Assembly: GCF_902499175.1 (NCBI RefSeq)
Contig: NZ_CABVQC010000020.1
Span: forward strand, 1-64,000
Source of the DNA: Burkholderia aenigmatica
GTDB lineage: Bacteria > Pseudomonadota > Gammaproteobacteria > Burkholderiales > Burkholderiaceae
Length of the DNA: 64,000 bases
Reading direction: 5' to 3'
In this document: positions 1 to 64,000 of the stretch, in pieces
Layout of the letters: the number at the start of each line of letters is the position of its first letter
Numbering within the stretch: the first letter of the stretch is position 1
Made by a program: the position numbers and the translations under genes
Notes under the pieces: model-generated
The model's input: the letters and a program-made list of their open reading frames with translations, nothing else
Databases searched by the model: none
Told to the model about the DNA's origin: nothing

Positions 1-210
1 GTCGCGACGGCGCCCGCACCGCGCCGCGCGCGGCGGCGGGGCGCCGTGTGGTGGTCGGGAGCGGCATTCGCGGGCGTGGGCCTGGCCGGCGCGCTTGCGG
101 GCGCGGTGGCCGTGTCGATGCTGATGCTCGGCAGCGTGCCGCCTTCGCATGAGCCCGGCTATCTGACAACGACGTTCGGCGGACCGAGCGTGGACTGGAG
201 TGATGAATGA
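1..210 (+). CDS. C-terminal part of a membrane anti-sigma-factor-like protein (partial)
   Basis: The reading frame is open from the window edge and ends at TGA 208-210, so only the last 69 residues are seen. An arginine-rich stretch is followed by one hydrophobic segment (about residues 17-48) and a short tail ending WSDE. That layout, a cytoplasmic part then one membrane helix and a short periplasmic tail, fits the C-terminus of a zinc-finger anti-sigma factor. The next gene starts inside its stop codon (ATGA, 207-210), and that gene is of the periplasmic metal-sensor type often found downstream of an ECF sigma/anti-sigma pair. The N-terminal domain that would prove the family lies outside the window, so the name rests on context. 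Confidence 0.5.
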   Translation, partial: VATAPAPRRARRRGAVWWSGAAFAGVGLAGALAGAVAVSMLMLGSVPPSHEPGYLTTTFGGPSVDWSDE

Positions 211-710
211 GTGAGCGTGGCTGGAAATTCATCCTCGTCGGTTCGGTCGTGCTGAACGTATTCATGCTCGGCGCGATCGGCGGCGGCGCGTATCAGTGGT
301 TCTCGACGCATCGCGACCTGCGGGCCGCGGGCGCACCGGCGTCGCGCACCGCATTGCGTTTCGCTGCGAACGAATTGCCGGATACGCGCCAGCAGGAATT
401 CGCCGCGGCACTGAAGGCGGCGCGCAAGGACGGCCGCGATTTCGCGCGGGAAGGGCGCGACGGCCGGATCACCGTGCTGGATCTGCTCGCCGCGCCGCAA
501 CTCGATCGTACGGCGATCGACGCCGCGCTCGACCGCACGCGTGCGGCCGATACCGCGCTGCGTGCGCAGGTCGAGCGCAGCGTCGTCGATTTCGCGGCGA
601 CGCTGACGCCGGACGAGCGCGCGAAGTTCGTCGACGGGTTGCGGCGTAGCGGTAACTGGCGGCTGCCGCCGAAGTTGCAGAAGAAACAGGGCGACGCGGC
701 GAGCAAGTAA
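207..710 (+). CDS. Periplasmic heavy-metal sensor-like protein (Metal_resist/CpxP-like)
   Basis: The 167-residue protein has one N-terminal membrane anchor (about residues 7-28) followed by a charged, helix-rich periplasmic domain with regularly spaced Arg, Ala, Glu and Leu. It ends in a stretch resembling the LTPDERAKF motif seen in CpxP/Spy-like and Metal_resist (PF13801-type) proteins. Family members sense or buffer metals or envelope stress and are often encoded with an ECF sigma factor and its anti-sigma factor. ATG 207 overlaps the upstream stop by 4 bases, indicating translational coupling. The exact signal is not visible, and no His/Met-rich metal-binding cluster stands out. Confidence 0.6.
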   Translation: MSERGWKFILVGSVVLNVFMLGAIGGGAYQWFSTHRDLRAAGAPASRTALRFAANELPDTRQQEFAAALKAARKDGRDFAREGRDGRITVLDLLAAPQLDRTAIDAALDRTRAADTALRAQVERSVVDFAATLTPDERAKFVDGLRRSGNWRLPPKLQKKQGDAASK

Positions 711-714
711 ACAA

Positions 715-742
715 ACGCCGCGCGGGCGACGTGCGGCGGCGT
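715..742 (+). terminator. Weak terminator-like hairpin
   Basis: ACGCCGC (715-721) pairs with GCGGCGT (736-742) just after the stop of the metal-sensor-like gene and is followed by GCCGTTTC. There is no real T-tract, so this is a weak candidate. Confidence 0.35.
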
Positions 743-857
743 GCCGTTTCAGTGATGCGCAACGCGTACGCGGAAGGCATGGCCGTCCATGCTGGCAGGC
801 AGGTGACAGCGAAGGATTACAAGAGGCAACCGCGACTGCACCACACGGCGCGCACGT

Positions 858-1664
858 TCAACGAGCGAGCATCCACGCGGAGATCGCGTCGACCACGCCG
901 CTCTCCAGGCCATTGAAGCCGTGATAGGCAAACGCCTCGCACGGATCGCCCCGGGACGTGCCGCCCGACACGATCATCAGGTCGGATTTCGGCGACTGGT
1001 CCAGCTTCTTCATCAGCGTATCCGTTTCGGACACCGGACAATTCCTGCAGCCGTCTTTCTCGTGATGCACGACGAGCACCGGAATCCTGAGGCTGGCAAG
1101 GTTCATGTCCGTGACCGCCGTACCCCCTCTGTCTTCGCGGAGGATGGTGGACGTCAGCACGATACCGTCGGGCCCGCCGCCGCCGGCCAGTGCAATCGCA
1201 ATGGCGGCGGCGGACTGGGTGCCGCGGCTCGTTCCGACCAGCCAGACCGGTACGTGGAGTTGCTCTCTCAACCAGGCGATCACCGCACGCGCGTCGTCGG
1301 CATGTTCCTTCGACAGTCGAAAACCGTTGAGGTAGGGCGCGGATTGCCGGTCGCTCGGTGCATCGATCACTGCGACAGCGATGCCGTCCTTCACGAACAA
1401 CTGCCGGGTGCGGACGAGAAAGTTGCCTCCACCCCATCCGAATCGTCCGGATGGATCGAGCTGCAGCCCGCCGTGTCCGCCGGCATAGAGAATGGCCGCG
1501 GCCTTCGGCGCGTCCGGTGCGATGAAGAGAAACCGTTGGGTCACGCCGGGACGGGTCGGAATGTCGACGACCTTGGGCGGGTTCTGCGCATGCGCCGGAT
1601 AGCCGTGCAGCGTCAGTGCGACTGCAAGCAACCACGCGCCGGTCCAGCGCGTGGGCGGACGCAT
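858..1664 (-). CDS. Secreted alpha/beta hydrolase
   Basis: The 268-residue protein begins with a signal peptide (short basic start, hydrophobic core, then a cleavage-like PAHAQ). The mature part is an alpha/beta hydrolase: the nucleophile elbow GTSRG lies about midway, an Asp follows in HHEKDGC, and a late His sits in AYHGFNG, giving a plausible Ser-Asp-His triad. It is therefore a periplasmic or extracellular esterase or related hydrolase of unknown substrate. The frame stays open far upstream, but ATG 1664 gives the natural signal peptide. ATG 1715 is an alternative with a longer n-region, and neither has a strong ribosome binding site. The gene lies downstream of, and in the same direction as, the small secreted protein gene at 1856-2221. 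Confidence 0.65.
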   Translation of the reverse strand: MRPPTRWTGAWLLAVALTLHGYPAHAQNPPKVVDIPTRPGVTQRFLFIAPDAPKAAAILYAGGHGGLQLDPSGRFGWGGGNFLVRTRQLFVKDGIAVAVIDAPSDRQSAPYLNGFRLSKEHADDARAVIAWLREQLHVPVWLVGTSRGTQSAAAIAIALAGGGGPDGIVLTSTILREDRGGTAVTDMNLASLRIPVLVVHHEKDGCRNCPVSETDTLMKKLDQSPKSDLMIVSGGTSRGDPCEAFAYHGFNGLESGVVDAISAWMLAR

Positions 1665-1855
1665 CGAACCGAAGCAACGAATCCGCGCGCGCAAGCTGAC
1701 GGGAAGAGTGGGCATCGTAGTGGCGGCCAGCGCATTCCACTGTGGCGGGCGGGAATGCGGCAGCTTCTCCTGGTCAATGTCGTGGCGCCACGTCGACGCG
1801 AGGTGTGCCGAGCCGTGGCTGCCCGAGCGCTCGTATTCGTTCCGACGCGCGGCGT

Positions 1856-2221
1856 TCAATGCGATTCGACGAACTGAATGATTTCGCCGTTGTCGCGCCT
1901 GAGATAGAGTTCGTCGCCCTTCACGCGAACGTCGTTGCACGAGTACGGGATCTTGCTGCCCTTGCTGCAGACCTTGCCGTCCTCGGCTTTCCAGTCGCCG
2001 TGATCGGCGAACCCCTGGCTCGACTTGAAATCGTAGTCGCCGCCGTTGCCGTACTGGACATGCCACTGGGTACCGTCCGCCAGTTTGATGTCGAATGCCT
2101 TGCCCGCGAGACGTTGCTGGATGTCCGATGCAGCAGGCGTGGTGGCCCCTTCGGGAAAGGCCGATTGAGCGGCGAAAGCGATAGCGGGAGTCAGCAGGAG
2201 GAGGGCGAGCAGCTTGGTCAT
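1856..2221 (-). CDS. Small secreted protein of unknown function
   Basis: The protein has 121 residues. Its N-terminus is a clear signal peptide (MTKLLALLLL then AFAAQ). The mature part is rich in Gly, Asp, Lys and aromatic residues, with two cysteines (VCSK and SCND) that could form a disulfide, and short alternating strands suggesting a small beta domain. GGAG stands 7 bases before ATG. I do not recognise the family with confidence; it resembles small periplasmic DUF proteins. The exported alpha/beta hydrolase gene follows on the same strand. Confidence 0.6.
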   Translation of the reverse strand: MTKLLALLLLTPAIAFAAQSAFPEGATTPAASDIQQRLAGKAFDIKLADGTQWHVQYGNGGDYDFKSSQGFADHGDWKAEDGKVCSKGSKIPYSCNDVRVKGDELYLRRDNGEIIQFVESH

Positions 2222-2663
2222 GGTCAGTCTCCGGGTGTACCGAATTCTTGCTTTGGGTCAAGACGCCGAAACTCCCTGACGCGCGGGGCGATACATGCCA
2301 TTGAGTCTAGGTGGCTTTCGGGGAACGGCAAGCGCCGGGCACCTGCGGCCGGCAAGGCGTCATTTCAGGCGTTCAGGAGGGTTTCGGTCGACGCGCCTTC
2401 CGATCGGCGCCGTGCCGGTCAGGCTGGTGAAAGCCCTTTAACCGAATGTCGAAACGTGCCGTCCTCCGCAGGGGCACGGAACCGCGATACGGCGGAGCGA
2501 TCCACCGGGTCGCTGCATTCGTCAGCCGAATCCGCGACGGGAATTCGAACGGCAACACGCACGCATTCGCCGCCGCGCGACGCACCAGAAATATTCGTGT
2601 TCCCGGCGACGGATTTTCCGCCGCCCGACGTTAAACACGGGTACGCATCGCGAGAGCCCCGTC
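2222..2663. other. Intergenic region, no gene recognised
   Basis: This 442-base gap separates the divergent small secreted protein (-) and DUF1800 (+) genes. Short open frames here lack ribosome sites and recognisable domains. It presumably carries the two divergent promoters, but no convincing -35/-10 pair was seen. Confidence 0.4.
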
Positions 2664-4058
2664 ATGGACCACCCGAACGACATCACACCGGCCGCCATCG
2701 CGCTGAACCGTTTCGGTCTCGGCGCGCGGGCCGACGAAGCGCCGCCTGCCGACCCGAAGGCGGCGCTCGTCGCGCAATTCGACCGTTACGACGCGCGGCC
2801 CGCCGCGTGGGCCGGCGAGCCCGACGCTGTCGCGCTTGCCACGCGCTTCGCGAACGCGCGCAACGCAATGACGGCCAACGATCCGGCAACGAAGCGCGCG
2901 ACCGAGCAGTCGATCCGGCGCGACGGCAACGACATGTATCGCAGCGCCGTCGTCGCGCGGCTGAACAGCGCGCTGATCACGCCCGCGCCGTTCGTCGAGC
3001 GGCTCGTGCATTTCTGGGCGAACCATTTCGCGGTTTCGGTCGACAAGGGGCCGGTGGCGGCCTATGCGGGCGCGTTCGAACGCGACGCGATCCGCCCGCA
3101 CGTGCTCGGCCGTTTCGAGGACATGCTGGTTGCCGTCGAGCAGCATCCGGCGATGCAGCTCTTCCTCGACCAGGCGCGCTCGGTCGGCCCCGACAGCCCG
3201 GCCGCGCTGCGTGCCGAAGCACGCGATCCGTCGGCGAAACGCGGGCTCAACGAGAACCTCGCGCGCGAAATCATGGAGTTGCACACGCTCGGCGTACGCA
3301 CGGGTTACACGCAGGCCGACGTGACGGAATTCGCGCGTGCGCTGACCGGCTGGAGCATTGCCGGCGGGCGCGGCCCGCAGCCCGGCGACGCGGCGCCCGG
3401 CGCGTTCGTGTTCCGCCCGAAACTGCACGAACCCGGCGCACGGGCCGTGATGGGGCGCAGCTACGACCAGCCCGGCGAAGCGCAGGCGCGCGCGATTCTG
3501 TACGACCTTGCGCATTCGGAGGCGACCGGCCGGCATATCGCGTTCCAGCTGGCCCGCCATTTCGTCGCCGACAATCCGCCGCCCGCGCTGACCGACCGGC
3601 TCGCCCGCGCGTTCGATGCGAGCGGCGGCGATTTGCCGACCGTCTATCGCGCGCTCGTCGATGCACCCGATGCGTGGTCGCCGGTCAACCGCAAGTTCAA
3701 GACGCCGTGGGAGTGGGCCGTGTCGTCGCTGCGCGGGCTTGGCTGGCGCGACACGGGCGACCTGAAGGCTGCGCCGCTGCTCGCGCAGCTCGGCCAGCCG
3801 GTGTGGCGGCCCGGTTCGCCGGCCGGATACGACGACGTTGCCGCGAGCTGGGCCGCGCCCGACGCGCTCGTGCGCCGCGTCGAGCTTGCGCAGCGGCTGG
3901 CCGCGCGCACCGGCGACCGGCTCGATCCGCGCGCGCTCGGCAACACGCTGCTCGCCGGTTCGTTGAGCGCGCCGACGGCGACCGCGCTGTCGCGCGCCGA
4001 AAGCGCGACCACGTCGCTCGCGCTGCTGCTCGTCTCACCCGATTTCCAACGGAGATGA
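2664..4058 (+). CDS. DUF1800 family protein
   Basis: The 464-residue protein fits DUF1800: an N-terminal ALNRFGLG motif, HFWANHFAVS in the first third, then the block NLAREIMELHTLGV with TEFARALTGW. The family is usually encoded beside a DUF1501 protein, as here, and its biochemical function is not established. No signal peptide is visible, whereas the partner has a Tat signal. The stop overlaps the leader of the DUF1501 gene, so the two form an operon. Length is normal for the family. Confidence 0.85.
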   Translation: MDHPNDITPAAIALNRFGLGARADEAPPADPKAALVAQFDRYDARPAAWAGEPDAVALATRFANARNAMTANDPATKRATEQSIRRDGNDMYRSAVVARLNSALITPAPFVERLVHFWANHFAVSVDKGPVAAYAGAFERDAIRPHVLGRFEDMLVAVEQHPAMQLFLDQARSVGPDSPAALRAEARDPSAKRGLNENLAREIMELHTLGVRTGYTQADVTEFARALTGWSIAGGRGPQPGDAAPGAFVFRPKLHEPGARAVMGRSYDQPGEAQARAILYDLAHSEATGRHIAFQLARHFVADNPPPALTDRLARAFDASGGDLPTVYRALVDAPDAWSPVNRKFKTPWEWAVSSLRGLGWRDTGDLKAAPLLAQLGQPVWRPGSPAGYDDVAASWAAPDALVRRVELAQRLAARTGDRLDPRALGNTLLAGSLSAPTATALSRAESATTSLALLLVSPDFQRR

Positions 4059-4060
4059 CC

Positions 4061-5218
4061 ATGGCACTGTCCCGCCGCCAATTCCTGAGCGTGGCCGCCG
4101 CTGGCGCAGGCGCGATCCTCGTCGCGCCGCGGATCGTGTTCGCGAACGTCGCGACCGACCGGCGCTTCGTGTTCGTGATCCAGCGCGGCGCGGCCGACGG
4201 CCTGAACATCGTCGTCCCGTATGCGGAGCCTGCGTACGCGTCGCTGCGCGGCCCGCTCGCGATCGACGCGGCGGCCGCGACGCGGCTCGACGGCACGTTC
4301 GCGCTGCATCCGTCGCTCGTGCAGACCGCGCAGTTGTACCGCGACGGGCAGGCGCTGTTCGTCCATGCGATCGCGTCGCCGTATCGCGACCGTTCGCATT
4401 TCGACGGCCAGAACGTGCTCGAGACGGGCGGCCGCGCGCCGTACCAGGTGAAGGACGGCTGGCTGAACCGGCTCGCCGCGCTGCTGCCGGCCACGCGCGA
4501 AAGCGCGATCGCGTTCGCGCCGACCGTGCCGCTCGCGTTGCGCGGCACCGTGCAGGCCGCTTCGTACGCGCCGTCGGGGTTGCCCGCCGCGCCGGACGAC
4601 CTGCTCGCGCGCGTGTCGGCGCTCTACGAGGCCGACGCGCAGCTCGGCCCGCTGTGGCAATCGGCGATGGACGCGCGCGGCCTCGCCGGCGATGCGCATG
4701 CGCGGCAGGATCCGGCGGGTGTCGGCAAGCTCGCCGCGACGTTCCTCGCGCGCGACGACGGCCCGCGCATCGCGATGATCGAGACGGGCGGCTGGGACAC
4801 GCACAGCGCGCAGAACGCGCGGCTCGCGAATCAGCTGAAAGCACTCGATACGATGCTCGCCGCGCTGCGCGACGGCCTTGGGGCCGCGTGGCAGCAGACC
4901 ACGGTGCTGGTCGCGACCGAGTTCGGCCGCACGGCTGCCGCGAACGGCACCGGCGGCACCGATCACGGGCAGGCGTCGGTCGCGATGCTCGCGGGCGGTG
5001 CGGTCGCCGGCGGCCGCGTGATCGCCGACTGGCCGGGCTTGCGGCCGGGTGACCTGTACGAAGGGCGCGACCTGAAGCCGACCGCGTCGCTCGACGCGCT
5101 GATCTCGGGCGCCGCCGCCGAAAGCCTGCGGCTCGATCCGCACCGCACCGCGTCCGCGCTGTTCGCGGAAAGCGGTGCGACGCGGCCGATGAGCGGGCTG
5201 GTTCGCGGAGCCGCGTGA
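4061..5218 (+). CDS. DUF1501 family protein with Tat signal
   Basis: The 385-residue protein begins MALSRRQFLSVAAAGAGA, a classical twin-arginine signal, so it is probably exported folded to the periplasm. The body shows DUF1501 features: VFVIQRGAADGLN near the start, HFDGQNVLETG in the middle, and the METGGWDTH-like and TEFGRT motifs that resemble the alkaline-phosphatase/sulfatase superfamily core. GGAG at 4051-4054 is placed for ATG 4061; the in-frame ATG at 4055 abuts the site and is unlikely. DUF1800/DUF1501 pairs are widespread in proteobacteria without a settled role. Confidence 0.85.
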   Translation: MALSRRQFLSVAAAGAGAILVAPRIVFANVATDRRFVFVIQRGAADGLNIVVPYAEPAYASLRGPLAIDAAAATRLDGTFALHPSLVQTAQLYRDGQALFVHAIASPYRDRSHFDGQNVLETGGRAPYQVKDGWLNRLAALLPATRESAIAFAPTVPLALRGTVQAASYAPSGLPAAPDDLLARVSALYEADAQLGPLWQSAMDARGLAGDAHARQDPAGVGKLAATFLARDDGPRIAMIETGGWDTHSAQNARLANQLKALDTMLAALRDGLGAAWQQTTVLVATEFGRTAAANGTGGTDHGQASVAMLAGGAVAGGRVIADWPGLRPGDLYEGRDLKPTASLDALISGAAAESLRLDPHRTASALFAESGATRPMSGLVRGAA

Positions 5219-5277
5219 CGCGCGGCGTTGCCGTTTCGGCACTGAATCCATCCACTACACAACAGGGAGAATGCAAG

Positions 5278-5499
5278 ATGTTGAAGATGCGATCCGTTTC
5301 GCTCGCCGTGCTGGTCGCGGCCAGTGCGACGCTGCTGTCCGCGTGCGTGGTCGAACCCGTGCGGCCGCCGCAGCCGGCGCCGGTCGTCGAGGTACCGACT
5401 CCGATGCCCGCGCCAGGCTATCGCTGGGCGAAGGGGCATTACCGGTGGGCCGGCAATCACTGGGCGTGGGTGCCCGGGCACTGGGTGGGCGTGTACTGA
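5278..5499 (+). CDS. Small YXWGXW-repeat-like lipoprotein
   Basis: The 73-residue protein has a lipoprotein signal ending LLSAC (lipobox), a Pro-rich linker, then a C-terminal run of aromatic repeats (YRWAKGHYRWAGNHWAWVPGHW) of the YXWGXW-repeat type. It should be lipid-anchored in the outer membrane or periplasm. GGGAGA stands about 8 bases before ATG 5278, and this start gives the signal peptide. Its role is unknown; such proteins are common small envelope components in Burkholderiales. Confidence 0.8.
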   Translation: MLKMRSVSLAVLVAASATLLSACVVEPVRPPQPAPVVEVPTPMPAPGYRWAKGHYRWAGNHWAWVPGHWVGVY

Positions 5500-5677
5500 T
5501 CGGGCGTAACGTGCCCCGCGGCGCGGGTGCGGAAGAGGCGGAGCAGCGTATTGAAATGCGATGCGCGTTGGCCTAAGCTGCCGGATCGCGGCGACGGGCA
5601 TCCGGCGATGGGCTTCCCCGTTCGTCCGTCACGGCGAGCCGATCCACGGCCGCCGTTTTCTACCTCACGGCACCCAC

Positions 5678-6076
5678 ATGAAAGCATGGCTCGTTGCGCT
5701 GGCCGTCGCGGCCGGCATGACCGGCGCGCACGCTGCGTCGTTCAACTGCGCGAAAGCATCCACGTTCGTGGAGCGCGAAATCTGCGCCAATCCGACGCTG
5801 TCGCGTCTCGACGATGCGCTCAACGCGGATTACCAGCACATGCTCTACGACTTCAGCAACTATCCGGTCGAGGATCCGCCGGAGTATGAGCAGTTCATGG
5901 CGACCCAGAAGGCATGGCTGAAGGCGCGTAACCGCTGCACGACGACGCAGTGCCTGATCGACAGCTACCGCAAACGCATCGACGTGATGTGCGGGCAAAT
6001 CGACTGGCAGGTGAAAGGCGATCGCGCGAAATGCCGCAGCAATGGCGGCCTGGGCGGGCTCGAACTCGATCACTGA
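5678..6076 (+). CDS. LprI-like secreted protein (lysozyme-inhibitor LprI domain)
   Basis: The 132-residue protein has a signal peptide (MKAWLVALAVAAG to AHAA) and a mature domain with the LprI (PF07007-type) pattern: SFNCAKAST near the start, ICANPTLSRLDDALN, then a helical stretch with QKAWLKARNRC and CLIDSYRKRI. Six cysteines follow the signal peptide, consistent with disulfides. Family members are periplasmic or surface proteins, and mycobacterial LprI inhibits lysozyme, but function in proteobacteria is mostly unproved. ATG 5678 was chosen for the signal peptide; the frame is open further upstream. Confidence 0.75.
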   Translation: MKAWLVALAVAAGMTGAHAASFNCAKASTFVEREICANPTLSRLDDALNADYQHMLYDFSNYPVEDPPEYEQFMATQKAWLKARNRCTTTQCLIDSYRKRIDVMCGQIDWQVKGDRAKCRSNGGLGGLELDH

Positions 6077-6122
6077 GCGCGGACACGTTGCGCGAGCCGG
6101 GATCCGTCAGGCCGGTGCGGGC

Positions 6123-7316
6123 CTACCACCCGATCCGGTGCTTCTCCTCCGTCTCGCGATGCCGCCAGTCGTCGTCCGCGTGCAGGTACTGGCTCGTCGT
6201 CGTGAGCGACACGTGGCCGAGGTTGTCGCGCACGAGCCGCAGGTCGACGCGGCCGTCGGCCATGTGCGAGCCCGCGCTGTGGCGCAGCCAGTGCGCGGAC
6301 GCCTGTTCGAGCACGCGCGCCTGCTGCTCGCCGGCTTCGCCGTTCGCGCGCAACCGGTCGGCCGCATGCCGGAACACCTGCTTCACGATCCCGTGCAGCG
6401 CCGCGCGCGTGAGCGGCTTGCGCGTCTGGCCGACCGGCAGCACGAGCGGCGTGGGCTCGCCGTCGGACGGCAACGCGGACAGGCCATGCGCACGCCGGTA
6501 GCGCGACAGCTCGGCCATCATTTCGTCGGTGGCCGGCACGAGCCGCTGCCGGCCGCCTTTGCCCGTTACGTCGAGCCACCAGCGGTCGCGCCCGTCCGCG
6601 TCGCGCCGGCAGAAGAACTGGCCCATCGTCGTGTCGGCCGCTTCGGTGATGCGCAACCCGCCGAGATACAGCAGCGTGAACAGCCAGCGCGCGCGATCCG
6701 CATGGAAGCCCGCCCGCGCGTCGTCGCGCGGCATCGCGGCGATCGCGTCCTTGACCGACTGCCACAGCGGCTGCCCGAGATGGCGCGTGACGCGCGGCGC
6801 GGGCCGGCGCTGCCGCTGCCGCGACAACGCGAGCGGATTGCCGGCCAGGTAGCCGGCCTGCACGAGCCACGAGAACATCACGTTCAGGATCACCAGTGCC
6901 TGCCGCTGGCTGGCCGCCGACAGCGGCCCGTAGAACGGCCGCCAGCGCGGATCGTCGCGCGGATGCTTGCGTCCGCCGTTCGCGCACCACAGGTCGGCCG
7001 GCGCGGGGGCGAGCAGGAACTGCCGGTACACGATCAGATCTTCGTGCGTGAGCGACGACAGCGGCTTGCCGCACGCGATCACGGCCCACAGCAGCAGGCG
7101 TTCGGCTTCCTTGCGATAGTTCTGGAACGTGGTCGGCGTATCGACGAAGCGTGCGAGCCATGCGCGCACCGCGTCGAGATCGTTGGTCGCGGCAATCTGC
7201 GGATGTGCGCTGTTCGAGCGGTTGGCGCCCGTGCGTCCGTCGAGCGCGGCCGGCACGGTCAGCGCATCGATCGGCAGCGGGCGCAGCGCGGTGTCGGACG
7301 GAACGGGTGAGGTCAT
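6123..7316 (-). CDS. Site-specific tyrosine recombinase (phage-integrase family)
   Basis: The 397-residue protein has an N-terminal SAM-like DNA-binding half (TFQNYRKEAERLLLW, then AASQRQALVILNVMFSWL) and a C-terminal catalytic half. All expected catalytic residues are present: Arg222 in GGLRITE, Lys253 in TGKGGRQR, His342 and Arg345 in HWLRHS, His368 in NLGH, and Tyr377 in SQYLH. It should therefore be active. No att repeats, tRNA or mobile cargo are next to it, so it looks like a resident chromosomal recombinase. ATG 7316 is preferred; ATG 7385 would add 23 residues, and neither has a good ribosome site. Confidence 0.85.
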   Translation of the reverse strand: MTSPVPSDTALRPLPIDALTVPAALDGRTGANRSNSAHPQIAATNDLDAVRAWLARFVDTPTTFQNYRKEAERLLLWAVIACGKPLSSLTHEDLIVYRQFLLAPAPADLWCANGGRKHPRDDPRWRPFYGPLSAASQRQALVILNVMFSWLVQAGYLAGNPLALSRQRQRRPAPRVTRHLGQPLWQSVKDAIAAMPRDDARAGFHADRARWLFTLLYLGGLRITEAADTTMGQFFCRRDADGRDRWWLDVTGKGGRQRLVPATDEMMAELSRYRRAHGLSALPSDGEPTPLVLPVGQTRKPLTRAALHGIVKQVFRHAADRLRANGEAGEQQARVLEQASAHWLRHSAGSHMADGRVDLRLVRDNLGHVSLTTTSQYLHADDDWRHRETEEKHRIGW

Positions 7317-7701
7317 GCGAAGCGGGGTGCGCTGCGCGGATCGTACGCTGGGAGCCGGGCGGACGAACGCAGCGCGATCAGGCATATCGGGAAGCGCCGA
7401 TGGTACACGATTGCCACGCGGCGAACCGGCCGGCGACGATCACTTCGGTCAGCCGACGGCATGCCATTCGGCAACGTCCCGACGAGCATCGCCTGTCGCG
7501 TGACGCCGATCGGCGAAAGAATCGCTGCATGCGCGGCCCGCTGGCGGCGATGACTGCGGCCGAACCGGCCCACCGTAACGTGACGCCTCGCAAGCGACAT
7601 CCGGTGAACGAGGGGCAGATCGATGACTGTAAGCTATCTGTGAACTTTCTCGTTGCACTGGCCGTCTAAACGGCCCTCCAACGCTTCCTGAGGACCATCC
7701 G
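7317..7701. other. Intergenic region with a perfect inverted repeat, no gene recognised
   Basis: This 385-base gap lies between divergently transcribed genes. The only structured element seen is the 16-base inverted repeat at 7660-7675. No supported coding frame was found. Confidence 0.4.
7660..7675. repeat. Perfect inverted repeat upstream of lipoprotein gene
   Basis: GGCCGT-CTAA-ACGGCC is a perfect 6+6 inverted repeat ending 26 bases before the ATG at 7702. It could be an operator or a small leader hairpin. No T-run follows, which argues against a terminator. Confidence 0.45.
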
Positions 7702-8082
7702 ATGATTCGCCCATCCAGAACGCTGCTCGGCGCGGCCGTCATTGCCGCCAGCACGCTCCTCGTCGGATGCCAGACCGACGCAGTCGCCACGTCGCCGAAC
7801 GCGGTGCGCCCGGCCGATGCCAAGCCGGTGACCAGGACCGTCTATGTCGCGCCGCAATCCGCGCGCTGCACCGGCGTCGCGCCGATGGAGTGCCTGCAGG
7901 TGCGTAGCAGCCCGAGCGAGCCGTGGAGTCTGTGGTACGCCGGCATCGAAGGCTTCGCGTACCAGCCCGGTTACCTGTACACGCTTGAAATCGACGAATA
8001 CCGCGTCGCGCAGCCGCCGGCCGACGGCTCGTCGATCCGCTGGGTGCTCAAGCGCGTCGTCGAGCGCCGTCCGGCGAACTGA
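7702..8082 (+). CDS. DUF4377-type lipoprotein
   Basis: The 126-residue protein starts with a lipoprotein signal ending LLVGC. The mature domain carries the DUF4377-like pattern: a Cys in ARCTGVAPMECLQVR, then IEGFAYQPGYLYTLEI, and a C-terminal SSIRWVLKRVV. The family consists of small envelope lipoproteins of unknown role. GAGGA lies about 9 bases before ATG. It is transcribed away from the recombinase gene and towards the convergent MFS gene. Confidence 0.75.
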   Translation: MIRPSRTLLGAAVIAASTLLVGCQTDAVATSPNAVRPADAKPVTRTVYVAPQSARCTGVAPMECLQVRSSPSEPWSLWYAGIEGFAYQPGYLYTLEIDEYRVAQPPADGSSIRWVLKRVVERRPAN

Positions 8083-8091
8083 CGGCCGCGC

Positions 8092-9480
8092 TCACGCGGA
8101 CGGGCGCGCCGCCGCACTGGCCGGCGGCGCGGCCGTATCGATCCGCCGGAACACGACGGACGACAGCAGCGTCACCAAACCCATGCAGGCGAACGACAGC
8201 ATGAACCCGTGCGCCATCGAGCCCCGATAGGCGGCAAACACGTTGACGAGGCCGCCGCCGATCGACACGCCGAGCCCCATCGCCAGCATCTGCATCATCG
8301 TGAACAGGCTGTTGCCGCTGCCGGCGTCGGCATGCGACAGCCCCTTGAGCGTCACGCCGTTCATCGCCGCGAACTGCATCGAGTTCGCGGCGCCGAACAC
8401 GATCAGCAGCACGCCTTCCAGCACCGGCGCGGGTCGTGTCGACACCAGCGCGAACCCCGCGATCGCACACCCGACGATTCCCGTATTCACGACCAGAAAT
8501 GCAGCGTAGCCGAAGCGCTTCACGAGCGGCGCGATCCAGCGTTTCGCGATGACGCCCGCGATCGCGGCCGGCAGCAGCATCAGCCCCGACTGCAGCGGCG
8601 TATAGCCGAGCTGCACCTGCATCAGCAGCGGCAGCATGAACGGCACCGAGCTCGTGCCGATCCGGCACAGCAGGTTGCCGAGCAGCCCCGAGCCGAAGTT
8701 CGGCTCGCGGAACAGCCCGAGCCGGAACAGCGGCTGCGCGCGGCGCCGCGCGTGCGGCAGGTAGGCAAGCGCGCTCGCCAGGCCGACGACGGCCAGCCCG
8801 GCCGACCACGCCGCGCGCTGCGCGGGCATCGGCGGATCGATCGCGAGCGACAGCGCGATCATCGCAACGGACAGCAGCGCGCAGCCGACGAAGTCGAACG
8901 GCGGCGGCTGCGTCAGCTGGTCGTGCGGCAGATAGCGCTGCACCGCGAGGAAGCCGACCACGCCGACCGGCACGTTGACGATGAACACCCAGTGCCACGA
9001 GATCGCCTGCGTGAGCCAGCCGCCGAGCGTCGGCCCGGCGATCGGCCCGAGCTGCGCGGCGACCGACACGAACGCGAGCGCCGACACGTACTGCTCGCCC
9101 GGCACGCGGCGCAGCACGGCGAGCCGCCCGATCGGCAGCAGCATCGACCCGCCGATGCCTTGCAACGCGCGTGCGGCGACGAGCTGGCCGAGCGTATGCG
9201 ATGCCGCGCAGCCGATCGACGCGAGCACGAACACGAGAATCGCGAGCGAGAACACGCGGCGCGTGCCGAACCGGTCGGCCAGCCAGCCGGACGCGGGCGT
9301 GAGCATCGCCATCGTCAGCGTATAGACGACCACGACGGGCTGCATCGCGAGCGGCGACGCGTGCAGGCTTTGTGCGATTGAAGGCAGGGCGGTGTTGACG
9401 ATCGTCGTGTCGAGCGACTGCATGAAGAATGCAGCGGCGACGATCCAGAGCAGCGCGGTGTGTGTGGGTTCTCGGGACAT
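8092..9480 (-). CDS. DHA2-family MFS multidrug-type transporter (MdtD-like)
   Basis: The 462-residue membrane protein has about 14 hydrophobic segments. Family motifs are visible: LDTTIVNTALPSIA in helix 1, the loop GWLADRFGTRRVF, RALQGIGGSMLLP, and GPTLGGWLT (the antiporter motif C region). This places it in the EmrB/QacA DHA2 group, drug:H+ antiporters of the inner membrane. ATG 9480 (MSREPTH) starts just before the first helix; the frame stays open upstream without a ribosome site. A LysR regulator is divergently encoded 158 bases away and probably controls it. The substrate cannot be read from sequence. Confidence 0.85.
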   Translation of the reverse strand: MSREPTHTALLWIVAAAFFMQSLDTTIVNTALPSIAQSLHASPLAMQPVVVVYTLTMAMLTPASGWLADRFGTRRVFSLAILVFVLASIGCAASHTLGQLVAARALQGIGGSMLLPIGRLAVLRRVPGEQYVSALAFVSVAAQLGPIAGPTLGGWLTQAISWHWVFIVNVPVGVVGFLAVQRYLPHDQLTQPPPFDFVGCALLSVAMIALSLAIDPPMPAQRAAWSAGLAVVGLASALAYLPHARRRAQPLFRLGLFREPNFGSGLLGNLLCRIGTSSVPFMLPLLMQVQLGYTPLQSGLMLLPAAIAGVIAKRWIAPLVKRFGYAAFLVVNTGIVGCAIAGFALVSTRPAPVLEGVLLIVFGAANSMQFAAMNGVTLKGLSHADAGSGNSLFTMMQMLAMGLGVSIGGGLVNVFAAYRGSMAHGFMLSFACMGLVTLLSSVVFRRIDTAAPPASAAARPSA

Positions 9481-9638
9481 GGCGAAATCGGTGGTGCAAA
9501 GGCCGGCGCGGGCGGCGCCTTGACGCGGTCGCACGGCGCCTGCCGGTCTTCAAGCGCTCGATGGTACCGATTCCGATGGTCATCGGGAAGCCGCCTGACG
9601 ACGTTGACTGTCATCGGTCATGCCGATGACAATGCGGG

Positions 9639-10499
9639 ATGCTCAATCCCGTCTGGCTCAAGACGTTCGCGACCGTCACGAACTGCCGCAGCTTCACCGA
9701 AGCGGGCCGGCAGCTCGGGCTCAATCAGTCGAGCGTCAGCGAACACATCCGTCGTCTCGAAGAGAGCGTCGGCCGGCGGCTGTTCGTGCGCGACACGCAT
9801 TCGATCGCGATGACGGCCGACGGCGAGGCGCTGCTCGTGCATGCGAACGTGATCCTGCAGGCGTTGAACCGCGCGGAATCGCAATTCCGCAAGCCGAGGC
9901 TGCAAGGGCTGGTGCGGCTCGGCGCGCCGGACGATCTCGCGCTCGTCGCGTTGCCGGACGTGCTCGCCGGGTTTCGCGCCGCGCACCCGGACGTCGCGCT
10001 GGAGATCACCACCGGCATGACGAGCCGGCTCTACGAAGGGCTGGACGCGGGCGCGCTCGACCTGATGATCGGCAAGCGGCGGCTCGGCGAGCGGCGCGGC
10101 ACGCCGCTCTTGCGCGCGCGGCTCGAATGGGTCGCGCGGCCCGGCACGGTCGTCGATCCGGAGCGGCCGCTGCCGCTCGTGCTGGTCGCCGAGCCGAGCG
10201 TGACGCGCGGGATCGTCCTGAACGCGCTAGCGGAGAAGGGGATCGGCTGGGAAGTCGTGTGTTCGAGCAGCAGCCAGCCGGGCTGCATCGCGGCCGCGCG
10301 CGCGGGGCTCGGCCTGACCGCGACGTCGCACTATTTGTCGACGCGCGGGCTTGCGCCGCTGGTCAACGGCGACGCGCTGCCCGTGCTGCCCGACATCGAA
10401 TTCATCGCGCTGGCCGCGAAGCGGCTCAGCCAGCCGGCGCGCACGCTGCTCGAATTGCTGGAAGCGAGCGACTTGCGCGCGCCCGGCACGGCCACCTGA
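9639..10499 (+). CDS. LysR-family transcriptional regulator
   Basis: The 286-residue protein has an N-terminal winged helix-turn-helix (SFTEAGRQLGLNQSSVSEHIRRLEE, residues about 18-42) and a periplasmic-binding-like effector domain. The divergent position to the MFS pump at 8092-9480 is the classic LysR arrangement, so local control of that pump is the best inference. The effector is unknown. The helix-turn-helix is canonical and the length is slightly short, as is common in the family. Confidence 0.85.
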   Translation: MLNPVWLKTFATVTNCRSFTEAGRQLGLNQSSVSEHIRRLEESVGRRLFVRDTHSIAMTADGEALLVHANVILQALNRAESQFRKPRLQGLVRLGAPDDLALVALPDVLAGFRAAHPDVALEITTGMTSRLYEGLDAGALDLMIGKRRLGERRGTPLLRARLEWVARPGTVVDPERPLPLVLVAEPSVTRGIVLNALAEKGIGWEVVCSSSSQPGCIAAARAGLGLTATSHYLSTRGLAPLVNGDALPVLPDIEFIALAAKRLSQPARTLLELLEASDLRAPGTAT

Positions 10500-10601
10500 C
10501 GCGGCCGACGGGCCGACGGCCCAACGGCCCGACGCGCGGCGCCACGCGCCGGCGCCCGCGAAGCCCGCCGGGCCGCGTGCGGCCATGTGCGGCGATGTGC
10601 A

Positions 10602-10952
10602 TCAGGCGGCCCGTTTCTGCGAAATCACCAACAGCGCGCCGTTCTTGTCCTCCAGCACCGCGCGGTATTCGTGCGGCCCGGCCTGCACGGGCACGCGCAC
10701 CGATGCGCCGGCCTTCACGACCCGCGCCATCGCCGCATACAGGTCGTCGTCCTCGTCGACGCGCAGCGTCAGCGCCGCGCGCTCGACGATCTGCTCGTCG
10801 CCCGCGACCAGCGCGATCGTCAGCGGACCGCCGTCGAGTGCGCAATAGCGGTCGCCGTCGCGGAACTTCACGTTCAGACCCAGGCCGTCGACGAACAGCG
10901 GCAGCGCCGTGTCGATGTCGGCGACCGGATACAGCAGCATGGATACCTTCAT
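10602..10952 (-). CDS. VOC (glyoxalase/bleomycin-resistance superfamily) protein
   Basis: The 116-residue single-domain protein begins MKVSMLLYPVADIDTALPLF, and its end (YRAVLEDKNGALLVISQ) is the usual beta-alpha-beta-beta-beta close of a VOC domain. Many such small proteins are uncharacterised dioxygenase-like or binding proteins. No complete metal triad (His, His, Glu) can be assigned with certainty. It is convergent with the LysR gene and is probably not part of the catabolic locus starting at 11,211. Confidence 0.75.
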   Translation of the reverse strand: MKVSMLLYPVADIDTALPLFVDGLGLNVKFRDGDRYCALDGGPLTIALVAGDEQIVERAALTLRVDEDDDLYAAMARVVKAGASVRVPVQAGPHEYRAVLEDKNGALLVISQKRAA

Positions 10953-11086
10953 TCCCTCTCTCCCTTGTCGTTGGCCGGCGCATGCAAGGCGCCGCCGTTC
11001 GATGCTAGCGCGCGGTTCGCCGCGTCACGCAGTCCGATCGGATGACGGTGAAACCCCTCTGTCCCCGCAGGCGTACCGGTACTCCG

Positions 11087-11097
11087 AACAGACGATG
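11087..11097 (+). promoter_or_regulatory. Copy 1 of a motif shared by both catabolic blocks
   Basis: AACAGACGATG occurs here, 113 bases before the LLM oxidoreductase start codon. The same 11 bases occur at 26,607-26,617, upstream of hsaC. The preceding CCG versus CCC extends the match with one mismatch. It could be a regulator site or promoter part; function is inferred only from position. Confidence 0.35.
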
Positions 11098-11210
11098 CCC
11101 GCGCCCGTCCGCGCGCCGACACTCCCATTCGTGGACCGTCGCGCTTCGTCCGTATCGTGCGGGCGGGCTGCACGACCCCGACTCGTCCAACAACCATGGA
11201 GACGCACGCA

Positions 11211-12350
11211 ATGAAGTTTTCCCTCATCTACGAAGCCCAGACCACCGACGCATCGCGCGAGGGCGACCACCGGGTATTCAAGGAGACGGTCGAACAGGCG
11301 CTGCTCGCCGAGCAGGTCGGCTTCGACACGATCTGGTGCGTGGAGCACACGTCGCTGACCAACTATGCGCACATGAGTGCGCCGGAAACCTTCCTTGCGT
11401 ACCTGGCCGGCCGCACGACGCGCATCGGCCTCGGCCATGGCGTCGTGTGCCTGCCGCCGGCGATGAACCACCCGATCAAGGTCGCCGAGCGCGTCGCGCT
11501 GCTCGACATCCTGTCCGGCGGCCGCGTGCACTTCGGCGTCGGCAAGGGCGGCAGCCAGCAGGAGGCCGGCGCGTTCGGCTACGACCTCAACGAACTGCAG
11601 CCGATGATCGACGAATCGATGTACCTCGTGCCGAAGATGTTCGTGCAGGACGAGATCGAGCATGACGGCAAGTACATCAAGATTCCGAAGCGCCCGATCC
11701 ACCCGAAGCCGTTCCAGGATCCGCACCCGCCGATGTACCTGGCTTGTACGAACACCGACGCGCTGCTGCGCGCCGGCCAGCGCGGGATGGGCGCGCTGGT
11801 GCTCGGCTTCGGCGGCCCCGACGAAGTCGCGAAGAAGAACGCCGTGTACCGCGAAGCCTGGGCGAACCGCAAGCCGGAAGACCAGGTCGGCTTCCGCCCG
11901 ACCCAGCACCTCGCGGCGCTGTGCCCGACGGTCGTGATGGCAGACGGCCAGGCCGCCCGCAAGATCGGCATCCGCGGCCAGCGCTATTTCATGGAATCGC
12001 TCGCGTACTGGTACACGGGCGGCGAGCGTCCGGACCCGGCGAAGTGGGGCGACGATCTCGTGCAGGCCGACACCGGCGAGATGGTGATCCGCTCGCGCTT
12101 CGCGTCGGAGGAAGTCGTCGTGAACTTCGCCGACCCGGCGCTCGCGATGATGAACCCGAACCATGCGTACGGCACGGTGGACGACTGCATCGGCTATGTC
12201 GGCCGCCTGCAGGAAGCCGGCGTCGACGAAGTGCTGTTCCTGTGCCAGATGGGCACGGTGCCGCACGACGCGCAGATGGAGACGATCCGCAACATCGGCG
12301 AGCACGTGATCCCGTTCTTCAACCGCGAGAAGGAGCGCGCCTGCGCGTGA
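11211..12350 (+). CDS. LLM-class flavin-dependent oxidoreductase (luciferase-like)
   Basis: The 379-residue protein is a luciferase-like monooxygenase: it starts MKFSLIYEAQ, has FDTIWCVEHTSL, TRIGLGHGV, then HPIKVAERVALLDILSGGRVHFGVGKG, and ends NIGEHVIPFF. Such enzymes use reduced FMN and O2, or F420 in actinobacteria, to oxidise varied substrates. GGAGA stands 8 bases before ATG 11211. It is the first gene of the left catabolic block; an FMN reductase homologue (hsaB) lies in the same block and could supply reduced flavin. The substrate in a steroid pathway is not known to me. Confidence 0.8.
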   Translation: MKFSLIYEAQTTDASREGDHRVFKETVEQALLAEQVGFDTIWCVEHTSLTNYAHMSAPETFLAYLAGRTTRIGLGHGVVCLPPAMNHPIKVAERVALLDILSGGRVHFGVGKGGSQQEAGAFGYDLNELQPMIDESMYLVPKMFVQDEIEHDGKYIKIPKRPIHPKPFQDPHPPMYLACTNTDALLRAGQRGMGALVLGFGGPDEVAKKNAVYREAWANRKPEDQVGFRPTQHLAALCPTVVMADGQAARKIGIRGQRYFMESLAYWYTGGERPDPAKWGDDLVQADTGEMVIRSRFASEEVVVNFADPALAMMNPNHAYGTVDDCIGYVGRLQEAGVDEVLFLCQMGTVPHDAQMETIRNIGEHVIPFFNREKERACA

Positions 12351-12513
12351 TGCACCGGGCCGCGCCCGTCGTCCGGTCGGACGATGCGGCGCGGCGGCGC
12401 GAAGCCGACCATCGACGATGGCGAGCATCGCCCGCGGCCAGGCCGCGCCGAACAACTTTGAACGAGAGCGGGGCAGGCGCCGCGGCGCATCACCCGCTTC
12501 ACAGGAGACATTC

Positions 12514-13707
12514 GTGCATCGCGACAACGATTCGAACGCACTGGCCGCCACGCTGATCGCCCGCGCCGAGGCGCTGGCGCCGACGCTCGCCGGCCGCGCC
12601 GCGCAGGCGGAAGCGCAGGGCCGCATCCCGGCCGAGACGATCGCCGACATGCAGGCCGCCGGCTTCTTCAAGGTGCTGCAGCCGAAACGCTACGGCGGCT
12701 ACGAGCTCGATCCGCAGACCTTCTTCGACATCCAGATGGCACTGGCGCGCGGTTGCATGTCGACCGCGTGGGTGTACGGTGTCGTCGGCGTGCACAACTG
12801 GCAGCTCGCGCTGTTCGACGCGCGCGCGCAGCAGGACGTGTGGGGCAACGATCCGGCGACGCTGATCGCGTCGACCTACATGCCGGTCGGCCGCGTGACG
12901 CCGGTCGACGGCGGCTTTCGCCTGTCCGGCCACTGGAAGTTCTCGAGCGGCAGCGAGCTGTGCGAATGGGTGTTTCTCGGCGCGCTGGTGCCACCGGCCG
13001 AAGCCGGCCAGCCGCCCGAATACCGCACCTTCCTGCTGCCGAAAGCCGACTACCGGATCCAGCAGGACTGGGACGTGCTCGGCCTGCGCGCGACGGGCAG
13101 CCACGACATCGTCGTCGACGACGTGTTCGTGCCCGCGTACCGCACGCACAAGGCGATCGACGGAATGATGGGCACGAGCCCTGGCCTGGCCGTCAACGAT
13201 GCGCCGCTGTTCAAGCTGCCGTTCGCGCAGATCTTCGTGCGTGCAGTGTGCACGTCGTGTATCGGCGCGCTGCAGGGCGCGCTCGACGATTTCACCGGCT
13301 ACGCGGCCACGCGCGTGTCGGCCAACAGCGGCGCGAAGACGACCGACGATCCGGGCGCGCAGGGCGCATGTGCGAACGCGGCCGTCGCGATCGACGAGAT
13401 GCAGGTGCTGCTCAAGCGCAATTTCGCGGAGCTGATGGCGTCGGTCACGGGCGGCCCGGCCGTGTCGATCGAGCGCCGCGTGCATTTCCGCTACCAGTCG
13501 GCCCAGGTCGCCGAGCGCTGCGCGCAGGCCGCGAACGCGCTGCTGCGCTACGCGGGCGGCAACGGCATCTATCACCGCAATCCGCTGGTGCGCCGCTTCC
13601 TCGACCTGCACGCGGCCCGCGCGCACTACGCGAACAACGTGGACCGCTTCGGCCAGAATCTCGGCGCCGTGATGCTCGGCCGCGAGAACACCGACTTCTT
13701 CATCTGA
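12514..13707 (+). CDS. hsaA: HsaA-like flavin-dependent monooxygenase, oxygenase subunit
   Basis: The 397-residue protein has the acyl-CoA-dehydrogenase fold used by two-component flavin monooxygenases. GFFKVLQPKRYGGYE, STAWVYGVVGVHNW, SGHWKFSSGSELCEW, LGLRATGSHDIVVDDVFVP and a C-terminal NNVDRFGQNLG are typical of HsaA, which with HsaB hydroxylates 3-HSA to 3,4-DHSA after ring B opening. The start is GTG 12514, with AGGAGA about 6 bases upstream. It sits directly ahead of the kstD-like gene, and hsaB follows. Other members of this fold hydroxylate phenols or other aromatics, but the steroid context supports hsaA. Confidence 0.8.
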   Translation: MHRDNDSNALAATLIARAEALAPTLAGRAAQAEAQGRIPAETIADMQAAGFFKVLQPKRYGGYELDPQTFFDIQMALARGCMSTAWVYGVVGVHNWQLALFDARAQQDVWGNDPATLIASTYMPVGRVTPVDGGFRLSGHWKFSSGSELCEWVFLGALVPPAEAGQPPEYRTFLLPKADYRIQQDWDVLGLRATGSHDIVVDDVFVPAYRTHKAIDGMMGTSPGLAVNDAPLFKLPFAQIFVRAVCTSCIGALQGALDDFTGYAATRVSANSGAKTTDDPGAQGACANAAVAIDEMQVLLKRNFAELMASVTGGPAVSIERRVHFRYQSAQVAERCAQAANALLRYAGGNGIYHRNPLVRRFLDLHAARAHYANNVDRFGQNLGAVMLGRENTDFFI

Positions 13708-13717
13708 TGAGGCCGCG

Positions 13718-15478
13718 ATGAACGACCCGCAAGCACAGCAATACGTGTTCGACGTGGTGGTCGTCGGCTCGGGCGCCGGCGCGCTGCTCGCCGCGTGCCG
13801 CGCGGCCGATCGCGGCCTGTCCGTCGTCGTGATCGAGAAGACGGCGCTGTACGGCGGCACGTCGGCCGTGTCGGGCGGCGGCATCTGGGTGCCGTGCAAC
13901 CACCATATCGCCGAGCTGGGCGCGACCGATTCGCGCGAGGCCGCGCGCGGCTACATCGAAGCGTGCGTGGCCGGCGAATCGACGCCCGAGAAAATCGACG
14001 CGTATCTCGACCGCGCGCCGGAGATGCTGCGCTACCTGGAATCGAAGACGCCGGTACGTTACCAGTCGCTGCCGAAGTACGCGGACTATTTCCAGAAGGT
14101 GCCGGGCGCGATGCCGGGCTATCGCGCGCTCGATCCGCTGCCGTTCGACGGCGGGCTGCTCGGCGACGAGTTCGACCGGCTGCGGCCGCCGTCGCCGGGC
14201 ACGCTGATCGGCGGGCGCGTCGCGGTGACGTCGAAGGAAGCGCACACGCTGTTCTCGCGCGGGCCCGGCTTCATGAAGCTCGCGATCGCGCAGTTCGGCC
14301 GCTACTGGCTCGATATCGGGATGCGCCGCCGCACGCGGCGCGACCGGCGCCTGACGCTCGGCAATGCGCTGATCGGCGGGCTGCGCCGCGCGCTGCTCGA
14401 CCGCAACGTGCCCGTTTGGCTCGACACGCCGATGCGCGACCTGCTCGACGTGGGCGGCCGCGTGACGGGCGTGCGCGCGCAGCGCTTCGGACAGCCCGTG
14501 ACGATTACCGCGCGACGCGGCGTGATCCTCGGCGCGGGCGGTTTCGAGCGCAACCAGCCGATGCGCGAGCGCTACCTGCCGCAGCCGACGCAGGCGCGGT
14601 GGAGTGCGACGCCGCCGGCCAATACCGGCGACGCGATCGCCGAAGGCCACCGGCTCGGTGGCGCGCTGGCGCTGATGGCGCACGTGTGGGGCGCGCCGAC
14701 GGTCGGCGTCGCGGGCGAGGAGAAGCAGCGCGCGCTGTTCGTCGAACGCAACCTGCCGGGTTGCGTGATCGTGAACAGCCTCGGCAAGCGCTTCGTCAAC
14801 GAAGCCGCGCCGTATTCCGAATTCGTGCCGGCGATGTATCGCGACCACGCACATACCGGTGCGAGCGTGCCGGCGTGGATGGTGTTCGACGCACGGTTTC
14901 GCCGCAAGTATCCGTGCGGGCCGATCATGCCGGCATCGATGATGCCCGATACGAAGATTCCCGCCGCGTTTCGCGACGTGCTCGTGAAAGCGGACACGAT
15001 CGACGCGCTCGCCGCGCGCATCGGCGTCGACGCGGCCGGCCTGCATGACACGCTGCGCGACATGGCGCGCTATGCGGTCACCGGGATCGACGAAGCGTTC
15101 GGCAAAGGCGACAACCTGTTCGACACGTACTACGGCGACCCGCAGAACCAGCCGAACCCGTGCCTCGGGCCGGTCGACCAGGCGCCGTTCTACGCGGTGC
15201 GGATCGACGCGGGCGACATCGGCACGAAGGGCGGGCTCGTCACCGACGTGCACGCCCGCGTGCTGCGCGCCGACGGTGAGCCGATCGATGGCCTCTATGC
15301 GATCGGCAACACCAGCGCATCGATGATGGGCGCGAGCTACCCCGGCGCGGGCTCGACGCTCGGTCCGGCGATGACCTTCGGGTATCTCGCCGCCGACCAC
15401 CTGGCTGCTCGCGCAGCCGACGCCGGCGGCCCGCCCGCCCGGCCATCCACGACTGAACTTGACGGAGTCCGATCATGA
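13718..15478 (+). CDS. kstD: 3-ketosteroid dehydrogenase-like FAD oxidoreductase
   Basis: The 586-residue flavoprotein belongs to the fumarate-reductase/KstD group. The FAD-binding GSGAGA motif is at residues 17-22 with VVVIEK following, and TSAVSGGGIWVP comes next. The C-terminal motif YPGAGSTLGPAMTFGY (Tyr541, Gly545) matches the KstD active-site Tyr/Gly pair that assists 1,2-desaturation of 3-ketosteroids. It lies 10 bases after hsaA and overlaps hsaB by 4 bases (ATGA). A related dehydrogenase with another regiochemistry (delta-4 or 5-alpha) cannot be excluded from sequence alone. Confidence 0.7.
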   Translation: MNDPQAQQYVFDVVVVGSGAGALLAACRAADRGLSVVVIEKTALYGGTSAVSGGGIWVPCNHHIAELGATDSREAARGYIEACVAGESTPEKIDAYLDRAPEMLRYLESKTPVRYQSLPKYADYFQKVPGAMPGYRALDPLPFDGGLLGDEFDRLRPPSPGTLIGGRVAVTSKEAHTLFSRGPGFMKLAIAQFGRYWLDIGMRRRTRRDRRLTLGNALIGGLRRALLDRNVPVWLDTPMRDLLDVGGRVTGVRAQRFGQPVTITARRGVILGAGGFERNQPMRERYLPQPTQARWSATPPANTGDAIAEGHRLGGALALMAHVWGAPTVGVAGEEKQRALFVERNLPGCVIVNSLGKRFVNEAAPYSEFVPAMYRDHAHTGASVPAWMVFDARFRRKYPCGPIMPASMMPDTKIPAAFRDVLVKADTIDALAARIGVDAAGLHDTLRDMARYAVTGIDEAFGKGDNLFDTYYGDPQNQPNPCLGPVDQAPFYAVRIDAGDIGTKGGLVTDVHARVLRADGEPIDGLYAIGNTSASMMGASYPGAGSTLGPAMTFGYLAADHLAARAADAGGPPARPSTTELDGVRS

Positions 15479-15993
15479 GCGATCTCACCACCCATCCGCT
15501 GCGTACCGACATGCTGCTCGCGATGCGTCGCCTCGCGCGCTCCGTCACGGTCATCAGCAGCGCGCACGACGGCCGGCGCTATTCGATGTCCGCGACGGCG
15601 GTCGATTCGCTATCGACCGATCCGCCTTCGCTGCTGATCTGCATCAACCGCAGCGCGTCGCTGTATCCGCCGCTCGACGCGGGCGCCGGGTTCTGCGTGA
15701 ACGTGTTGTCGGCGGCCCACGAAGGCATCGCGATCGACTGCAGCGGCCGCCTGAAGGGCGAGGCGCGCTTCACGACCGGCGACTGGCACACGTCGGCGCA
15801 CGGCGTGCCGTATCTGCGCGACGCGCAGGCGAACCTCGTGTGCGAGCAGGACGGCCGGTTCGAATACGGCACGCATACGGTGTTCATCGGCCGCATTCGC
15901 GAGGTGCTGATGAGCGGCGACGTCGATCCGCTCGTCTACCTCGACGGTGCGTACACGACGCCCGGCGCGCCGCTGGCCCGTGCGGCCGCGTGA
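15475..15993 (+). CDS. hsaB: HsaB-like flavin reductase
   Basis: The 172-residue protein has the flavin-reductase (FMN-binding split barrel) pattern: FRRLARSVTVISS-like start (MRRLARSVTVISSAHD), SMSATAVDSLSTDPPSLLICINRSAS, then FCVNVLSAAHE, and a late FIGRI. It reduces FMN or FAD with NAD(P)H and feeds the HsaA oxygenase two genes upstream. ATG overlaps the kstD stop (ATGA). Length and motifs are normal. It could also serve the LLM oxidoreductase at 11,211. Confidence 0.8.
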   Translation: MSDLTTHPLRTDMLLAMRRLARSVTVISSAHDGRRYSMSATAVDSLSTDPPSLLICINRSASLYPPLDAGAGFCVNVLSAAHEGIAIDCSGRLKGEARFTTGDWHTSAHGVPYLRDAQANLVCEQDGRFEYGTHTVFIGRIREVLMSGDVDPLVYLDGAYTTPGAPLARAAA

Positions 15994-16008
15994 CGTGAGG
16001 AGCCGGCC

Positions 16009-17058
16009 ATGAGCGATTCGCGCTTCCATCGGCTGACCGTGGCCGACGTGATTGCCGAAAGCGACGACGCGTGCTCGTTCGTGTTCGACGTGCCGGCCGC
16101 GTTGCGTGATGCATTCGCGTACCGGCCCGGTCAGTTCCTGACGCTGAACGTGCCCTGTGCGGATGCGACCGTCGCGCGCTGCTACTCGCTGTCGAGCGCG
16201 CCCGGCATCGACGCCGCGCCGAAGATCACCGTCAAGCGCGTGCGCGACGGCCGCGCATCGAACTGGCTGTGCGACCGTGTGAAGGCAGGCGACGCGCTCG
16301 ACGTGCTGCCGCCGGCCGGCGTGTTCACGCCGCGCACGCTCGATGGCGACCTGCTGCTGTTCGCGGGCGGCAGCGGCATCACGCCGGTGCTGTCGATCCT
16401 GAAATCGGCGCTCGTGCACGGACGCGGGATGCTGACGCTGATCTATGCGAACCGCGACGAACGCTCGGTGATTTTTCGCGACGAACTGCAGCAGCTCGCG
16501 CAGCGCCACCCGGGCCGCATGCGCGTGATCCACTGGCTCGACAGCGTCCAGGGCATCCCGCAGCAGCGCCATCTCGAGGAACTCGCGCGGCCGTTCAGCC
16601 AGCAGGAGACCTTCATCTGCGGGCCGGCGCTGTTCATGGAGAACGCGCTGGCCGCGATGCTCGGCCTTGGATTGCCGCGTTCGCGCGTGCATGTGGAGCG
16701 TTTTGCGTCGCTGCCCGATGCGCCGGCACAGGCTGCTGATACGGCTATGTCGAGCGCAGCGGGGGCCGCAGCGTCCGGCGACGGCGCGGCGATCGAGACG
16801 GTGCTCGACGGCGACGCGTTCGCGTTCGACAGCGCGCCCGGCGAAACGCTGCTCGACGCGATGCTGCGCGCGGGCGTGCCGGCGCCGAATTCGTGCCGGA
16901 TGGGGCAATGCGGCGCGTGCATGTGCCGGATCGAGCGCGGCGAGGTGGCGCTCGACAGCAACCACGTCCTCGACGACGACGAGATCGCGGCCGGCTGGAC
17001 GCTCGCCTGTTGTGCACGGCCTGCGAGCGACGCGCTGCGCGTGGTGTTTCCCGACTGA
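16009..17058 (+). CDS. kshB: KshB-like ferredoxin reductase (3-ketosteroid 9-alpha-hydroxylase reductase)
   Basis: The 349-residue protein combines an FAD domain (RCYSLSSAP flavin-binding motif), an NAD domain (FAGGSGITPVLSILK, later ICGPALFMENAL) and a C-terminal plant-type [2Fe-2S] domain with cysteines in CRMGQCGACMC and a fourth in LACCARP. That order is the KshB/PaaE type, which passes electrons from NADH to a Rieske oxygenase. The oxygenase partner KshA is encoded about 28 kb downstream at 45,143. The start ATG 16009 follows GAGGAG. Homologous reductases serve other oxygenases, but the neighbours support KshB. Confidence 0.8.
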   Translation: MSDSRFHRLTVADVIAESDDACSFVFDVPAALRDAFAYRPGQFLTLNVPCADATVARCYSLSSAPGIDAAPKITVKRVRDGRASNWLCDRVKAGDALDVLPPAGVFTPRTLDGDLLLFAGGSGITPVLSILKSALVHGRGMLTLIYANRDERSVIFRDELQQLAQRHPGRMRVIHWLDSVQGIPQQRHLEELARPFSQQETFICGPALFMENALAAMLGLGLPRSRVHVERFASLPDAPAQAADTAMSSAAGAAASGDGAAIETVLDGDAFAFDSAPGETLLDAMLRAGVPAPNSCRMGQCGACMCRIERGEVALDSNHVLDDDEIAAGWTLACCARPASDALRVVFPD

Positions 17059-17092
17059 GCCGTGGCGCGCCGGCGGCGCGCACGGCCACCTG

Positions 17093-18685
17093 ATGCCTAT
17101 GACGATGGACAACGAAATCCTGACCACGCCCGCGCTGATCGCACGGGCAGCCGCGCGCCACGGCGCGCATCCGGCGATCGAATCGGCGCATGGCCGGCTG
17201 ACTTACGCGGAACTCGACGCGGCACGCCTCGACGCGGCCCGCGCGCTGCTCGCGAGCGGCATCGCGGCCGGCGACCGCATCGCGGTGTGGGCGCCGAACC
17301 TGCCGCAATGGATCGTCGCGGCGCTGGCGATCCACACCGTCGGCGCGATCCTCGTGCCGGTCAATACGCGGATGAAAGGGATGGAGGTGGGCGGCATTCT
17401 GCACGACGGCGGTGCACGGCTGCTGTTCTGCTGCGGCACCTTCCTCGGCGAATCCTACCCGGCGATGCTCGCGCCGCACCGGCCCGCGACGCTCGAGCGC
17501 GTCGTCGTGTTCGACGGCGAGCCGCCTTCAGGCGTGAGCGACGAAACCTGGAGCGCGTTCCTCGCGCGTGGCGCCGACGTGCCGCTGGGCGCGGTGCGCG
17601 AACGCGAGGCCCAGGTGACGCCCGACACCGTGATGGACCTGATGTTCACGTCCGGCACGACGGGCCGCCCGAAGGGCGTGATGACCGCGCACGGCCAGAA
17701 CCTGCGCGCTGCGCAGGCATGGGCGGCAATCGCCGGCGTGCGGCCCGACGACCGCTACCTGATCGTCAATCCGTTCTTCCATACGTTTGGCTACAAGGCA
17801 GGCTGGCTCGCCGCGCTGGCGAGCGGTGCGACCGTGCTGCCGCACCTCGTGTTCCAGCCGGCCGACGTGCTGCGGCGCGTCGCCGACGACCGCATCTCGG
17901 TGCTGCCCGGCCCGCCGACGCTGTACTACGCGCTGCTCGACGCATCCGATCGCGCGACGCGCGACCTGTCGTCGCTGCGGATCGCGGTCACGGGCGCGGC
18001 GGCGATCGCGCCGAGCCTGATCGAGCGGATGCGCGCGGATCTCGGCTTCGAGACGGTGCTGACCGGCTACGGGCTGACCGAATCGTGCGGTTTCGCGACG
18101 CTGTGCCGTCAAGGCGACGATGCGGAGACGGTCGCCTATACGTCGGGCCGCCCGATGCCGGATGTCGAACTGCGCATCGCGGGGCCGGGCGGCGCGCCGC
18201 TCGGGCCGGACGAGACCGGCGAGATCTGGGTGCGCGGCTACAACGTGATGCGCGGTTACTTCAACCAGCCGGACGCAACGCGCGAGACCGTCGATGCGGA
18301 CGGCTGGCTGCATACGGGCGATCTCGGCTGTGTCGATGCGAACGGCAACCTGAAGATCACCGACCGCATCAAGGACATGTTCATCGTCGGCGGCTTCAAC
18401 TGCTATCCGGCCGAGATCGAGCGGCTGCTCGCCGCGCACCCGGCGATCGCGCAGGTGGCGCTGGTCGGCGTGCCCGATACGCGGCTCGGCGAGGTCGGGC
18501 ATGCGTATGTCGTGCTGCGGCCGGGCATGCATGCCGACGCTGACGCACTGAACGACTGGGCGCGCCGCAACATGGCGAACTACAAGGTGCCGCGGCATTT
18601 CACGTTCGTCGAGCAACTGCCGACGAGCGCGGCCGGGAAGGTGCTGAAGTACCGTCTGCGGACGGGGATCGAGGCGGCGGCCTGA
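17093..18685 (+). CDS. fadD3: FadD3-like acyl-CoA synthetase
   Basis: The protein, up to 530 residues, is an AMP-forming acyl-CoA ligase. The P-loop TSGTTGRPKG is at residues 186-195, NPFFHTFGYKAG follows, then GYGLTES, and the hinge GWLHTGDLG with ITDRIKDMFIVGGFN and the catalytic Lys in AAGKVLKYRLR. The NPFFHTFGYKAG stretch resembles FadD3, which activates the C/D-ring propionate (HIP) after ring A/B removal. ATGs at 17093, 17099 and 17105 are all possible and none has a clear ribosome site. It follows kshB by 34 bases. Confidence 0.75.
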   Translation: MPMTMDNEILTTPALIARAAARHGAHPAIESAHGRLTYAELDAARLDAARALLASGIAAGDRIAVWAPNLPQWIVAALAIHTVGAILVPVNTRMKGMEVGGILHDGGARLLFCCGTFLGESYPAMLAPHRPATLERVVVFDGEPPSGVSDETWSAFLARGADVPLGAVREREAQVTPDTVMDLMFTSGTTGRPKGVMTAHGQNLRAAQAWAAIAGVRPDDRYLIVNPFFHTFGYKAGWLAALASGATVLPHLVFQPADVLRRVADDRISVLPGPPTLYYALLDASDRATRDLSSLRIAVTGAAAIAPSLIERMRADLGFETVLTGYGLTESCGFATLCRQGDDAETVAYTSGRPMPDVELRIAGPGGAPLGPDETGEIWVRGYNVMRGYFNQPDATRETVDADGWLHTGDLGCVDANGNLKITDRIKDMFIVGGFNCYPAEIERLLAAHPAIAQVALVGVPDTRLGEVGHAYVVLRPGMHADADALNDWARRNMANYKVPRHFTFVEQLPTSAAGKVLKYRLRTGIEAAA

Positions 18686-18717
18686 GCGCCGCCGCGACAC
18701 ACGAACGGGATGAACGC

Positions 18718-19491
18718 ATGAACGACAACGGGTTTCCGCCGGGCGCGGTGCTGGTGTTCGGCGGCAGTGGCGGGATCGGGCAGGGGGTTGCGCTCGAGTT
18801 TGCGCGCGCCGGCGTGCCGGTCGCGGTGGGCTACCGCAGCAAGGCGGACGTGGCCGAGCGCGTCGCGCGCGACATTCGCGGCGCAGGCGTCGCGGCCACC
18901 ACGCACTGCGTGGACGTGACCGATTCCGCCCAGGTCGACGCGGCGCTCGCGGCTGCAATCGGCGCGCACGGCCGCGTGCACACGGTCGTCTGGGCGGCCG
19001 GGCCGTTCGTGAACCAGCGTCATATCGGCGACATGACGCACGACGATTGGCGCCGCGCGATCGACGTCGAGACGATCGGCTTCTTCGTGGCGGCGAAAGC
19101 CGCGCTGCCGCACTTCCGCGCGTCGGGCGGCGGATCGTTCGTGACGCTCGGGTCGGCCGGGCACCTGCGCTGGCCCGACCGAGACGGGCTGTCGGTCGCG
19201 CCGAAGGCGGCGAACGAGGCGCTGGTCAAGGGGCTGGCACGCGAGGAGGGGCGTTACGACATTCGCGCGAATTCGATCCTGGTCGGCGTGATCGAGGCCG
19301 GGATGTTTCCGGTGCTGCTCGAACAGGGACAGTTCGACCAGGCGTGGATCGACGAAACGCAGAAGATGCTCGCGCTCAAGCGCTGGGGGAAGGCGTACGA
19401 CGTCGGGCGGGCGGCGGTGTTCCTGGCGTCGGACCGGGCCAATTACATTACCGGGCAGCAGTTGAATGTGTCAGGCGGGTATGGGCTGTGA
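18718..19491 (+). CDS. SDR-family protein lacking the catalytic tyrosine
   Basis: The 257-residue short-chain dehydrogenase fold has the cofactor motif GGSGGIG (residues 15-21), Ser146 in LGSAGH and Lys163. The residue four before that lysine is Ser159 (SVAPK) instead of the Tyr of the YxxxK motif, and the usual NNAG is replaced by WAAGP. The C-terminal NYITGQQLNVSGGYGL is a normal SDR end. It is the last gene of the left block, 32 bases after fadD3. It may use altered chemistry, act on another bond, or be a non-reductase; the steroid step is unknown. Confidence 0.75.
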   Translation: MNDNGFPPGAVLVFGGSGGIGQGVALEFARAGVPVAVGYRSKADVAERVARDIRGAGVAATTHCVDVTDSAQVDAALAAAIGAHGRVHTVVWAAGPFVNQRHIGDMTHDDWRRAIDVETIGFFVAAKAALPHFRASGGGSFVTLGSAGHLRWPDRDGLSVAPKAANEALVKGLAREEGRYDIRANSILVGVIEAGMFPVLLEQGQFDQAWIDETQKMLALKRWGKAYDVGRAAVFLASDRANYITGQQLNVSGGYGL

Positions 19492-19665
19492 CGGTTGAGG
19501 TGCTGCGGGCAAGGTAGTGCGCGCCCGCGATTCCGATAGGGCGCTGTAGCGATGCCTGCCCCATGAGCGAGGAGCAGGCATCGTGTGCCCGTCATGTCGG
19601 CTTGCGTATTCCGGTGACAGACCGCTTCGTGTCAGCGTCGACGCGGGGAAACCCGAGGGTCGCGA

Positions 19666-20985
19666 TCACCACGCCAGCGGTGCCGGCTCCGTTTTCCAGA
19701 ACAGCCAGCGCCGGCGTTCGAGATGCATGCCGTTGCCGATCTGGTATGGCTGCTGCCGCCCGGCATCCAGTTCGATAATCGACACGTAGCCGGCACAGGT
19801 CGAGACGACGAGCGTTCGGCCGTCGTCCGATAGATCCATGTCGCAGATCGTCGAGCCGACGAAATGTTGCCAACGGGCGTTGCCGTCCGTGTCGACCGCG
19901 CGCAGATAGCCGCCGGCATCGCCGAGGATGAATTCGTCGCGACGCGCGGCAGACGCGTAGACGCGTGCGTTGCCCTCGATCACTTTTACGCCGTCTGCGT
20001 CCTCGTAGAAATCCGAGTGCAGCCCGGGAAGCTTGTCGACCTGTACGCCGATCGTTGCGCCATTGTAAAAGTGGCAGGCGTTCAGCGCGAGCACGCTGCC
20101 GTCGGCGCTGAACACGGCATGGTGCGGATACTCGCCGTGCGGGCCGACTGTCGCGATGCATTGCAAGCGGGCGTCGAATACCCGATGCTCGCCGTCCTGC
20201 GCGCCGACTGCAATGAGCGATCCGTCCGAAGACAGCGCGCCGTGCTCCATGTCGAGCGACACGTCGGGCGCGTCGTCCGGATAGTTCTTGCGGAGCCAGT
20301 CGAAATGCTCCTGCATTTGCTCTTGGGTCGGCAGGAGCAAATGCGCGCGTTGTTCGTCCAGAACGTATGTGCCGTCGGCGGAGACCAGCAGCACGCGCTT
20401 GCCGTCCGGAAACGGGATGAGCCGGGTCGGCTTCGGGTGCGTTTCGCGCGGCGGGACGTCGAACCCCTCCGGTACGCCTTCCTGGCCCGTCGGCCAGGGG
20501 CACCATGCAACACGCGGCCCTTGCCAGCCGTCCGTCACCTCGACGCCTTGCTCGCGTGCGACGGCGAAGAAACGCCGGCGCGGGCAGCGGCCGAAGAAGA
20601 GGACGCCCGGGATGTCGGTGATCGTGTCGCCTTCGATATGCAGAACCTTGCCAGGTTCGTACGTTGCACCGAGGCGCACGAGGATGCCACCGTCACGCAG
20701 CGCGAGCACGGCCGCAATGCTCTGCGCGTTTTCCTCCAGCAACGGCATCAACGGTTCATGCGCGAGCGGCCATTGTGCCCGGATGTCCTTTCGCTCGGGG
20801 GACGCATTGGCTTCGCGAAGCGATGCCAGCAAGGCAGGCAGCAGGTCGTCGCTGTTCGCGAATTCGGGGGCATCGCCGGCCTCGTCCCAGCCTTTGGCGA
20901 GCCCGGTTGCCACGTAACGGTTGATCTCTTCGGCGTAGTCGAGCACGCGGTGTTGCCATAGCGCTTGCGCTTCGTCCTGGTTCAT
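19666..20985 (-). CDS. Cytoplasmic beta-propeller-like protein of unknown function
   Basis: The 439-residue protein has no signal peptide. After a helical N-terminal third (QALWQHRVLDYAEEINRYV and onward) it shows repeated WD40-like strands: GKRVLLVSADGTYVL, SSDGSLIAVGAQDGEHRVFDAR, FSADGSVLALN, DEFILGDAGGYLRAVD and SDDGRTLVVSTCAGYVSIIEL. This indicates a beta-propeller scaffold, perhaps binding a partner protein. It is convergent with the end of the left catabolic block and marks the start of the foreign-looking patch. I do not recognise a named family, and no catalytic motif is visible. Confidence 0.6.
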   Translation of the reverse strand: MNQDEAQALWQHRVLDYAEEINRYVATGLAKGWDEAGDAPEFANSDDLLPALLASLREANASPERKDIRAQWPLAHEPLMPLLEENAQSIAAVLALRDGGILVRLGATYEPGKVLHIEGDTITDIPGVLFFGRCPRRRFFAVAREQGVEVTDGWQGPRVAWCPWPTGQEGVPEGFDVPPRETHPKPTRLIPFPDGKRVLLVSADGTYVLDEQRAHLLLPTQEQMQEHFDWLRKNYPDDAPDVSLDMEHGALSSDGSLIAVGAQDGEHRVFDARLQCIATVGPHGEYPHHAVFSADGSVLALNACHFYNGATIGVQVDKLPGLHSDFYEDADGVKVIEGNARVYASAARRDEFILGDAGGYLRAVDTDGNARWQHFVGSTICDMDLSDDGRTLVVSTCAGYVSIIELDAGRQQPYQIGNGMHLERRRWLFWKTEPAPLAW

Positions 20986-21976
20986 TCGGTTTCTCTCGGA
21001 TTGGATCGGCGTTGGTTCGACGCCGTTGGTTTTTTGTAGACGGGTTCAGCCATTCGGACAACCGGCGTGGCCCGTTGCGACATGCGCCGGCCGATTCTAC
21101 CGTCATGCCGTGACATTGAATTCGATGGACTTGCCCGGGGCACGCTCTCGGCCCGGGTATGGGGTGTAGCGGGGTGCGGAAATGCGTGGTCGAGCGATTG
21201 CGCTCCCGTATCGAGCTTCATCGGCGCCGACATTACCTGTCTTTCCCGCTCTTGAAATCGTTTACGACGCGGGTCGATATGTCGACCGGTTCCCGCCCAT
21301 CGTTTCGGCTCGCTTATCTCCCCGGTGCACGACGCGGACAAGATGGATGCGCACGCATCGGTATTCACCCTGCATCGCCACGCGCGATCGCACATCGGCC
21401 TCGCGCGCGACCGGCGCGAGGTCACATTCTTGCAACGCATTCTTCAATGCATTGCGCCGCACGCGTTCGACGACAACGACGACACGCATGCGCTGAAGGC
21501 CGTCCCGCCTCGTTCGGCACGCGTTGCGGCACCGATGCGCGTCGCGGCGGATCGCGTGTCCCGGCATCGACCGCCGAATAAGGATGCGCGCCTGAAACAT
21601 TTCCTCCTGTTACAGCCCGCGCGACCTTCCGTGTTTTGCGGTGACGCTTGTCCCGCATCGGTTTGCGCCGCATGGCACGCGCTTTGCGGTTGACCCGGTG
21701 CCGCCGGTGCAAACGAAATGGGCAACAACGATGAACGCATCGTCGGCATGCAACGACATCGAAACAATCGGGGAATCGGATCGGGCCGCGGGCGCCGCGT
21801 GGGGTGGCGCACCTGCTGCGCATGTCGTATCGGCCATGTGTACGGGGCAACGCGTGCCCGATCCGTAGAACAGCAAGCGTGCTTGCAAGGTGTCGTGTCG
21901 GGGTTCGCATCACGCAGGGCGGCGCAGGCCGCATGCGTTGGCGAGGCGCGCCCGGCACATGTCGGGGGAGGCGCCC
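20986..21976. other. Long intergenic stretch, no convincing gene
   Basis: This 991-base stretch contains several short open frames on both strands, but none has a ribosome site together with a recognisable or compositionally convincing protein. A 45-codon frame starting near 21,731 is possible but unsupported. The stretch may be decayed sequence at the edge of the inserted patch. Confidence 0.35.
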
Positions 21977-22636
21977 GTGAAAATGACGGTGAACCAATGG
22001 GCAGCGGTCGCGGTGATGTGCGCCGCGAGCGCGCACGCGCAGGAGATCTACCTGCAGGGCGGCACGCAGGGCGTCGGTATCGGCGCGGCCGTGAGCTTCA
22101 ATTCGATCCTGGGGGCGCATGCGGACTTCAATGCGATCGATCTTTCGCATGACTTCACGGTGGCGGGCAATCGCTATCAGGACGACCTGAAGCTGCGCCA
22201 GGGCGGCTTGTACGCGGACATCTTTCCGTGGCGCGGCAGCGGCTTTCGGGCGACGCTCGGGATGCGCTTCAACGACGACGATATCCGCGGCGTATCGGTG
22301 CCGACCAACGGCACCTATGTGTTCGGCGGCAAGCACTATCCGGCGATGCCGGGGATGTACGCGGTGGCGGAAGCGCGCTATCCGACCGTGATGCCGTACG
22401 TCGGGATCGGCTACGGGCATCGGCCGGCGTCGAAAGGGCTGGGATTCGTCGCCGATCTCGGCGTTGCGTACGGGATCCCGAAATGTTCGTACACGCTGTC
22501 GCCGGAACTGGCGGCCGCGGCCGGGCCGGCGAAGAGCCAGGTTCTGGTCTCGAGCGGGCTGGATTCGCTGCGGCAGGTGATGTCGCGCTATCGGTGGTAT
22601 CCGGTTTTGCAGATCGGGATTTCGTATCGGTTCTGA
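21977..22636 (+). CDS. Secreted outer-membrane beta-barrel-like protein
   Basis: The 219-residue protein has a signal peptide ending SAHAQ. The mature part consists of alternating short strands rich in Gly and aromatics (EIYLQGGTQGVGIGAA, GGLYADIFPW, RATLGMRFND, PYVGIGYGHR) and ends in ISYRF, with the terminal Phe typical of outer-membrane barrels. It is probably a small barrel with about eight strands. GTG 21977 is preferred because GGGGGAGG lies 5 bases upstream; ATG 21983 is an alternative start two codons later. No specific family or substrate was recognised. Confidence 0.6.
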   Translation: MKMTVNQWAAVAVMCAASAHAQEIYLQGGTQGVGIGAAVSFNSILGAHADFNAIDLSHDFTVAGNRYQDDLKLRQGGLYADIFPWRGSGFRATLGMRFNDDDIRGVSVPTNGTYVFGGKHYPAMPGMYAVAEARYPTVMPYVGIGYGHRPASKGLGFVADLGVAYGIPKCSYTLSPELAAAAGPAKSQVLVSSGLDSLRQVMSRYRWYPVLQIGISYRF

Positions 22637-23006
22637 GCGGTTGCGCTTCCGTTGCGTGTGCCGGGCGGGGGATGGCCGGCAGCGCCGATACGGGCGGGAC
22701 AACGGGTGCCGGCAAGGGTGGCAGTTGACGACCGTCGCGAGCGCGACGCGCGACGGCGGTTTGCGCGTGCCTTCAACGGATGGGACGACTGGCTGATCGG
22801 CCGTCTTTCCCGCCGGACCGATCCGGCTTGCCTTGCACCCAGCGGTTCGACGTGTCGGGCGAGCTGCGCATGTCGAAAGGATTCATGCGCCCCGTTGCCG
22901 TTCGCCGACGCCAACCACCGTCCTCTCTCCGCCAATGGCGGTGATAGCCGTGATTGCAACGGGTGTCATGGCACTATCATTGATATCAGCCTGGATGGAG
23001 GGAATC
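22637..23006. other. Intergenic region, no gene recognised
   Basis: These 370 bases lie between the barrel-like gene and the truncated antitoxin. Nothing with a ribosome site and a recognisable product was seen. The segment just before the antitoxin is presumably its old promoter region. Confidence 0.35.
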
Positions 23007-23159
23007 ATGGCAAATCTACGGGTGCGTAACGTGGACGATATCGTTCAGCGCCCGCGCGAGCAGGCTGCGGCCAATGGCAGGCGTGCGGAGGCTGAACATC
23101 GGGCCATTCCGGCCGCTGCGCTCGGCCGGAAACCGTTGGCGCACAAGGGCATGTTCTGA
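23007..23159 (+). pseudogene. Truncated FitA-type ribbon-helix-helix antitoxin
   Basis: The 50-residue frame starts MANLRVRNVDD and continues with an AAANGRRAEAEHRAI stretch, the hallmark of FitA/VapB-like ribbon-helix-helix antitoxins that repress their own operon and block a PIN toxin. Family members are usually about 75-85 residues; here the similarity ends near residue 40 and the frame closes with a different tail. GGAGGG lies 4 bases before ATG. The expected PIN toxin does not follow directly, but its C-terminal remnant is found about 2.1 kb downstream (25,286-25,414). Confidence 0.6.
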
Positions 23160-23178
23160 ATCTGTTCAGAATTCGTCT

Positions 23179-23280
23179 AGAACTCACCTTCACCTGAATC
23201 GTCGTGACGCCTCGCGCATCTGCATAGCTTTCGGCCGACGTGTCCGACATGTGGCCGAGTAGCGCCTTCGCATCACGTCT
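23179..23280 (-). pseudogene. Relic of a tyrosine-recombinase C-terminus
   Basis: Read on the minus strand, the frame gives RRDAKALLGHMSDTSAESYADARG, matching the LLGH...Y end of phage-type integrases, where the His and the nucleophilic Tyr lie about 10-12 residues apart. A stop codon precedes it directly in frame, and no integrase body is present upstream. It is thus a short remnant next to the truncated antitoxin. The call rests on a short match. Confidence 0.4.
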
Positions 23281-23678
23281 TCATGGAACTTACGCGATAG
23301 CGCCTCGAAGATCGGCATCGAGCAGCTCCGCCCGGTTTCGAATTCGGCCGTTTCCACGTCGATGTCGGCGGACGATTCGAACGCGTTTCACCTCGTTCCG
23401 CGCTTCCCCCGATCGCATTCCCGAATGCCTGATTCATGTCGAACGACAACGACAGGTCGGCGACGGAGGGAAGACGATTGGCCTCGGTGCAAACGGTAAC
23501 AGTCAGTTTTCCGTGAATGCGTTGCGGAACAAAGTGTGGCAATCCGGTGTCATCGTCGGTCGGGAAGCGATGGGTTGGTCGCCGGGATAAAGCAGGTGAA
23601 CACGGGAACAACCATTCAAGCAATGCAGGGTGCCGTTTGAGCGGCACCGAGCGGCTCGTAACAAGGAGTGCAACAAGC
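23281..23678. other. Intergenic region upstream of tailspike-like gene
   Basis: These 398 bases hold no supported gene. Open frames on the minus strand (for example around 23,300-23,500) show no recognisable domain. The tailspike-like gene's ribosome site AAGGAG lies at the right end. Confidence 0.35.
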
Positions 23679-25235
23679 ATGAAAATTTTCCGCACGAGGC
23701 TTCGCAGCATCGCAGGCCTCCTGGTTGCAGCGGCAGTGTTCGATTCAGCGTATGCACAGGGTGTGCCTGGGCAGCTTCTGACTGCAACGCAGCTTAACGA
23801 TGCGTTGCGGACGGCTTCGATCCAGGGCGGTGCGATCAACGGCGCGACGATCGGGAGTGCTCGTCCGGCTTCTGGCAAGTTCACATCGCTTGCGGCGTCT
23901 GCATCGAATCCGTCGTTACTGTTCAATTTCGGTGGGGTGGGCGAAAGCGATCGCGCGTTGCAGGCGATTCTGCGGGAACAGAAAATTTCGGTGATCGCAT
24001 TCGGTGCGGACCCGACCGGCGCACGACCGAGCGCGACGGCGATTCAGAATGCGATCAACTACGCGTGTGCGTCGCCGTCGCAGAAGACGGTGTATGAGCC
24101 GCCGGGCACGTATCTCTGGGACCACAACGTGACGATCAACTGTCCGGCCGTCAAGCTGATCGGTTCTGGAGGGGGTGGATACAACGACAATGCGCCGAAG
24201 ATCAACGCGACGACGATCAATCGCTGGGTCGGCCCGCGGGGCGGCACTGCGCTGACGATCGCCCCGTCCGGCGATCAGAAGACAGAAGACAACAGCGTCA
24301 TGGGGATCTTCTGGGATGGCAACAATTCCCGTGGCGGTATCGCTGTCAATCTGATTTCAGCCCGATACGGGACTTACGACATTCGTGCAGCCCACTGGTC
24401 TACCGCTTTTGTGCAGACGGACATTTCGCCGGCGGCAACGGAGAACTCGGACGTCACGGGAAACATTTTCTACAATATTTCCGGGTATCAAACGCTGCCG
24501 ACGGACGGGTCGGTGCTCATCACACACAGTGCTTACGATCACAATGCCTGCTGGAATCACTTCTTCCTGATTCAAGCCGTTTATTTCAATTCGCCCGGTA
24601 TCGTGCTGAATGGCGACGACAGCGAACGGTTTGACGTGATCAATCTATACAACGCGAAGGATGGAACAGCAAAAGGGCTCGTGCTGAATGGCTCGAATAC
24701 GTCGCCGTATGCCAATACGCGTCACAACACGTTCTATCTGGTTGGCACGGGGGGCAGCCAGCACGGCAACCAGGGCGGCGTTTATTCGCAGGGGGTTGAC
24801 GCGTCCGGCAAGCCGCTCGCCTATCCTGCGGTGGGAAACAATATCGTCTGGTACGACGCCGAGAACTCGCAAGCGATGCCGACGGTCGATCCCGGGTCGA
24901 CGCTCTGGTGGAGTGAGGACAATGCGCCGGCCGGGATGAGGCAGTTCTATTTCACGAAGAGCCCACCCGGATATGTCCAGGTCGACAATTCGGGAAAGAT
25001 CACACAGGCCGGGCAGATCACGATCCCGGCGGGCGCGACGAGTGGTTCATTCACATTCCCCACCTATCAAGGCAACCGGACGGCAGGGTTTCCGCATGCC
25101 GTCGTCAGCGTTCAGGCTACGCCAACGACGGCTGCGGTTCCATTTTGGGTGTCGGCGACGAACAAGGCCGTGACGATCACGTCGGGATCGCCGCATACCG
25201 CGCTCACGTTCTCTTTCAAGGTCGAGGGGTATTGA
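23679..25235 (+). CDS. Secreted pectate-lyase-like/tailspike-like protein
   Basis: The 518-residue protein has a signal peptide (MKIFRTRLRSIAGLLVAAAV to SAYAQ). After a linker resembling phage tail-fibre repeats (INGATIGSARPASGKFTSL) comes the start of a right-handed parallel beta-helix of the pectate-lyase-3/tailspike group: VIAFGADPTGARPSATAIQNAIN and TVYEPPGTYLW. The remainder is Asn/Gly-rich with repeating strands, and the C-terminus is a beta-sandwich-like region. It may bind or cleave a polysaccharide. AAGGAG lies 10 bases before ATG 23679. Its base composition is visibly less GC-rich than the neighbours, suggesting transfer. A signal peptide is unusual for a true phage tailspike. Confidence 0.65.
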   Translation: MKIFRTRLRSIAGLLVAAAVFDSAYAQGVPGQLLTATQLNDALRTASIQGGAINGATIGSARPASGKFTSLAASASNPSLLFNFGGVGESDRALQAILREQKISVIAFGADPTGARPSATAIQNAINYACASPSQKTVYEPPGTYLWDHNVTINCPAVKLIGSGGGGYNDNAPKINATTINRWVGPRGGTALTIAPSGDQKTEDNSVMGIFWDGNNSRGGIAVNLISARYGTYDIRAAHWSTAFVQTDISPAATENSDVTGNIFYNISGYQTLPTDGSVLITHSAYDHNACWNHFFLIQAVYFNSPGIVLNGDDSERFDVINLYNAKDGTAKGLVLNGSNTSPYANTRHNTFYLVGTGGSQHGNQGGVYSQGVDASGKPLAYPAVGNNIVWYDAENSQAMPTVDPGSTLWWSEDNAPAGMRQFYFTKSPPGYVQVDNSGKITQAGQITIPAGATSGSFTFPTYQGNRTAGFPHAVVSVQATPTTAAVPFWVSATNKAVTITSGSPHTALTFSFKVEGY

Positions 25236-25285
25236 GCCACGCTGAAGAGGATCCTTGCGGGTATCGCGCTCGGCTGCGCGTGCCC

Positions 25286-25414
25286 GATCCAACGCACGAA
25301 CTCGACAAACCGATCGCTGCCGCCGCGCTGATCAACGCTCTCACCACCGTGGTCACGCGCAACGTCGACGATTTCTCGCACACCGGCGTGCGGTTGCCGA
25401 ATCCGTTCGACTAG
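25286..25414 (+). pseudogene. C-terminal remnant of a FitB/VapC PIN-domain toxin
   Basis: The frame ending at TAG 25412-25414 encodes a segment with LDKPIAAAALINALTTVVTRNVDDF followed by GVRLPNPFD. This is the conserved end of PIN-domain toxins: the acidic residue before the IAA helix, the TRNVxDF motif and the NP tail. The N-terminal PIN half with its first catalytic Asp is absent. With the truncated FitA-type antitoxin at 23,007-23,159 it indicates one former fitAB module split by the intervening 2.1 kb. Confidence 0.6.
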
Positions 25415-25449
25415 CCGCGCGGCCTGTCCGAACCGTTTTTTTTACCCCG

Positions 25450-25455
25450 TATAAT
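25450..25455 (+). promoter_or_regulatory. Candidate -10 element for the FkbM gene
   Basis: A perfect TATAAT lies 35 bases before the FkbM start codon, just after an eight-T run. No good -35 is seen at 16-18 bases upstream, so the promoter is only a candidate. Confidence 0.45.
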
Positions 25456-25490
25456 CGCGCGGAAAACCAATCAAAACGAACGGGGACGCG

Positions 25491-26327
25491 ATGACGCTTT
25501 ACGCACAACAACGATGCCGATACGGCACGATGCTGTTCAATTCGAATGATGAATTTGTGGGGCGCAGCCTGTCGTTGTACGGCGAGTGGTCCGAGCCCGA
25601 GTCGTTCCTCTTCGCGCAGATGGTCCGCGAAGGCGACACGGTCGTCGAGGCCGGCGCGAATCTCGGCTCGCACACGGTGATGCTGTCCCGGGCGGTCGGG
25701 GAGCGCGGCGCGGTGTACGCGCTCGAGCCGCAGCGTCATACGTTCCAGTTGCTCTGTGCGAATCTCGCGCTGAACCAGCGGTTGAACGTCCGCGCGCTGC
25801 AGTGCGCGGTCGGCGATGCGGAAGGCTCGGTGCCGTTCCCGGTCTTCGATCCGCGTTCGCCGAACAACTTCGGCGCGTCGTCGCTGCTCGGCACGAATCG
25901 CGACACCGAACCGGTACCGCTGCGCACACTCGACTCGCTCGACTTGCCGCGGGTCGATTTCCTGAAGGCGGACGTCGAAGGTTTCGAGCCGAACCTGATC
26001 CGCGGCGCGGGCGACACACTCCGCCGGCATCGTCCGATCGTCTATCTGGAATACTTGAATCACTACACGGGTGACGGCTCGAAGGCGTTTCTCGAGCGCT
26101 TCGCGGCGCTCGACTACCGCGTCTGGTATTTCATCACGCCCGTGTTCAACCGCCTCAACTTCCTCGGCAATCCGGAGAACGTGTTCGACGGCATCTGGTC
26201 GTTCGACCTCGTGTGCATTCCACGCGAACGCGGCGAAATGCACGGGCTCGTCGAAGTGACGCCGGACAACGAAGGCGTGTGCATCGATCCGGATACGTGG
26301 CGGCGCGTGCGGTTCGCGCCGGCGTGA
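25491..26327 (+). CDS. FkbM-family SAM-dependent methyltransferase
   Basis: The 278-residue protein carries the FkbM pattern: VREGDTVVEAGANLGSHTVMLSRAVG (SAM-binding motif I), VYALEPQRHTFQLLCANLALN, then LDSLDLPRVDFLKADVEGFEPNLIRGA and PIVYLEYL. FkbM enzymes usually O-methylate sugars or polyketides, and many sit in glycan loci. GGGG precedes ATG 25491 by 4 bases. It stands between the toxin remnant and hsaC in the foreign-looking patch. No glycosyltransferases are nearby, so the substrate is unknown. Confidence 0.8.
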   Translation: MTLYAQQRCRYGTMLFNSNDEFVGRSLSLYGEWSEPESFLFAQMVREGDTVVEAGANLGSHTVMLSRAVGERGAVYALEPQRHTFQLLCANLALNQRLNVRALQCAVGDAEGSVPFPVFDPRSPNNFGASSLLGTNRDTEPVPLRTLDSLDLPRVDFLKADVEGFEPNLIRGAGDTLRRHRPIVYLEYLNHYTGDGSKAFLERFAALDYRVWYFITPVFNRLNFLGNPENVFDGIWSFDLVCIPRERGEMHGLVEVTPDNEGVCIDPDTWRRVRFAPA

Positions 26328-26336
26328 ACCGCAGCG

Positions 26337-26368
26337 CGGGGATCGGGGCATAGCGCCCCGGCTCCCCG
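26337..26368 (+). terminator. Hairpin after the FkbM gene
   Basis: CGGGGA-TC-GGGGC faces GCCCC-GGC-TCCCCG, with a small internal mismatch, 10 bases after the FkbM stop. No T-tract follows, so it is a possible terminator only. Confidence 0.4.
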
Positions 26369-26606
26369 TGTCGACCGCCGGATGCGTATCGAGGGCCGCA
26401 CCGGCGTGCGCGTGATGACCTTCCTGCCGCTGCGACTGCGCGGGGCAGACGGTCGATGAACTGATCCGGTTTCCGGTTCGCAAGAATCCGGCACAACCCG
26501 GCAACAACCCGACGGCAACCCGTCCGGGTTTTCCCGGCCCTCCCGCATGCCCGCGTCGTCCCGCCGGGCTTTCGCGAACCTCCCATTCCCCGCTGCCTCT
26601 CGTCCC

Positions 26607-26617
26607 AACAGACGATG
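26607..26617 (+). promoter_or_regulatory. Copy 2 of the motif shared by both catabolic blocks
   Basis: AACAGACGATG, identical to 11,087-11,097, lies 67 bases before the hsaC start. It is a candidate shared regulatory site; the role is inferred from position only. Confidence 0.35.
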
Positions 26618-26684
26618 TGACGCCATCCCCGACCGGCCAGAATCCTTTCACGAACAACGGATTCTGAACGAGGAGGAGGCCGAC

Positions 26685-27581
26685 ATGATCGATGTCCGTG
26701 CACTCGGCTATGTGGTCGTCGAAGCGACCCGCGTCGACGCGTGGCGCCGCTATGCGGAGGACGTGCTGGGCATGCAGGCGATCGACGCGTCCGACGGCGC
26801 GTTGTACCTGAAGATGGACGAACGCGATTTCCGCTACGTGATCGTCCCCGGCCAGGCCGACCGCTATTTCGCGTCGGGCTGGGAACTGCCCGACGGCGCC
26901 GCGTTCGACGCCGCGCTTGCGGCACTGCAGCGCGCGGGTGTCGAACCCGTGCGCGCCACCCGCGACGAAGCCGCGTTGCGCCGCGTGCAGGCGATGGCGT
27001 GGTGCACCGACCCGTCCGGCAACCGCCACGAACTCTACTGGGGGCCGCGCTGCGACTTCCGCCGCTTCGTGTCGCCGCTCGGCGTGCCGCGCTTCGTCAC
27101 CGGCGACATGGGGCTCGGCCACGCGGTGCTGCCGGCGCCGCAGTTCGACGCGACCGACGCGTTCGTGCGCGGCGTGCTCGGCTTCGAGCTGTCCGACATC
27201 TACCGCGTGAAGTTCAGGCCCGATCCTGCCGAGCCGGAGAAGCGCATCCATTTCATGCATTGCCGCAACGCGCGCCATCACAGCCTCGCGCTGTTCGAGA
27301 TGGCCGTGCCGTCGGGCTGCGTGCACGTGATGACCGAAGTCGACTCGATGGACGAGGTGGGCCGCGCGCTGGATCGCGTGGCTGCCCACGACGTGAAGCT
27401 GTCCGCAACGCTCGGCCGTCACTGCAACGACCAGATGATCTCGTTCTACATGAAGACCCCCGGCGGCTTCGATCTCGAATACGGCTTCGGCGGCCTCACG
27501 GTCGACTGGTCGCAGCACGCGGTGTTCGAGGCCACCCAGGTGAGCCAGTGGGGCCACGACTTCAGCATCGGATACCGGTAA
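26685..27581 (+). CDS. hsaC: HsaC-like extradiol ring-cleavage dioxygenase
   Basis: The 298-residue two-domain extradiol dioxygenase retains the full iron site of the BphC/HsaC group: His146 (GLGHAVL), His214 (CVHVMTEVD) and Glu265 (FDLEYGF), with the second-sphere residues His199, His246 and Tyr255 also in place. HsaC cleaves the catechol ring A of 3,4-DHSA by meta cleavage. AGGAGGAGG stands just before ATG 26685. It opens the right catabolic block, followed by ipdA. BphC-type activity on other catechols cannot be excluded, but the surrounding genes favour steroids. Confidence 0.85.
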   Translation: MIDVRALGYVVVEATRVDAWRRYAEDVLGMQAIDASDGALYLKMDERDFRYVIVPGQADRYFASGWELPDGAAFDAALAALQRAGVEPVRATRDEAALRRVQAMAWCTDPSGNRHELYWGPRCDFRRFVSPLGVPRFVTGDMGLGHAVLPAPQFDATDAFVRGVLGFELSDIYRVKFRPDPAEPEKRIHFMHCRNARHHSLALFEMAVPSGCVHVMTEVDSMDEVGRALDRVAAHDVKLSATLGRHCNDQMISFYMKTPGGFDLEYGFGGLTVDWSQHAVFEATQVSQWGHDFSIGYR

Positions 27582-27590
27582 GCCAGCACG

Positions 27591-28484
27591 ATGACGATGA
27601 AACCTCTCGACAAGACGATGTCCGCGCGCGACGTGGTCGCGCAACTCGCCGACGGCATGACGATCGGCATCGGCGGATGGGGGCCGCGGCGCAAGCCGAT
27701 GGCGCTGGTGCGCGAGATCGCGCGCTCGAACCTGAAGGGCCTGACGATCGTCGCGTACGGCGGCGCCGATGTCGGCCTGCTTTGCGCGGCCGGAAAGGTG
27801 CGCAAGGTGGTGTTCGGCTTCGTGTCGCTCGACGTGATTCCGCTCGAGCCGCATTTCCGCCGCGCTCGCGAGCAGGGCCGCGTCGACGTGCTCGAACTCG
27901 ACGAAGGCATGCTGCAGCTCGGCCTGCGCGCGGCCGCCGCACGCCTGCCGTTCCTGCCGACGCGCGCCGGGCTCGGCACCGCGCTGCTCGATCACGCGCC
28001 GCAATTGCGCACGGTGCAATCGCCGTACGACGACGGCGAGACGCTGCTCGCGATGCCCGCGATCGAACTCGACGTCGCACTGCTGCACGTGAACGCGGCC
28101 GACCGGATGGGCAACACACGCATCGACGGTCCCGATCCGTTCTTCGACGCGTGGATGGCCCGTGCGGCGCAGCGCTGCTACGTGTCGGCGGAAACGGTCG
28201 ACGCGTCGCTCGCGAGCGACGACCTCGACGCCGCCAAACGCAACCCGTTCGAGCGCTCGCTCGTCACCGGCGTCGTGCACGCGCCGGGCGGCGCGCACCC
28301 GACCTCGTGCGGGCCGGCCTACGGCTGGGACCTGCCGCACCTGCGCGCGTACTGCTCGAGCGCGGAAGACGACGCGAAGACGGCGGCGTACCTGCGCGAC
28401 GTGGTCGGCCAGGACGAACGCCAGTACCTCGAAGGCGTCGGCGGGCTGTCGCACGTGACGACGCTGCCGTTGCCGATTCTGTAA
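27591..28484 (+). CDS. ipdA: IpdA-like CoA-transferase-family subunit (ring-opening hydrolase)
   Basis: The 297-residue protein has the class I CoA-transferase alpha fold: a start with ADGMTIGIGGWGPRRKPMALVREI, then LTIVAYGGADVGLL and a middle NAADRMGNTRIDGPDPFFD. It pairs with the next gene, 11 bases downstream. In actinobacteria IpdA and IpdB form a hydrolase that opens the last steroid ring (ring C, COCHEA-CoA) instead of transferring CoA. The gene order ipdA-ipdB-echA20-ipdC matches that of the KstR2 regulon in mycobacteria. ATG 27591 or 27597 may be the start; the ribosome site is weak. Confidence 0.8.
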   Translation: MTMKPLDKTMSARDVVAQLADGMTIGIGGWGPRRKPMALVREIARSNLKGLTIVAYGGADVGLLCAAGKVRKVVFGFVSLDVIPLEPHFRRAREQGRVDVLELDEGMLQLGLRAAAARLPFLPTRAGLGTALLDHAPQLRTVQSPYDDGETLLAMPAIELDVALLHVNAADRMGNTRIDGPDPFFDAWMARAAQRCYVSAETVDASLASDDLDAAKRNPFERSLVTGVVHAPGGAHPTSCGPAYGWDLPHLRAYCSSAEDDAKTAAYLRDVVGQDERQYLEGVGGLSHVTTLPLPIL

Positions 28485-28495
28485 AGGAGCGCCTT

Positions 28496-29293
28496 GTGAG
28501 CGAATCTCTCGACCATTCCCTCGCGGAACTGATGATCGTCGCGTCCGCGCGGCTCTGGCGCGATGACGGCGAAGTGCTGGCGACCGGCATCGGCACGGGC
28601 CCGCGGCTCGCGGCCGGCCTCGCGCGCCTTGCATATAACAACGGGCTGATGCTGACCGACGGCGAAGCGTATCTCGTCGAGGAGCCGGTGCCGCTAGGGC
28701 CGCGTCCCGACGGCTATCGCGTGAAGGCAAGCGGCTGGATGACCTACGAGCGCGTGTTCGACTGCCTGTGGCACGGCCGCCGCCATGCGCTCGTGATGCC
28801 GACGCAGATCGACCGCTTCGGCCAGGCCAACATCTCGTGGCTCGGCGACGACTACGCCCGCCCGAAAACCCAGCTGCTCGGTGCGCGCGGCTTCCCCGGC
28901 AACACGACGAACCACGCGAACTCGTTCTTCGTCAGCGGCCACGGCAAGCGCACGTTCGTCGAACACGAAGTCGACATGGTGTGCACGGTCGGCTACAACC
29001 CGGCGCGCCGGCTGCCCGGGATGAAGACCTTCGTCGACCTGCGCAGCATCGTCACCGACCTGTGCGTGATGGATTTCGGCGGGCCCGACCATGCGATCCG
29101 CGTGCGCTCGCTGCATCCGGGCGTGAGCTTCGACGAGGTGCAGGACGCGACGGGCTTCCCGCTGATCGCCGCACCGGACCTCGGCACGACGGCCGCGCCG
29201 AACGCCGACGATCTGCGCATCGTCCGCTCGCTCGATCCGCACAACCTGCGCGCGACGATCGTGCGCAACAATCCGGCGCCGCGCCGGGGATGA
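28496..29293 (+). CDS. ipdB: IpdB-like CoA-transferase-family subunit
   Basis: The 265-residue protein carries the class I CoA-transferase beta pattern: ELMIVASARLWRDDGEVLATGIGTGPRLAAGLARL, then LVMPTQIDRFGQANIS and the late VCTVGYNPARRLPG. GTG 28496 is the start, with AAGGAG 6 bases upstream. It is the partner of ipdA and lies in the same order as the actinobacterial ring C/D genes. A true CoA-transferase is the alternative, but the neighbours make the ring-opening hydrolase more likely. Confidence 0.8.
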   Translation: MSESLDHSLAELMIVASARLWRDDGEVLATGIGTGPRLAAGLARLAYNNGLMLTDGEAYLVEEPVPLGPRPDGYRVKASGWMTYERVFDCLWHGRRHALVMPTQIDRFGQANISWLGDDYARPKTQLLGARGFPGNTTNHANSFFVSGHGKRTFVEHEVDMVCTVGYNPARRLPGMKTFVDLRSIVTDLCVMDFGGPDHAIRVRSLHPGVSFDEVQDATGFPLIAAPDLGTTAAPNADDLRIVRSLDPHNLRATIVRNNPAPRRG

Positions 29294-29301
29294 GGTCAGA
29301 C

Positions 29302-30228
29302 ATGGAAGCGACCCAGGTGACCTTCGGCGACGGTGTCGTCGACTACGCGGTCGAAGGCGGCATCGCGACGATCACGATGAACCGCCCCGAGTACCACAAC
29401 GCGCAGAACTCGAAGATGACCTACGCGCTCGACGCGGCATTCCGGCGCGCCGCGCACGACGACGCGGTGAAGGCGATTGTGCTCGCGGGCGCCGGCAAGC
29501 ATTTCTCGGCGGGCCACGACATCGGCACGCCGGGCCGCGACATCCACGAGTCGTTCGAGCGCGCATCGCTGTGGTACGACCACGTCGACAAGGAAGGCGG
29601 CGAATTTCTCTATGCACGCGAGCAGGAGGTGTACCTCGGGATGTGCCGGCGCTGGCGCGACCTGCCGAAGCCGACCATCGCGATGGTGCAGGGCGCATGC
29701 ATTGCCGGCGGGCTGATGCTCGCGTGGGTGTGCGACCTGATCGTCGCGTCGGAGGATGCGTTTTTCGCGGACCCGGTCGTGCGGATGGGGATTCCGGGTG
29801 TCGAGTATTTCGCGCACGCCTACGAACTGAACCCGCGCATCGCGAAGGAATTCCTGTTCCTCGGCGAGCGGATGCCGGCGGAACGCGCGTACCAGATGGG
29901 GATGGTCAACCGCGTCGTGCCGCGCGAGCGGCTGCGCGACGCGACCTACGCAATTGCCGCGAAGGTCGCGACGATGCCGCGCCTCGGGCTCACGTTGACC
30001 AAGCAGGCGCTGAACCACGTCGAGGAACTGCAGGGCAAGCGCGCGGCGATGGATGCGGCGTTCGCGTGGCACCACTTCGCGCATGCGCACAACGAGCTGG
30101 TGAGCGGCGACCGTCTCGGCGGCTACGACGCCCGCAGCATGGCCAGCTCGCAGCGCCAGCCGAACGGCGCGGACCGCAGCGACGCGCCGACGCCGGCACC
30201 GGCCGCCGTCAACGGAGCCGCCGCATGA
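29302..30228 (+). CDS. echA20: EchA20-like enoyl-CoA hydratase/hydrolase
   Basis: The 308-residue crotonase-superfamily protein shows ITMNRPEYHNAQN, the oxyanion-hole segment HFSAGHDIGTPG and MVQGACIAGGLMLAWVCDLIVAS, and has an extended C-terminal tail rich in Ala and Pro. In the actinobacterial pathway EchA20 is a ring-hydrolysing crotonase acting before IpdAB. The gene lies between ipdB and ipdC as in that pathway. GAGG lies 6 bases before ATG 29302; ATG 29290, overlapping the ipdB stop, is an alternative giving four extra residues. The stop overlaps ipdC (ATGA). Confidence 0.8.
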   Translation: MEATQVTFGDGVVDYAVEGGIATITMNRPEYHNAQNSKMTYALDAAFRRAAHDDAVKAIVLAGAGKHFSAGHDIGTPGRDIHESFERASLWYDHVDKEGGEFLYAREQEVYLGMCRRWRDLPKPTIAMVQGACIAGGLMLAWVCDLIVASEDAFFADPVVRMGIPGVEYFAHAYELNPRIAKEFLFLGERMPAERAYQMGMVNRVVPRERLRDATYAIAAKVATMPRLGLTLTKQALNHVEELQGKRAAMDAAFAWHHFAHAHNELVSGDRLGGYDARSMASSQRQPNGADRSDAPTPAPAAVNGAAA

Positions 30229-31313
30229 GCATGACGCTGCATACGCCCTTGTGCGACCTGCTCGGCTGCCGTTACCCGATCGTGCAGACCGCGATGGGCT
30301 GGGTGGCCGACGCACGCCTCGTCGCGGCCACCGGTAACGCGGGTGGCTTCGGCTTCCTGGCTGGCGCGACGCTCGAACCGGAGCAGGTCGAGGCCGAGAT
30401 CCTGAAAGTGAAGTCGCTGACCGACCAGCCGTTCGGCATCAACTTCCACATGTTCCAGAAGAACGCGCAACAGGTCGTCGAGCTGGCGATCAAGCACCGG
30501 CTGCGCGCCGTCAGCTACGGCCGGGGGCCCGACGCGAAGACGATCCGCCGCTTCAAGGACGCCGGAATCGTCTGCATGCCGACCGTCGGCGCGCCGAAGC
30601 ATGCGGCGAAGGCGGTCGAGCTCGGCGCGGACATCGTCACCGTGCAGGGCGCGGAAGGCGGCGGCCACACGGGCGCGGTGCCGACCACGCTGCTGCTGCC
30701 GAAGGTGCTCGACGCGGTGCGGGTGCCGGTCGTCGCGGCCGGCGGCTTCTTCGACGGGCGCGGGCTGGCTGCCGCGCTGGCTTACGGCGCGGCCGGCATC
30801 GCGATGGGCACGCGCTTCCTGATGAGCGCCGAATCGCCGGTGCCGCGCGAGACGCTCGAACGCTACGTCGCGGTCGGCGACCCGGCGCGCATCCGCGTGT
30901 CGGACGCGCTTGACGGGCTGCCGCAACGGATGATCGACAACCCGTATCTGCTGAAGCTGGAACGCTTCGGCCCGCTGCGCCGCACGTGGTTCGCGCTGAA
31001 GACGGCCGAAGCGTGGCGGCGGCAGAACGGGCTGAGCACGGGCGACATGCTCGGCCTCGCGCTCAAGGCGCTGCGCTCGCAGGACTACACGGCGAGCCAG
31101 ACGCTGATGGCCGCGAACGCGCCGTTCCTGATCCAGCGCGCGATCGTCGAGGGGCGCCCCGACGAAGGCGTGCTGCCGAGCGGCCAGGCGGCCGCGATGA
31201 TCGGCGCGATCGAATCATGCGATGCGTTGATCGCGCGGATCGTCGCGGAAGCGGGCGAGCGGCTCGATGCGCTGGCCGTATTGCGCGGCGCGGCAGCGGC
31301 ACAGGCTGCGTAA
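30225..31313 (+). CDS. ipdC: IpdC-like flavin-dependent oxidoreductase (nitronate monooxygenase family)
   Basis: The 362-residue protein has the FMN-binding TIM barrel of the nitronate-monooxygenase family: YPIVQTAMGWVADARLVAATGNAGGFGFLAG, DIVTVQGAEGGGHTG, VPVVAAGGFFDGRGLAAALAYGAAGIAMGTRF. Within a steroid locus and directly after echA20 it matches IpdC, which introduces a double bond during ring C opening. ATG overlaps the preceding stop by 4 bases. The Gly-rich phosphate-binding loops appear intact. Nitronate detoxification is unlikely in this context. Confidence 0.8.
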   Translation: MSMTLHTPLCDLLGCRYPIVQTAMGWVADARLVAATGNAGGFGFLAGATLEPEQVEAEILKVKSLTDQPFGINFHMFQKNAQQVVELAIKHRLRAVSYGRGPDAKTIRRFKDAGIVCMPTVGAPKHAAKAVELGADIVTVQGAEGGGHTGAVPTTLLLPKVLDAVRVPVVAAGGFFDGRGLAAALAYGAAGIAMGTRFLMSAESPVPRETLERYVAVGDPARIRVSDALDGLPQRMIDNPYLLKLERFGPLRRTWFALKTAEAWRRQNGLSTGDMLGLALKALRSQDYTASQTLMAANAPFLIQRAIVEGRPDEGVLPSGQAAAMIGAIESCDALIARIVAEAGERLDALAVLRGAAAAQAA

Positions 31314-31338
31314 AAAACATCACAGGAAGGCTTTGGAG

Positions 31339-32148
31339 ATGACTACATCCAACCAACCGGCCGGCGCAACGCCGTTCCGGATCGATCGTGCCGACGGCAT
31401 CGCCGAACTGGTGATTGCCCATCCGCCCGTGAACGCGCTCGACGCGCAGGGCTGGCACGCGCTCTCGCGTGCGCTCGACGCGCTCGGCGAGGACGACGAC
31501 GTGCGCGCGATCGTCGTGCGCGGCGAAGGCCGCGGCTTCTGCGCGGGCGTCGACATCAAGGAACTGGCCGCGCATCCGGAGCGGATCGTCGCGGTCAACG
31601 CAGGCAACTACGAGACGTTCCGCGCGGTGCACCGCAACCCGAAACCGGTGATCGCGGCCGTACACGGCTTCGTGCTCGGCGGCGGGATCGGCATCTGCGG
31701 TGCGGCGGACATCGTCGTCGCGGCCGATTGCGCGCGCTTTGGCGTGCCCGAGATCGACCGTGGCGCGATGGGCGGCGGCGCGCATCTGCAGCGGCTGTTC
31801 GGCGTGCAGAAGGTGCGCATGATGTATTTCACCGGCGACATGATCGACGCGGCCGAAGCGTATCGGCTCGGCGCGGTCGAGCAGGTCGTGACGCGCGACA
31901 CGCTGCGCGACGCGGCGCTCGCGATCGCCCGCAGGATCGCCGAGAAGAGCCCGGCGATGGTGCGGCTCGCGAAGGAGGCGCTGAACGGCGTCGAGGACGG
32001 CGATCTCGAGGACAAGTACCGCTGGGAGCAGGGCTTCACGCTGCAGGCATACATGACGAACGATTCGACCGAGGCACGGGCCGCGTTCGTCGAGAAGCGC
32101 GACGCGCGCTTCGACGCGCAGGCCGCCGCCGAGGAGGCACGCGCATGA
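31339..32148 (+). CDS. Enoyl-CoA hydratase/isomerase family protein
   Basis: The 269-residue crotonase has IAELVIAHPPVNALD, the segment GRGFCAGVDIKELAAHPE, and AVHGFVLGGGIGICGAADIVVAA with the oxyanion-hole glycines. The catalytic-region sequence FGVPEIDRGAMGGGAH places it among hydratases and isomerases of CoA-thioester pathways. AGGAAGG precedes ATG 31339. It lies between ipdC and the first acyl-CoA dehydrogenase pair, so it may hydrate an unsaturated ring-degradation CoA ester. The exact step is unknown. Confidence 0.8.
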   Translation: MTTSNQPAGATPFRIDRADGIAELVIAHPPVNALDAQGWHALSRALDALGEDDDVRAIVVRGEGRGFCAGVDIKELAAHPERIVAVNAGNYETFRAVHRNPKPVIAAVHGFVLGGGIGICGAADIVVAADCARFGVPEIDRGAMGGGAHLQRLFGVQKVRMMYFTGDMIDAAEAYRLGAVEQVVTRDTLRDAALAIARRIAEKSPAMVRLAKEALNGVEDGDLEDKYRWEQGFTLQAYMTNDSTEARAAFVEKRDARFDAQAAAEEARA

Positions 32149-33314
32149 ACCTGACCTATACGCCGCAACAGCAGGCGTTCCGCACGGAAATCCGCGACTG
32201 GCTCGCCGCGCACGTGCCGCGCGAGCGGCTGCCGAGCTTCGACACGGAAGCGGGCTTTGCCGCGCACCGCGAATGGGAGCGCACGCTGCACTCGGGCCGC
32301 TGGAGCATGGTCACGTGGCCGCGCGAGCTGGGCGGGCGCGGCTGCGACCTGATCGAGTGGCTGATCTTCGAAGAGGAATACTGGCGCGCCGACGCACCGA
32401 TGCGCGTGAACCAGAACGGCATCTTCCTGCTCGGCCCGACGCTGATGGATTTCGGCACGGCGGAGCAGAAGGCGCGCTTCCTGCCCGCGATGGCGGCCGG
32501 CGAACACGTGTGGGCGCAGGGCTGGTCGGAGCCGAACGCGGGCTCGGACATGGCCGCGATCCGCACGACCGCTGCCCGCATCGGCGACGAATACGTGCTG
32601 AACGGCCAGAAGATCTGGTCGACCCGCGCGGTGTGGGCCGACTGGCTGTTCGGCCTGTTTCGCAGCGACCCCGAATCGTCGCGCCACCACGGGCTCACGT
32701 TCCTGATGGTGCCGCTGTCCGCGCCGGGCATCACGGTGCGGCCGATCCGTCAGCTGAACGGGCACACGGGCTTCGCGGAAATCTTCTTCGACGACGTGCG
32801 CGTGCCGGTCGAGAACCGTCTCGCGGCCGAAGGCGCGGGTTGGCAGGTCGCGATGGCGACGGCCGGCTTCGAGCGCGGGCTGATGCTGCGTTCGCCGGCG
32901 CGCTTCCAGCGCACCGCGCAGGCGCTGCGCGACCTGTATCTCGCGCACCGCGACAGCGCGGACCGCGATCCGACGCTGCGCGAGCGCGTGGTGCAGGCAT
33001 GGATGGATGCGCAGGCCTACGCGCTGTCGACCTACGCGACCGCGAGCCGGCTGCTGAAGGGCGGCCACATCGGCGCGGAGTCGAGCACCAACAAGGTGTT
33101 CTGGTCCGAGCTCGACCTGCGCATGCACCAGACGGCGCTCGACATCCTCGGCGCGCACGGCGAGGTCGTTCCGCAGACGGCCGCGCAGCACGCGACGCTC
33201 GGCCACTGGCTCGACGGCTTCCTGTTCGCGCAGGCCGGCCCGATCTACGCGGGCACCAACGAGATCCAGCGCAACATCGTCGCCGAACGGATGCTCGGCA
33301 TGCCGCGCGCGTAA
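32145..33314 (+). CDS. Acyl-CoA dehydrogenase, FAD-site subunit of pair 1
   Basis: The 389-residue protein is a FadE-type acyl-CoA dehydrogenase with WAQGWSEPNAGSDMAAIRT, NGQKIWST, FLMVPLSAPGI, RPIRQLNGHTGFAEIFFDDVRVP and the C-terminal FAD-binding YAGTNEIQRNIVAERMLG. It is followed by a second, shorter FadE-like protein. In steroid degraders such tandem genes encode alpha2beta2 heterotetramers with a joint active site. ATG 32145 overlaps the preceding stop by 4 bases. The substrate is probably a CoA thioester of the C/D-ring remnant or side chain. Confidence 0.8.
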   Translation: MNLTYTPQQQAFRTEIRDWLAAHVPRERLPSFDTEAGFAAHREWERTLHSGRWSMVTWPRELGGRGCDLIEWLIFEEEYWRADAPMRVNQNGIFLLGPTLMDFGTAEQKARFLPAMAAGEHVWAQGWSEPNAGSDMAAIRTTAARIGDEYVLNGQKIWSTRAVWADWLFGLFRSDPESSRHHGLTFLMVPLSAPGITVRPIRQLNGHTGFAEIFFDDVRVPVENRLAAEGAGWQVAMATAGFERGLMLRSPARFQRTAQALRDLYLAHRDSADRDPTLRERVVQAWMDAQAYALSTYATASRLLKGGHIGAESSTNKVFWSELDLRMHQTALDILGAHGEVVPQTAAQHATLGHWLDGFLFAQAGPIYAGTNEIQRNIVAERMLGMPRA

Positions 33315-33349
33315 GCGCGCCGGCGACTCTCTCACTGAACGGACATCGT

Positions 33350-34420
33350 ATGGATTTCGTATTCGATGAAGACCAGGAAGCGCTCGCGGACAGCGTGAAG
33401 CGCCTGCTGATGACCGAGATGACGCCCGAGCTGATCCGCGAGCTGTGGGCTACGCCGACCGGGCGTTCGGACGACCTGTGGGCGCTGTTCGCGTCGCAGG
33501 GGCTGACCGCCGTGTCGGTGCCGGAAGCGCACGGCGGCCTCGGCCTGACCGAAGTCGAATGGGCGCTGCTCGCGCAGACCTACGGCTACTTCGGCAGTCC
33601 CGAGCCGCTGCTCGACACGGCGCTCGTGTCGGCCGGCGTGCTGGCGCGGCTGCCCGCGAGCGGCTGGCGCGACGCGCTGCTGCGCGACATCGCCGAAGGG
33701 CGCGCGCGTGTCGCGCTCGTGCATCCGGTGAACCCCTATGCGGCCGACGTGCACGTCGCGCAGGCGCTGCTGTGCGAGCACCGCGGCGAGCTGCACCGCG
33801 TCGATCCCGCGCAGTGCGCATGGCGCGCGGTCGACAGTGTCGACCCGTCGCGGCGCCTGTTCACGCTCGACTGGGAACCGTCGGCGGCCACGTGCATCGC
33901 GAGCGCCGACGACGCCGCGCCGCTGCTCAATCGCGCGCTCGACCACGGCGCGTTCGCGGTCGCCGCGCAGCTGCTCGGCCTCACGCAGCGCGTGCTCGAC
34001 GTCGCGATCGACTACAGCGCGCAGCGCAAGCAGTTCGGCAAGGCGATCGGCTCGTACCAGGCGCTCAAGCACCTGCTCGCCGACGTCGCGATCCGCTACG
34101 AGTTCGCCCGGCCGGTAGTCGCGCGCGCCGCGCAGGCGATCGCCGACGACCATCCGCAGCGTGCGGTGTTCGTGTCGCACGCGAAGCTCGCGGCCACTGC
34201 CGCCGCGCAACTGGCCGCACGCCACACGATGCAAGTACATGGCGCGATTGGCTACACGTGGGAGCTCGACCTGCAGATCTTCATGAAGCGAATCTGGGCG
34301 CTCTCCGGCAGCTGGGGCGACACCGCGTTCCACAAGGCCCGCGTGGCCGACGCGATCCTCGGCGACGCATTGCCGATCGGTCCCGCGCAGACCTTCGATT
34401 TCGAGGAAACCAACCGATGA
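33350..34420 (+). CDS. Acyl-CoA dehydrogenase, partner subunit of pair 1
   Basis: The 356-residue FadE-like protein has a helical N-terminal domain (FDEDQEALADSVKRLLM), SVPEAHGGLGLTEVEWALLAQTYG, and a C-terminal YSAQRKQFGKAIGSYQALKHLLAD with MQVHGAIGYTWELDLQIFMKR. The middle beta domain is short and lacks the strong EPNAGSD-type flavin motif seen in its neighbour. This suggests it is the non-FAD or structural half of a heteromeric enzyme with the 32,145 gene product. It overlaps the following thiolase gene by 4 bases. Confidence 0.75.
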   Translation: MDFVFDEDQEALADSVKRLLMTEMTPELIRELWATPTGRSDDLWALFASQGLTAVSVPEAHGGLGLTEVEWALLAQTYGYFGSPEPLLDTALVSAGVLARLPASGWRDALLRDIAEGRARVALVHPVNPYAADVHVAQALLCEHRGELHRVDPAQCAWRAVDSVDPSRRLFTLDWEPSAATCIASADDAAPLLNRALDHGAFAVAAQLLGLTQRVLDVAIDYSAQRKQFGKAIGSYQALKHLLADVAIRYEFARPVVARAAQAIADDHPQRAVFVSHAKLAATAAAQLAARHTMQVHGAIGYTWELDLQIFMKRIWALSGSWGDTAFHKARVADAILGDALPIGPAQTFDFEETNR

Positions 34421-35568
34421 AACAAGCCTATATCGTCGACGCGCTGCGCACGCCGACCGGCCGCCGCAAGGGCGGGCTCGCACACGTGCATGCGGCCGAC
34501 CTCGGCGGCTTCGTGCTGAAGACGCTCGTCGAGCGCAACACGATCCCGGCCGACGACTACGACGACGTGGTGTTCGGCTGCGTCGACACGATCGGCCCGC
34601 TCGCGGGCAACATCGCGCGCACCTGCTGGCTCGCGGCCGGGCTGCCGCTGAAGGTGCCGGGCGTGACGGTCGACCGCCAGTGCGGCTCGTCGCAGCAGGC
34701 CGTGCACTTCGCTGCGCAGGCCGTGATGAGCGGCGTGCAGGACGTGGTGGTGGCCGGCGGCGTGCAGACGATGACGCAGATCCCGATCTCGTCCGCGATG
34801 ACCTGCGCGGCGCCGCTTGGTTTCAACGACCCGTTCTCGGGCAGCACCGGCTGGCGCGCACGCTTCGGCGATGCACCGGTGTCGCAGTTCGTCGCCGCGC
34901 AGCGGATCGCCGATCACTGGAACCTGTCGCGCGACGCGATGGAGCGGTATGCGCTCGAAAGCCACCGCCGTGCGGTCGCGGCGATCGAGGCCGGCTATTT
35001 CAAGCGCGAAATCGTGCCGTTCGAAGGCGTGATGCACGATGAAACGCCGCGTCCCGATACGTCGCTGGAGAAGATGGCGACGCTCGAGCCGCTGACGCCG
35101 GGCGGCTCGCTGACCGCTGCCGTCGCAAGCCAGACCTGCGATGCGGCTGCCGCGCTGCTGATCGTGTCGGAGGATGCGTTGAAGCGCTACGGCCTCACGC
35201 CGCGTGCGCGCATCCATCACCTGAGCGTGCTTGGCGACGATCCGTTGTGGATGCTGACCGCACCGATTCCCGCGACGAAGGCTGCGCTCAAGAAGGCCGG
35301 CCTCGACTGGTCGCAGATCGACGTCGTCGAGATGAACGAGGCGTTCGCATCGGTCGCGCAGGCGTGGCTCGCCGACACGCGCTTCCCGCACGAGAAGACC
35401 AACCCGAACGGCGGCGGGATCGCGCTCGGCCATCCGCTCGGCGCGACCGGCGCGCGGCTGATGACGACGCTGCTGCACGAACTGGAACGCACCGGCGGCC
35501 GCTACGGGCTGCAGACGATGTGCGAAGGCGGCGGCCTCGCGAACGTCACGATCATCGAGCGCCTGTGA
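34417..35568 (+). CDS. fadA6: FadA6-like thiolase
   Basis: The 383-residue acetyl-CoA acyltransferase begins KQAYIVDALRTPTGRRKGGL. The nucleophilic Cys89 lies in TVDRQCGSSQQAVH, and the C-terminal GGGIALGHPLGATGARL plus QTMCEGGGLAN carry the catalytic His and second Cys. In actinobacterial ring C/D degradation FadA6 performs the final thiolytic step after IpdAB. ATG 34417 overlaps the upstream stop (ATGA). The context with ipdABC supports FadA6, although other thiolase roles are possible. Confidence 0.75.
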   Translation: MKQAYIVDALRTPTGRRKGGLAHVHAADLGGFVLKTLVERNTIPADDYDDVVFGCVDTIGPLAGNIARTCWLAAGLPLKVPGVTVDRQCGSSQQAVHFAAQAVMSGVQDVVVAGGVQTMTQIPISSAMTCAAPLGFNDPFSGSTGWRARFGDAPVSQFVAAQRIADHWNLSRDAMERYALESHRRAVAAIEAGYFKREIVPFEGVMHDETPRPDTSLEKMATLEPLTPGGSLTAAVASQTCDAAAALLIVSEDALKRYGLTPRARIHHLSVLGDDPLWMLTAPIPATKAALKKAGLDWSQIDVVEMNEAFASVAQAWLADTRFPHEKTNPNGGGIALGHPLGATGARLMTTLLHELERTGGRYGLQTMCEGGGLANVTIIERL

Positions 35569-35602
35569 GCGCGCCATCTTTCACGATCCACGAGGCATGA
35601 GC

Positions 35603-36481
35603 ATGGGAATCTGTAACGGACGCACCGTCATCATCACCGGCGCGGGCGGCGGGCTCGGGCGCGCATACGCGCTCGCGTTCGCGGCCGAAGGCGCGGCGGT
35701 CGTCGTCAACGACATCCGGCACGATGCCGCGCAGGCCGTCGTCGACGAGATTGCACGACGCGGCGGGCGAGCGCTCGCGAACGCGGACGACATCACGCAG
35801 GTCGACACCGCGCAGCGGATCGTCGACGCGGCACGCGACGCATTCGGCGACGTGCACGTGCTCGTCAACAACGCAGGCATCTGCCGCGACAAGATGTTCA
35901 CGAGCATGACCGAAACCGACTGGGACGACGTGATGCGGGTGCACCTGCGCGGCCACTTCTGCCTGTCGAGCGTGCTGGCGCGCGTGTGGCGCGACGCGGC
36001 GAAGGCCGGCCACCCGGTCGATGCGCGGATCGTCAACACGAGTTCGGGCGCCGGGCTGCAAGGCTCGATCGGCCAGTCGAACTACGGCGCGGCGAAGGCC
36101 GGGATCGCGGCGCTCACGCTGATGCAGGCGGCCGAGCTGCAGCGCTACGGCGTGCGCGTGAACGCGCTTGCACCGGCCGCGCGCACGTCGATGACCGAAG
36201 GTGTGTTCGCCGACATGATGAAGATGCCCGAGGACGGCGGCTTCGACTATTTCGATCCGGCCAACGTCGCGCCGCTGGTCGTGTGGCTCGGCAGCGCGCT
36301 GTCGGCCGACGTGACAGGCCAGGTGTTCGAGGTCGCGGGCGGGATGATCGCGGTCGCGGAAGGCTGGCGCACGGGCCCGAGCGTCGATCGCGGCGCGCGC
36401 TGGGCGGCGGCCGAGGTCGGCCCGGCGGTGGCGCAGTTGCTCGCCGATGTGCGTCCCGCGCGGCGCGTGTACGGGAGCTGA
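35603..36481 (+). CDS. Short-chain dehydrogenase of the ring C/D block
   Basis: The 292-residue SDR has the cofactor motif GAGGGLGRAY, VLVNNAG, Ser in NTSSGAG, and an intact YxxxK in SNYGAAKAGI. It resembles the hydroxyacyl-CoA dehydrogenase domain of peroxisomal MFE-2. GAGG lies 7 bases before ATG 35603; ATG 35597 is an alternative with poor spacing. It follows fadA6 by about 34 bases and precedes the second acyl-CoA dehydrogenase pair. It probably oxidises a 3-hydroxyacyl-CoA intermediate. Confidence 0.75.
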   Translation: MGICNGRTVIITGAGGGLGRAYALAFAAEGAAVVVNDIRHDAAQAVVDEIARRGGRALANADDITQVDTAQRIVDAARDAFGDVHVLVNNAGICRDKMFTSMTETDWDDVMRVHLRGHFCLSSVLARVWRDAAKAGHPVDARIVNTSSGAGLQGSIGQSNYGAAKAGIAALTLMQAAELQRYGVRVNALAPAARTSMTEGVFADMMKMPEDGGFDYFDPANVAPLVVWLGSALSADVTGQVFEVAGGMIAVAEGWRTGPSVDRGARWAAAEVGPAVAQLLADVRPARRVYGS

Positions 36482-36484
36482 GCA

Positions 36485-37723
36485 ATGGATCTGGCGCTCA
36501 CCGACGAACAGGCGATGATCCGCGACGCGGCGGCCGACGTGCTCGTCGAGCGCAGCGCGTCCGCGGACGTGCGCCGCGCGCTCGAGCAGTCGGCCGGTCG
36601 TGACGATGCGTTGTGGGCCGCGCTGGCGGGCGAGCTTGGCTGGAATGCACTCGCGCTACCCGAGGCGGTCGGCGGGCTGGGGCTCGGTGCGGTCGAGCAG
36701 ACGGTGCTGATGGAACAGCTCGGCCGGCGCGTTGCGTGCGTGCCGTATTTCTCGACGGCGTGCCTCGCGGCGACCGCGCTGGCCGGCTGCTCCGATACGG
36801 CTGCCGCCACCGGCTGGCTCGCGAAGATCGCCGAAGGTGCGTGCAGCGCGACGCTGGCGCTGCCGTTGGACCTGCCGGCCGTGTCGCGGTCGTTACCGGT
36901 CGTCGCGGAAGAAGCGGCTGGCGGCTACGCGCTGTCCGGCACGATCGAACAGGTGATCGACGGCGCGCGCGCCGACCTGCTGCTGGTGCCCGCACGGATT
37001 GCGAACGAAGGCCAGTCGATCGGGCTGTTCGCGATCGACGTCGCAACGGTATCGGGGTTCACGGTCACGCCGCTCGACACGCTCGATGCAACGCGACCGA
37101 TCGCGCGGGTGGTGCTCGACGAAGCTCGCGTGAACCGCGACGCGCTGCTCGCGTGCGGCACGGTGGCAGTGCAGGCGATGGAGCGCACCGCCTGGTTCGC
37201 GGCGCTTGCGCTGGCTGCCGAACAGCTCGGCGGCGCCCAGCAATGCCTCGACCTGACGCTCGACTACACGAGCCAGCGCGTGCAGTTCGGTCGCGCGATC
37301 GCATCGTTCCAGGCCGTGAAGCACCGCTGCGCACAGATGATGGTGCTGATCGAATCGGCGCGCTCGGCCGTGCTCGGTGCCGCGCACGCGTGGGAAGCGG
37401 AAGCCGGCCGCATGGTGCCGGGCGACGCATTGCGCGCCGACGTCGCCGCCGCGAAATCCGCCGCGAACGACGCGTATGCGTTCTGCGCACAGGAAGCGAT
37501 CCAGCTGCACGGCGGCGTTGGCTTTACGTGGGAATACGACCCGCATCTCTATTTCAAGCGCGCACAGGCATCGGGTTCGCAGTTCGGCACGACGCCGCAA
37601 CTGCTCGAATGGATCGCGAGCCATGCGATCGACGGCGGCGCATCGCAGCGCGATCGAGCGTTCGCGCCACCCGCTGCGGTGGAATCCCGTCCATCCGCCG
37701 CACGCGCAGGAGCCCTCCAATGA
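36485..37723 (+). CDS. Acyl-CoA dehydrogenase, partner subunit of pair 2
   Basis: The 412-residue FadE-like protein begins MDLALTDEQAMIRDAAADVL and ends with TLDYTSQRVQFGRAIASFQAVKHR followed by QLHGGVGFTWEYDPHLYFKRA. Like the 33,350 gene product it has a weak flavin-contact middle domain and belongs to the smaller half of steroid-type FadE pairs. It precedes the full FadE at 37,720 with a 4-base overlap. About 30 extra Ala/Arg-rich residues form a C-terminal tail. Confidence 0.75.
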   Translation: MDLALTDEQAMIRDAAADVLVERSASADVRRALEQSAGRDDALWAALAGELGWNALALPEAVGGLGLGAVEQTVLMEQLGRRVACVPYFSTACLAATALAGCSDTAAATGWLAKIAEGACSATLALPLDLPAVSRSLPVVAEEAAGGYALSGTIEQVIDGARADLLLVPARIANEGQSIGLFAIDVATVSGFTVTPLDTLDATRPIARVVLDEARVNRDALLACGTVAVQAMERTAWFAALALAAEQLGGAQQCLDLTLDYTSQRVQFGRAIASFQAVKHRCAQMMVLIESARSAVLGAAHAWEAEAGRMVPGDALRADVAAAKSAANDAYAFCAQEAIQLHGGVGFTWEYDPHLYFKRAQASGSQFGTTPQLLEWIASHAIDGGASQRDRAFAPPAAVESRPSAARAGALQ

Positions 37724-38919
37724 ACAGCGAAACGCGCGAACAGCAATTGCGGCACGAAGTGGCCGACTGGGTGCAGTCGCACCTGACCGGCGGCTTCGCG
37801 TGCCTGAAATACCGCGGCGGCCCCGGCGACGAGGAAGCGTGGCCCGAACTGCGCAAGGCGTGGGAACGCGAACTGGCGCAAGGCGGCTGGACCGGCCTCG
37901 GCTGGCCGACGGATGCCGGCGGGCGCGGCTTCTCGGTCGCCGAGCAGGTGATCTTCCACGAGGAATATGCGCGCGCCGGCGGCCCCGGGCGGATGGGCCA
38001 CATCGGCGAAGGGTTGCTCGGGCCGACACTCGTCGCATGCGGCTCCGACGACCAGCGCGCGCGCTTCCTGCCCGGCATCCTCGCCGGCACGCAGTTCTGG
38101 TGCCAGGGTTATTCGGAGCCGGGCGCGGGTTCCGATCTGGCCAACGTGCGCACGCGTGCCGAACAGGATGCTGACGGCACGTGGCGCGTGTACGGCCAGA
38201 AGGTCTGGACGTCGCTCGCGCACGATTCCGACTGGATCTTCGTGCTGGCGCGCACCGATCCCGCGTCGAAGGGCAACAAGGGGCTGTCGTTCCTGCTGAT
38301 GCCGCTCGACCAGCCGGGCATCGAGATCCGGCCGATCAAACAACTCAACGGCGGCGCGGAATTCAACGAAGTATTTTTCGACGGCGCGCACGCGGACGCC
38401 CGCGACCTCGTCGGCGCGCCCGGCGACGGCTGGCGGATTGCGATGACGCTGCTCGGCTTCGAGCGCGGGATGTCGACGCTCGGCCAGCAGATGCAGTTCG
38501 TCCGCGAGCTCGAATGGGTGATCGACGCCGCGCGCGAAGCGGGCACCGACCGCGACCCGGTGCTGCGCCAGCGGATCGGCCGCGCGTGGGCCGGGCTGCG
38601 CGTGATGCGCTACAACGCGCTGCGGATGCTGTCCGGCGCGGACGACGTCGACGGCGGCTCCGCACCGCTGCGCCGCGAGGCGCTGATCTACAAGTACTAC
38701 TGGTCGAACTGGCATCGCGACCTCGGCCAACTCGCGATGGATGCGCTTGGGTCCCGCGCGAACGTGATCGATCCGGCCGACGAAAAACTCACTCATCTGC
38801 AGCGCGTATTCCTGTTCTCCCGCGCGGACACGATCTACGCGGGCACCAACGAAATCCAGCTCAACATCATGGCCGAGCGCGGGCTCGGCATGCCCAGGGA
38901 ACCGCGAGGACAAGCATGA
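37720..38919 (+). CDS. Acyl-CoA dehydrogenase, FAD-site subunit of pair 2
   Basis: The 399-residue acyl-CoA dehydrogenase carries FWCQGYSEPGAGSDLANVRT, YGQKVWTSLAH, FLLMPLDQPGIEIRPIKQLNGGAEFNEVFFD and the C-terminal FAD motif YAGTNEIQLNIMAERGLG. It pairs with the 36,485 gene. Homologous actinobacterial FadE30-32 enzymes act on propionate-side-chain and C/D-ring CoA esters. AGGAG lies 8 bases before ATG 37720. The stop overlaps the next SDR start (ATGA). Confidence 0.8.
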   Translation: MNSETREQQLRHEVADWVQSHLTGGFACLKYRGGPGDEEAWPELRKAWERELAQGGWTGLGWPTDAGGRGFSVAEQVIFHEEYARAGGPGRMGHIGEGLLGPTLVACGSDDQRARFLPGILAGTQFWCQGYSEPGAGSDLANVRTRAEQDADGTWRVYGQKVWTSLAHDSDWIFVLARTDPASKGNKGLSFLLMPLDQPGIEIRPIKQLNGGAEFNEVFFDGAHADARDLVGAPGDGWRIAMTLLGFERGMSTLGQQMQFVRELEWVIDAAREAGTDRDPVLRQRIGRAWAGLRVMRYNALRMLSGADDVDGGSAPLRREALIYKYYWSNWHRDLGQLAMDALGSRANVIDPADEKLTHLQRVFLFSRADTIYAGTNEIQLNIMAERGLGMPREPRGQA

Positions 38920-39716
38920 CCGAACCCACCATCCAGAAGGCACCGGCCTACGTACCGGGCCATCAGTTGCTCGCCGGCAAATCGGTGCTGATCACGGCCG
39001 CCGCCGGCGCCGGCATCGGCTTCGCGGCCGCCCGCCGCTGCGCGGAGGAAGGCTGCCGCGCGCTGTTCATCTCCGACATCCACGAAAAGCGCCTCGAACA
39101 GGCGGTCGAGACGCTGCGCGCCGAAACGGGGCTGCAACAGGTGTACGGCCGCCTGTGCAACGTCGCGGTCGAGGCCGACGTGCAGGCGCTGGTCGCGCAA
39201 GCGCAGGACAAGCTCGACGGCGTCGACGTGCTGATCAACAACGCGGGGCTCGGCGGGTCGACCCGCATCGTCGATATGGACGATGCCGAATGGTCACGCG
39301 TGATCGACATTAGCCTCACCGGGACGTTCCGGATGACGCGCGCGATGCTGCCGCACATGCAGGCCCGCGGCCGCGGCGCGATCGTCAACAACGCATCGGT
39401 GCTCGGCTGGCGCGCGCAGGCGGAACAGGCGCACTACGCGGCCGCGAAAGCGGGCGTGATGGCGCTCACGCGTTGCGCGGCGCTCGAGGCGTCGCCGTAC
39501 GGCGTGCGCATCAACGCGGTCGCGCCGAGTATCGCGATGCACGATTTTCTGAAGAAGTCGGCGCCGGCCGACTTGCTGAATCAACTGGCGTCGCGCGAAG
39601 CCTTCGGGCGCGCCGCCGAAGTCTGGGAGGTCGCGAACGTGATGGTGTTTCTTGCAAGCGATTACGCGTCGTACATGACGGGCGAAGTGCTGTCGGTCAG
39701 CAGCCAGCACGCATGA
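38916..39716 (+). CDS. ipdF: IpdF-like short-chain dehydrogenase
   Basis: The 266-residue SDR has an N-terminal extension then VLITAAAGAGIGFAAARR, INNAG, Ser in NNASVLG, and intact YxxxK in AHYAAAKAGV. The position beside the FadE genes in a ring C/D block recalls ipdF, whose product oxidises the 5-hydroxyl of 5-OH-HIC-CoA. The stop overlaps the MaoC gene start. The assignment to IpdF is by context and general resemblance, since SDR function is hard to read from sequence. Confidence 0.65.
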   Translation: MTEPTIQKAPAYVPGHQLLAGKSVLITAAAGAGIGFAAARRCAEEGCRALFISDIHEKRLEQAVETLRAETGLQQVYGRLCNVAVEADVQALVAQAQDKLDGVDVLINNAGLGGSTRIVDMDDAEWSRVIDISLTGTFRMTRAMLPHMQARGRGAIVNNASVLGWRAQAEQAHYAAAKAGVMALTRCAALEASPYGVRINAVAPSIAMHDFLKKSAPADLLNQLASREAFGRAAEVWEVANVMVFLASDYASYMTGEVLSVSSQHA

Positions 39717-40201
39717 TGAGCGCGACCCTCGACCCCGTGCGCGCGACGCCCCGTGTGTTCGCGCATCCCGGCGAACTCGCGGCGGCCGTCGGCGACACGC
39801 TCGGCGCGAGCGCATGGCTCGCGATCGACCAGATCCGCATCGACGGCTTCGCGGATGCGACGGGCGACCACCAGTGGGTGCACGTCGATCCGGTGCGCGC
39901 GAACGACGGCCCGTTCGGCGCGTGCATCGCGCACGGCTACCTGACGCTGTCGCTCGTCAATTATTTCCTGCCGCAGATCGTGCGGATCGACGGCGCGCGG
40001 CTCGGCGTCAACTACGGCTGCGACAAGATCCGTTTCCCGGCGCCGGTGAAGGTCGGCGCGCGCGTGCGCGGCGTCGGCGAACTGCTGCGCGTCGAGCCGC
40101 TCGAAGGCGGCGTGCAGGCGTGGATCCGCGTGACCGTCGAGATCGAAGGCGAAGCCAAGCCCGGCTGCGTCGCCGACACGATCAGCCGTTACACCTTCTA
40201 G
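39713..40201 (+). CDS. MaoC-type (R)-hydratase
   Basis: The 162-residue single hot-dog protein has the hydratase-2 motif region FADATGDHQWVHVDPVRA, with the catalytic Asp52 and His57, followed by CIAHGYLTLSL. Such proteins hydrate enoyl-CoA esters. In steroid degraders MaoC/ChsH-like proteins act in side-chain or ring breakdown. ATG 39713 overlaps the SDR stop; ATG 39716 is an equal alternative. Confidence 0.75.
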   Translation: MMSATLDPVRATPRVFAHPGELAAAVGDTLGASAWLAIDQIRIDGFADATGDHQWVHVDPVRANDGPFGACIAHGYLTLSLVNYFLPQIVRIDGARLGVNYGCDKIRFPAPVKVGARVRGVGELLRVEPLEGGVQAWIRVTVEIEGEAKPGCVADTISRYTF

Positions 40202-40219
40202 TTCGAGAGAGCCACACAC

Positions 40220-41425
40220 ATGGAAGACGCAGTCATCGTTTCCGTCGCACGCACGCCGATCGGCAAGGCGTTTCGCGGCATGTTCAACGACACCGAGGCG
40301 CCCGCGCTCGGCGGCCACGTGGTGCGCACCGCGCTCGAACGCGCGGGCGTCGCGCCGGCCGACGTCGACGACGTGGTGATCGGCTGCGCCGCGCAGCAGG
40401 GCACGCAGGGCTACAACATCGGCCGCCTGTCGGCTGCGGCGGCCGGGCTGCCGGCGTCGGTGCCCGGCATGGCGATCGACCGCATGTGCTCGTCGGGGCT
40501 GATGTCGATCGCGAGCGCCGCGCGCAGCATCGGCGCGGGCGACGCGCGGATCGTCGTCGCGGGCGGAGTCGAGTCGATTTCACTCACGCAGAACAAGCAC
40601 AAGAACGCGTATCGCGCGCGTTCGCAGGCTGTGCTCGACCATCAGCCGGCTGCGTACATCGCGATGATGGAAACGGCCGAGATCGTGTCGCGCCGCTACG
40701 GCATCTCGCGCGCGGCACAGGACGAATTCGCGTTGCAGAGCCACCAGCGCACGGCGCAAGCCCAGGCGGCCGGCCGCTTCGACGCGGAAATCGCACCGCT
40801 CGACGTGCGGCGCGCGCTGTTCGACAAGGAAGGCAACCCGGCCGGCCACGAGGACGTGAACGCCGCGCGCGACGAAGGCGTGCGCGCCGACACGACGGCC
40901 GAACGGCTCGCGGGGCTGAAGCCGTCGTGGAGCGGCGGCAAGGTCGTCGAGCAGGGCGAGTTCGTGACGGCCGGCAACGCGTCGCAGCTGTCGGACGGCG
41001 CGGCGGCCGTGGTCGTGATGTCGCGTGGCGAGGCCCAGCGCCGCGGCCTGACACCGCTCGGCGCGTTCCGCGGCCTCGCGGTGGCCGGCTGCGAGCCGGA
41101 CGAAATGGGTATCGGCCCGGTGTTCGCGATCCCGAACCTGCTGGCGCGCTTCGGGATGACCGTGGCCGACGTCGGGCTGTGGGAGCTGAACGAGGCGTTC
41201 GCGTGCCAGGCGCTGTACTGCCGCGACACGCTCGGCATTCCGGACGCGCGGCTGAACGTCGACGGCGGGGCGATCGCGCTTGGCCATCCGTTCGGGATGT
41301 CCGGCGCGCGGATGACGATGCACGTGCTGCTCGAAGGCGCGCGGCGCGGCGTGCGGCACGCGGTCGTGACGATGTGCATCGGCGGCGGGATGGGTGCCGC
41401 CGCGCTGTTCGAAGTCGGCGCGTAG
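40220..41425 (+). CDS. Acetyl-CoA acetyltransferase-type thiolase
   Basis: The 401-residue thiolase has Cys90 in [19 protein letters not shown], then [31 protein letters not shown] with the catalytic His, and [11 protein letters not shown] with the second Cys. It is a second thiolase in the block, distinct from the fadA6-like one, and could serve side-chain removal (FadA5-like) or general acetyl-CoA release. It follows the MaoC gene by 18 bases and is the last enzyme before a hairpin at 41,438-41,460. Confidence 0.8.
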
Positions 41426-41437
41426 CGGCACGCGGAC

Positions 41438-41460
41438 GGGCCGCGCCGCTCGAGCGGCCC
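41438..41460 (+). terminator. Hairpin after the second thiolase gene
   Basis: GGGCCGC (41,438-41,444) pairs with GCGGCCC (41,454-41,460), 12 bases after the stop, followed by TCCATTC. It may end the long enzyme operon before the transport pair, although the T-run is missing. Confidence 0.4.
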
Positions 41461-41575
41461 TCCATTCAGGACCATTCGAGGCCGCGGCAACGACCGACGG
41501 CCCGGAGACTTGCAGGCGACGGCGGTGGGCGCCATGGCGTGAACCGTCGTCGAACGCAGACACAGGAGACAAGCG

Positions 41576-42547
41576 ATGAAACGAACTTTGCCCGGACTCG
41601 CGATGTCGGCACTCGTGCTCGGCGCCGCGCTGTTCGCGTTTTCGCCGCGCCCGCTGCCGGCGTTCCCGGTCACCGCGATCCATGCGGATCGCCTGCAGAT
41701 CAACGGGCTGGCGAAGGCCGGCGCGCGCATCGTCGCGGTCGGCGAGCGCGGCGTGATCCTGCTCAGCGACGACGCGGGCGCGCACTGGCGACCGGCGTCG
41801 GTCACGCCCGACCAGGGCTCGACGCTCACGCAGGTGCGCTTCGTCACGCCGACGCTCGGGATCGCGGTCGGCCACGACGGCCGGATCGTCCGCAGCGACG
41901 ACGCCGGCGCGCACTGGCGCGAGGTGTACATGGATCACGCGCATTCCGATCCGTTGCTGTCGATCTGGGGCACGGCCGACGGCCCGCTGTTCGCGGCCGG
42001 CAGCTTCGGCGAGCTGCTGCGCTCGGACGATGCGGGCCTCGATTGGCAGACCGTGAAGACGCCGGCCGGCGACCGCCACCTGAACGCGATCGTCGGCGAC
42101 GGCCACGGCAGCCTGCTGATCGCGGGCGAGAGCGGCACGCTGCTGCGTTCGACCGACAACGGCGCGACCTGGGACAAGCTGCCGCCGCCGTACGCCGGTT
42201 CGCTGTTCGGCGCGCTGATGCTCGCGAACGGCGACTGGGTCGCCTACGGGATGCGCGGCAACGTCGTGCGCAGCACCGATCGCGGCGCGACCTGGACGCA
42301 CGTCGACAGCCATGTACCAGTGTCGTACTTCGGCGCAACGCAGCTCACCGACGGCGAGCTCGTGCTGGTCGGGCAGGGTGGCGCGATCGTCGCGTCGCGC
42401 GACGGCGGGCTGACCTTCGACGTGCGCAAGCTCGGTGGCGTGCAGAGCCTCGCGGCCGTACTCGACATGGGCCACGGCGCGCTGCTGCTCGGCGGCGAGG
42501 CCGGCGTCGCGCCGCTCGCCGGCTTGCTTGCCGCCAGGCCGTCCTGA
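41576..42547 (+). CDS. YCF48/BNR-repeat periplasmic protein
   Basis: The 323-residue protein has an N-terminal signal-anchor (MKRTLPGLAMSALVLGAALFAF) and then a propeller of repeated Asp-box units: LLSDDAGAHWR, VRSDDAGAHWR, LRSDDAGLDW, LRSTDNGATW, VRSTDRGATW and ASRDGGLTF. Such YCF48-like proteins are often encoded directly before an MMPL/RND transporter in proteobacterial steroid and terpenoid loci, as here, usually with DUF1302 and DUF1329 genes, which are missing from this window. The likely role is an envelope accessory for transport of hydrophobic substrate. AGGAGA precedes ATG 41576. Confidence 0.75.
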   Translation: MKRTLPGLAMSALVLGAALFAFSPRPLPAFPVTAIHADRLQINGLAKAGARIVAVGERGVILLSDDAGAHWRPASVTPDQGSTLTQVRFVTPTLGIAVGHDGRIVRSDDAGAHWREVYMDHAHSDPLLSIWGTADGPLFAAGSFGELLRSDDAGLDWQTVKTPAGDRHLNAIVGDGHGSLLIAGESGTLLRSTDNGATWDKLPPPYAGSLFGALMLANGDWVAYGMRGNVVRSTDRGATWTHVDSHVPVSYFGATQLTDGELVLVGQGGAIVASRDGGLTFDVRKLGGVQSLAAVLDMGHGALLLGGEAGVAPLAGLLAARPS

Positions 42548-42612
42548 CGCGCGGCGGTCCTGCTGCCTGCTTCCGTTCATTTCGCATCGTCCGCATCGAC
42601 AAGAGAATTCCC

Positions 42613-45075
42613 ATGAACGACCTGTCACGTCCCCCTGAAGCCGTTCCTGCGTCGCGCCTCGCCGCGTTCGTCGAGCGCTGCGCCGACACCATCATCCGCC
42701 GCCGCCGGCTGCTGCTGGTGCTGTGCGTCGCGGTGACGCTCGCGCTCGGCCTGTCCGCGACGCGCCTGAAGCTCGATCCGGGCTTCAACAAGATGATCCC
42801 GATGGAGCATCCGTACATGCAGGTGTTCGAGCGCTACGCGGGGGCATTCCCCGGCGCGAACACGATCCTCGTGAGCCTGCGCTGGAAGGGTGACGGCGAC
42901 ATCTACAACCAGACCTTCATGGACGCGCTGCGCCACGCGACCGACGACGTCTTCTTCATCCCCGGCGTGAACCGCTCGCGCGTGTTCTCGCTGTTCACGC
43001 CGAACGTCCACTACACCGAGGTGACCGAGGCGGGCTTTCGCGGCGACGTGGTCGTGCCGGGCCAGTTCTCGAGCGCGAACCCGGACGATCTCGCGAAGGT
43101 GCGCCGCAACGTCGCGCGCTCCGGGCAGATCGGCCGCCTCGTCGGCAACGACCTGAAATCGGCGCTGATCCGCGCGGAGCTGCGCGAGACCGATCCGGCC
43201 ACCGGCAAGCGGCTCGACTACAGCGCGGTCGCGCGCCAACTCGAGGAGATCCGCGCGAAATACGCGAAGCAGGGCATCGACGTGAACATCATCGGCTTCG
43301 CGAAGCTGGTCGGCGACGTCGAGAACGGCATCGCGGGCGTGATGGCGTTCTTCGCGCTCGCGTTCCTCGTGACGGCCGCGCTGCTGTTCGCCTACACGCG
43401 TTCGTTGAAGACCACCGTACTGGCGCTCGTCGTCGCGCTGCTGCCGGTCGTGTGGCTGCTCGGCGCGCTGCCGCTGCTCGGGCTCGGCATCGATCCGATG
43501 TCGATCCTCGTGCCGTTCCTGATCTTCTCGATCGGCGTGTCGCACGCGGTGCAGATGACCAATGCGTGGAAGCAGGCGCTGGTGCGCGGCGCATCGTCGG
43601 CCGATGCCGCGCGCGACGCGTTCCGCAAGCTGTTCGTGCCGGGCACGGTCGCGCTGCTGACCAACGCGCTCGGCTTCATGGTGATCATGCGGATCCGGAT
43701 CGACATCGTGCGCGAGCTCGGCATCACCGCGTGCCTCGGCGTGCTGCTGATGATCGTCACGAACAAGGTGTTCCTGCCGATCCTGCTGTCGTACACGCGC
43801 CTCGAACGCGGCACGCTGGCCCGCGCGCAGCGCACGGCGGCGGCCGGCGGTAGCGGGAAGTGGGCGCGTTTCGCGGTGTTCGCGCGGCCGGCGCCCGCAC
43901 TCGGCGTGTTCGCGGTGGCGCTCGCGCTGCTCGCGTACGGCACGCTCGAATCGCGCAAGCTGGAGATCGGCGACATCGGCACCGGCGCGCCCGAACTGCG
44001 CACGAACTCGCGCTACAACGTCGACAACGCGGCGATCACGCACCAGTACAACATCGGCGTGGACGTGCTGTCGGTGATCGTCGAGACGACCGGCTTCGAC
44101 GACGCGTGCCTGCATTACCCGGTGATGAGCGCGATCGAGAAGTTCGAGATGAACATGCGCGGCGTGGCCGGCGTGCAGTCGGTGACGAGCGTGGCGTCGC
44201 AGGGCAAGGTGTTCATCGCTGCGTTCAACGAGGGCAATCCGCGCTGGGCCGCGCTGCCGCGCTCCAGCGACGGGCTCACGCAGGGTTCCAACGCGTTCGA
44301 TCCCGACAACGGGATGAACACCGCGAACTGCAAGGCGATCCAGGTGCTGATCTACACGCAGAACCACGAAGGCACGACCATCGCGCACATCGTCGACGAG
44401 ATCAAGCGCTTCGCGGCCGAGAACCCGACGCCGAACGTCGCGTTCCGGCTCGCGGGCGGCAACGTCGGCGTGATGGCCGCGACCAACGAGGCCGTCGGCG
44501 ACGCGGAGATCGCGATGCTGCTGTCGATCTTCGGCGCGATCGCGCTGCTGTGCGCGGTCACGTTCCGCTCGTGGCGCGCGGTGCTGTGCATCATCGTGCC
44601 GCTCACGCTCGTGTCGATCCTGTGCAACGCAGTGATGGCGCGGCTCGGCATCGGGCTGAAGGTCGCGACGCTGCCGGTGATCACGCTCGGCGTGGGCGTG
44701 GGTGTCGACTACGGGATCTACCTGTACGAGCGCTTGCAGCACGACATCCGCCACGGCGCGACGCTGCCCGACGCGTTCGCCGATGCAATGCGCCAGCGCG
44801 GTACGGCGGCGCTGTTCACGGCCGTCACGATGTTCATCGGCGTCGGCACGTGGGCGTTCTCCGCGCTGAAGTTCCAGGTCGACATGGGCGTGCTGCTCGC
44901 GTTCATGTTCCTCGTGAACCTGTTCGGCGCGGTATTCCTGCTGCCGGCGCTCGCCGCGTGGCTCGGCGTCGAGCGCGCCGAGCGCCGCGTGCTGCACAAG
45001 CAGCAGCCGTCGCCGGCGGCCCCGGCGCCGCTGAAGCCGTCGCCCGCGTTCGAACCCGGCAACCCGATGCGCTGA
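42613..45075 (+). CDS. MMPL/RND-type transporter
   Basis: The 820-residue membrane protein has a first helix after RRRRLLLVLC, a large periplasmic loop, five clustered helices (about GVMAFFALAFLVTAALLF to LITNKVFLPILL), another large loop, and a second helix cluster near the C-terminus. LDPGFNKMIP and the repeated ALPVITLGVGVGVDYGIYLYERL region are typical of RND/MMPL proteins with the patched-like fold. It follows the YCF48-like gene. The likely job is uptake or efflux of sterols or their degradation products across the envelope; direction is unknown. Confidence 0.8.
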   Translation: MNDLSRPPEAVPASRLAAFVERCADTIIRRRRLLLVLCVAVTLALGLSATRLKLDPGFNKMIPMEHPYMQVFERYAGAFPGANTILVSLRWKGDGDIYNQTFMDALRHATDDVFFIPGVNRSRVFSLFTPNVHYTEVTEAGFRGDVVVPGQFSSANPDDLAKVRRNVARSGQIGRLVGNDLKSALIRAELRETDPATGKRLDYSAVARQLEEIRAKYAKQGIDVNIIGFAKLVGDVENGIAGVMAFFALAFLVTAALLFAYTRSLKTTVLALVVALLPVVWLLGALPLLGLGIDPMSILVPFLIFSIGVSHAVQMTNAWKQALVRGASSADAARDAFRKLFVPGTVALLTNALGFMVIMRIRIDIVRELGITACLGVLLMIVTNKVFLPILLSYTRLERGTLARAQRTAAAGGSGKWARFAVFARPAPALGVFAVALALLAYGTLESRKLEIGDIGTGAPELRTNSRYNVDNAAITHQYNIGVDVLSVIVETTGFDDACLHYPVMSAIEKFEMNMRGVAGVQSVTSVASQGKVFIAAFNEGNPRWAALPRSSDGLTQGSNAFDPDNGMNTANCKAIQVLIYTQNHEGTTIAHIVDEIKRFAAENPTPNVAFRLAGGNVGVMAATNEAVGDAEIAMLLSIFGAIALLCAVTFRSWRAVLCIIVPLTLVSILCNAVMARLGIGLKVATLPVITLGVGVGVDYGIYLYERLQHDIRHGATLPDAFADAMRQRGTAALFTAVTMFIGVGTWAFSALKFQVDMGVLLAFMFLVNLFGAVFLLPALAAWLGVERAERRVLHKQQPSPAAPAPLKPSPAFEPGNPMR

Positions 45076-45142
45076 CCGGCGCCCCCATTTCCCCCGCGCG
45101 CGGCCGGCCGCCGCGCGCTCTCCACAAGAGGAGTCAACCCAC

Positions 45143-46222
45143 ATGTCCGCACGCCCTTACAAGATCGAAGCCCAGCCGCTCGCGCAGCGCTATGCGCGTG
45201 GCTGGCACTGCCTCGGGCTTGCCCGCGACTTCAAGGACGGCAAGCCGCACACGCTGAACGCCTTCGGCCGCAAGCTCGCCGCGTTCGCCGATTCGACCGG
45301 CAAGGTCAACGTCGTCGACGCATACTGCCCGCACATGGGCGCCGACCTGAGCCTCGGCACGGTGCAGGGCGACCACCTCGTGTGCCCGTTCCACGGCTGG
45401 GCGTGGAGCGGCGAAGGGCAGTGCGCGTCGATCCCGTACTGCAAGCGGATCCCGCCGAAGGCGCGCATCGGCGCATGGCCGACCTGCGAGGAAAACAACC
45501 TGCTGTTCGTGTGGAACGACCCCGAAGGCAACGCGCCGCCGACGGAAGTCGCGATTCCGCGCCTCGACGTGTGCTTCTCCGATGAATGGTCGGACTGGGT
45601 CGTCGACAGGATGGTGATCCAGGCCAACTGCCGCGAACTGGTCGACAACATCTCGGACGTCGCGCACTTCGCGACCGTCCACCGCGCGCCGATCGACTAT
45701 TTCGCGAACCTGTTCGAGGACCACAAGGCGACGCAGCTGATGGTCGGCCGCAGCGAGAAGCTCGGCGGCGACGCGCTGACCGCGCTGTCGACGTATTTCG
45801 GGCCGGCCGTGCACATCACGCAGATGACGGGGCAGAGCGGCGGGCAGCCGATCCACTCGGTGCTGCTGAACTGCCACGTGCCGATCGACATGAACAGCTT
45901 CGAGCTCCGCTACGGCGTGATCGTGAAGAAGGTGGCCGGGCTGTCCGACGCGCAGAACATGGAGATCGCGAACGCGTACGTGAAGGAAGCGCAGCGCGCG
46001 TTCTACGAGGATGTCGACATCTGGCACAGCAAGACGCGGATCGACAACCCGCTGCTGTGCGAAGGCGATGGCCCGCTGTACCAGATGCGCGACTGGTATT
46101 CGCAGTTCTATCTGGACGTGGCGGACGTGCGGCCGGCGAGCGTCGCGCGTAAGGCATTCGAAATGCGGATCCGGGAGGGCGCGGAACCGCCGGCGCTGCA
46201 TCACGTGTTCGAGCCGCAGTAA
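45143..46222 (+). CDS. kshA: KshA-like Rieske oxygenase (3-ketosteroid 9-alpha-hydroxylase)
   Basis: The 359-residue protein has a Rieske [2Fe-2S] site with Cys62/His64 and Cys81/His84 (CPHMGADLSLG...CPFHGW) and a mononuclear iron motif around Asn169, Asp172, His175 and His180 (NISDVAHFATVH). RYARGWHCLGLARDF at the start is typical of KshA. KshA with the KshB reductase (16,009) hydroxylates C9, and together with KstD this opens ring B. GAGGAG precedes ATG 45143. It is the last gene of the catabolic locus. A related Rieske oxygenase with another substrate is possible but less likely. Confidence 0.85.
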   Translation: MSARPYKIEAQPLAQRYARGWHCLGLARDFKDGKPHTLNAFGRKLAAFADSTGKVNVVDAYCPHMGADLSLGTVQGDHLVCPFHGWAWSGEGQCASIPYCKRIPPKARIGAWPTCEENNLLFVWNDPEGNAPPTEVAIPRLDVCFSDEWSDWVVDRMVIQANCRELVDNISDVAHFATVHRAPIDYFANLFEDHKATQLMVGRSEKLGGDALTALSTYFGPAVHITQMTGQSGGQPIHSVLLNCHVPIDMNSFELRYGVIVKKVAGLSDAQNMEIANAYVKEAQRAFYEDVDIWHSKTRIDNPLLCEGDGPLYQMRDWYSQFYLDVADVRPASVARKAFEMRIREGAEPPALHHVFEPQ

Positions 46223-46279
46223 AAGCCGGCTCGCGGAGCGAAAAAGGGGGCGTATCGAAACAGGCCCCGTCGGCCGGTA

Positions 46280-46312
46280 ACACCCGCCGCATAAGGCGCA
46301 CGCGGCGGGTGT
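46280..46312 (+). terminator. Terminator-like hairpin after kshA
   Basis: ACACCCGCCGC (46,280-46,290) and GCGGCGGGTGT (46,302-46,312) form a perfect 11-bp stem with an 11-base loop, 58 bases after kshA. No T-run follows; termination or RNA protection are both possible. Confidence 0.55.
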
Positions 46313-46336
46313 GCTGGTGCGCCGCATCAAAATGAC

Positions 46337-46365
46337 TTGACGAAACGGCCACTACCGCGTAGTGT
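46337..46365 (+). promoter_or_regulatory. Candidate sigma70 promoter of the cold-shock gene
   Basis: TTGACG (46,337-46,342) and TAGTGT (46,360-46,365) are separated by 17 bases. Transcription would start near 46,372, giving a leader of about 140 bases before the GTG at 46,512. A long leader is usual for cold-shock genes. Confidence 0.5.
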
Positions 46366-46511
46366 CCATGACCGAAGTGTTCAAGAAGTTCGATTGCTCA
46401 TCATTGGCCGCACTCCGTGCGGCGGTCGTTGGTCTCTCCCTCTTTTGATTCTTTCTGTGCCCGTCGAGGGCGCATGTTCAATTATTCGTCATTTGTATTA
46501 AGGAAGTAATT

Positions 46512-46715
46512 GTGGATACCGGTACCGTCAAGTGGTTCAACGAAACCAAGGGCTTTGGTTTCATCTCCCCTGACAACGGCGGCGACGATCTGTTCGCCCA
46601 TTTCTCGGAAATTCGCGGCACGGGCTTCAAGACCCTGGCCGAAGGCCAGAAGGTCAGCTTCGAAGTGAAGCGCGGCCCGAAGGGTCTGCAAGCGTCGAAC
46701 ATCACGCCGCAGTAA
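46512..46715 (+). CDS. CspA-family cold-shock protein
   Basis: The 67-residue single OB-fold protein begins [20 protein letters not shown], with the RNA-binding motifs KGFGFI (RNP1) and DLFAHFS (RNP2) intact. It acts as an RNA chaperone in the cytoplasm. The start codon is GTG 46512 with AAGGAAG 5 bases upstream. The long leader and the strong inverted repeat downstream (46,810-46,850) are notable. The second IF-1 gene follows in the same direction. Confidence 0.95.
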
Positions 46716-46722
46716 GCCGCAT

Positions 46723-46754
46723 CGGCAACGGCCGCCACACGGCGGCCGCTGCCG
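46723..46754 (+). terminator. Hairpin directly after csp
   Basis: CGGCA-A-CGGCCGCC faces GGCGGCCG-C-TGCCG around an ACAC loop, with one internal mismatch, starting 8 bases after the stop. A terminator is plausible despite the lack of a T-run. Confidence 0.5.
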
Positions 46755-46809
46755 GATGGATTTGCGCGCAGGGCGCCGCTTTGGCGGCAGTCGGCGCGTT
46801 TCCGATGCG

Positions 46810-46850
46810 CACGACCGATGCATCGCGACATTCACGATGCATCGGTCGTG
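46810..46850. repeat. Perfect 16-bp inverted repeat
   Basis: CACGACCGATGCATCG (46,810-46,825) and CGATGCATCGGTCGTG (46,835-46,850) match without mismatch around a 9-base loop, followed by ACGCCTCTTT. It may be a terminator, a protein-binding site or a mobile-element end. Confidence 0.7.
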
Positions 46851-47175
46851 ACGCCTCTTTCATCGCATGCCAGAATGGCGTGCGACGCAACGCCTTCGCA
46901 AAGCGCCTGCCGCTTAGCGAGCGCATCACCGCTTCAACCTGAGCAGACCGCCGCCATGCCGTTGCAGGCGCGGTCCCGACTTGCGCGGCGCTTCGTGCGC
47001 CGCCGCCACCGACCGCCTGAACGCCGCAACGCGCCGGGCTCCGATCGCAAGACAGGCCCATGGCCCGTCTGAACGAACCGATCCCCGGCAGCCTGCCGGC
47101 CGCCGTCCCGTTGTGGGCACGGCGCCGGGCAGATCGCCGCGGCCGCGGTCAATTACCTTGTCTGGAGGAATTGGT

Positions 47176-47439
47176 TTGGCAAAAGAAGAACTGCTGGAAC
47201 TGGACGGAATCGTCGACGAAGTGCTGCCGGACAGCAAATACCGTGTCACGCTGGAAAACGGCGTCGTGGTCGGCGCGTACGCGTCGGGCCGCATGCGCAA
47301 GAACCACATCCGCATTCTCGCGGGCGACCGCGTGACGCTGGAACTGTCGGTCTATGACCTCACCAAGGGTCGTATCAACTTCCGTCACAAGGACGCGAAT
47401 TCCCCGCGTCCGCCGCGAACCGGCCAGCCGCGCCGTTAA
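47176..47439 (+). CDS. infA: Translation initiation factor IF-1 (second-copy type)
   Basis: The 87-residue OB-fold protein reads [20 protein letters not shown] at its start and continues with the IF-1 core [38 protein letters not shown]. The tail is Arg/Pro-rich ([11 protein letters not shown]) and longer than that of the common 72-residue IF-1. The start is the rare TTG at 47,176, with GGAGG 7 bases upstream. Burkholderia often carry a second infA beside a cold-shock gene. Role: binding the ribosomal A site during initiation. Confidence 0.9.
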
Positions 47440-47607
47440 GCGGTAACGATCGGCGCGCCGCCGCGTGTCGATCGAATCCCGTCCGGCCGACGAGGCCGGA
47501 CGAGCCGGGTGGACGACACCATCGCGTGCCGTCCACCGGTCGTCGCCGGCATCGTCATGCCGTGGCGGCCAATACCACCTTGACCGGCCGCCGCGCGTGC
47601 GCAACGC

Positions 47608-48405
47608 TCAGGCGGCCGCGTCCCGCAGGAAATCCTCGACGATCATCGCGAAGTACGGCGGACATTCCTGCATCGGGTAATGCCCGCAATTCGGCAGCGT
47701 CGCGAGCCGTGCGTTCGGATGCCACGCGAGGAACGTCGCCTGCATCGCCGCTTCGTCGAGCCCCGGATCCTTGTCGCCGACGATCACCAGGAAGCGGGTG
47801 TCGAGTCCGCGGATGTCGTCGACGAAATCCGTGCCAGTCAGCATGTCGAGATACGCGAGCCGGCAATCCGGCGCCACGCGCTCGCGGTTCTGCCGCAGCT
47901 TCACGTCGGCCCAGCGCGCCGACAATCCCCCCGTCACGAATCGCACGAGCCGGCGAAACGCATCTTCGTCGACGGCCGTGCGCGCGAAGAATGCGCGCGC
48001 GTCGTCGTTCAGGCGATTGCCGGCCGCCGACACCGGGCACACGGCGATTGCGCTCTTGATGCGCGACGGCGCGTCGGCGGCGAGCCGCTGGGTCGCCATG
48101 CCGGTCATCGAATGGCCGATCACGTGAAAGCGCTGCCAGCCGAGCCAATCCGCGAGCGCCAGGCAGTCGGCCGAGATCTCGTCGACGGTACAGGCGCCGG
48201 TCAGATGGATGGATTCGCCGTAGCCGCGCAGGTCGACGAACACGTACGTGAACGCCGTTTCGTCGAGATACGGCAGCAGCGCCGCGTAGTTCGTATGGTC
48301 GCCGAGCCAGTCGTGCATGACCATCACGCATTCGGGGCCGGTACCGTGCTGGAGGTAGCCGAGGCCGCTGTTCGGGCGGGAAGTGAGGGTGTCGATACGG
48401 TTCAT
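47608..48405 (-). CDS. Alpha/beta hydrolase
   Basis: The 265-residue protein has the alpha/beta-hydrolase core: VMVMHDWLGDHTNY (oxyanion region), nucleophile elbow GHSMTG, Asp in VIVGDKDPGLDE, and late His in NCGHYPMQECPPYFA. It may be an esterase or C-C hydrolase. HsaD activity is possible in principle, but no HsaD-specific pattern was recognised. ATG 48405 is chosen because AAGGAAG lies upstream; the frame continues further without such a site. It is encoded after the SDR at 48,520 on the same strand, separated by a terminator. Confidence 0.75.
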   Translation of the reverse strand: MNRIDTLTSRPNSGLGYLQHGTGPECVMVMHDWLGDHTNYAALLPYLDETAFTYVFVDLRGYGESIHLTGACTVDEISADCLALADWLGWQRFHVIGHSMTGMATQRLAADAPSRIKSAIAVCPVSAAGNRLNDDARAFFARTAVDEDAFRRLVRFVTGGLSARWADVKLRQNRERVAPDCRLAYLDMLTGTDFVDDIRGLDTRFLVIVGDKDPGLDEAAMQATFLAWHPNARLATLPNCGHYPMQECPPYFAMIVEDFLRDAAA

Positions 48406-48419
48406 TTCAAGGAGCTTCC

Positions 48420-48440
48420 TTTTGGTTGGAGGAACCAAAA
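48420..48440 (-). repeat. Small inverted repeat in the leader of the alpha/beta hydrolase
   Basis: TTTTGGTT (48,420-48,427) and AACCAAAA (48,433-48,440) form a perfect 8-bp stem with a 5-base loop 15 bases before the start codon. On the minus strand the loop reads CCTCC, complementary to a Shine-Dalgarno core. A control hairpin is possible but unproved. Confidence 0.4.
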
Positions 48441-48445
48441 CGAAA

Positions 48446-48471
48446 CGCCCTCCCGGCGGACCGGGAGGGCG
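48446..48471 (-). terminator. Strong rho-independent terminator of the SDR gene
   Basis: CGCCCTCCCGG (48,446-48,456) and CCGGGAGGGCG (48,461-48,471) form a perfect 11-bp stem with a 4-base loop. Read on the minus strand it is followed by TTTCGTTTTGG, a T-rich tail. It ends the SDR transcript before the hydrolase gene. Confidence 0.8.
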
Positions 48472-48519
48472 TCTTGAAAGTGCATCGATCGTATCGGGCC
48501 GATCGGCGAAAGTCAACGA

Positions 48520-49299
48520 TCAGAGCGCCATCCCGCCCGACACCTCGATGCGTTGCGCATTGACCCAGCGGTTGTCGTCCGACAGCAGCGACGCGATCAT
48601 CGGCCCGATGTCGTCGGGCTCGCCCACGCGGCCGAGCGCCGTCCATTCTGCGACGCGCCGGTTCACCTCGGGGTTGTCGCGCACCATCCCGCCGCTGAAG
48701 TCGGTTGCCACCGCGCCCGGCGCGACGACGTTCACTGCGATGCGGCGCGGACCGAGCTCCTTCGCCAGGTAGCGCGTCAGCACCTCGACTGCCCCCTTCA
48801 TCGACCCGTACGCCGCGCTGCCCGGCACGGCGACGCGCGTGAGGCCCGACGACACGTTCACGATGCGGCCGCCGTCGCGGATCAGCGGCAGCAGCGCTTG
48901 CGTGAGGAAGAACACGCCCTTGAAGTGCACGCGATAGAGCGCGTCGAGATCGGCTTCGGTCGTCTCGGCGATCGGCGCGTGATGCGACGTGCCCGCGTTG
49001 TTGACGAGGAAGTCGAACCGGTCGGCGCCCCAGCCCGAAAGCGTCTCGCGGAGTTGTTCTGCAAAGCGGTCGAACGTGGCGCTATCGCCGGTATCGAGCG
49101 GCAGCGCGATCGCCGCTTGCCCGGCGTCGGCGGTCAGCGCGACGACCTGGTCGGCTTCCGCGCGGTTCGCGCGATACGTGAAGATCGAGCGCACGCCGCG
49201 TTGCGCGAGATGAAGCACCGTATTGCGGCCAAGCCCACGGCTGCCGCCGGTGACGACGGCGATTTTCGGGGTGGAAGGGTTGGATTGTGCTGCTGCCAT
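48520..49299 (-). CDS. Short-chain dehydrogenase/reductase
   Basis: The 259-residue SDR has GGSRGLGRNT, FLVNNAG, Ser in NVSSGLT, intact YxxxK (YGSMKGAVE) and the C-terminal NAQRIEVSGGMAL. AGGAG stands 6 bases before ATG 49299. A divergent AraC regulator starts 168 bases away and probably controls it. The likely activity is reduction of a carbonyl with NAD(P)H; the substrate is unknown. The upstream open frame (to 49,437) lacks a ribosome site. Confidence 0.85.
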   Translation of the reverse strand: MAAAQSNPSTPKIAVVTGGSRGLGRNTVLHLAQRGVRSIFTYRANRAEADQVVALTADAGQAAIALPLDTGDSATFDRFAEQLRETLSGWGADRFDFLVNNAGTSHHAPIAETTEADLDALYRVHFKGVFFLTQALLPLIRDGGRIVNVSSGLTRVAVPGSAAYGSMKGAVEVLTRYLAKELGPRRIAVNVVAPGAVATDFSGGMVRDNPEVNRRVAEWTALGRVGEPDDIGPMIASLLSDDNRWVNAQRIEVSGGMAL

Positions 49300-49466
49300 G
49301 CTGGGCTCCTGATCGAAGTCGGTGACGAACAGCGCCAAGCGTACGGTGGCGGCCGCCCCGGCTGAATGCCGGAACCGGCCGCGTTCTTGCCTGATCCTGC
49401 CCGGCCGCCCCGGAAGGCGCCGCGCCGCGTGTACCATCCGGACATCGGGATACGGAGGGTGGCTGC

Positions 49467-50366
49467 ATGTCGGACGAACTGGTCGAACGTGTCGCGCGCC
49501 TGACGGATGCGCCGGGCGAAGAGAGCCCGTTCGCGACGGCGATCGACGGGCTGATCCTGCTGCGTTCGAACCGCGAGAAGCTGCCCGCGCCGCTGATCAT
49601 GAAGCCGGCGCTGTGCGTCGTCGTGCAGGGCGCGAAGTGGACGACGTTCGGCGGGCGGCGTTACGACTACGGGCCCGGTCGTGCGCTCGTCGTCAGCGTC
49701 GAGATGCCGGCGACGAGCCGGATCGTCAAGGCCAGCGAGACCGAACCGTTCCTCGGCATCGTGCTCGAATTCGATCTCGCGATGATGCGTGAAGTACTCG
49801 AACGACTCGATGCGCCGCCGCCGCAACCGGCCGGCGCGATCGGTCATGGCGTCTGCGTGACCGATTTCGGCGGGTCGCTCGCCGATTGTGTGCTGCGGAT
49901 GATGCGGCTGCTCGATACGCCGGCCGCGATTCCTGTCGTCGCGCCGCTCGTGATGCGGGAGATCTGCTATTGGCTGCTCGCGGGGCCGCACGGCGGCGAA
50001 GTTTCGCGCGTCGTGTTCGCCAATGGCCATGCACAGCGCGTCGTCGCGGCGATCCATGCGCTGCGTGGCCAGTTTGCCGAGGCGATCCGCGTCGAGGATC
50101 TCGCCGCCGTCGCGCAGATGAGCCCGTCGGCGTTCCATCGGCAATTCAAGGCGCTCACGTCGATGACGCCGCTGCAGTACCAGAAGCAGTTGCGCCTGCT
50201 GGAAGCGCGCCACCTGATGGTGACGGGCGCGGCGAACGCGGAAACGGCCGCGTATCGCGTCGGCTACGAAAGCGCGTCGCAGTTCAGCCGCGAATACGCG
50301 CGGATGTTCGGTGCGCCGCCGCGGCGCGATGTCGTCACGCTGAAAACCGCGCCGGCCGACGGCTGA
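49467..50366 (+). CDS. AraC-family regulator
   Basis: The 299-residue protein has an AraC-type N-terminal cupin-like domain (LCVVVQGAKWTTFGGRRYDYGPGRALVVSVEMPAT) and a C-terminal double helix-turn-helix (IRVEDLAAVAQMSPSAFHRQFKALTSMTPLQYQKQLRLLEARHLM, then YRVGYESASQFSREYARMFG). It is divergent from the SDR gene, the usual arrangement for local activation. The N-terminal domain type (PF06719-like) often senses small organic ligands. The downstream PLC-like gene is probably separately expressed. Confidence 0.9.
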   Translation: MSDELVERVARLTDAPGEESPFATAIDGLILLRSNREKLPAPLIMKPALCVVVQGAKWTTFGGRRYDYGPGRALVVSVEMPATSRIVKASETEPFLGIVLEFDLAMMREVLERLDAPPPQPAGAIGHGVCVTDFGGSLADCVLRMMRLLDTPAAIPVVAPLVMREICYWLLAGPHGGEVSRVVFANGHAQRVVAAIHALRGQFAEAIRVEDLAAVAQMSPSAFHRQFKALTSMTPLQYQKQLRLLEARHLMVTGAANAETAAYRVGYESASQFSREYARMFGAPPRRDVVTLKTAPADG

Positions 50367-50535
50367 ACGCCCAGGCCGCAACGCGGTTCGCGTGCAGCTT
50401 TACGCGCGGGCCGGCGCGGTCGTACACTCGTCGGCAATTCGCGGCCCGCGCCACGGCTTTCAATCCCTTCAGTGGCTTTCAGCGGGCCAGCGACCGTGCC
50501 AGCAGGACTTTCGTCGCGCGACGCCAGGAGGCGCC

Positions 50536-51783
50536 ATGAGTGCAGACGCAGCCCCCGCATCCCCGTCGGTTCAGGACCGCATTCAGCACGTGTTCGTGCT
50601 GATGCTCGAGAACCGTTCCTTCGATCACCTGTTCGCGCTGTCGGGCTACCCCGACATCGTCGCCGCGTCGCCGGGCAACAGCAACGCGTATGGCGGCGCG
50701 GTCTATCCGTTCGGCGGCGGTGCGCCCGACCGGATGCCGACCGATCCGTGCCACGAATTCACCGACGTGCTCGAGCAGCTTTGCGGTGCGGGCGTGCCGT
50801 TCGTGAAAGGGCAGCCGTATCCGCCGGTCGGCAATACGGGATTCGTGTCGAACTACGCGACCTCGCATGATGAAGGCACGCCGCCGCAGCCGGCCGATGC
50901 GGGCAAGATCATGCAGGGCGTCGACATCGCGACGCAGGCGCCGTCGCTGTCCGCGCTCGCGAACGCGTTCGTGCTGTGCGACGCATGGCATGCGTCGATG
51001 CCGGGGCCGACCTGGCCGAACCGCTTTTTCCTGCACGGCGCGTCGTCGGCCGGGCTCGATCACTCGCCGACCAAGGAAGAAATGGCCGGGTGGGATGCGT
51101 TCGACGGCTTTCCGTATCCGAAGGGTTCGATCTTCGCCGCGCTCGGCGACGACAACTGGCGCATCTACCAGGACCAGACGGGCGATCCGCTCGGCCACGT
51201 GCCGCAGGTCGCGTCGCTGAAGGGCATCAGCTTCTTCGACGTCGACGATCTCGCGCATTTCGAGGCCGATCTCGCGGCCGGCTATACGGCGCGCTATACG
51301 TTCATCGAGCCCGGTTACGGCGACATCGTGCACGGCACCTACCAGAACGGCAGCTCGCAACACCCGATGGACGGCCTTGCCGGCGGCGACCAGCTCGCCG
51401 CGCGCGTGTACAACGCGATCCGCAATTCGCCGGTGTGGAACAGCAGCCTGCTCGTGATCTGCTACGACGAGCATGGCGGCTTCTACGATTCGGTCAGGCC
51501 GGGCGCCGCACCGCCGCCGAACGATGGCGCGGCGGCGACGCTGAACGCGAGCGGCTTCGGGTTCGACCTGTACGGCGTGCGGGTGCCGGCGATCGTGATT
51601 TCGCCGTGGGTCGCGGCCGGGCAGGTCGACCATACGCCGTACGATCATGCGTCGGTTGCCGCGACGCTCGAGCGGCTGTTCGGCCTGGCGCCGCTGACCG
51701 ACCGCGACCGTCTCGCGAACGACCTGCTGGCGCTCGTCACCACGACGTGCCGCAGCGACTGCCCGCAAAGGATCGGATCATGA
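50536..51783 (+). CDS. Phospholipase C/acid phosphatase-family phosphoesterase
   Basis: The 415-residue protein belongs to the PF04185 phosphoesterase group. Near the N-terminus it has HVFVLMLENRSFDHLF, then MPGPTWPNRFFLHGASS with the catalytic Thr region, IEPGYGD, VICYDEHGGFYD and VRVPAIVISPWVAAGQVDHTPYDHASV, which carry the metal and phosphate ligands. Unlike most family members it has no signal peptide at ATG 50536 (GGAGGC upstream). It overlaps the next small gene by 4 bases. The substrate could be a phospholipid or phosphomonoester. Confidence 0.85.
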   Translation: MSADAAPASPSVQDRIQHVFVLMLENRSFDHLFALSGYPDIVAASPGNSNAYGGAVYPFGGGAPDRMPTDPCHEFTDVLEQLCGAGVPFVKGQPYPPVGNTGFVSNYATSHDEGTPPQPADAGKIMQGVDIATQAPSLSALANAFVLCDAWHASMPGPTWPNRFFLHGASSAGLDHSPTKEEMAGWDAFDGFPYPKGSIFAALGDDNWRIYQDQTGDPLGHVPQVASLKGISFFDVDDLAHFEADLAAGYTARYTFIEPGYGDIVHGTYQNGSSQHPMDGLAGGDQLAARVYNAIRNSPVWNSSLLVICYDEHGGFYDSVRPGAAPPPNDGAAATLNASGFGFDLYGVRVPAIVISPWVAAGQVDHTPYDHASVAATLERLFGLAPLTDRDRLANDLLALVTTTCRSDCPQRIGS

Positions 51784-52028
51784 GTACCACACCGGCCTTC
51801 GACCCGCGCGATGCGCTGCCCGTGCGCGACGGCACGAGCCTGATCGCGTATCTGCACATCCTGAAGAAAGCGCATGCGGCGCTGGTCGGCCATGACAAGG
51901 CCCATCAGCGTTTCAGCGAGGTCGTGACGCGCGGGCAGGCGCGGCAATACATCGAGGAACTGATGCCGTCGCTGCTGCAGGCGCGCGAAGCGCATCGGCG
52001 CAAGCGGCACGGCGCGAAGCATCGCTGA
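51780..52028 (+). CDS. Small protein coupled to the phosphoesterase gene
   Basis: The 82-residue protein starts MSTTPAFDPRDALPVRDGTSL and is helical and basic at the end (REAHRRKRHGAKHR). No signal or known domain was recognised. ATG overlaps the stop of the phosphoesterase (ATGA), so the two are translated together, suggesting a chaperone-like, regulatory or inhibitor role for that enzyme. The function is unproved. Confidence 0.65.
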   Translation: MSTTPAFDPRDALPVRDGTSLIAYLHILKKAHAALVGHDKAHQRFSEVVTRGQARQYIEELMPSLLQAREAHRRKRHGAKHR

Positions 52029-52105
52029 CGGCCGGGGCGGTGCGCGGTCGGGGCGGCGTGAAGCCATGTCGGCATGGACAGGTGCATGAGCGAGGCCGCG
52101 ACGCG

Positions 52106-53494
52106 TTATGCCGCCAGCCGGGCACGCTGCATGCTGAGTGCCGACACCGCGGCGCCGGCCAACTGAACGGCTGCGCCGGCGAACATCGCCGCACGCAAGC
52201 CGGCTGCACCGCCGTGCGCGGCCGCGAACAGCGTGCCGAGTACCGCGATGCCGAGCGTCGCGCCGGTCATGCGCGCGACGTTGACGAGCGCGCTCGCGGT
52301 GCCCGAACGCGCGGCGTCGACCGCCCCGACGGCGACCGTCATCAACGGCCCCGTCGCGATCCCCATGCCGAGCCCCGTCATCGCAAGCCCGAGTTCGGCG
52401 CCGAGCAGGCTCGACGAACCGGCCGACGCGCCGATCGCGCCGAGCCCGCTCGCGATCAGTCCGACCCCGCCGGCCGTCGTCGCACGTGAGCCGATGCGCT
52501 CGGACAGCGGCCCCGACCACGGCGATACGACGACGAACACGAGCGCCATCGGTAGCAGCGCGAGGCCCGCGCCGGTCGAATCGAGGCGGCCGGCGCCTTG
52601 CCAGTAGAGCGGCAGCAGGAACAGCACGCCGTACATTCCGAACGTCATGCCCGAGGTCGCGGCGATCGCGCCGCGAAACGCGCCGATCCGGAAGAGTTCG
52701 AGCGGCACGAGCGCGGCCGCGCCGTGACGCCGTTCGATCGACACGAATGTGGCGAACGCGGCGATCGCGACGCAGCCCGCGAGCACGCATGCGGCCGGCG
52801 AATCGCGGAACACGATCGCCGCATACGCCAGCGTGCCGAGCACGAGCGCGCCCGTGACTTGTGCGCCGACGTCGACGTGCCGGCCGCGCGGATCGGACGA
52901 CTCGGGCACCGCCGGGATGGCAAGCAGCATCGCGGCGATGCTCAGCGGCACGACGACGAAGAAGATGCTGCGCCAGCCGAAGTGCCGGATCAGCACGCCG
53001 CCGAGTGTCGGGCCGATCGCCATCGCCGCGCCGTTGCAGGCGGCCCAGATGCCGAGTGCGCGGCCACGCTCGACCGGGTCGCGCCACACCACCCGCACGA
53101 TCGCGAGCGACGCCGGGAGCAGCAGCGCGGCGCCGACGCCGGCCAGTGCGCGGGCGGCGATCAGCACCGGCACCGAAGGCGCGAGCGCGCACAGCAGCGA
53201 CGCGACGGTGAAGAGGGCCGTGCCCGCGATGAAGATGCGGCGCCGGCCGTGCAGGTCGGCGAGCAGCCCGCCGGTCAGCAGCAGCACCGCGTACGTGAGG
53301 TTGTAGCTGTCGACGACCCATTGCAATGCGCCGACGCCCGCGTGGAAATAGTCGCCGATCGCACGCGTCGCGAGATTCACGACGGCCGTGTCGACCTGCG
53401 CGACGAGGACGGCGAGGCAGAGGGTCAGCAGGGTCATGCCGCGCCGCTTGACGACGCGGCCGGCGAGCGCGGAAAGTTCTCCGGTGTGAGCCAT
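52106..53494 (-). CDS. DHA2-family MFS transporter
   Basis: The 462-residue membrane protein has about 14 hydrophobic segments and the family motifs QVDTAVVNLATRAIG, GGLLADLHGRRRIF, RALAGVGAALLLPASLAIV and AIGPTLGGVLI. It is probably a proton-coupled drug or metabolite exporter of the inner membrane. ATG 53494 (MAHTGELS) starts before the first helix. No regulator is divergent to it. It marks the last conventional gene before the AT-rich patch at 54,340. Confidence 0.85.
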   Translation of the reverse strand: MAHTGELSALAGRVVKRRGMTLLTLCLAVLVAQVDTAVVNLATRAIGDYFHAGVGALQWVVDSYNLTYAVLLLTGGLLADLHGRRRIFIAGTALFTVASLLCALAPSVPVLIAARALAGVGAALLLPASLAIVRVVWRDPVERGRALGIWAACNGAAMAIGPTLGGVLIRHFGWRSIFFVVVPLSIAAMLLAIPAVPESSDPRGRHVDVGAQVTGALVLGTLAYAAIVFRDSPAACVLAGCVAIAAFATFVSIERRHGAAALVPLELFRIGAFRGAIAATSGMTFGMYGVLFLLPLYWQGAGRLDSTGAGLALLPMALVFVVVSPWSGPLSERIGSRATTAGGVGLIASGLGAIGASAGSSSLLGAELGLAMTGLGMGIATGPLMTVAVGAVDAARSGTASALVNVARMTGATLGIAVLGTLFAAAHGGAAGLRAAMFAGAAVQLAGAAVSALSMQRARLAA

Positions 53495-54439
53495 GGGCGG
53501 TGTTCTTGAGCGGACGATCATGCGAGCTTAAGCGCCGCCTGCTGCCAGCGTGGTGTCAGCAGGGCAAGGGCAGCCGACGCGCAATCGGCATGCATGTATG
53601 CTCGGTGCGCGGAGCAGGAACAACGGGCCTTGAGCCCCCGGTTCTCGCCTGATTCAACCAACCCGCGCAAATAGCCGCCGACGGCCTCCCGTCAATCGCC
53701 GGCGCACTCGCATCGATGGCGGGGTCGCATTGCAGCGCCGCGACGCCATACTGCAACGGGACCACGCAATGCACGATTGCCTGGATGAGTTTGGTCTACC
53801 GTGTCACACCCATTTTCGAGAACGCCGCACGCAAATGCGAACGCGCGGGGCTATGGCGGATCGGCATCGTTTCGGCTGCATTCTGCAGCGACAACGCTTG
53901 CGTCAGATGCAGCACGAGCGATGCCTCGCGGCGGGTTCAGCTTGAACATGGCCTGCAGCGTCTCGTCCGAGACCTGCGGCCGGCAATCGGAATCGCGTCC
54001 CCAGGAAGACGGGTGCGGCGCTTGCGGCCCGCTTGCTCGTCGATCGGCGGCGGCCGCACGAGCGGCCCAGCCGTGCGCGTCCGGCGCGTCGCGGACCAGC
54101 GCGTGCACCGTCCGCGGGTTCGCGGCGCCGTCGCACGCTAGCCAGCCGTCGGCAAAGCGCGAGCCTCCACGTTTTTTAATCGGGACGGTCGGATTGGCCG
54201 TCGCGGAGCAGGCGTCGGCACGACCAGTGGGCCGGAACGATTGCCGTTGCGATCCCGAAAACCATTCCGCTATCGGATTGATGAATTCGCTCGCTTTATC
54301 GCTATCAGCATACTAAGAGCACTGTCGGCAATGCGGAATTGCGATGACCAGCTCCGCATGTCGCCAAGTTTTCGAAGCTGGCCATGGAGTTCATTCGGCT
54401 GAGGGTTTCTATTTAGTACGTGTCCTAGTGCTCATTTTG

Positions 54440-54452
54440 TTTCAAATTGAAA
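54440..54452. repeat. Small palindrome in the AT-rich leader region
   Basis: TTTCAA-A-TTGAAA is a 13-base palindrome about 50 bases upstream of the candidate -35. It is a possible operator for the export operon; it could also occur by chance in AT-rich DNA. Confidence 0.35.
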
Positions 54453-54500
54453 ATTACCGATTAAATCTAAAAATTAAAATAAAATTCGCCGATTCGTGCA

Positions 54501-54529
54501 TTGACGCATTGCTTCCTCGAAAATAGAAT
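54501..54529 (+). promoter_or_regulatory. Candidate sigma70 promoter of the AAR/PP-loop/export operon
   Basis: TTGACG (54,501-54,506) and TAGAAT (54,524-54,529) are separated by exactly 17 bases. Transcription would start near 54,536, leaving a leader of about 207 bases. Confidence 0.55.
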
Positions 54530-54612
54530 CCATCGCCAATCTAGGAAGTTTTTGCTTCGTCCGGGGTTTCCCTTCCCTGCATCGCACGTCTCAATTGACG
54601 ATGGCGAGCCGC

Positions 54613-54630
54613 TCCGCCTTGCGGATTTTT
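54613..54630 (+). terminator. Possible attenuator hairpin in the operon leader
   Basis: TCCGC (54,613-54,617) pairs with GCGGA (54,621-54,625) around CTT, and TTTTT (54,626-54,630) follows directly. The stem is only 5 bp but has a proper T-run, so premature termination in the leader is possible. Confidence 0.35.
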
Positions 54631-54742
54631 CCCTGGTTGAATCGTATTCGGATTATCGGTTTATTACGTCTGATCGAATTGATGGATTAATTCTGGATGG
54701 ATTTGTCGTGCCCATTCAAATTTTAATGATGGAGGCGCACCA

Positions 54743-55996
54743 ATGGATGCAAGAAAAGAATCCCGGGCTGCAACGGCATCGAATGTCTATTTTGGTCCTT
54801 CCGCGCAGAGAAAATGGCTGAGGCGCGGTGCGCCGCGCGACGTGGACGTCGTTCTGCTGACTCATCCGCGCGATAGAGCCGATGTCGAGCGGATGTTTCC
54901 GTGGGCGGGAATGCTCGATGGCGACGCACTCGCTGATCTGCTGGACTGTCTGCAACCCGTCTACGGCGAGATCATCGAGGCGAAAGGCATCAACATCGGA
55001 ATCCTCTTTTTGCCGATTCTCGCGGAAGACATGATCGATCCGAGAAAGCGTGCATCGAGTCGCAGTCGCATGGAGACGGAGGGATTGACCAAGGCGGCCG
55101 CGATGGGCGCACGACATGTCTGCCTGGGCGGGCTGACCGGGGCGCTGACGAATTACGGCCGCCGCATCGAAGCGCGTTCGAAGGAACTCGGTATCGAATT
55201 GACGACCGGCCATGCGGTGACGTCGGTCTCGATCGTCCGGCAGTTCGACAAGGCACTGTCCGAGTCGGGATTGAGCGGTGGCGATGCGGTCCTCGCCATC
55301 CTTGGCGTTGGCAGCGTGGGCGCGGGGGTGGCCAGGCTGCTGGCGCACTCGCCTCGGGCCACGCGACCCGCGGAGCTGATCCTCGTCGACACGCTGCAAC
55401 AGCAGGACAGGGTTCGCGCGATTGCAGACGAAGTGATGGCATATTCATCGATGCGGGTATCGGTTGAGGTGCTTCCGACGCGTTACGCGTTGCCGGATGG
55501 CAGCCGCTGCTATCGCGATGCCAATGTAATCGTCAGTGCGGTCAGCACGCCGTCCATCCTCGATATCGACCTCGTGCGCGCCGGCACGATCCTGATCGAC
55601 GACAGCCAGCCTTATTGCTGGGATCGCAACGCAGCGTGGGCGCGCGTGCAGGCACGTGGTGACATCCTTCCGTGTGATGCAGGGCTTGTCGATGCAGGTG
55701 CGACCGCATATCGGTCGTTCTTTCCGTTCGATTTCGCCGACGATGTCGGAAACGGCAGCGTCGTCTCATGGTCGTGCCTGGCCGAGGGGATGTTGCGCGC
55801 CAGCCTGCCGCAACTCGCAAGCAATATCGGCGAGGCGGATGTGGCACAACTGCTGGCCTACGAGCGCGCGTTCGATAAGGTGAAGTTCGGAATTCCGCCG
55901 CTCCAATGCGGAAGGCATGTGCTGGATGTGGCCGCTTTCCGCCGTTTTCTGCGCGATGCGGACGGATCGTCCGGCGAGCGAGGAGGCCGTTCGTGA
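54743..55996 (+). CDS. Long-chain acyl-ACP reductase (AAR)-like protein
   Basis: The 417-residue protein resembles cyanobacterial fatty acyl-ACP/CoA reductase. Matching points are VVLLTHPRDRADVERMF near the start, CLGGLTGALTNYGRR, ELTTGHAVTSVSIVRQ, the Rossmann motif GVGSVG (residues 188-193), NVIVSAVST with ILIDDSQP, and Cys345 in SWSCLAEGML, which aligns with the catalytic cysteine of AAR that forms the acyl-enzyme. The expected reaction is reduction of a long-chain acyl-ACP or -CoA to an aldehyde using NADPH. GGAGG lies 7 bases before ATG 54743. It is the first gene of the operon and overlaps the PP-loop gene by 4 bases. Such reductases are unusual in Burkholderia. A related NAD(P)-dependent activity is the alternative. 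Confidence 0.65.
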   Translation: MDARKESRAATASNVYFGPSAQRKWLRRGAPRDVDVVLLTHPRDRADVERMFPWAGMLDGDALADLLDCLQPVYGEIIEAKGINIGILFLPILAEDMIDPRKRASSRSRMETEGLTKAAAMGARHVCLGGLTGALTNYGRRIEARSKELGIELTTGHAVTSVSIVRQFDKALSESGLSGGDAVLAILGVGSVGAGVARLLAHSPRATRPAELILVDTLQQQDRVRAIADEVMAYSSMRVSVEVLPTRYALPDGSRCYRDANVIVSAVSTPSILDIDLVRAGTILIDDSQPYCWDRNAAWARVQARGDILPCDAGLVDAGATAYRSFFPFDFADDVGNGSVVSWSCLAEGMLRASLPQLASNIGEADVAQLLAYERAFDKVKFGIPPLQCGRHVLDVAAFRRFLRDADGSSGERGGRS

Positions 55997-57201
55997 AGAC
56001 GATTCCGATTTATCGAGGATGCAACCGTTGCGGGATGCCGTTGCATTACGACGCGCTGATGAATGGCACCGACGTCGACAAGACCGTGGCGTCGGCGCTA
56101 TGCGCACACTGTTCGCGCATGCAATCCGATCGGCGCCCCGAATACGAACGGGATGCCGATCACGAATGGTTGCTCGATGCGATTATTTCCAGCGCCCACG
56201 GCGAACGAACCTGGCGTCACAAGGCGCTCTCGGCGGCGAAACGCTTGCCGATTGTCGGTGACGGCAGTCTCAGGACGGCAGCCGCCATGCTCGATTCGAT
56301 TCCGGCCCGCGAACCGCGTTCGACGTATTCCGCGATGGTGCTCTACAGCGGCGGGAAGGACAGCACCTACATGCTGGTTCAACTGGCGGAGAAAGGGTTG
56401 AATGTTTGCGCGTGGATGCTGGATCCCGGTTACCAGTCGCCGCAAACACTCGAGAGTGCGCGGCGCGTCACCGCCAAGCTCGGTATTCCGCTTGTGATCG
56501 AACGTCCGGATAAAGCGCTCACGGATGCGCTGTTCCGATCGGGATTTTCGATCGACGGGAATTCGGATGTCGATCTACAGAAGGGAGCCATGACGTACGG
56601 CTCCGCGTGCTGGCCGTGTTTTTCGCTGATCGCGGTCAGCGCGAGCGCCTTCGCGAATCGCCATCGCATTCCGCTCTGCTTCATCGGCACGCAGAAAGGG
56701 CAGAACCGGTTGAATCTGGAAGGTGCGGGCGTGTTGTCTGCGCAAGCGTTGCCGAAGGTCAACGATCTCGTCGCCAGGTTCGTGCAGCCGTTCCGCAAAG
56801 CGATCCCGGATCACGCGGCTTCGCTCGAAGCGGATCCCGACGACATCGGGTTTCCGACCGTGCTCGTGCCGTACTACGAACTCATGCGCAAGCCCGAGCG
56901 GGAGATCCAGATTGCGCATATCGAGCGATATGACTGGATCCTGCCGAAAAATACGGGCGCATGTAGTTCGAATTGCATGATCAACGAGTTGGGCCGGGCC
57001 GTCATGCGTTCGAGATTCGGTTTCGATCTGTATCAGGTCATTGACGCGAACGAACGTCGGCTCGGGTACGCCCCGGATCAGGCCGCCTCGGGCTTGCCCG
57101 ATCCGGCCATCGTGCGTCTCGGCGCTACGATGCTCGGCTTGAGTGAGCAAGAGGCCGCCGAACTTGGCGTGAAGATTAGACAGGATAGTCACGATGCGTA
57201 A
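55993..57201 (+). CDS. Cysteine-rich PP-loop ATPase (N-acetyl-sugar amidotransferase-like)
   Basis: The 402-residue protein has an ATP-pyrophosphatase P-loop SGGKDST (residues 119-125). The N-terminal part carries two CxxC pairs (Cys10/Cys13 and Cys37/Cys40), a likely zinc ribbon, and CWPC (Cys206/Cys209) plus Cys324/Cys328 follow. The layout resembles WbpG/LegG-type amidotransferases, which adenylate a carbonyl and transfer ammonia, and more broadly PP-loop enzymes that insert sulfur or nitrogen. No glutaminase subunit or sugar genes are nearby. GTG 55993 has AGGAGG 6 bases upstream. It overlaps the next gene by 8 bases. The substrate is unknown; an acyl or aldehyde product of the upstream reductase is one possibility. 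Confidence 0.65.
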   Translation: MKTIPIYRGCNRCGMPLHYDALMNGTDVDKTVASALCAHCSRMQSDRRPEYERDADHEWLLDAIISSAHGERTWRHKALSAAKRLPIVGDGSLRTAAAMLDSIPAREPRSTYSAMVLYSGGKDSTYMLVQLAEKGLNVCAWMLDPGYQSPQTLESARRVTAKLGIPLVIERPDKALTDALFRSGFSIDGNSDVDLQKGAMTYGSACWPCFSLIAVSASAFANRHRIPLCFIGTQKGQNRLNLEGAGVLSAQALPKVNDLVARFVQPFRKAIPDHAASLEADPDDIGFPTVLVPYYELMRKPEREIQIAHIERYDWILPKNTGACSSNCMINELGRAVMRSRFGFDLYQVIDANERRLGYAPDQAASGLPDPAIVRLGATMLGLSEQEAAELGVKIRQDSHDA

Positions 57202-58408
57202 TCTGAGCGAAACCGAGACCTATTCCTTTACCGATCACATTCTGAGCCGCGCCGTCTTCGCGCTGTCGCGCGTCGTGGGCGTGAAGAACATCACGCGGCC
57301 GTTCTGGAATCGCTGGCGGGCTGCACTGTTCGACCAGAACACGCTAGATCGCTTCCTCGCGGCGATGGACGGTCTTTCCGACTGGCCGACGAAAGGCATG
57401 GACTTCCTGCAAGCCGAGATTCGACGGGTCGAGGCGATGCTGCCCGGGGTGTCCGACGACGATGCCATTGCGCACTACCGGCGGTTGTCGTTCCTCGCCC
57501 ATCTGGTCCAATGGGGCTGTCTGCCGCTTTCGGATGCGAAGACGATGGCCTATCGGCACTGTCGAGACTTCTATATCGAGGCCGAACGCCGGGCATTCGG
57601 CGCGCGATTCGCTCGTATGCGCATCGACTGGCAAGGCAAACCGATGTGGGCGAATCTGCATTTGCCGGAGCCGACGTTATCGTCGGGGCCGATTCCGTTA
57701 GTCGTGATCGTGCACGGCATGGACGACGTCAAGGAAGAGCATCTCGCGAGCGAGCTGTTGTTTTCCGAAGCGGGTTTTGCCGTGCTGTGCATCGACGGCC
57801 CGGGGCAAGGCGAAACTTTTCTGCTCGACGGCGCGACGTGGCCGTCGAACTTCGACGAGGCGATCGTCGCGGCCGTCGACGCGTTGAGCGACTATCCGGG
57901 GATTGACACGGAAGGGTATGCCGTTGCCGGTATCAGCTGGGGCGGCATGTGGGCTTACAAGATTGCAGCAGTCGACCCGCGTGTCGGCGCGATTCTCGAT
58001 CTGGGCGGCCCGGTGGATGCGCGCGAATTCAACAAGTTACCTTTCTTCCTGAAAAGCAAGTTTTGCCAGATTCTCGGCATTGCGTCGCTCGACGAGGCCC
58101 GAGATTCGGTCGACCACTTCGCCATCCGCGACGTGACGATGCTCGGAAAGATTCGCGCCCGTGTCCACATCGTTCATGGCGGTCGCGATCCGCTTGTGTC
58201 GGTCGCAGACAAGACATGGCTGCGCGATACCCTGAGCGCGCTCGGGCGAACCGACGGCGTCCAGCTGACGCTGTTCGCCGATGGAGACCATTGCTGCACG
58301 CAATACGTGACGGAAATCCGGCGTGCTGCAGCCGCAGAGTTTTTCGATGCCTACACGCAGCGAATCGGCAGTCGCTGCCAGTCGGGCCATCGCTTGCCGA
58401 CCGCATAA
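57194..58408 (+). CDS. Alpha/beta hydrolase of the export operon
   Basis: The 404-residue protein has a helical N-terminal cap of about 150 residues and then a hydrolase core: VVIVHGMDD, nucleophile Ser248 in GISWGG, Asp332 in HGGRDPLV and His366 in DGDHCC. This is a complete triad of the FrsA/DUF1100-like esterase group. Signal and membrane segments are absent, so it acts in the cytoplasm. It overlaps the PP-loop gene by 8 bases, indicating coupled synthesis. It may release the product from a carrier or trim an ester or amide; this is inference. Confidence 0.75.
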   Translation: MRNLSETETYSFTDHILSRAVFALSRVVGVKNITRPFWNRWRAALFDQNTLDRFLAAMDGLSDWPTKGMDFLQAEIRRVEAMLPGVSDDDAIAHYRRLSFLAHLVQWGCLPLSDAKTMAYRHCRDFYIEAERRAFGARFARMRIDWQGKPMWANLHLPEPTLSSGPIPLVVIVHGMDDVKEEHLASELLFSEAGFAVLCIDGPGQGETFLLDGATWPSNFDEAIVAAVDALSDYPGIDTEGYAVAGISWGGMWAYKIAAVDPRVGAILDLGGPVDAREFNKLPFFLKSKFCQILGIASLDEARDSVDHFAIRDVTMLGKIRARVHIVHGGRDPLVSVADKTWLRDTLSALGRTDGVQLTLFADGDHCCTQYVTEIRRAAAAEFFDAYTQRIGSRCQSGHRLPTA

Positions 58409-58450
58409 GCGTTCATCGCCTACAACCGCGCCACATTCGGTTCTTTCACT

Positions 58451-59416
58451 ATGGAACGCATCACGATCATGCCCCGATGGGTCGGGTACGGCTTCGTTTG
58501 CGCGTGCTTCTTCGCCGCAGGCTGTACCAAGTCGCCTGAAACGTATCACGGCTATGTCGAAGGGCAGTTTTCCTATCTGTCGGCGCCATACTCGGGAAAC
58601 CTGAAGACGTTGCGCGTGGCGCGCGGCGATCGTGTCGAAGCGGGTGCGGTCGTCTTCGAGATCGGCGCGCCGGACCTGGAACAGGCAATCAAGCGCCAGT
58701 ATCACCAGTGGCAATCGTCGCTGAACGTACTCGGCGACCTGGAGCAGGGCAAGCGGTCATCTGAAATCGATACGGTGAAAGCACAGGTCGAACAGGCCCG
58801 GGCGAGCGCTGCCCTTTCAACGCAACGGCTCGCCCGTGCAGAAACCGACTACGCGATACAAGCGATCTCGCGCGATCAGCTCGAACGCGAACGTGCGGCA
58901 GCGCGGGTGGACAAAGCACGGGTCAGCGAGCTCGCCAGTCAGCTGAGGACGGCGCGTTTGCCGGCACGCGACGGTCAACTGCATTCGCAACGACAGACCT
59001 CCGACGCACAGCAGGCCGAATACGAGCGGCTGCAGACGCAATACCGGCAACTGTCGGTGGAGGCCCCCGGCAAGGGTGTCGCCGTCGATACGTTCTTCAC
59101 GCCGGGCGAGTGGGTCGTCGCCGGCAACCCGGTGGTCAAGATTCTGGTCGATCGCAATACGAAGGTGCGCTTCTTCGTGCCTGAGGCCGCGCTGGCCAAT
59201 TTACGCGTCGGTCGTGTCGTGAGAATCACGTGCGACGGCTGCGAGCGCGGCTATACGGCGACGATCAGCCATATCGCGTCGGACGCCGAATATACGCCGC
59301 CCGTCATCTACAGCAACGATGCGCGTTCGAAGCTGGTATTTCTCGTCGAGGCGCGGCCCGATACCGTTGCCGCGCGCGGGTTGCATCCCGGCCTGCCGAT
59401 CGAGGTGAGGCCATGA
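58451..59416 (+). CDS. HlyD/MFP-family periplasmic adaptor lipoprotein
   Basis: The 321-residue protein has a lipoprotein signal ending FAAGC. The body is a membrane-fusion protein: beta-barrel and lipoyl-like start (YVEGQFSYLSAPYSGNLKTLRVARGDRVEAGAVVFEIG), a long coiled coil (about residues 95-195), then VEAPGKGVAVDTFFTPGEWVVAGNPVVKIL. It links an inner-membrane ABC exporter to an outer-membrane channel. ATG 58451 or 58469 could be the start. It overlaps the ATPase gene by 4 bases. Confidence 0.85.
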   Translation: MERITIMPRWVGYGFVCACFFAAGCTKSPETYHGYVEGQFSYLSAPYSGNLKTLRVARGDRVEAGAVVFEIGAPDLEQAIKRQYHQWQSSLNVLGDLEQGKRSSEIDTVKAQVEQARASAALSTQRLARAETDYAIQAISRDQLERERAAARVDKARVSELASQLRTARLPARDGQLHSQRQTSDAQQAEYERLQTQYRQLSVEAPGKGVAVDTFFTPGEWVVAGNPVVKILVDRNTKVRFFVPEAALANLRVGRVVRITCDGCERGYTATISHIASDAEYTPPVIYSNDARSKLVFLVEARPDTVAARGLHPGLPIEVRP

Positions 59417-60339
59417 ATCATGTGATGCCGCTGATCGATGTGCGCGATCTGAACAAGCATTTCGGCACACGGCACGTCGTCAAGAACTTGAGCCTGCAGG
59501 TCGGCCGCGGCGAGATATTCGGCTTTCTGGGCCCGAACGGGAGCGGCAAGACGACCTCGTTGCGCATGATGTGCGGACTGCTGACGCCGGATTCCGGTAG
59601 CGGAACCTGCCTCGGATTCGACATCCTGACGCAATGCCGGGAGATCAAGCGACGAGTCGGCTACATGACGCAGCGTTTCTCGTACTGGGAAGACCTGACG
59701 GTGCGGGAGAACCTCGACTTCGTCGCGCGACTGTATGCGATCGACGCGCGAAAGGAGCGCGTCGCGCGGATCCTCGCCGAGATGGGCCTGGAGTCGCGCG
59801 CGAACCAGCTCGCCGGCTCGTTGTCGGGCGGCTGGAAGCAGCGCGTGGCGCTTGCCGCTGCGCTGTTGCAGTCGCCCGAACTACTGCTGCTCGACGAACC
59901 GACGGCCGGTGTCGACCCGGGCGTGCGCAGGGTGTTCTGGGAGGAACTGCACCGTCTGGCGGCCCGCGGCGTTTCGGTGCTCGTCAGCACGCACTATATG
60001 GACGAGGCCGAACGTTGCCACAAGCTGGCCTACATCGCGTACGGCACGCTGCTGGCACACGGCGAGGTCAGTGATCTCGTGCGGCGACACGCGCTCCATA
60101 CCTGGTCGGTGTCAGGAGGCGATCTCGTCCGGCTGAACGACCGGCTCAAGGGCCGGCCGGGCGTCGAGCAGGTGATTGCGTTCGGTCGTGCGCTGCACGT
60201 ATCGGGACACGACGAGGTCGTGCTCGCGGCGAGTCTCGCAGCCGTCTGCGGCGATGGTGTCGAGCTTCACAGAATCGCGACGAATATCGAGCACGTTTTC
60301 CTGCATTTGATGAAGGACGCACCCGGGGAGCCTCGCTGA
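59413..60339 (+). CDS. ABC transporter ATP-binding protein (ABC-2 export type)
   Basis: The 308-residue ATPase has Walker A GPNGSGKTT (residues 40-48), signature LSGGWKQR (137-144), Walker B LLLLDE (157-162) and the H-loop His in STHYMDEAE. The DrrA/YbhF-like architecture with a C-terminal extension fits drug or lipid exporters. ATG 59413 overlaps the adaptor stop. It energises the permease encoded 2 bases downstream. Confidence 0.9.
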   Translation: MNHVMPLIDVRDLNKHFGTRHVVKNLSLQVGRGEIFGFLGPNGSGKTTSLRMMCGLLTPDSGSGTCLGFDILTQCREIKRRVGYMTQRFSYWEDLTVRENLDFVARLYAIDARKERVARILAEMGLESRANQLAGSLSGGWKQRVALAAALLQSPELLLLDEPTAGVDPGVRRVFWEELHRLAARGVSVLVSTHYMDEAERCHKLAYIAYGTLLAHGEVSDLVRRHALHTWSVSGGDLVRLNDRLKGRPGVEQVIAFGRALHVSGHDEVVLAASLAAVCGDGVELHRIATNIEHVFLHLMKDAPGEPR

Positions 60340-60341
60340 TC

Positions 60342-61472
60342 ATGACCGGATTCTCGATTTCCCGCTGGTGGAGCATGGTGACGAAGGAATTCCTGCAGAT
60401 CCGCCGCGATCGCGTCACGCTGGGGATGATCGCAGTGTTGCCGATCGTGCAGCTGGCGCTGTTCGGTTTTGCGATCAACAGCGATCCTAAGCATCTTCCG
60501 GCGATCGTGCTCGCCGACGACGCAAGCGAATTTTCGCGATCGCTCGTCGCCGGCATGCGCAATACAGGCTATTTCGATATCCAGGGCGGCCAGTTTTCCG
60601 AACGGGCGGCTCGTGACGCGCTGCAAAAGGGCACCGTGCAGTTCGTGGTGAGCGTGCCGTACGACTTCTCGCGACGACTGGTGCGCAACGAGCATCCGGA
60701 AATTCTGGTCGAGGCGGATGCGACCGATCCCGCTGCAACGGGAAATGCGATCGCCGCGTTCAATACGATGACGCAGACCGTGTTGAACAAGGATTTGACG
60801 GGAGCCCTGGCGACAACCGCGCCATCGCAAGCATTCTCGGCCCGCGTGCACAGGGTCTACAACCCGGCCGGCATAACGCAGTACAACATCATTCCCGGCT
60901 TGATGGGCGTCATCCTGTCGATGACGATGGTCATGATGACGAGTCTCGCCATCACGCGTGAACGTGAACGTGGAACGATCGAGAACATCCTCGCGTCGCC
61001 GGCAACCTCGATCGAGGTGATCAGCGGAAAGATCGTGCCGTACGTCCTGATCGGCCTTCTGCAGTGCACGATCATCCTGCTGGCGGCACGATTCGTATTC
61101 AGCGTGCCGTTTGAAGGCAATCCGGTGACGGTCTACTGCCTCGCGTCGTTGCTGATCGTCGCGAATCTGATGGTCGGCATCGCCATCTCGTCGGTCGCAC
61201 GGAACCAGTTGCAGGCGATGCAGATGACGTTCTTCTATTTCCTGCCGAGCGTCCTGCTCTCCGGATTCATGTTCCCGTTTGCAGGCATGCCGAGCTGGGC
61301 GCGGCTGCTAGGCAACGGATTGCCATTGACTTATTTCAACCGGGCCATCCGGGGCGTCCTCCTGAAGGGGAGTGGATGGAACGAAGTATGGCCCGATGCC
61401 GCGACGATGACCGTTTTCGCGCTGGTTGCAATGACGGTCGGCCTGCTCGCTTACCGAACCACGCTCGATTGA
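60342..61472 (+). CDS. ABC-2-type transporter permease
   Basis: The 376-residue protein has an N-terminal helix after RWWSMVTKEFLQIRRDR, a large extracytoplasmic domain, and five C-terminal helices (VILSMTMVMMTSLAITRERERGTIENILASP to FALVAMTVGLLAYR). RERERGTIE is characteristic of the YbhS/YbhR and DrrB-like ABC-2 family. Only one permease gene is present, so the channel is probably a homodimer. It starts 2 bases after the ATPase gene. Confidence 0.9.
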   Translation: MTGFSISRWWSMVTKEFLQIRRDRVTLGMIAVLPIVQLALFGFAINSDPKHLPAIVLADDASEFSRSLVAGMRNTGYFDIQGGQFSERAARDALQKGTVQFVVSVPYDFSRRLVRNEHPEILVEADATDPAATGNAIAAFNTMTQTVLNKDLTGALATTAPSQAFSARVHRVYNPAGITQYNIIPGLMGVILSMTMVMMTSLAITRERERGTIENILASPATSIEVISGKIVPYVLIGLLQCTIILLAARFVFSVPFEGNPVTVYCLASLLIVANLMVGIAISSVARNQLQAMQMTFFYFLPSVLLSGFMFPFAGMPSWARLLGNGLPLTYFNRAIRGVLLKGSGWNEVWPDAATMTVFALVAMTVGLLAYRTTLD

Positions 61473-61478
61473 ACGACG

Positions 61479-62948
61479 ATGGCACAACGAACACCTGTCG
61501 GCCGCCGTGCTCGCCGCACGATTGCGGTCCTGCCGATCGCGGTTGTCATTCTCGCGGTGCAGGGGTGCAGCCATCCCGCGTTTACCCCGCGATCCGCGAG
61601 CGAGCTGGCATTGCCTGCCACCTTCATGGGAATGAGCGCCGGGTCGACCGATCGCGATGACGCGACCGTGCACGGCGAACACGATCCGCGCTGGTGGCGG
61701 CGCTTTGGCTCCCCGGCGCTGGACGCACTCGTCGAGCAGGCGATGCAGGACAATCCGTCCATACGGAGCGCGGAGTCGCGGCTACTCGAAGCGACGAAGT
61801 ATCTTGCGGGACAACACGGTGCCAGTCGCTATCCGCAGGTGGACGTCGGCGCGTCGGCCAAAAGGGAGCAGTTGAATACCGCAGCCGCCGGCCTGCCGAT
61901 GATTCCGAACCCATCTCCGTTCATGCTGTACAACACGAACGTGAACGTCCGATACGACTTCGATTTGTTCGGCGCGCAGCGTCATCGGGTCGAAGCGAAA
62001 CGGTATGAAGCCGCTCTGAGAAAGCATCAGGCCGACGCTGTACGCCTGACACTGGCCAGCAACATCATCGCTGCGGTGGTCCGGGAAGGGCGGCTGCGCG
62101 ACGAAATCGAATTGAACGACGCCGTGTTGCGGAATCGGCAAGCGGTTCGGCAGATGCTGCGCGAACGGCATGAAATCGGCAGCGTCGCGTATCGGGAAAC
62201 GATCGACGGCGATTCCGACGTCGATCGAATCGAAGCGGAACGGGCGGCATTGCACACGGAACTGCAGCAAATCCGGTTTCAACTCGCGGTCTACGCGGGC
62301 GTGCCGTCGCCCGAGTCGCTGCCGCGGTTTCGTTCGAGCGATTTGCAGTTGCCGCAAAACCTGCCGTCGATCGTTCCGTCGGAACTCGTGCGTCGACGGC
62401 CCGACATCCTCGCAGCGGAGTCGAGCCTGCATATTGCGGGCGAACTGGCCGGTGTCGCCACGGCAAACCTTTACCCGCGGATCGAACTGAGTGCGAGCAT
62501 CGGGTCGTCGCCGCTGGTGCTCGGCCAGTTGTTCGCCGGCGGCACGACGATCTGGAATATCGGTGCCCAGCTCAGCGCACCGGTTTTTCACGGTGGAGAA
62601 TTGCGTGCGGCGCGGGATGCGGCGGTCGCGGCTTACGATGCCACGTTCGAGGACTACCGGAAGGTCGTGCTGGGCGCGTTGCAGAGCGTCGCCGATGCGC
62701 TGACCGAAATCGATCGCGATGCAACCGCGCTGCAGGCCCGTAGCGCGGTCGCGCAACGGCAACAGACCGTTCTCGACATGACCCGGCGCCAGTTCGCGAA
62801 CGGTAGTTCGGATCGGCTTCGTGTGCTGCGCGACGAGTATGCATACGACCTGGCGCGGCTCGAGGTAACGCGCGTTCGCGCGGCCAGGATGGCCAGTACG
62901 GTTTCGTTCTTTGCCGCCGTCGGTGGCGATGCGTATCGTCCGGATTGA
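61479..62948 (+). CDS. NodT-family outer-membrane efflux lipoprotein
   Basis: The 489-residue protein has a lipoprotein-type N-terminus (VVILAVQGCS) and the two-repeat TolC-like structure of the NodT/OprM group: WWRRFGSPALDALVEQAMQDNPSI, SELVRRRPDILAAESSLHIAGELAGVATANLYPRIELSASIG, and a second helical half. It forms the outer-membrane channel for the adaptor and ABC pump. It starts 6 bases after the permease gene and ends the operon before a convergent terminator. Confidence 0.9.
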   Translation: MAQRTPVGRRARRTIAVLPIAVVILAVQGCSHPAFTPRSASELALPATFMGMSAGSTDRDDATVHGEHDPRWWRRFGSPALDALVEQAMQDNPSIRSAESRLLEATKYLAGQHGASRYPQVDVGASAKREQLNTAAAGLPMIPNPSPFMLYNTNVNVRYDFDLFGAQRHRVEAKRYEAALRKHQADAVRLTLASNIIAAVVREGRLRDEIELNDAVLRNRQAVRQMLRERHEIGSVAYRETIDGDSDVDRIEAERAALHTELQQIRFQLAVYAGVPSPESLPRFRSSDLQLPQNLPSIVPSELVRRRPDILAAESSLHIAGELAGVATANLYPRIELSASIGSSPLVLGQLFAGGTTIWNIGAQLSAPVFHGGELRAARDAAVAAYDATFEDYRKVVLGALQSVADALTEIDRDATALQARSAVAQRQQTVLDMTRRQFANGSSDRLRVLRDEYAYDLARLEVTRVRAARMASTVSFFAAVGGDAYRPD

Positions 62949-63004
62949 CTGCACGTACGCCGAACGGGACGCCGGAGTCGGCGACCGCCGGGGCGCTGGC
63001 CCGA

Positions 63005-63039
63005 CTGCCCCGTCCCGCATAAATGCCGCGACGGGGCAG
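63005..63039. terminator. Bidirectional terminator-like hairpin between converging operons
   Basis: CTGCCCCGTC (63,005-63,014) pairs with GACGGGGCAG (63,030-63,039), and the loop contains a second perfect stem GCAT-AA-ATGC. It lies between the convergent efflux gene and the aldolase gene and may end both transcripts. Confidence 0.6.
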
Positions 63040-63053
63040 GGCAGGGACCCCCG

Positions 63054-64000
63054 TTACGCCGCCACCTCCCGCGCCCGCACCATCGTCAGCGCCGCGTCCT
63101 CGATCATGTCCTCCTGCCCGCCGACGAGCCGTTGCCGGCCCAGCTCGACGAGGATGTCGCGCGCGGGAATCCCGTACTTCGCTTCCGCGCGCTTCGCGAA
63201 CAGCAGAAACGACGAGTAAACGCCCGCATAGCCGAGCGTCAGCGCATCACGGTCGAGGCGGATCGGCGCGTCCATGATCGGCACCACGAGATCCTCGGCA
63301 ACATCCGAGATCGCGAACACGTCGACCCCTGTCTCGATCCCCATCCGGTCGCACACGGCAACGAACACTTCCATCGGCGTGTTGCCCGCACCGGCGCCGA
63401 GGCCGGCCGCGGCCGCGTCGATCCGGTTCGCGCCGGCGGCAACCGCTGCGACCGAGTTCGCGACACCCATCGCGAGGTTGTGATGGCCGTGGAAGCCGAG
63501 TTCCGTGTCCGGCTTCAGCGCGTCGCGCACCTGGCCGATCCGCGCGGTCACGTCGTCGGGCAGCATGTGGCCGGCCGAATCGGTGATGTAGATGCAGTTC
63601 GCGCCGTACGACTCCATCAGCTTTGCCTGCACGACGAGCTGCTCTGGCGACGACATGTGCGCCATCATCAGAAAGCCGACGGTATCGAGCCCGAGCGTAC
63701 GCGCGAGGCCGATGTGCTGCTCCGACACGTCGGCCTCGGTGCAGTGCGTCGCGACGCGGATCGTGCCGACGCCGAGTTCGTGCGCCATGCGCAGATGCTC
63801 GACGGTGCCGATGCCCGGCAGCAGCAGCGCCGACACCTTTGCCTGCTTCAGCTCGGGAATCACGGCGCTCAGGTACGCCTCGTCGGTATGAGCGGGGAAA
63901 CCGTAGTTGACCGACGCACCGCCGAGCCCGTCGCCGTGCGTGACCTCGATCAGCGGCACGCCGGCCGCGTCGAGCCCGCGCGCGATGTTGCGCATCTGGT
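63054..64000 (-). CDS. hsaF: 4-hydroxy-2-oxovalerate aldolase (HsaF/BphI-like), N-terminus missing
   Basis: The frame is open to the window edge, and the visible 315 residues cover all but roughly the first 30. It shows [38 protein letters not shown], the metal-ligand segment [19 protein letters not shown], and [12 protein letters not shown], all typical of DRE-TIM metallolyases of the BphI/HsaF group. It would split 4-hydroxy-2-oxo acids into pyruvate and an aldehyde, working with an acylating aldehyde dehydrogenase (hsaG-like), which is not in the window. The start lies beyond 64,000; ATG 63995 is internal. It may continue the steroid locus or belong to another meta-cleavage pathway. Confidence 0.8.

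Follow-up and report, generated by a model that had tools for sequence, protein, structure and literature searches.

Gene organization of the operon

Seven open reading frames (ORFs), all on the forward strand, lie at positions 54743-62948 (~8 kb) of the 64-kb window, by which we mean the whole stretch of Burkholderia aenigmatica DNA that was analyzed. When GTG at 55993 and ATG at 59413 are used as the starts of genes 2 and 5, the gaps between neighboring genes are -4, -8, 42, -4, 2 and 6 nt. This reproduces the coordinates and all six gaps of an earlier note on this DNA, which had described seven tightly coupled genes. The features are as follows:

54501..54529, + strand, promoter-like site (weak evidence), 10/12 match in an AT-rich stretch ahead of gene 1
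54743..55996, + strand, gene 1, 417 aa, carrier-thioester reductase-like, distant kin of AAR/PigE
55993..57201, + strand, gene 2, PP-loop (AANH) enzyme, 402 aa from GTG 55993
57194..58408, + strand, gene 3, alpha/beta hydrolase, 404 aa
58451..59416, + strand, gene 4, HlyD-type periplasmic adaptor
59413..60339, + strand, gene 5, ABC transporter ATPase (RbbA/NodI/DrrA-like)
60342..61472, + strand, gene 6, ABC-2 type permease
61479..62948, + strand, gene 7, outer-membrane efflux protein of the NodT subfamily (303.3 bits; cut-off 210.05)

The ORF of gene 2 is longest when read from 55906; in the homologous frame of P. bryophila (locus L002), the first start codon is the one equivalent to 55993. 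The export genes 4-7 show clear matches to the HlyD, ABC_tran, ABC-2 permease and OEP/NodT families. Neither an ACP nor a KS gene was found among the seven genes.

Four promoter-like sites were observed in the region against 2.7 expected, and the GC content at 54500-55000 is 0.53. The TTG start of an upstream ORF (54501-54821) coincides with the -35-like hexamer of the promoter-like site. This ORF shows 41-60% identity over 23-114 residues in loci L002-L004 and L025; it had no useful family match and was set aside as an eighth gene.

Conservation and genomic context of the enzyme genes

The three enzyme genes (genes 1-3, hereafter the trio) are adjacent and in the same order at nine loci, four from Burkholderia, two from Streptomyces and one each from Paraburkholderia, Paludibacterium and Frankia. 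The earlier note had allowed that these genes might never co-occur elsewhere, which is not the case. Their occurrence is patchy, with 4 positive genomes among 65 from the same genus and 2 among 392 from Streptomyces, and the scan for relatives, based on exact peptide patterns, covers close relatives only. Over the nine loci, the pairwise identity distances of each enzyme track those of the other two, with correlations of 0.989-0.997, and the mean identities of genes 1, 2 and 3 are 0.58, 0.58 and 0.60, respectively; the enzyme tree, which carried a long-branch warning, was used only for the co-inheritance figure and for shallow groups. Because gene order is kept across phyla and the identity distances correlate, the arrangement of the trio is more than chance.

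Neighboring genes were called by a simple ORF picker and partly by eye; a subset was compared with family libraries, and additional ones were matched to these by BLAST. Both Streptomyces genome loci have the order FabH-trio-ACP-FabF...FAAL (fatty-acyl-AMP ligase), and a Streptomyces plasmid locus carries gene 1, gene 2, an ACP and a KS together with a 45-aa remnant resembling the start of gene 3. Since FabH and ACP/FabF/FAAL genes flank the trio in both Streptomyces genome loci, the gene neighborhood supports a carrier-bound acyl substrate. The acyl carrier proposed earlier as the substrate thus gains ACP, KS and FAAL neighbors in Streptomyces, while the 'long-chain' attached to it in the earlier note gains no support from these data. 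A second FrsA-like hydrolase was considered as a core gene and dropped: it is present in four of the nine genomes searched, has no match at E<=1e-10 in Frankia or in any of the four Burkholderia, and in Paludibacterium lies away from the trio, next to a gene recognized by eye as MFS.

The reductase-like protein and the hydrolase

Gene 1 had been called acyl-ACP-reductase-like. Profile searches bear out a distant kinship (PDB 4ppm, E 2.2e-9; 6jzu, E 2.1e-4) but not a place in the family proper, as gene 1 scores 23 bits against the acyl-ACP reductase family TIGR04058, far under its cut-off of 449.7. The PigE model NF053554, which stands for the PigE/TamH reductases fused to an aminotransferase, gave 61.9 bits (cut-off 850), with only positions 65-274 of 837 matched, and the C-terminal half of gene 1 gave no alignment to solved acyl-ACP reductases at E<=10. 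The Rossmann motif GxGxxG spans residues 188-193, and its three glycines (G188, G190 and G193) are kept in 11 of 11 aligned rows, as are C292 and C345. C345 is a candidate for the catalytic cysteine; in SeAAR, the catalytic residue is C294 (PMC9594044).

In one NRPS-PKS, residues 3587-3900 of 3925, at the C-terminal end, are a domain related to gene 1, and in Pantoea kin of gene 1 adjoin NRPS genes. The nearest solved relative, PDB 9e4x/9e4s (profile E 7.3e-36), has cysteines at the positions of C292, C345 and C389; the literature searched for these proteins yielded no function. By its name, 'amino acid adenylation domain protein', it is a portion of an adenylation-domain protein, whereas gene 1 stands alone.

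Gene 3 is clearly a hydrolase (Pfam Hydrolase_4, E 8.6e-8; PDB 2jbw, E 1.6e-22), of the alpha/beta family to which AntI (6hxa) also belongs, and S248, D332 and H366 are invariant in all eight rows. Its nearest solved relative is 2,6-dihydroxypseudooxynicotine hydrolase (2jbw, profile E 1.2e-27), likewise an alpha/beta hydrolase, with which the Ser, Asp and DGDHCC positions align; the match to annotated relatives covers 59% of the protein at ~31% identity. The nearest solved relatives include enzymes cutting C-C bonds, and gene 3 may likewise hydrolyze a C-C bond. The hydrolase family assigned earlier stands, while the 'hydrolytic release' attached to it becomes one possible role.

Cysteine pattern of the PP-loop enzyme

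Gene 2 clearly encodes a PP-loop protein, with SGGKDS at residues 119-124 in 15 of 15 aligned rows (gene 2, its relatives and one annotated amidotransferase) and a Pfam match to QueC (E 7.6e-5). The best curated profile is the sugar amidotransferase WbuX (E 2.3e-8), and the score against TIGR03573 is 33.9 bits for a cut-off of 203.2. A zinc-ribbon-type tetracysteine (C10/C13/C37/C40), for which zinc binding is predicted, is found in all 15 rows including the annotated sugar amidotransferase. Three further cysteines are proposed to form a set comparable to that of CtaC, the thioamide synthetase of closthioamide (PMC6772006):

56608..56619, + strand, gene 2 codons C206-W-P-C209, first part of the proposed three-Cys set (compare CtaC C154/C157; PMC6772006)
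56974..56976, + strand, gene 2 codon C328, third Cys of the proposed set (compare CtaC C284; PMC6772006)

C206 and C328 are both missing in the annotated N-acetyl sugar amidotransferase but are cysteines in 14 of 14 other rows; this comparison uses one amidotransferase only and is subject to a selection effect because the other rows were picked as gene 2 relatives. The spacings D123-C206 and C209-C328 are 83 and 119, versus 77 and 127 in CtaC. With its PP-loop and this cysteine spacing, gene 2 is a candidate for the Fe-S-dependent AANH enzymes that insert sulfur (CtaC/TtcA/TtuA type). The pattern of tetracysteine, SGGKDS, CxxC and SxNC separates the gene 2 group from the annotated sugar amidotransferase. 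On account of this cysteine pattern, sulfur chemistry is favored over nitrogen chemistry for gene 2, so that the earlier 'nitrogen or sulfur' would narrow toward sulfur. No match to gene 2 was found in the phage records searched.

A possible pathway and its alternatives

Starting from the genes, conservation, order, motifs and neighbors observed above, we infer every chemical step, the inserted atom and the order of steps. Our tentative explanation of the whole, which falls somewhat short of an even chance, is sulfur insertion on an ACP-bound chain followed by reductive aldehyde release, hydrolytic tailoring and export. An ACP, the cell's own in Burkholderia and encoded beside the trio in Streptomyces, would carry a fatty or beta-keto-acyl chain. 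Gene 2 would adenylate a chain oxygen with ATP and swap it for sulfur, with C206, C209 and C328 serving as the ligands of an Fe-S cluster. Gene 1 would then accept the chain from the carrier on a cysteine, probably C345, and reduce it with NAD(P)H to the aldehyde, gene 3 would hydrolyze a C-C or ester bond to trim or free the product, and the HlyD/ABC/NodT line would carry it across both membranes. The product would probably be a sulfur-containing, fatty-acid-derived, exported compound. The earlier interpretation of the operon remains plausible and is now narrower.

A bolder version, speculative and rather unlikely, is that the trio is portable between Pseudomonadota and Actinomycetota and would insert sulfur in a carrier-bound fatty or beta-keto-acyl chain, with reductive release giving secreted thio-lipid aldehydes or cyclised products; a possible route would exchange the beta-oxo oxygen for sulfur via an adenylated enol. 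We know of no bacterium from which such aldehydes or cyclised products have been described.

Several points count against the sulfur pathway. WbuX is still the best profile for gene 2, and the tetracysteine is common to both. The seven genes supply neither an ACP nor a KS, and the lack of alignment between the C-terminal half of gene 1 and solved acyl-ACP reductases weakens the case for C345. Gene 2 is also found without gene 1 or gene 3 in Pseudonocardiaceae; at L059, L060 and L062, where the ORF picker missed gene 2, tblastn was used to recheck that genes 1 and 3 are absent. Burkholderia and Streptomyces grow in air, a point against a pathway likened to the air-sensitive CtaC. Finally, a Gln-dependent NAD synthetase adjoins the trio in two of the nine loci (P. 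bryophila L002, and L007), which could hint at nitrogen chemistry.

Nitrogen installation is unlikely on balance, but a serious contender. The carrier-based module would be the same, but the PP-loop enzyme would install an amide, amidine or nitrile in the manner of sugar amidotransferases or QueC, and gene 1 would reduce or release the chain. The WbuX and QueC matches and the tetracysteine fit this reading, and so does the NAD synthetase, which in P. bryophila is a second copy. However, this gene is missing at seven of the nine trio loci and was dropped as a core gene, and the S. cyaneus one may be a housekeeping gene, because it is the sole match in the genome at E<=1e-30. The annotated sugar amidotransferase, from Roseovarius, not only lacks C206 and C328 but is encoded near HisF- and HisH-type genes, whereas no HisH/HisF-type ammonia supply was found among ten window proteins (the seven genes, the upstream ORF and one neighbor on each side) and no glutaminase among the seven genes.

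An improbable reading is that the product derives from a fatty aldehyde and the PP-loop step serves otherwise, by adenylation only or by sulfur delivery to another enzyme, as if the aminotransferase of the tambjamine and nocuolin FAAL-ACP-reductase pathways had been replaced. The Streptomyces loci do have FAAL, ACP and reductase like these pathways (PMC9594044, PMC5333925), but the seven genes include no aminotransferase, and the PP-loop protein is probably central because it matches the other two enzymes in conservation.

Less probable still, the product would not be exported, and genes 4-7 would be a separate multidrug pump brought together with the trio a single time in a proteobacterial ancestor. 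The pump genes come from broad families, and none of the three actinobacterial loci (Frankia and both Streptomyces) has a homologue of them next to the trio; yet all four lie directly downstream of the trio in six of six proteobacterial loci, and their spacing in the window is tight. The complete export line claimed earlier holds for all six proteobacterial loci but lies outside the core common to actinobacteria. It is very improbable that gene 2 thiolates RNA or protein in an operon of housekeeping or stress function. Its superfamily includes tRNA thiolases (6scy, E 0.54), but patchy occurrence, kin within NRPS-type proteins and the FabH/ACP/FAAL linkage argue against such a role.

Comparison with known systems

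The earlier note knew of no described pathway with this set of enzymes, and none appeared among the matches listed in literature searches aimed at such a pathway; nor did the literature searched contain a study of the compound or of the three enzymes. The N-acetyl sugar amidotransferases WbuX, WbpG and LpNASAT resemble gene 2 in the PP-loop and the N-terminal tetracysteine, which binds zinc in LpNASAT (PMC10607449). In contrast, gene 2 is far under the family cut-off, two of its three extra cysteines are missing in the one annotated example, and the operon has no counterpart of the HisF/HisH-type genes near that example. The logic of FAAL, ACP and acyl-carrier reductase seen in the Streptomyces loci recurs in tambjamine (TamA/TamH) and nocuolin biosynthesis, but these clusters have an aminotransferase (PMC9594044, PMC5333925), whereas in the trio gene 1 is partnered by a PP-loop enzyme and a hydrolase.

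The closest parallel to the sulfur reading is CtaC, presented in a 2019 paper (PMC6772006) as the first thioamide synthetase of a nonribosomal peptide. According to the same paper, CtaC is an Fe-S PP-loop enzyme whose substrate is carrier-bound, C154, C157 and C284 are important when that substrate is thioamidated, activity is lost in air, and the homologues are mostly from anaerobes. Gene 2 is likened to it by its motifs, having the PP-loop, CxxC and a distal cysteine at similar spacing; it would also share a carrier-bound substrate, and both the operon and the CtaC cluster have no sulfur-mobilising gene. The two differ in setting: CtaC comes from a peptide cluster and works only with air excluded (PMC6772006), whereas gene 2 is accompanied by genes for a carrier reductase and a hydrolase, joined in Streptomyces by fatty-acid genes. 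If the sulfur reading is true, the operon would be an NRPS-free, fatty-acid counterpart of CtaC that brings along a dedicated reductase, hydrolase and exporter within ~8 kb; it would broaden thiotemplated sulfur insertion to include lipids and provide a compact handle for genome mining.

Operon layout and surroundings in Burkholderia

The earlier note had described seven tightly coupled genes at 54743-62948, and an ORF check confirmed both the ORFs, all on the plus strand, and their spacing. Genes 1-3 (the trio) encode a carrier-thioester reductase-like protein, a PP-loop enzyme and an alpha/beta hydrolase, and genes 4-7 an HlyD adaptor, an ABC ATPase, an ABC-2 permease and a NodT outer-membrane protein (export genes). 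GC content is 0.621 in the operon versus 0.682 in the remainder of the window, and GC3 is 0.71-0.81 in the seven genes versus 0.86-0.89 in the three measured genes closest to them; frames picked from other parts of the window span 0.67 to 0.99, and seven further frames measured alongside, several of which are not real genes, 0.52-0.91. The lower GC and GC3 fit acquisition of the operon from elsewhere, with which they are compatible without proving it. Gene 2 has a single match in its own 8.9 Mb genome.

In all four Burkholderia loci an MFS gene adjoins the operon:

52106-53521, minus strand (window): EmrB/DHA2-like MFS gene, 209.4 bits against a cut-off of 230.2

The match of B. ambifaria RZ2MS16 to the window falls into two collinear blocks that take in the MFS gene, the operon and the aldolase side, and the order MFS-operon-aldolase is the same in Burkholderia G032. 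The match of Burkholderia sp. MS389 takes in the operon as well as the MFS gene, stopping at 62990. At a Paludibacterium locus, an MFS gene assigned by eye also adjoins an FrsA-like hydrolase.

The trio is rare and patchy

A single pattern-based gene 2 scan of an 84,980 species genome collection gave 24 pattern matches at eight loci, seven of which (L002-L008) carry the complete trio in order. Amycolatopsis decaplanina (L009) has gene 2 without the rest of the trio, and a search of its genome at E<=1e-5 did not find gene 1. In profile searches at E<=1e-20, using overlapping genome sets that each count the centre genome, gene 2 was found in 4/65 genomes of its own genus, 5/249 of the family and 1/369 of the class (its own genome). 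It was found in 2/392 Streptomyces genomes including the centre, in 7/230 of the Amycolatopsis genome's family, of which two are distant matches at E 7e-27 and 3e-25, and in the centre genome alone in an actinobacterial phylum draw (1/396) and two further sets (1/61 and 1/35). The trio is rare and its distribution patchy. Across nine trio loci (the window, L002-L008 and G032), the three proteins track one another in pairwise identity distance, with correlations of 0.997, 0.989 and 0.992 that near relatives among the loci inflate; these correlations fit joint inheritance.

Gene neighbourhoods and the proposed carrier-bound substrate

The export genes follow the trio in 6/6 proteobacterial loci. 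Export-gene homologues were not found at E<=0.01 in the Frankia and two Streptomyces loci (19-21 kb each), where a re-search gave none better than E 1. By eye, an ABC-2-like permease gene lies several kb upstream in S. cyaneus (L007).

The S. niger locus (L006) reads FabH, genes 1-3, ACP, FabF, enoyl reductase and FAAL, and its opposite strand carries an FrsA-like hydrolase. S. cyaneus has FabH, ACP, FabF and FAAL at 71-83% identity to those of S. niger; where S. niger has the enoyl reductase, it carries a Gln-dependent NAD synthetase, and two desaturase-like genes lie further along. A Streptomyces plasmid carries genes 1 and 2, ACP and KS, together with a remnant that resembles the beginning of gene 3. 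Downstream of gene 7, P. bryophila (L002) has an NAD synthetase and an FrsA-like hydrolase; this hydrolase shares 41-44% identity with its Streptomyces counterparts.

L021 (Streptomyces plasmid) 18777-22981: copy of the module, gene 3 shrunk to a 45-residue remnant
L002 9748-11439 and L007 14027-15817: Gln-dependent NAD synthetase genes adjoining the trio

These FabH, ACP, FabF and FAAL neighbours in Streptomyces suggest that the substrates are fatty acyl chains bound to a carrier; a family search of the operon proteins found no ACP or KS gene within the Burkholderia operon. The NAD synthetase is a second copy in the P. bryophila genome and the sole match at E<=1e-30 in that of S. cyaneus. It may serve as a resistance copy or as an enzyme that uses ammonia; the S. 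cyaneus gene may instead be the housekeeping one.

Genes 1 and 3

Gene 1 scored far under cut-off against curated families. Among solved structures, 9e4x/9e4s come closest to it (phmmer 1.8e-21, profile 7.3e-36), followed by PigE and cyanobacterial acyl-ACP reductase. Plasmid records gave three matches: the Streptomyces plasmid L021, a stand-alone gene adjoining NRPS genes in Pantoea stewartii, and the C-terminal part (residues 3587-3900 of 3925) of an NRPS-PKS, where Pfam named no reductase family at E<=1e-5.

L066 9198-20975: Streptomyces fungicidicus NRPS-PKS with a gene 1-like domain at its end

The glycine motif, C292 and C345 are invariant in 11/11 aligned rows, and C389 is present in 10/11. 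According to PMC9594044, a cysteine of the reductase SeAAR accepts the acyl chain ahead of hydride transfer, and the same is proposed for TamH. C345 is the candidate acyl-accepting cysteine of gene 1, with C292 as the alternative, and we infer that gene 1 releases the chain reductively as an aldehyde.

For gene 3, both phmmer and a profile search gave 2,6-dihydroxypseudooxynicotine hydrolase (2jbw) as the closest solved protein; the runner-up was AntI by phmmer, and an MHETase, another hydrolase and AntI by profile. S248, D332 and H366 align with 2jbw and are invariant in 8/8 rows. As 2jbw and AntI cleave C-C bonds adjoining ketones, comparable action by gene 3 would suit a beta-keto chain.

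Gene 2 relatives in other contexts

A PvdN-like class V aminotransferase gene, its product 69-100% identical to that of L009, adjoins gene 2 in four Pseudonocardiaceae loci (L009, L058-L060). Epimerase, glycosyltransferase and P450 genes were also seen nearby by eye, as were asparagine-synthase- and PKS-like genes adjoining gene 2 at L061. No gene 1 or gene 3 homologue was found at E<=1e-3 within 16-21 kb per locus at L009 and L058-L063. Gene 2 kin also form part of an NRPS (Roseovarius plasmid) and of a condensation-domain protein (Streptomyces plasmid).

L022 13292-21340 and L024 (two marine roseobacter plasmids): PP-loop domain with tetracysteine, CxxC and third Cys inside an NRPS
L063 7610-8707: gene 2 relative
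L058 2308-2604, L059 4805-5077 and L060 5156-5506: short repeat-unit ORFs of repeated short peptides, e.g. WVSDRAN in L058

Therefore, gene 2 is one branch of a wider PP-loop enzyme group, several members of which lie beside or inside natural-product machinery. The genes around the roseobacter NRPSs are polysaccharide-type, and one of these plasmids also has an annotated N-acetyl sugar amidotransferase as a gene of its own (L064). By eye, the L063 relative lies amid aminotransferase-, methyltransferase-, methionyl-tRNA-synthetase- and NRPS-like genes, a set recalling tRNA-synthetase-paralogue peptide clusters as described in PMC2922099. The repeat-unit ORFs, close by eye to an EamA-type transporter gene, may be a DNA repeat instead of a peptide.

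Possible sulfur or nitrogen insertion

The module is real and conserved, and no characterisation of it came to light: at abstract level, among the matches listed and with few subscription journals covered, literature on the gene set, gene 2 and gene 1 relatives showed no pathway with this set, which is not proof of novelty (further background: PMC2922099, PMC5333925). The best explanation, a tentative one, is that the module inserts sulfur into an acyl chain bound to a carrier and releases that chain reductively.

Its main rival is that the PP-loop step inserts nitrogen instead. Gene 2 has an intact PP-loop, and its N-terminal tetracysteine agrees with the sugar amidotransferase zinc motif (PMC10607449); C206xxC209 and C328 are additional to that tetracysteine. 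We aligned 15 rows, namely nine of set A2 and five further relatives, all picked as gene 2 relatives, with one annotated sugar amidotransferase as the small comparison set. C206 and C328 are Cys in 14/14 non-amidotransferase rows, whereas the amidotransferase has Gly and Asp at these positions; the C209 column is Cys in 15/15 rows, the amidotransferase row being poorly aligned there. C324 is absent from the Roseovarius NRPS row.

Sulfur insertion draws on the closthioamide thioamide synthetase CtaC (PMC6772006). In air CtaC is inactive, and most of its homologues come from anaerobes, which limits the likeness of gene 2 to it and counts against sulfur insertion. As in the CtaC cluster, this operon contains no sulfur-mobilising enzyme. 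CtaC acts on a carrier-bound substrate, and the spacing of C206, C209 and C328 in gene 2 is similar to that of its C154, C157 and C284, downstream of D77.
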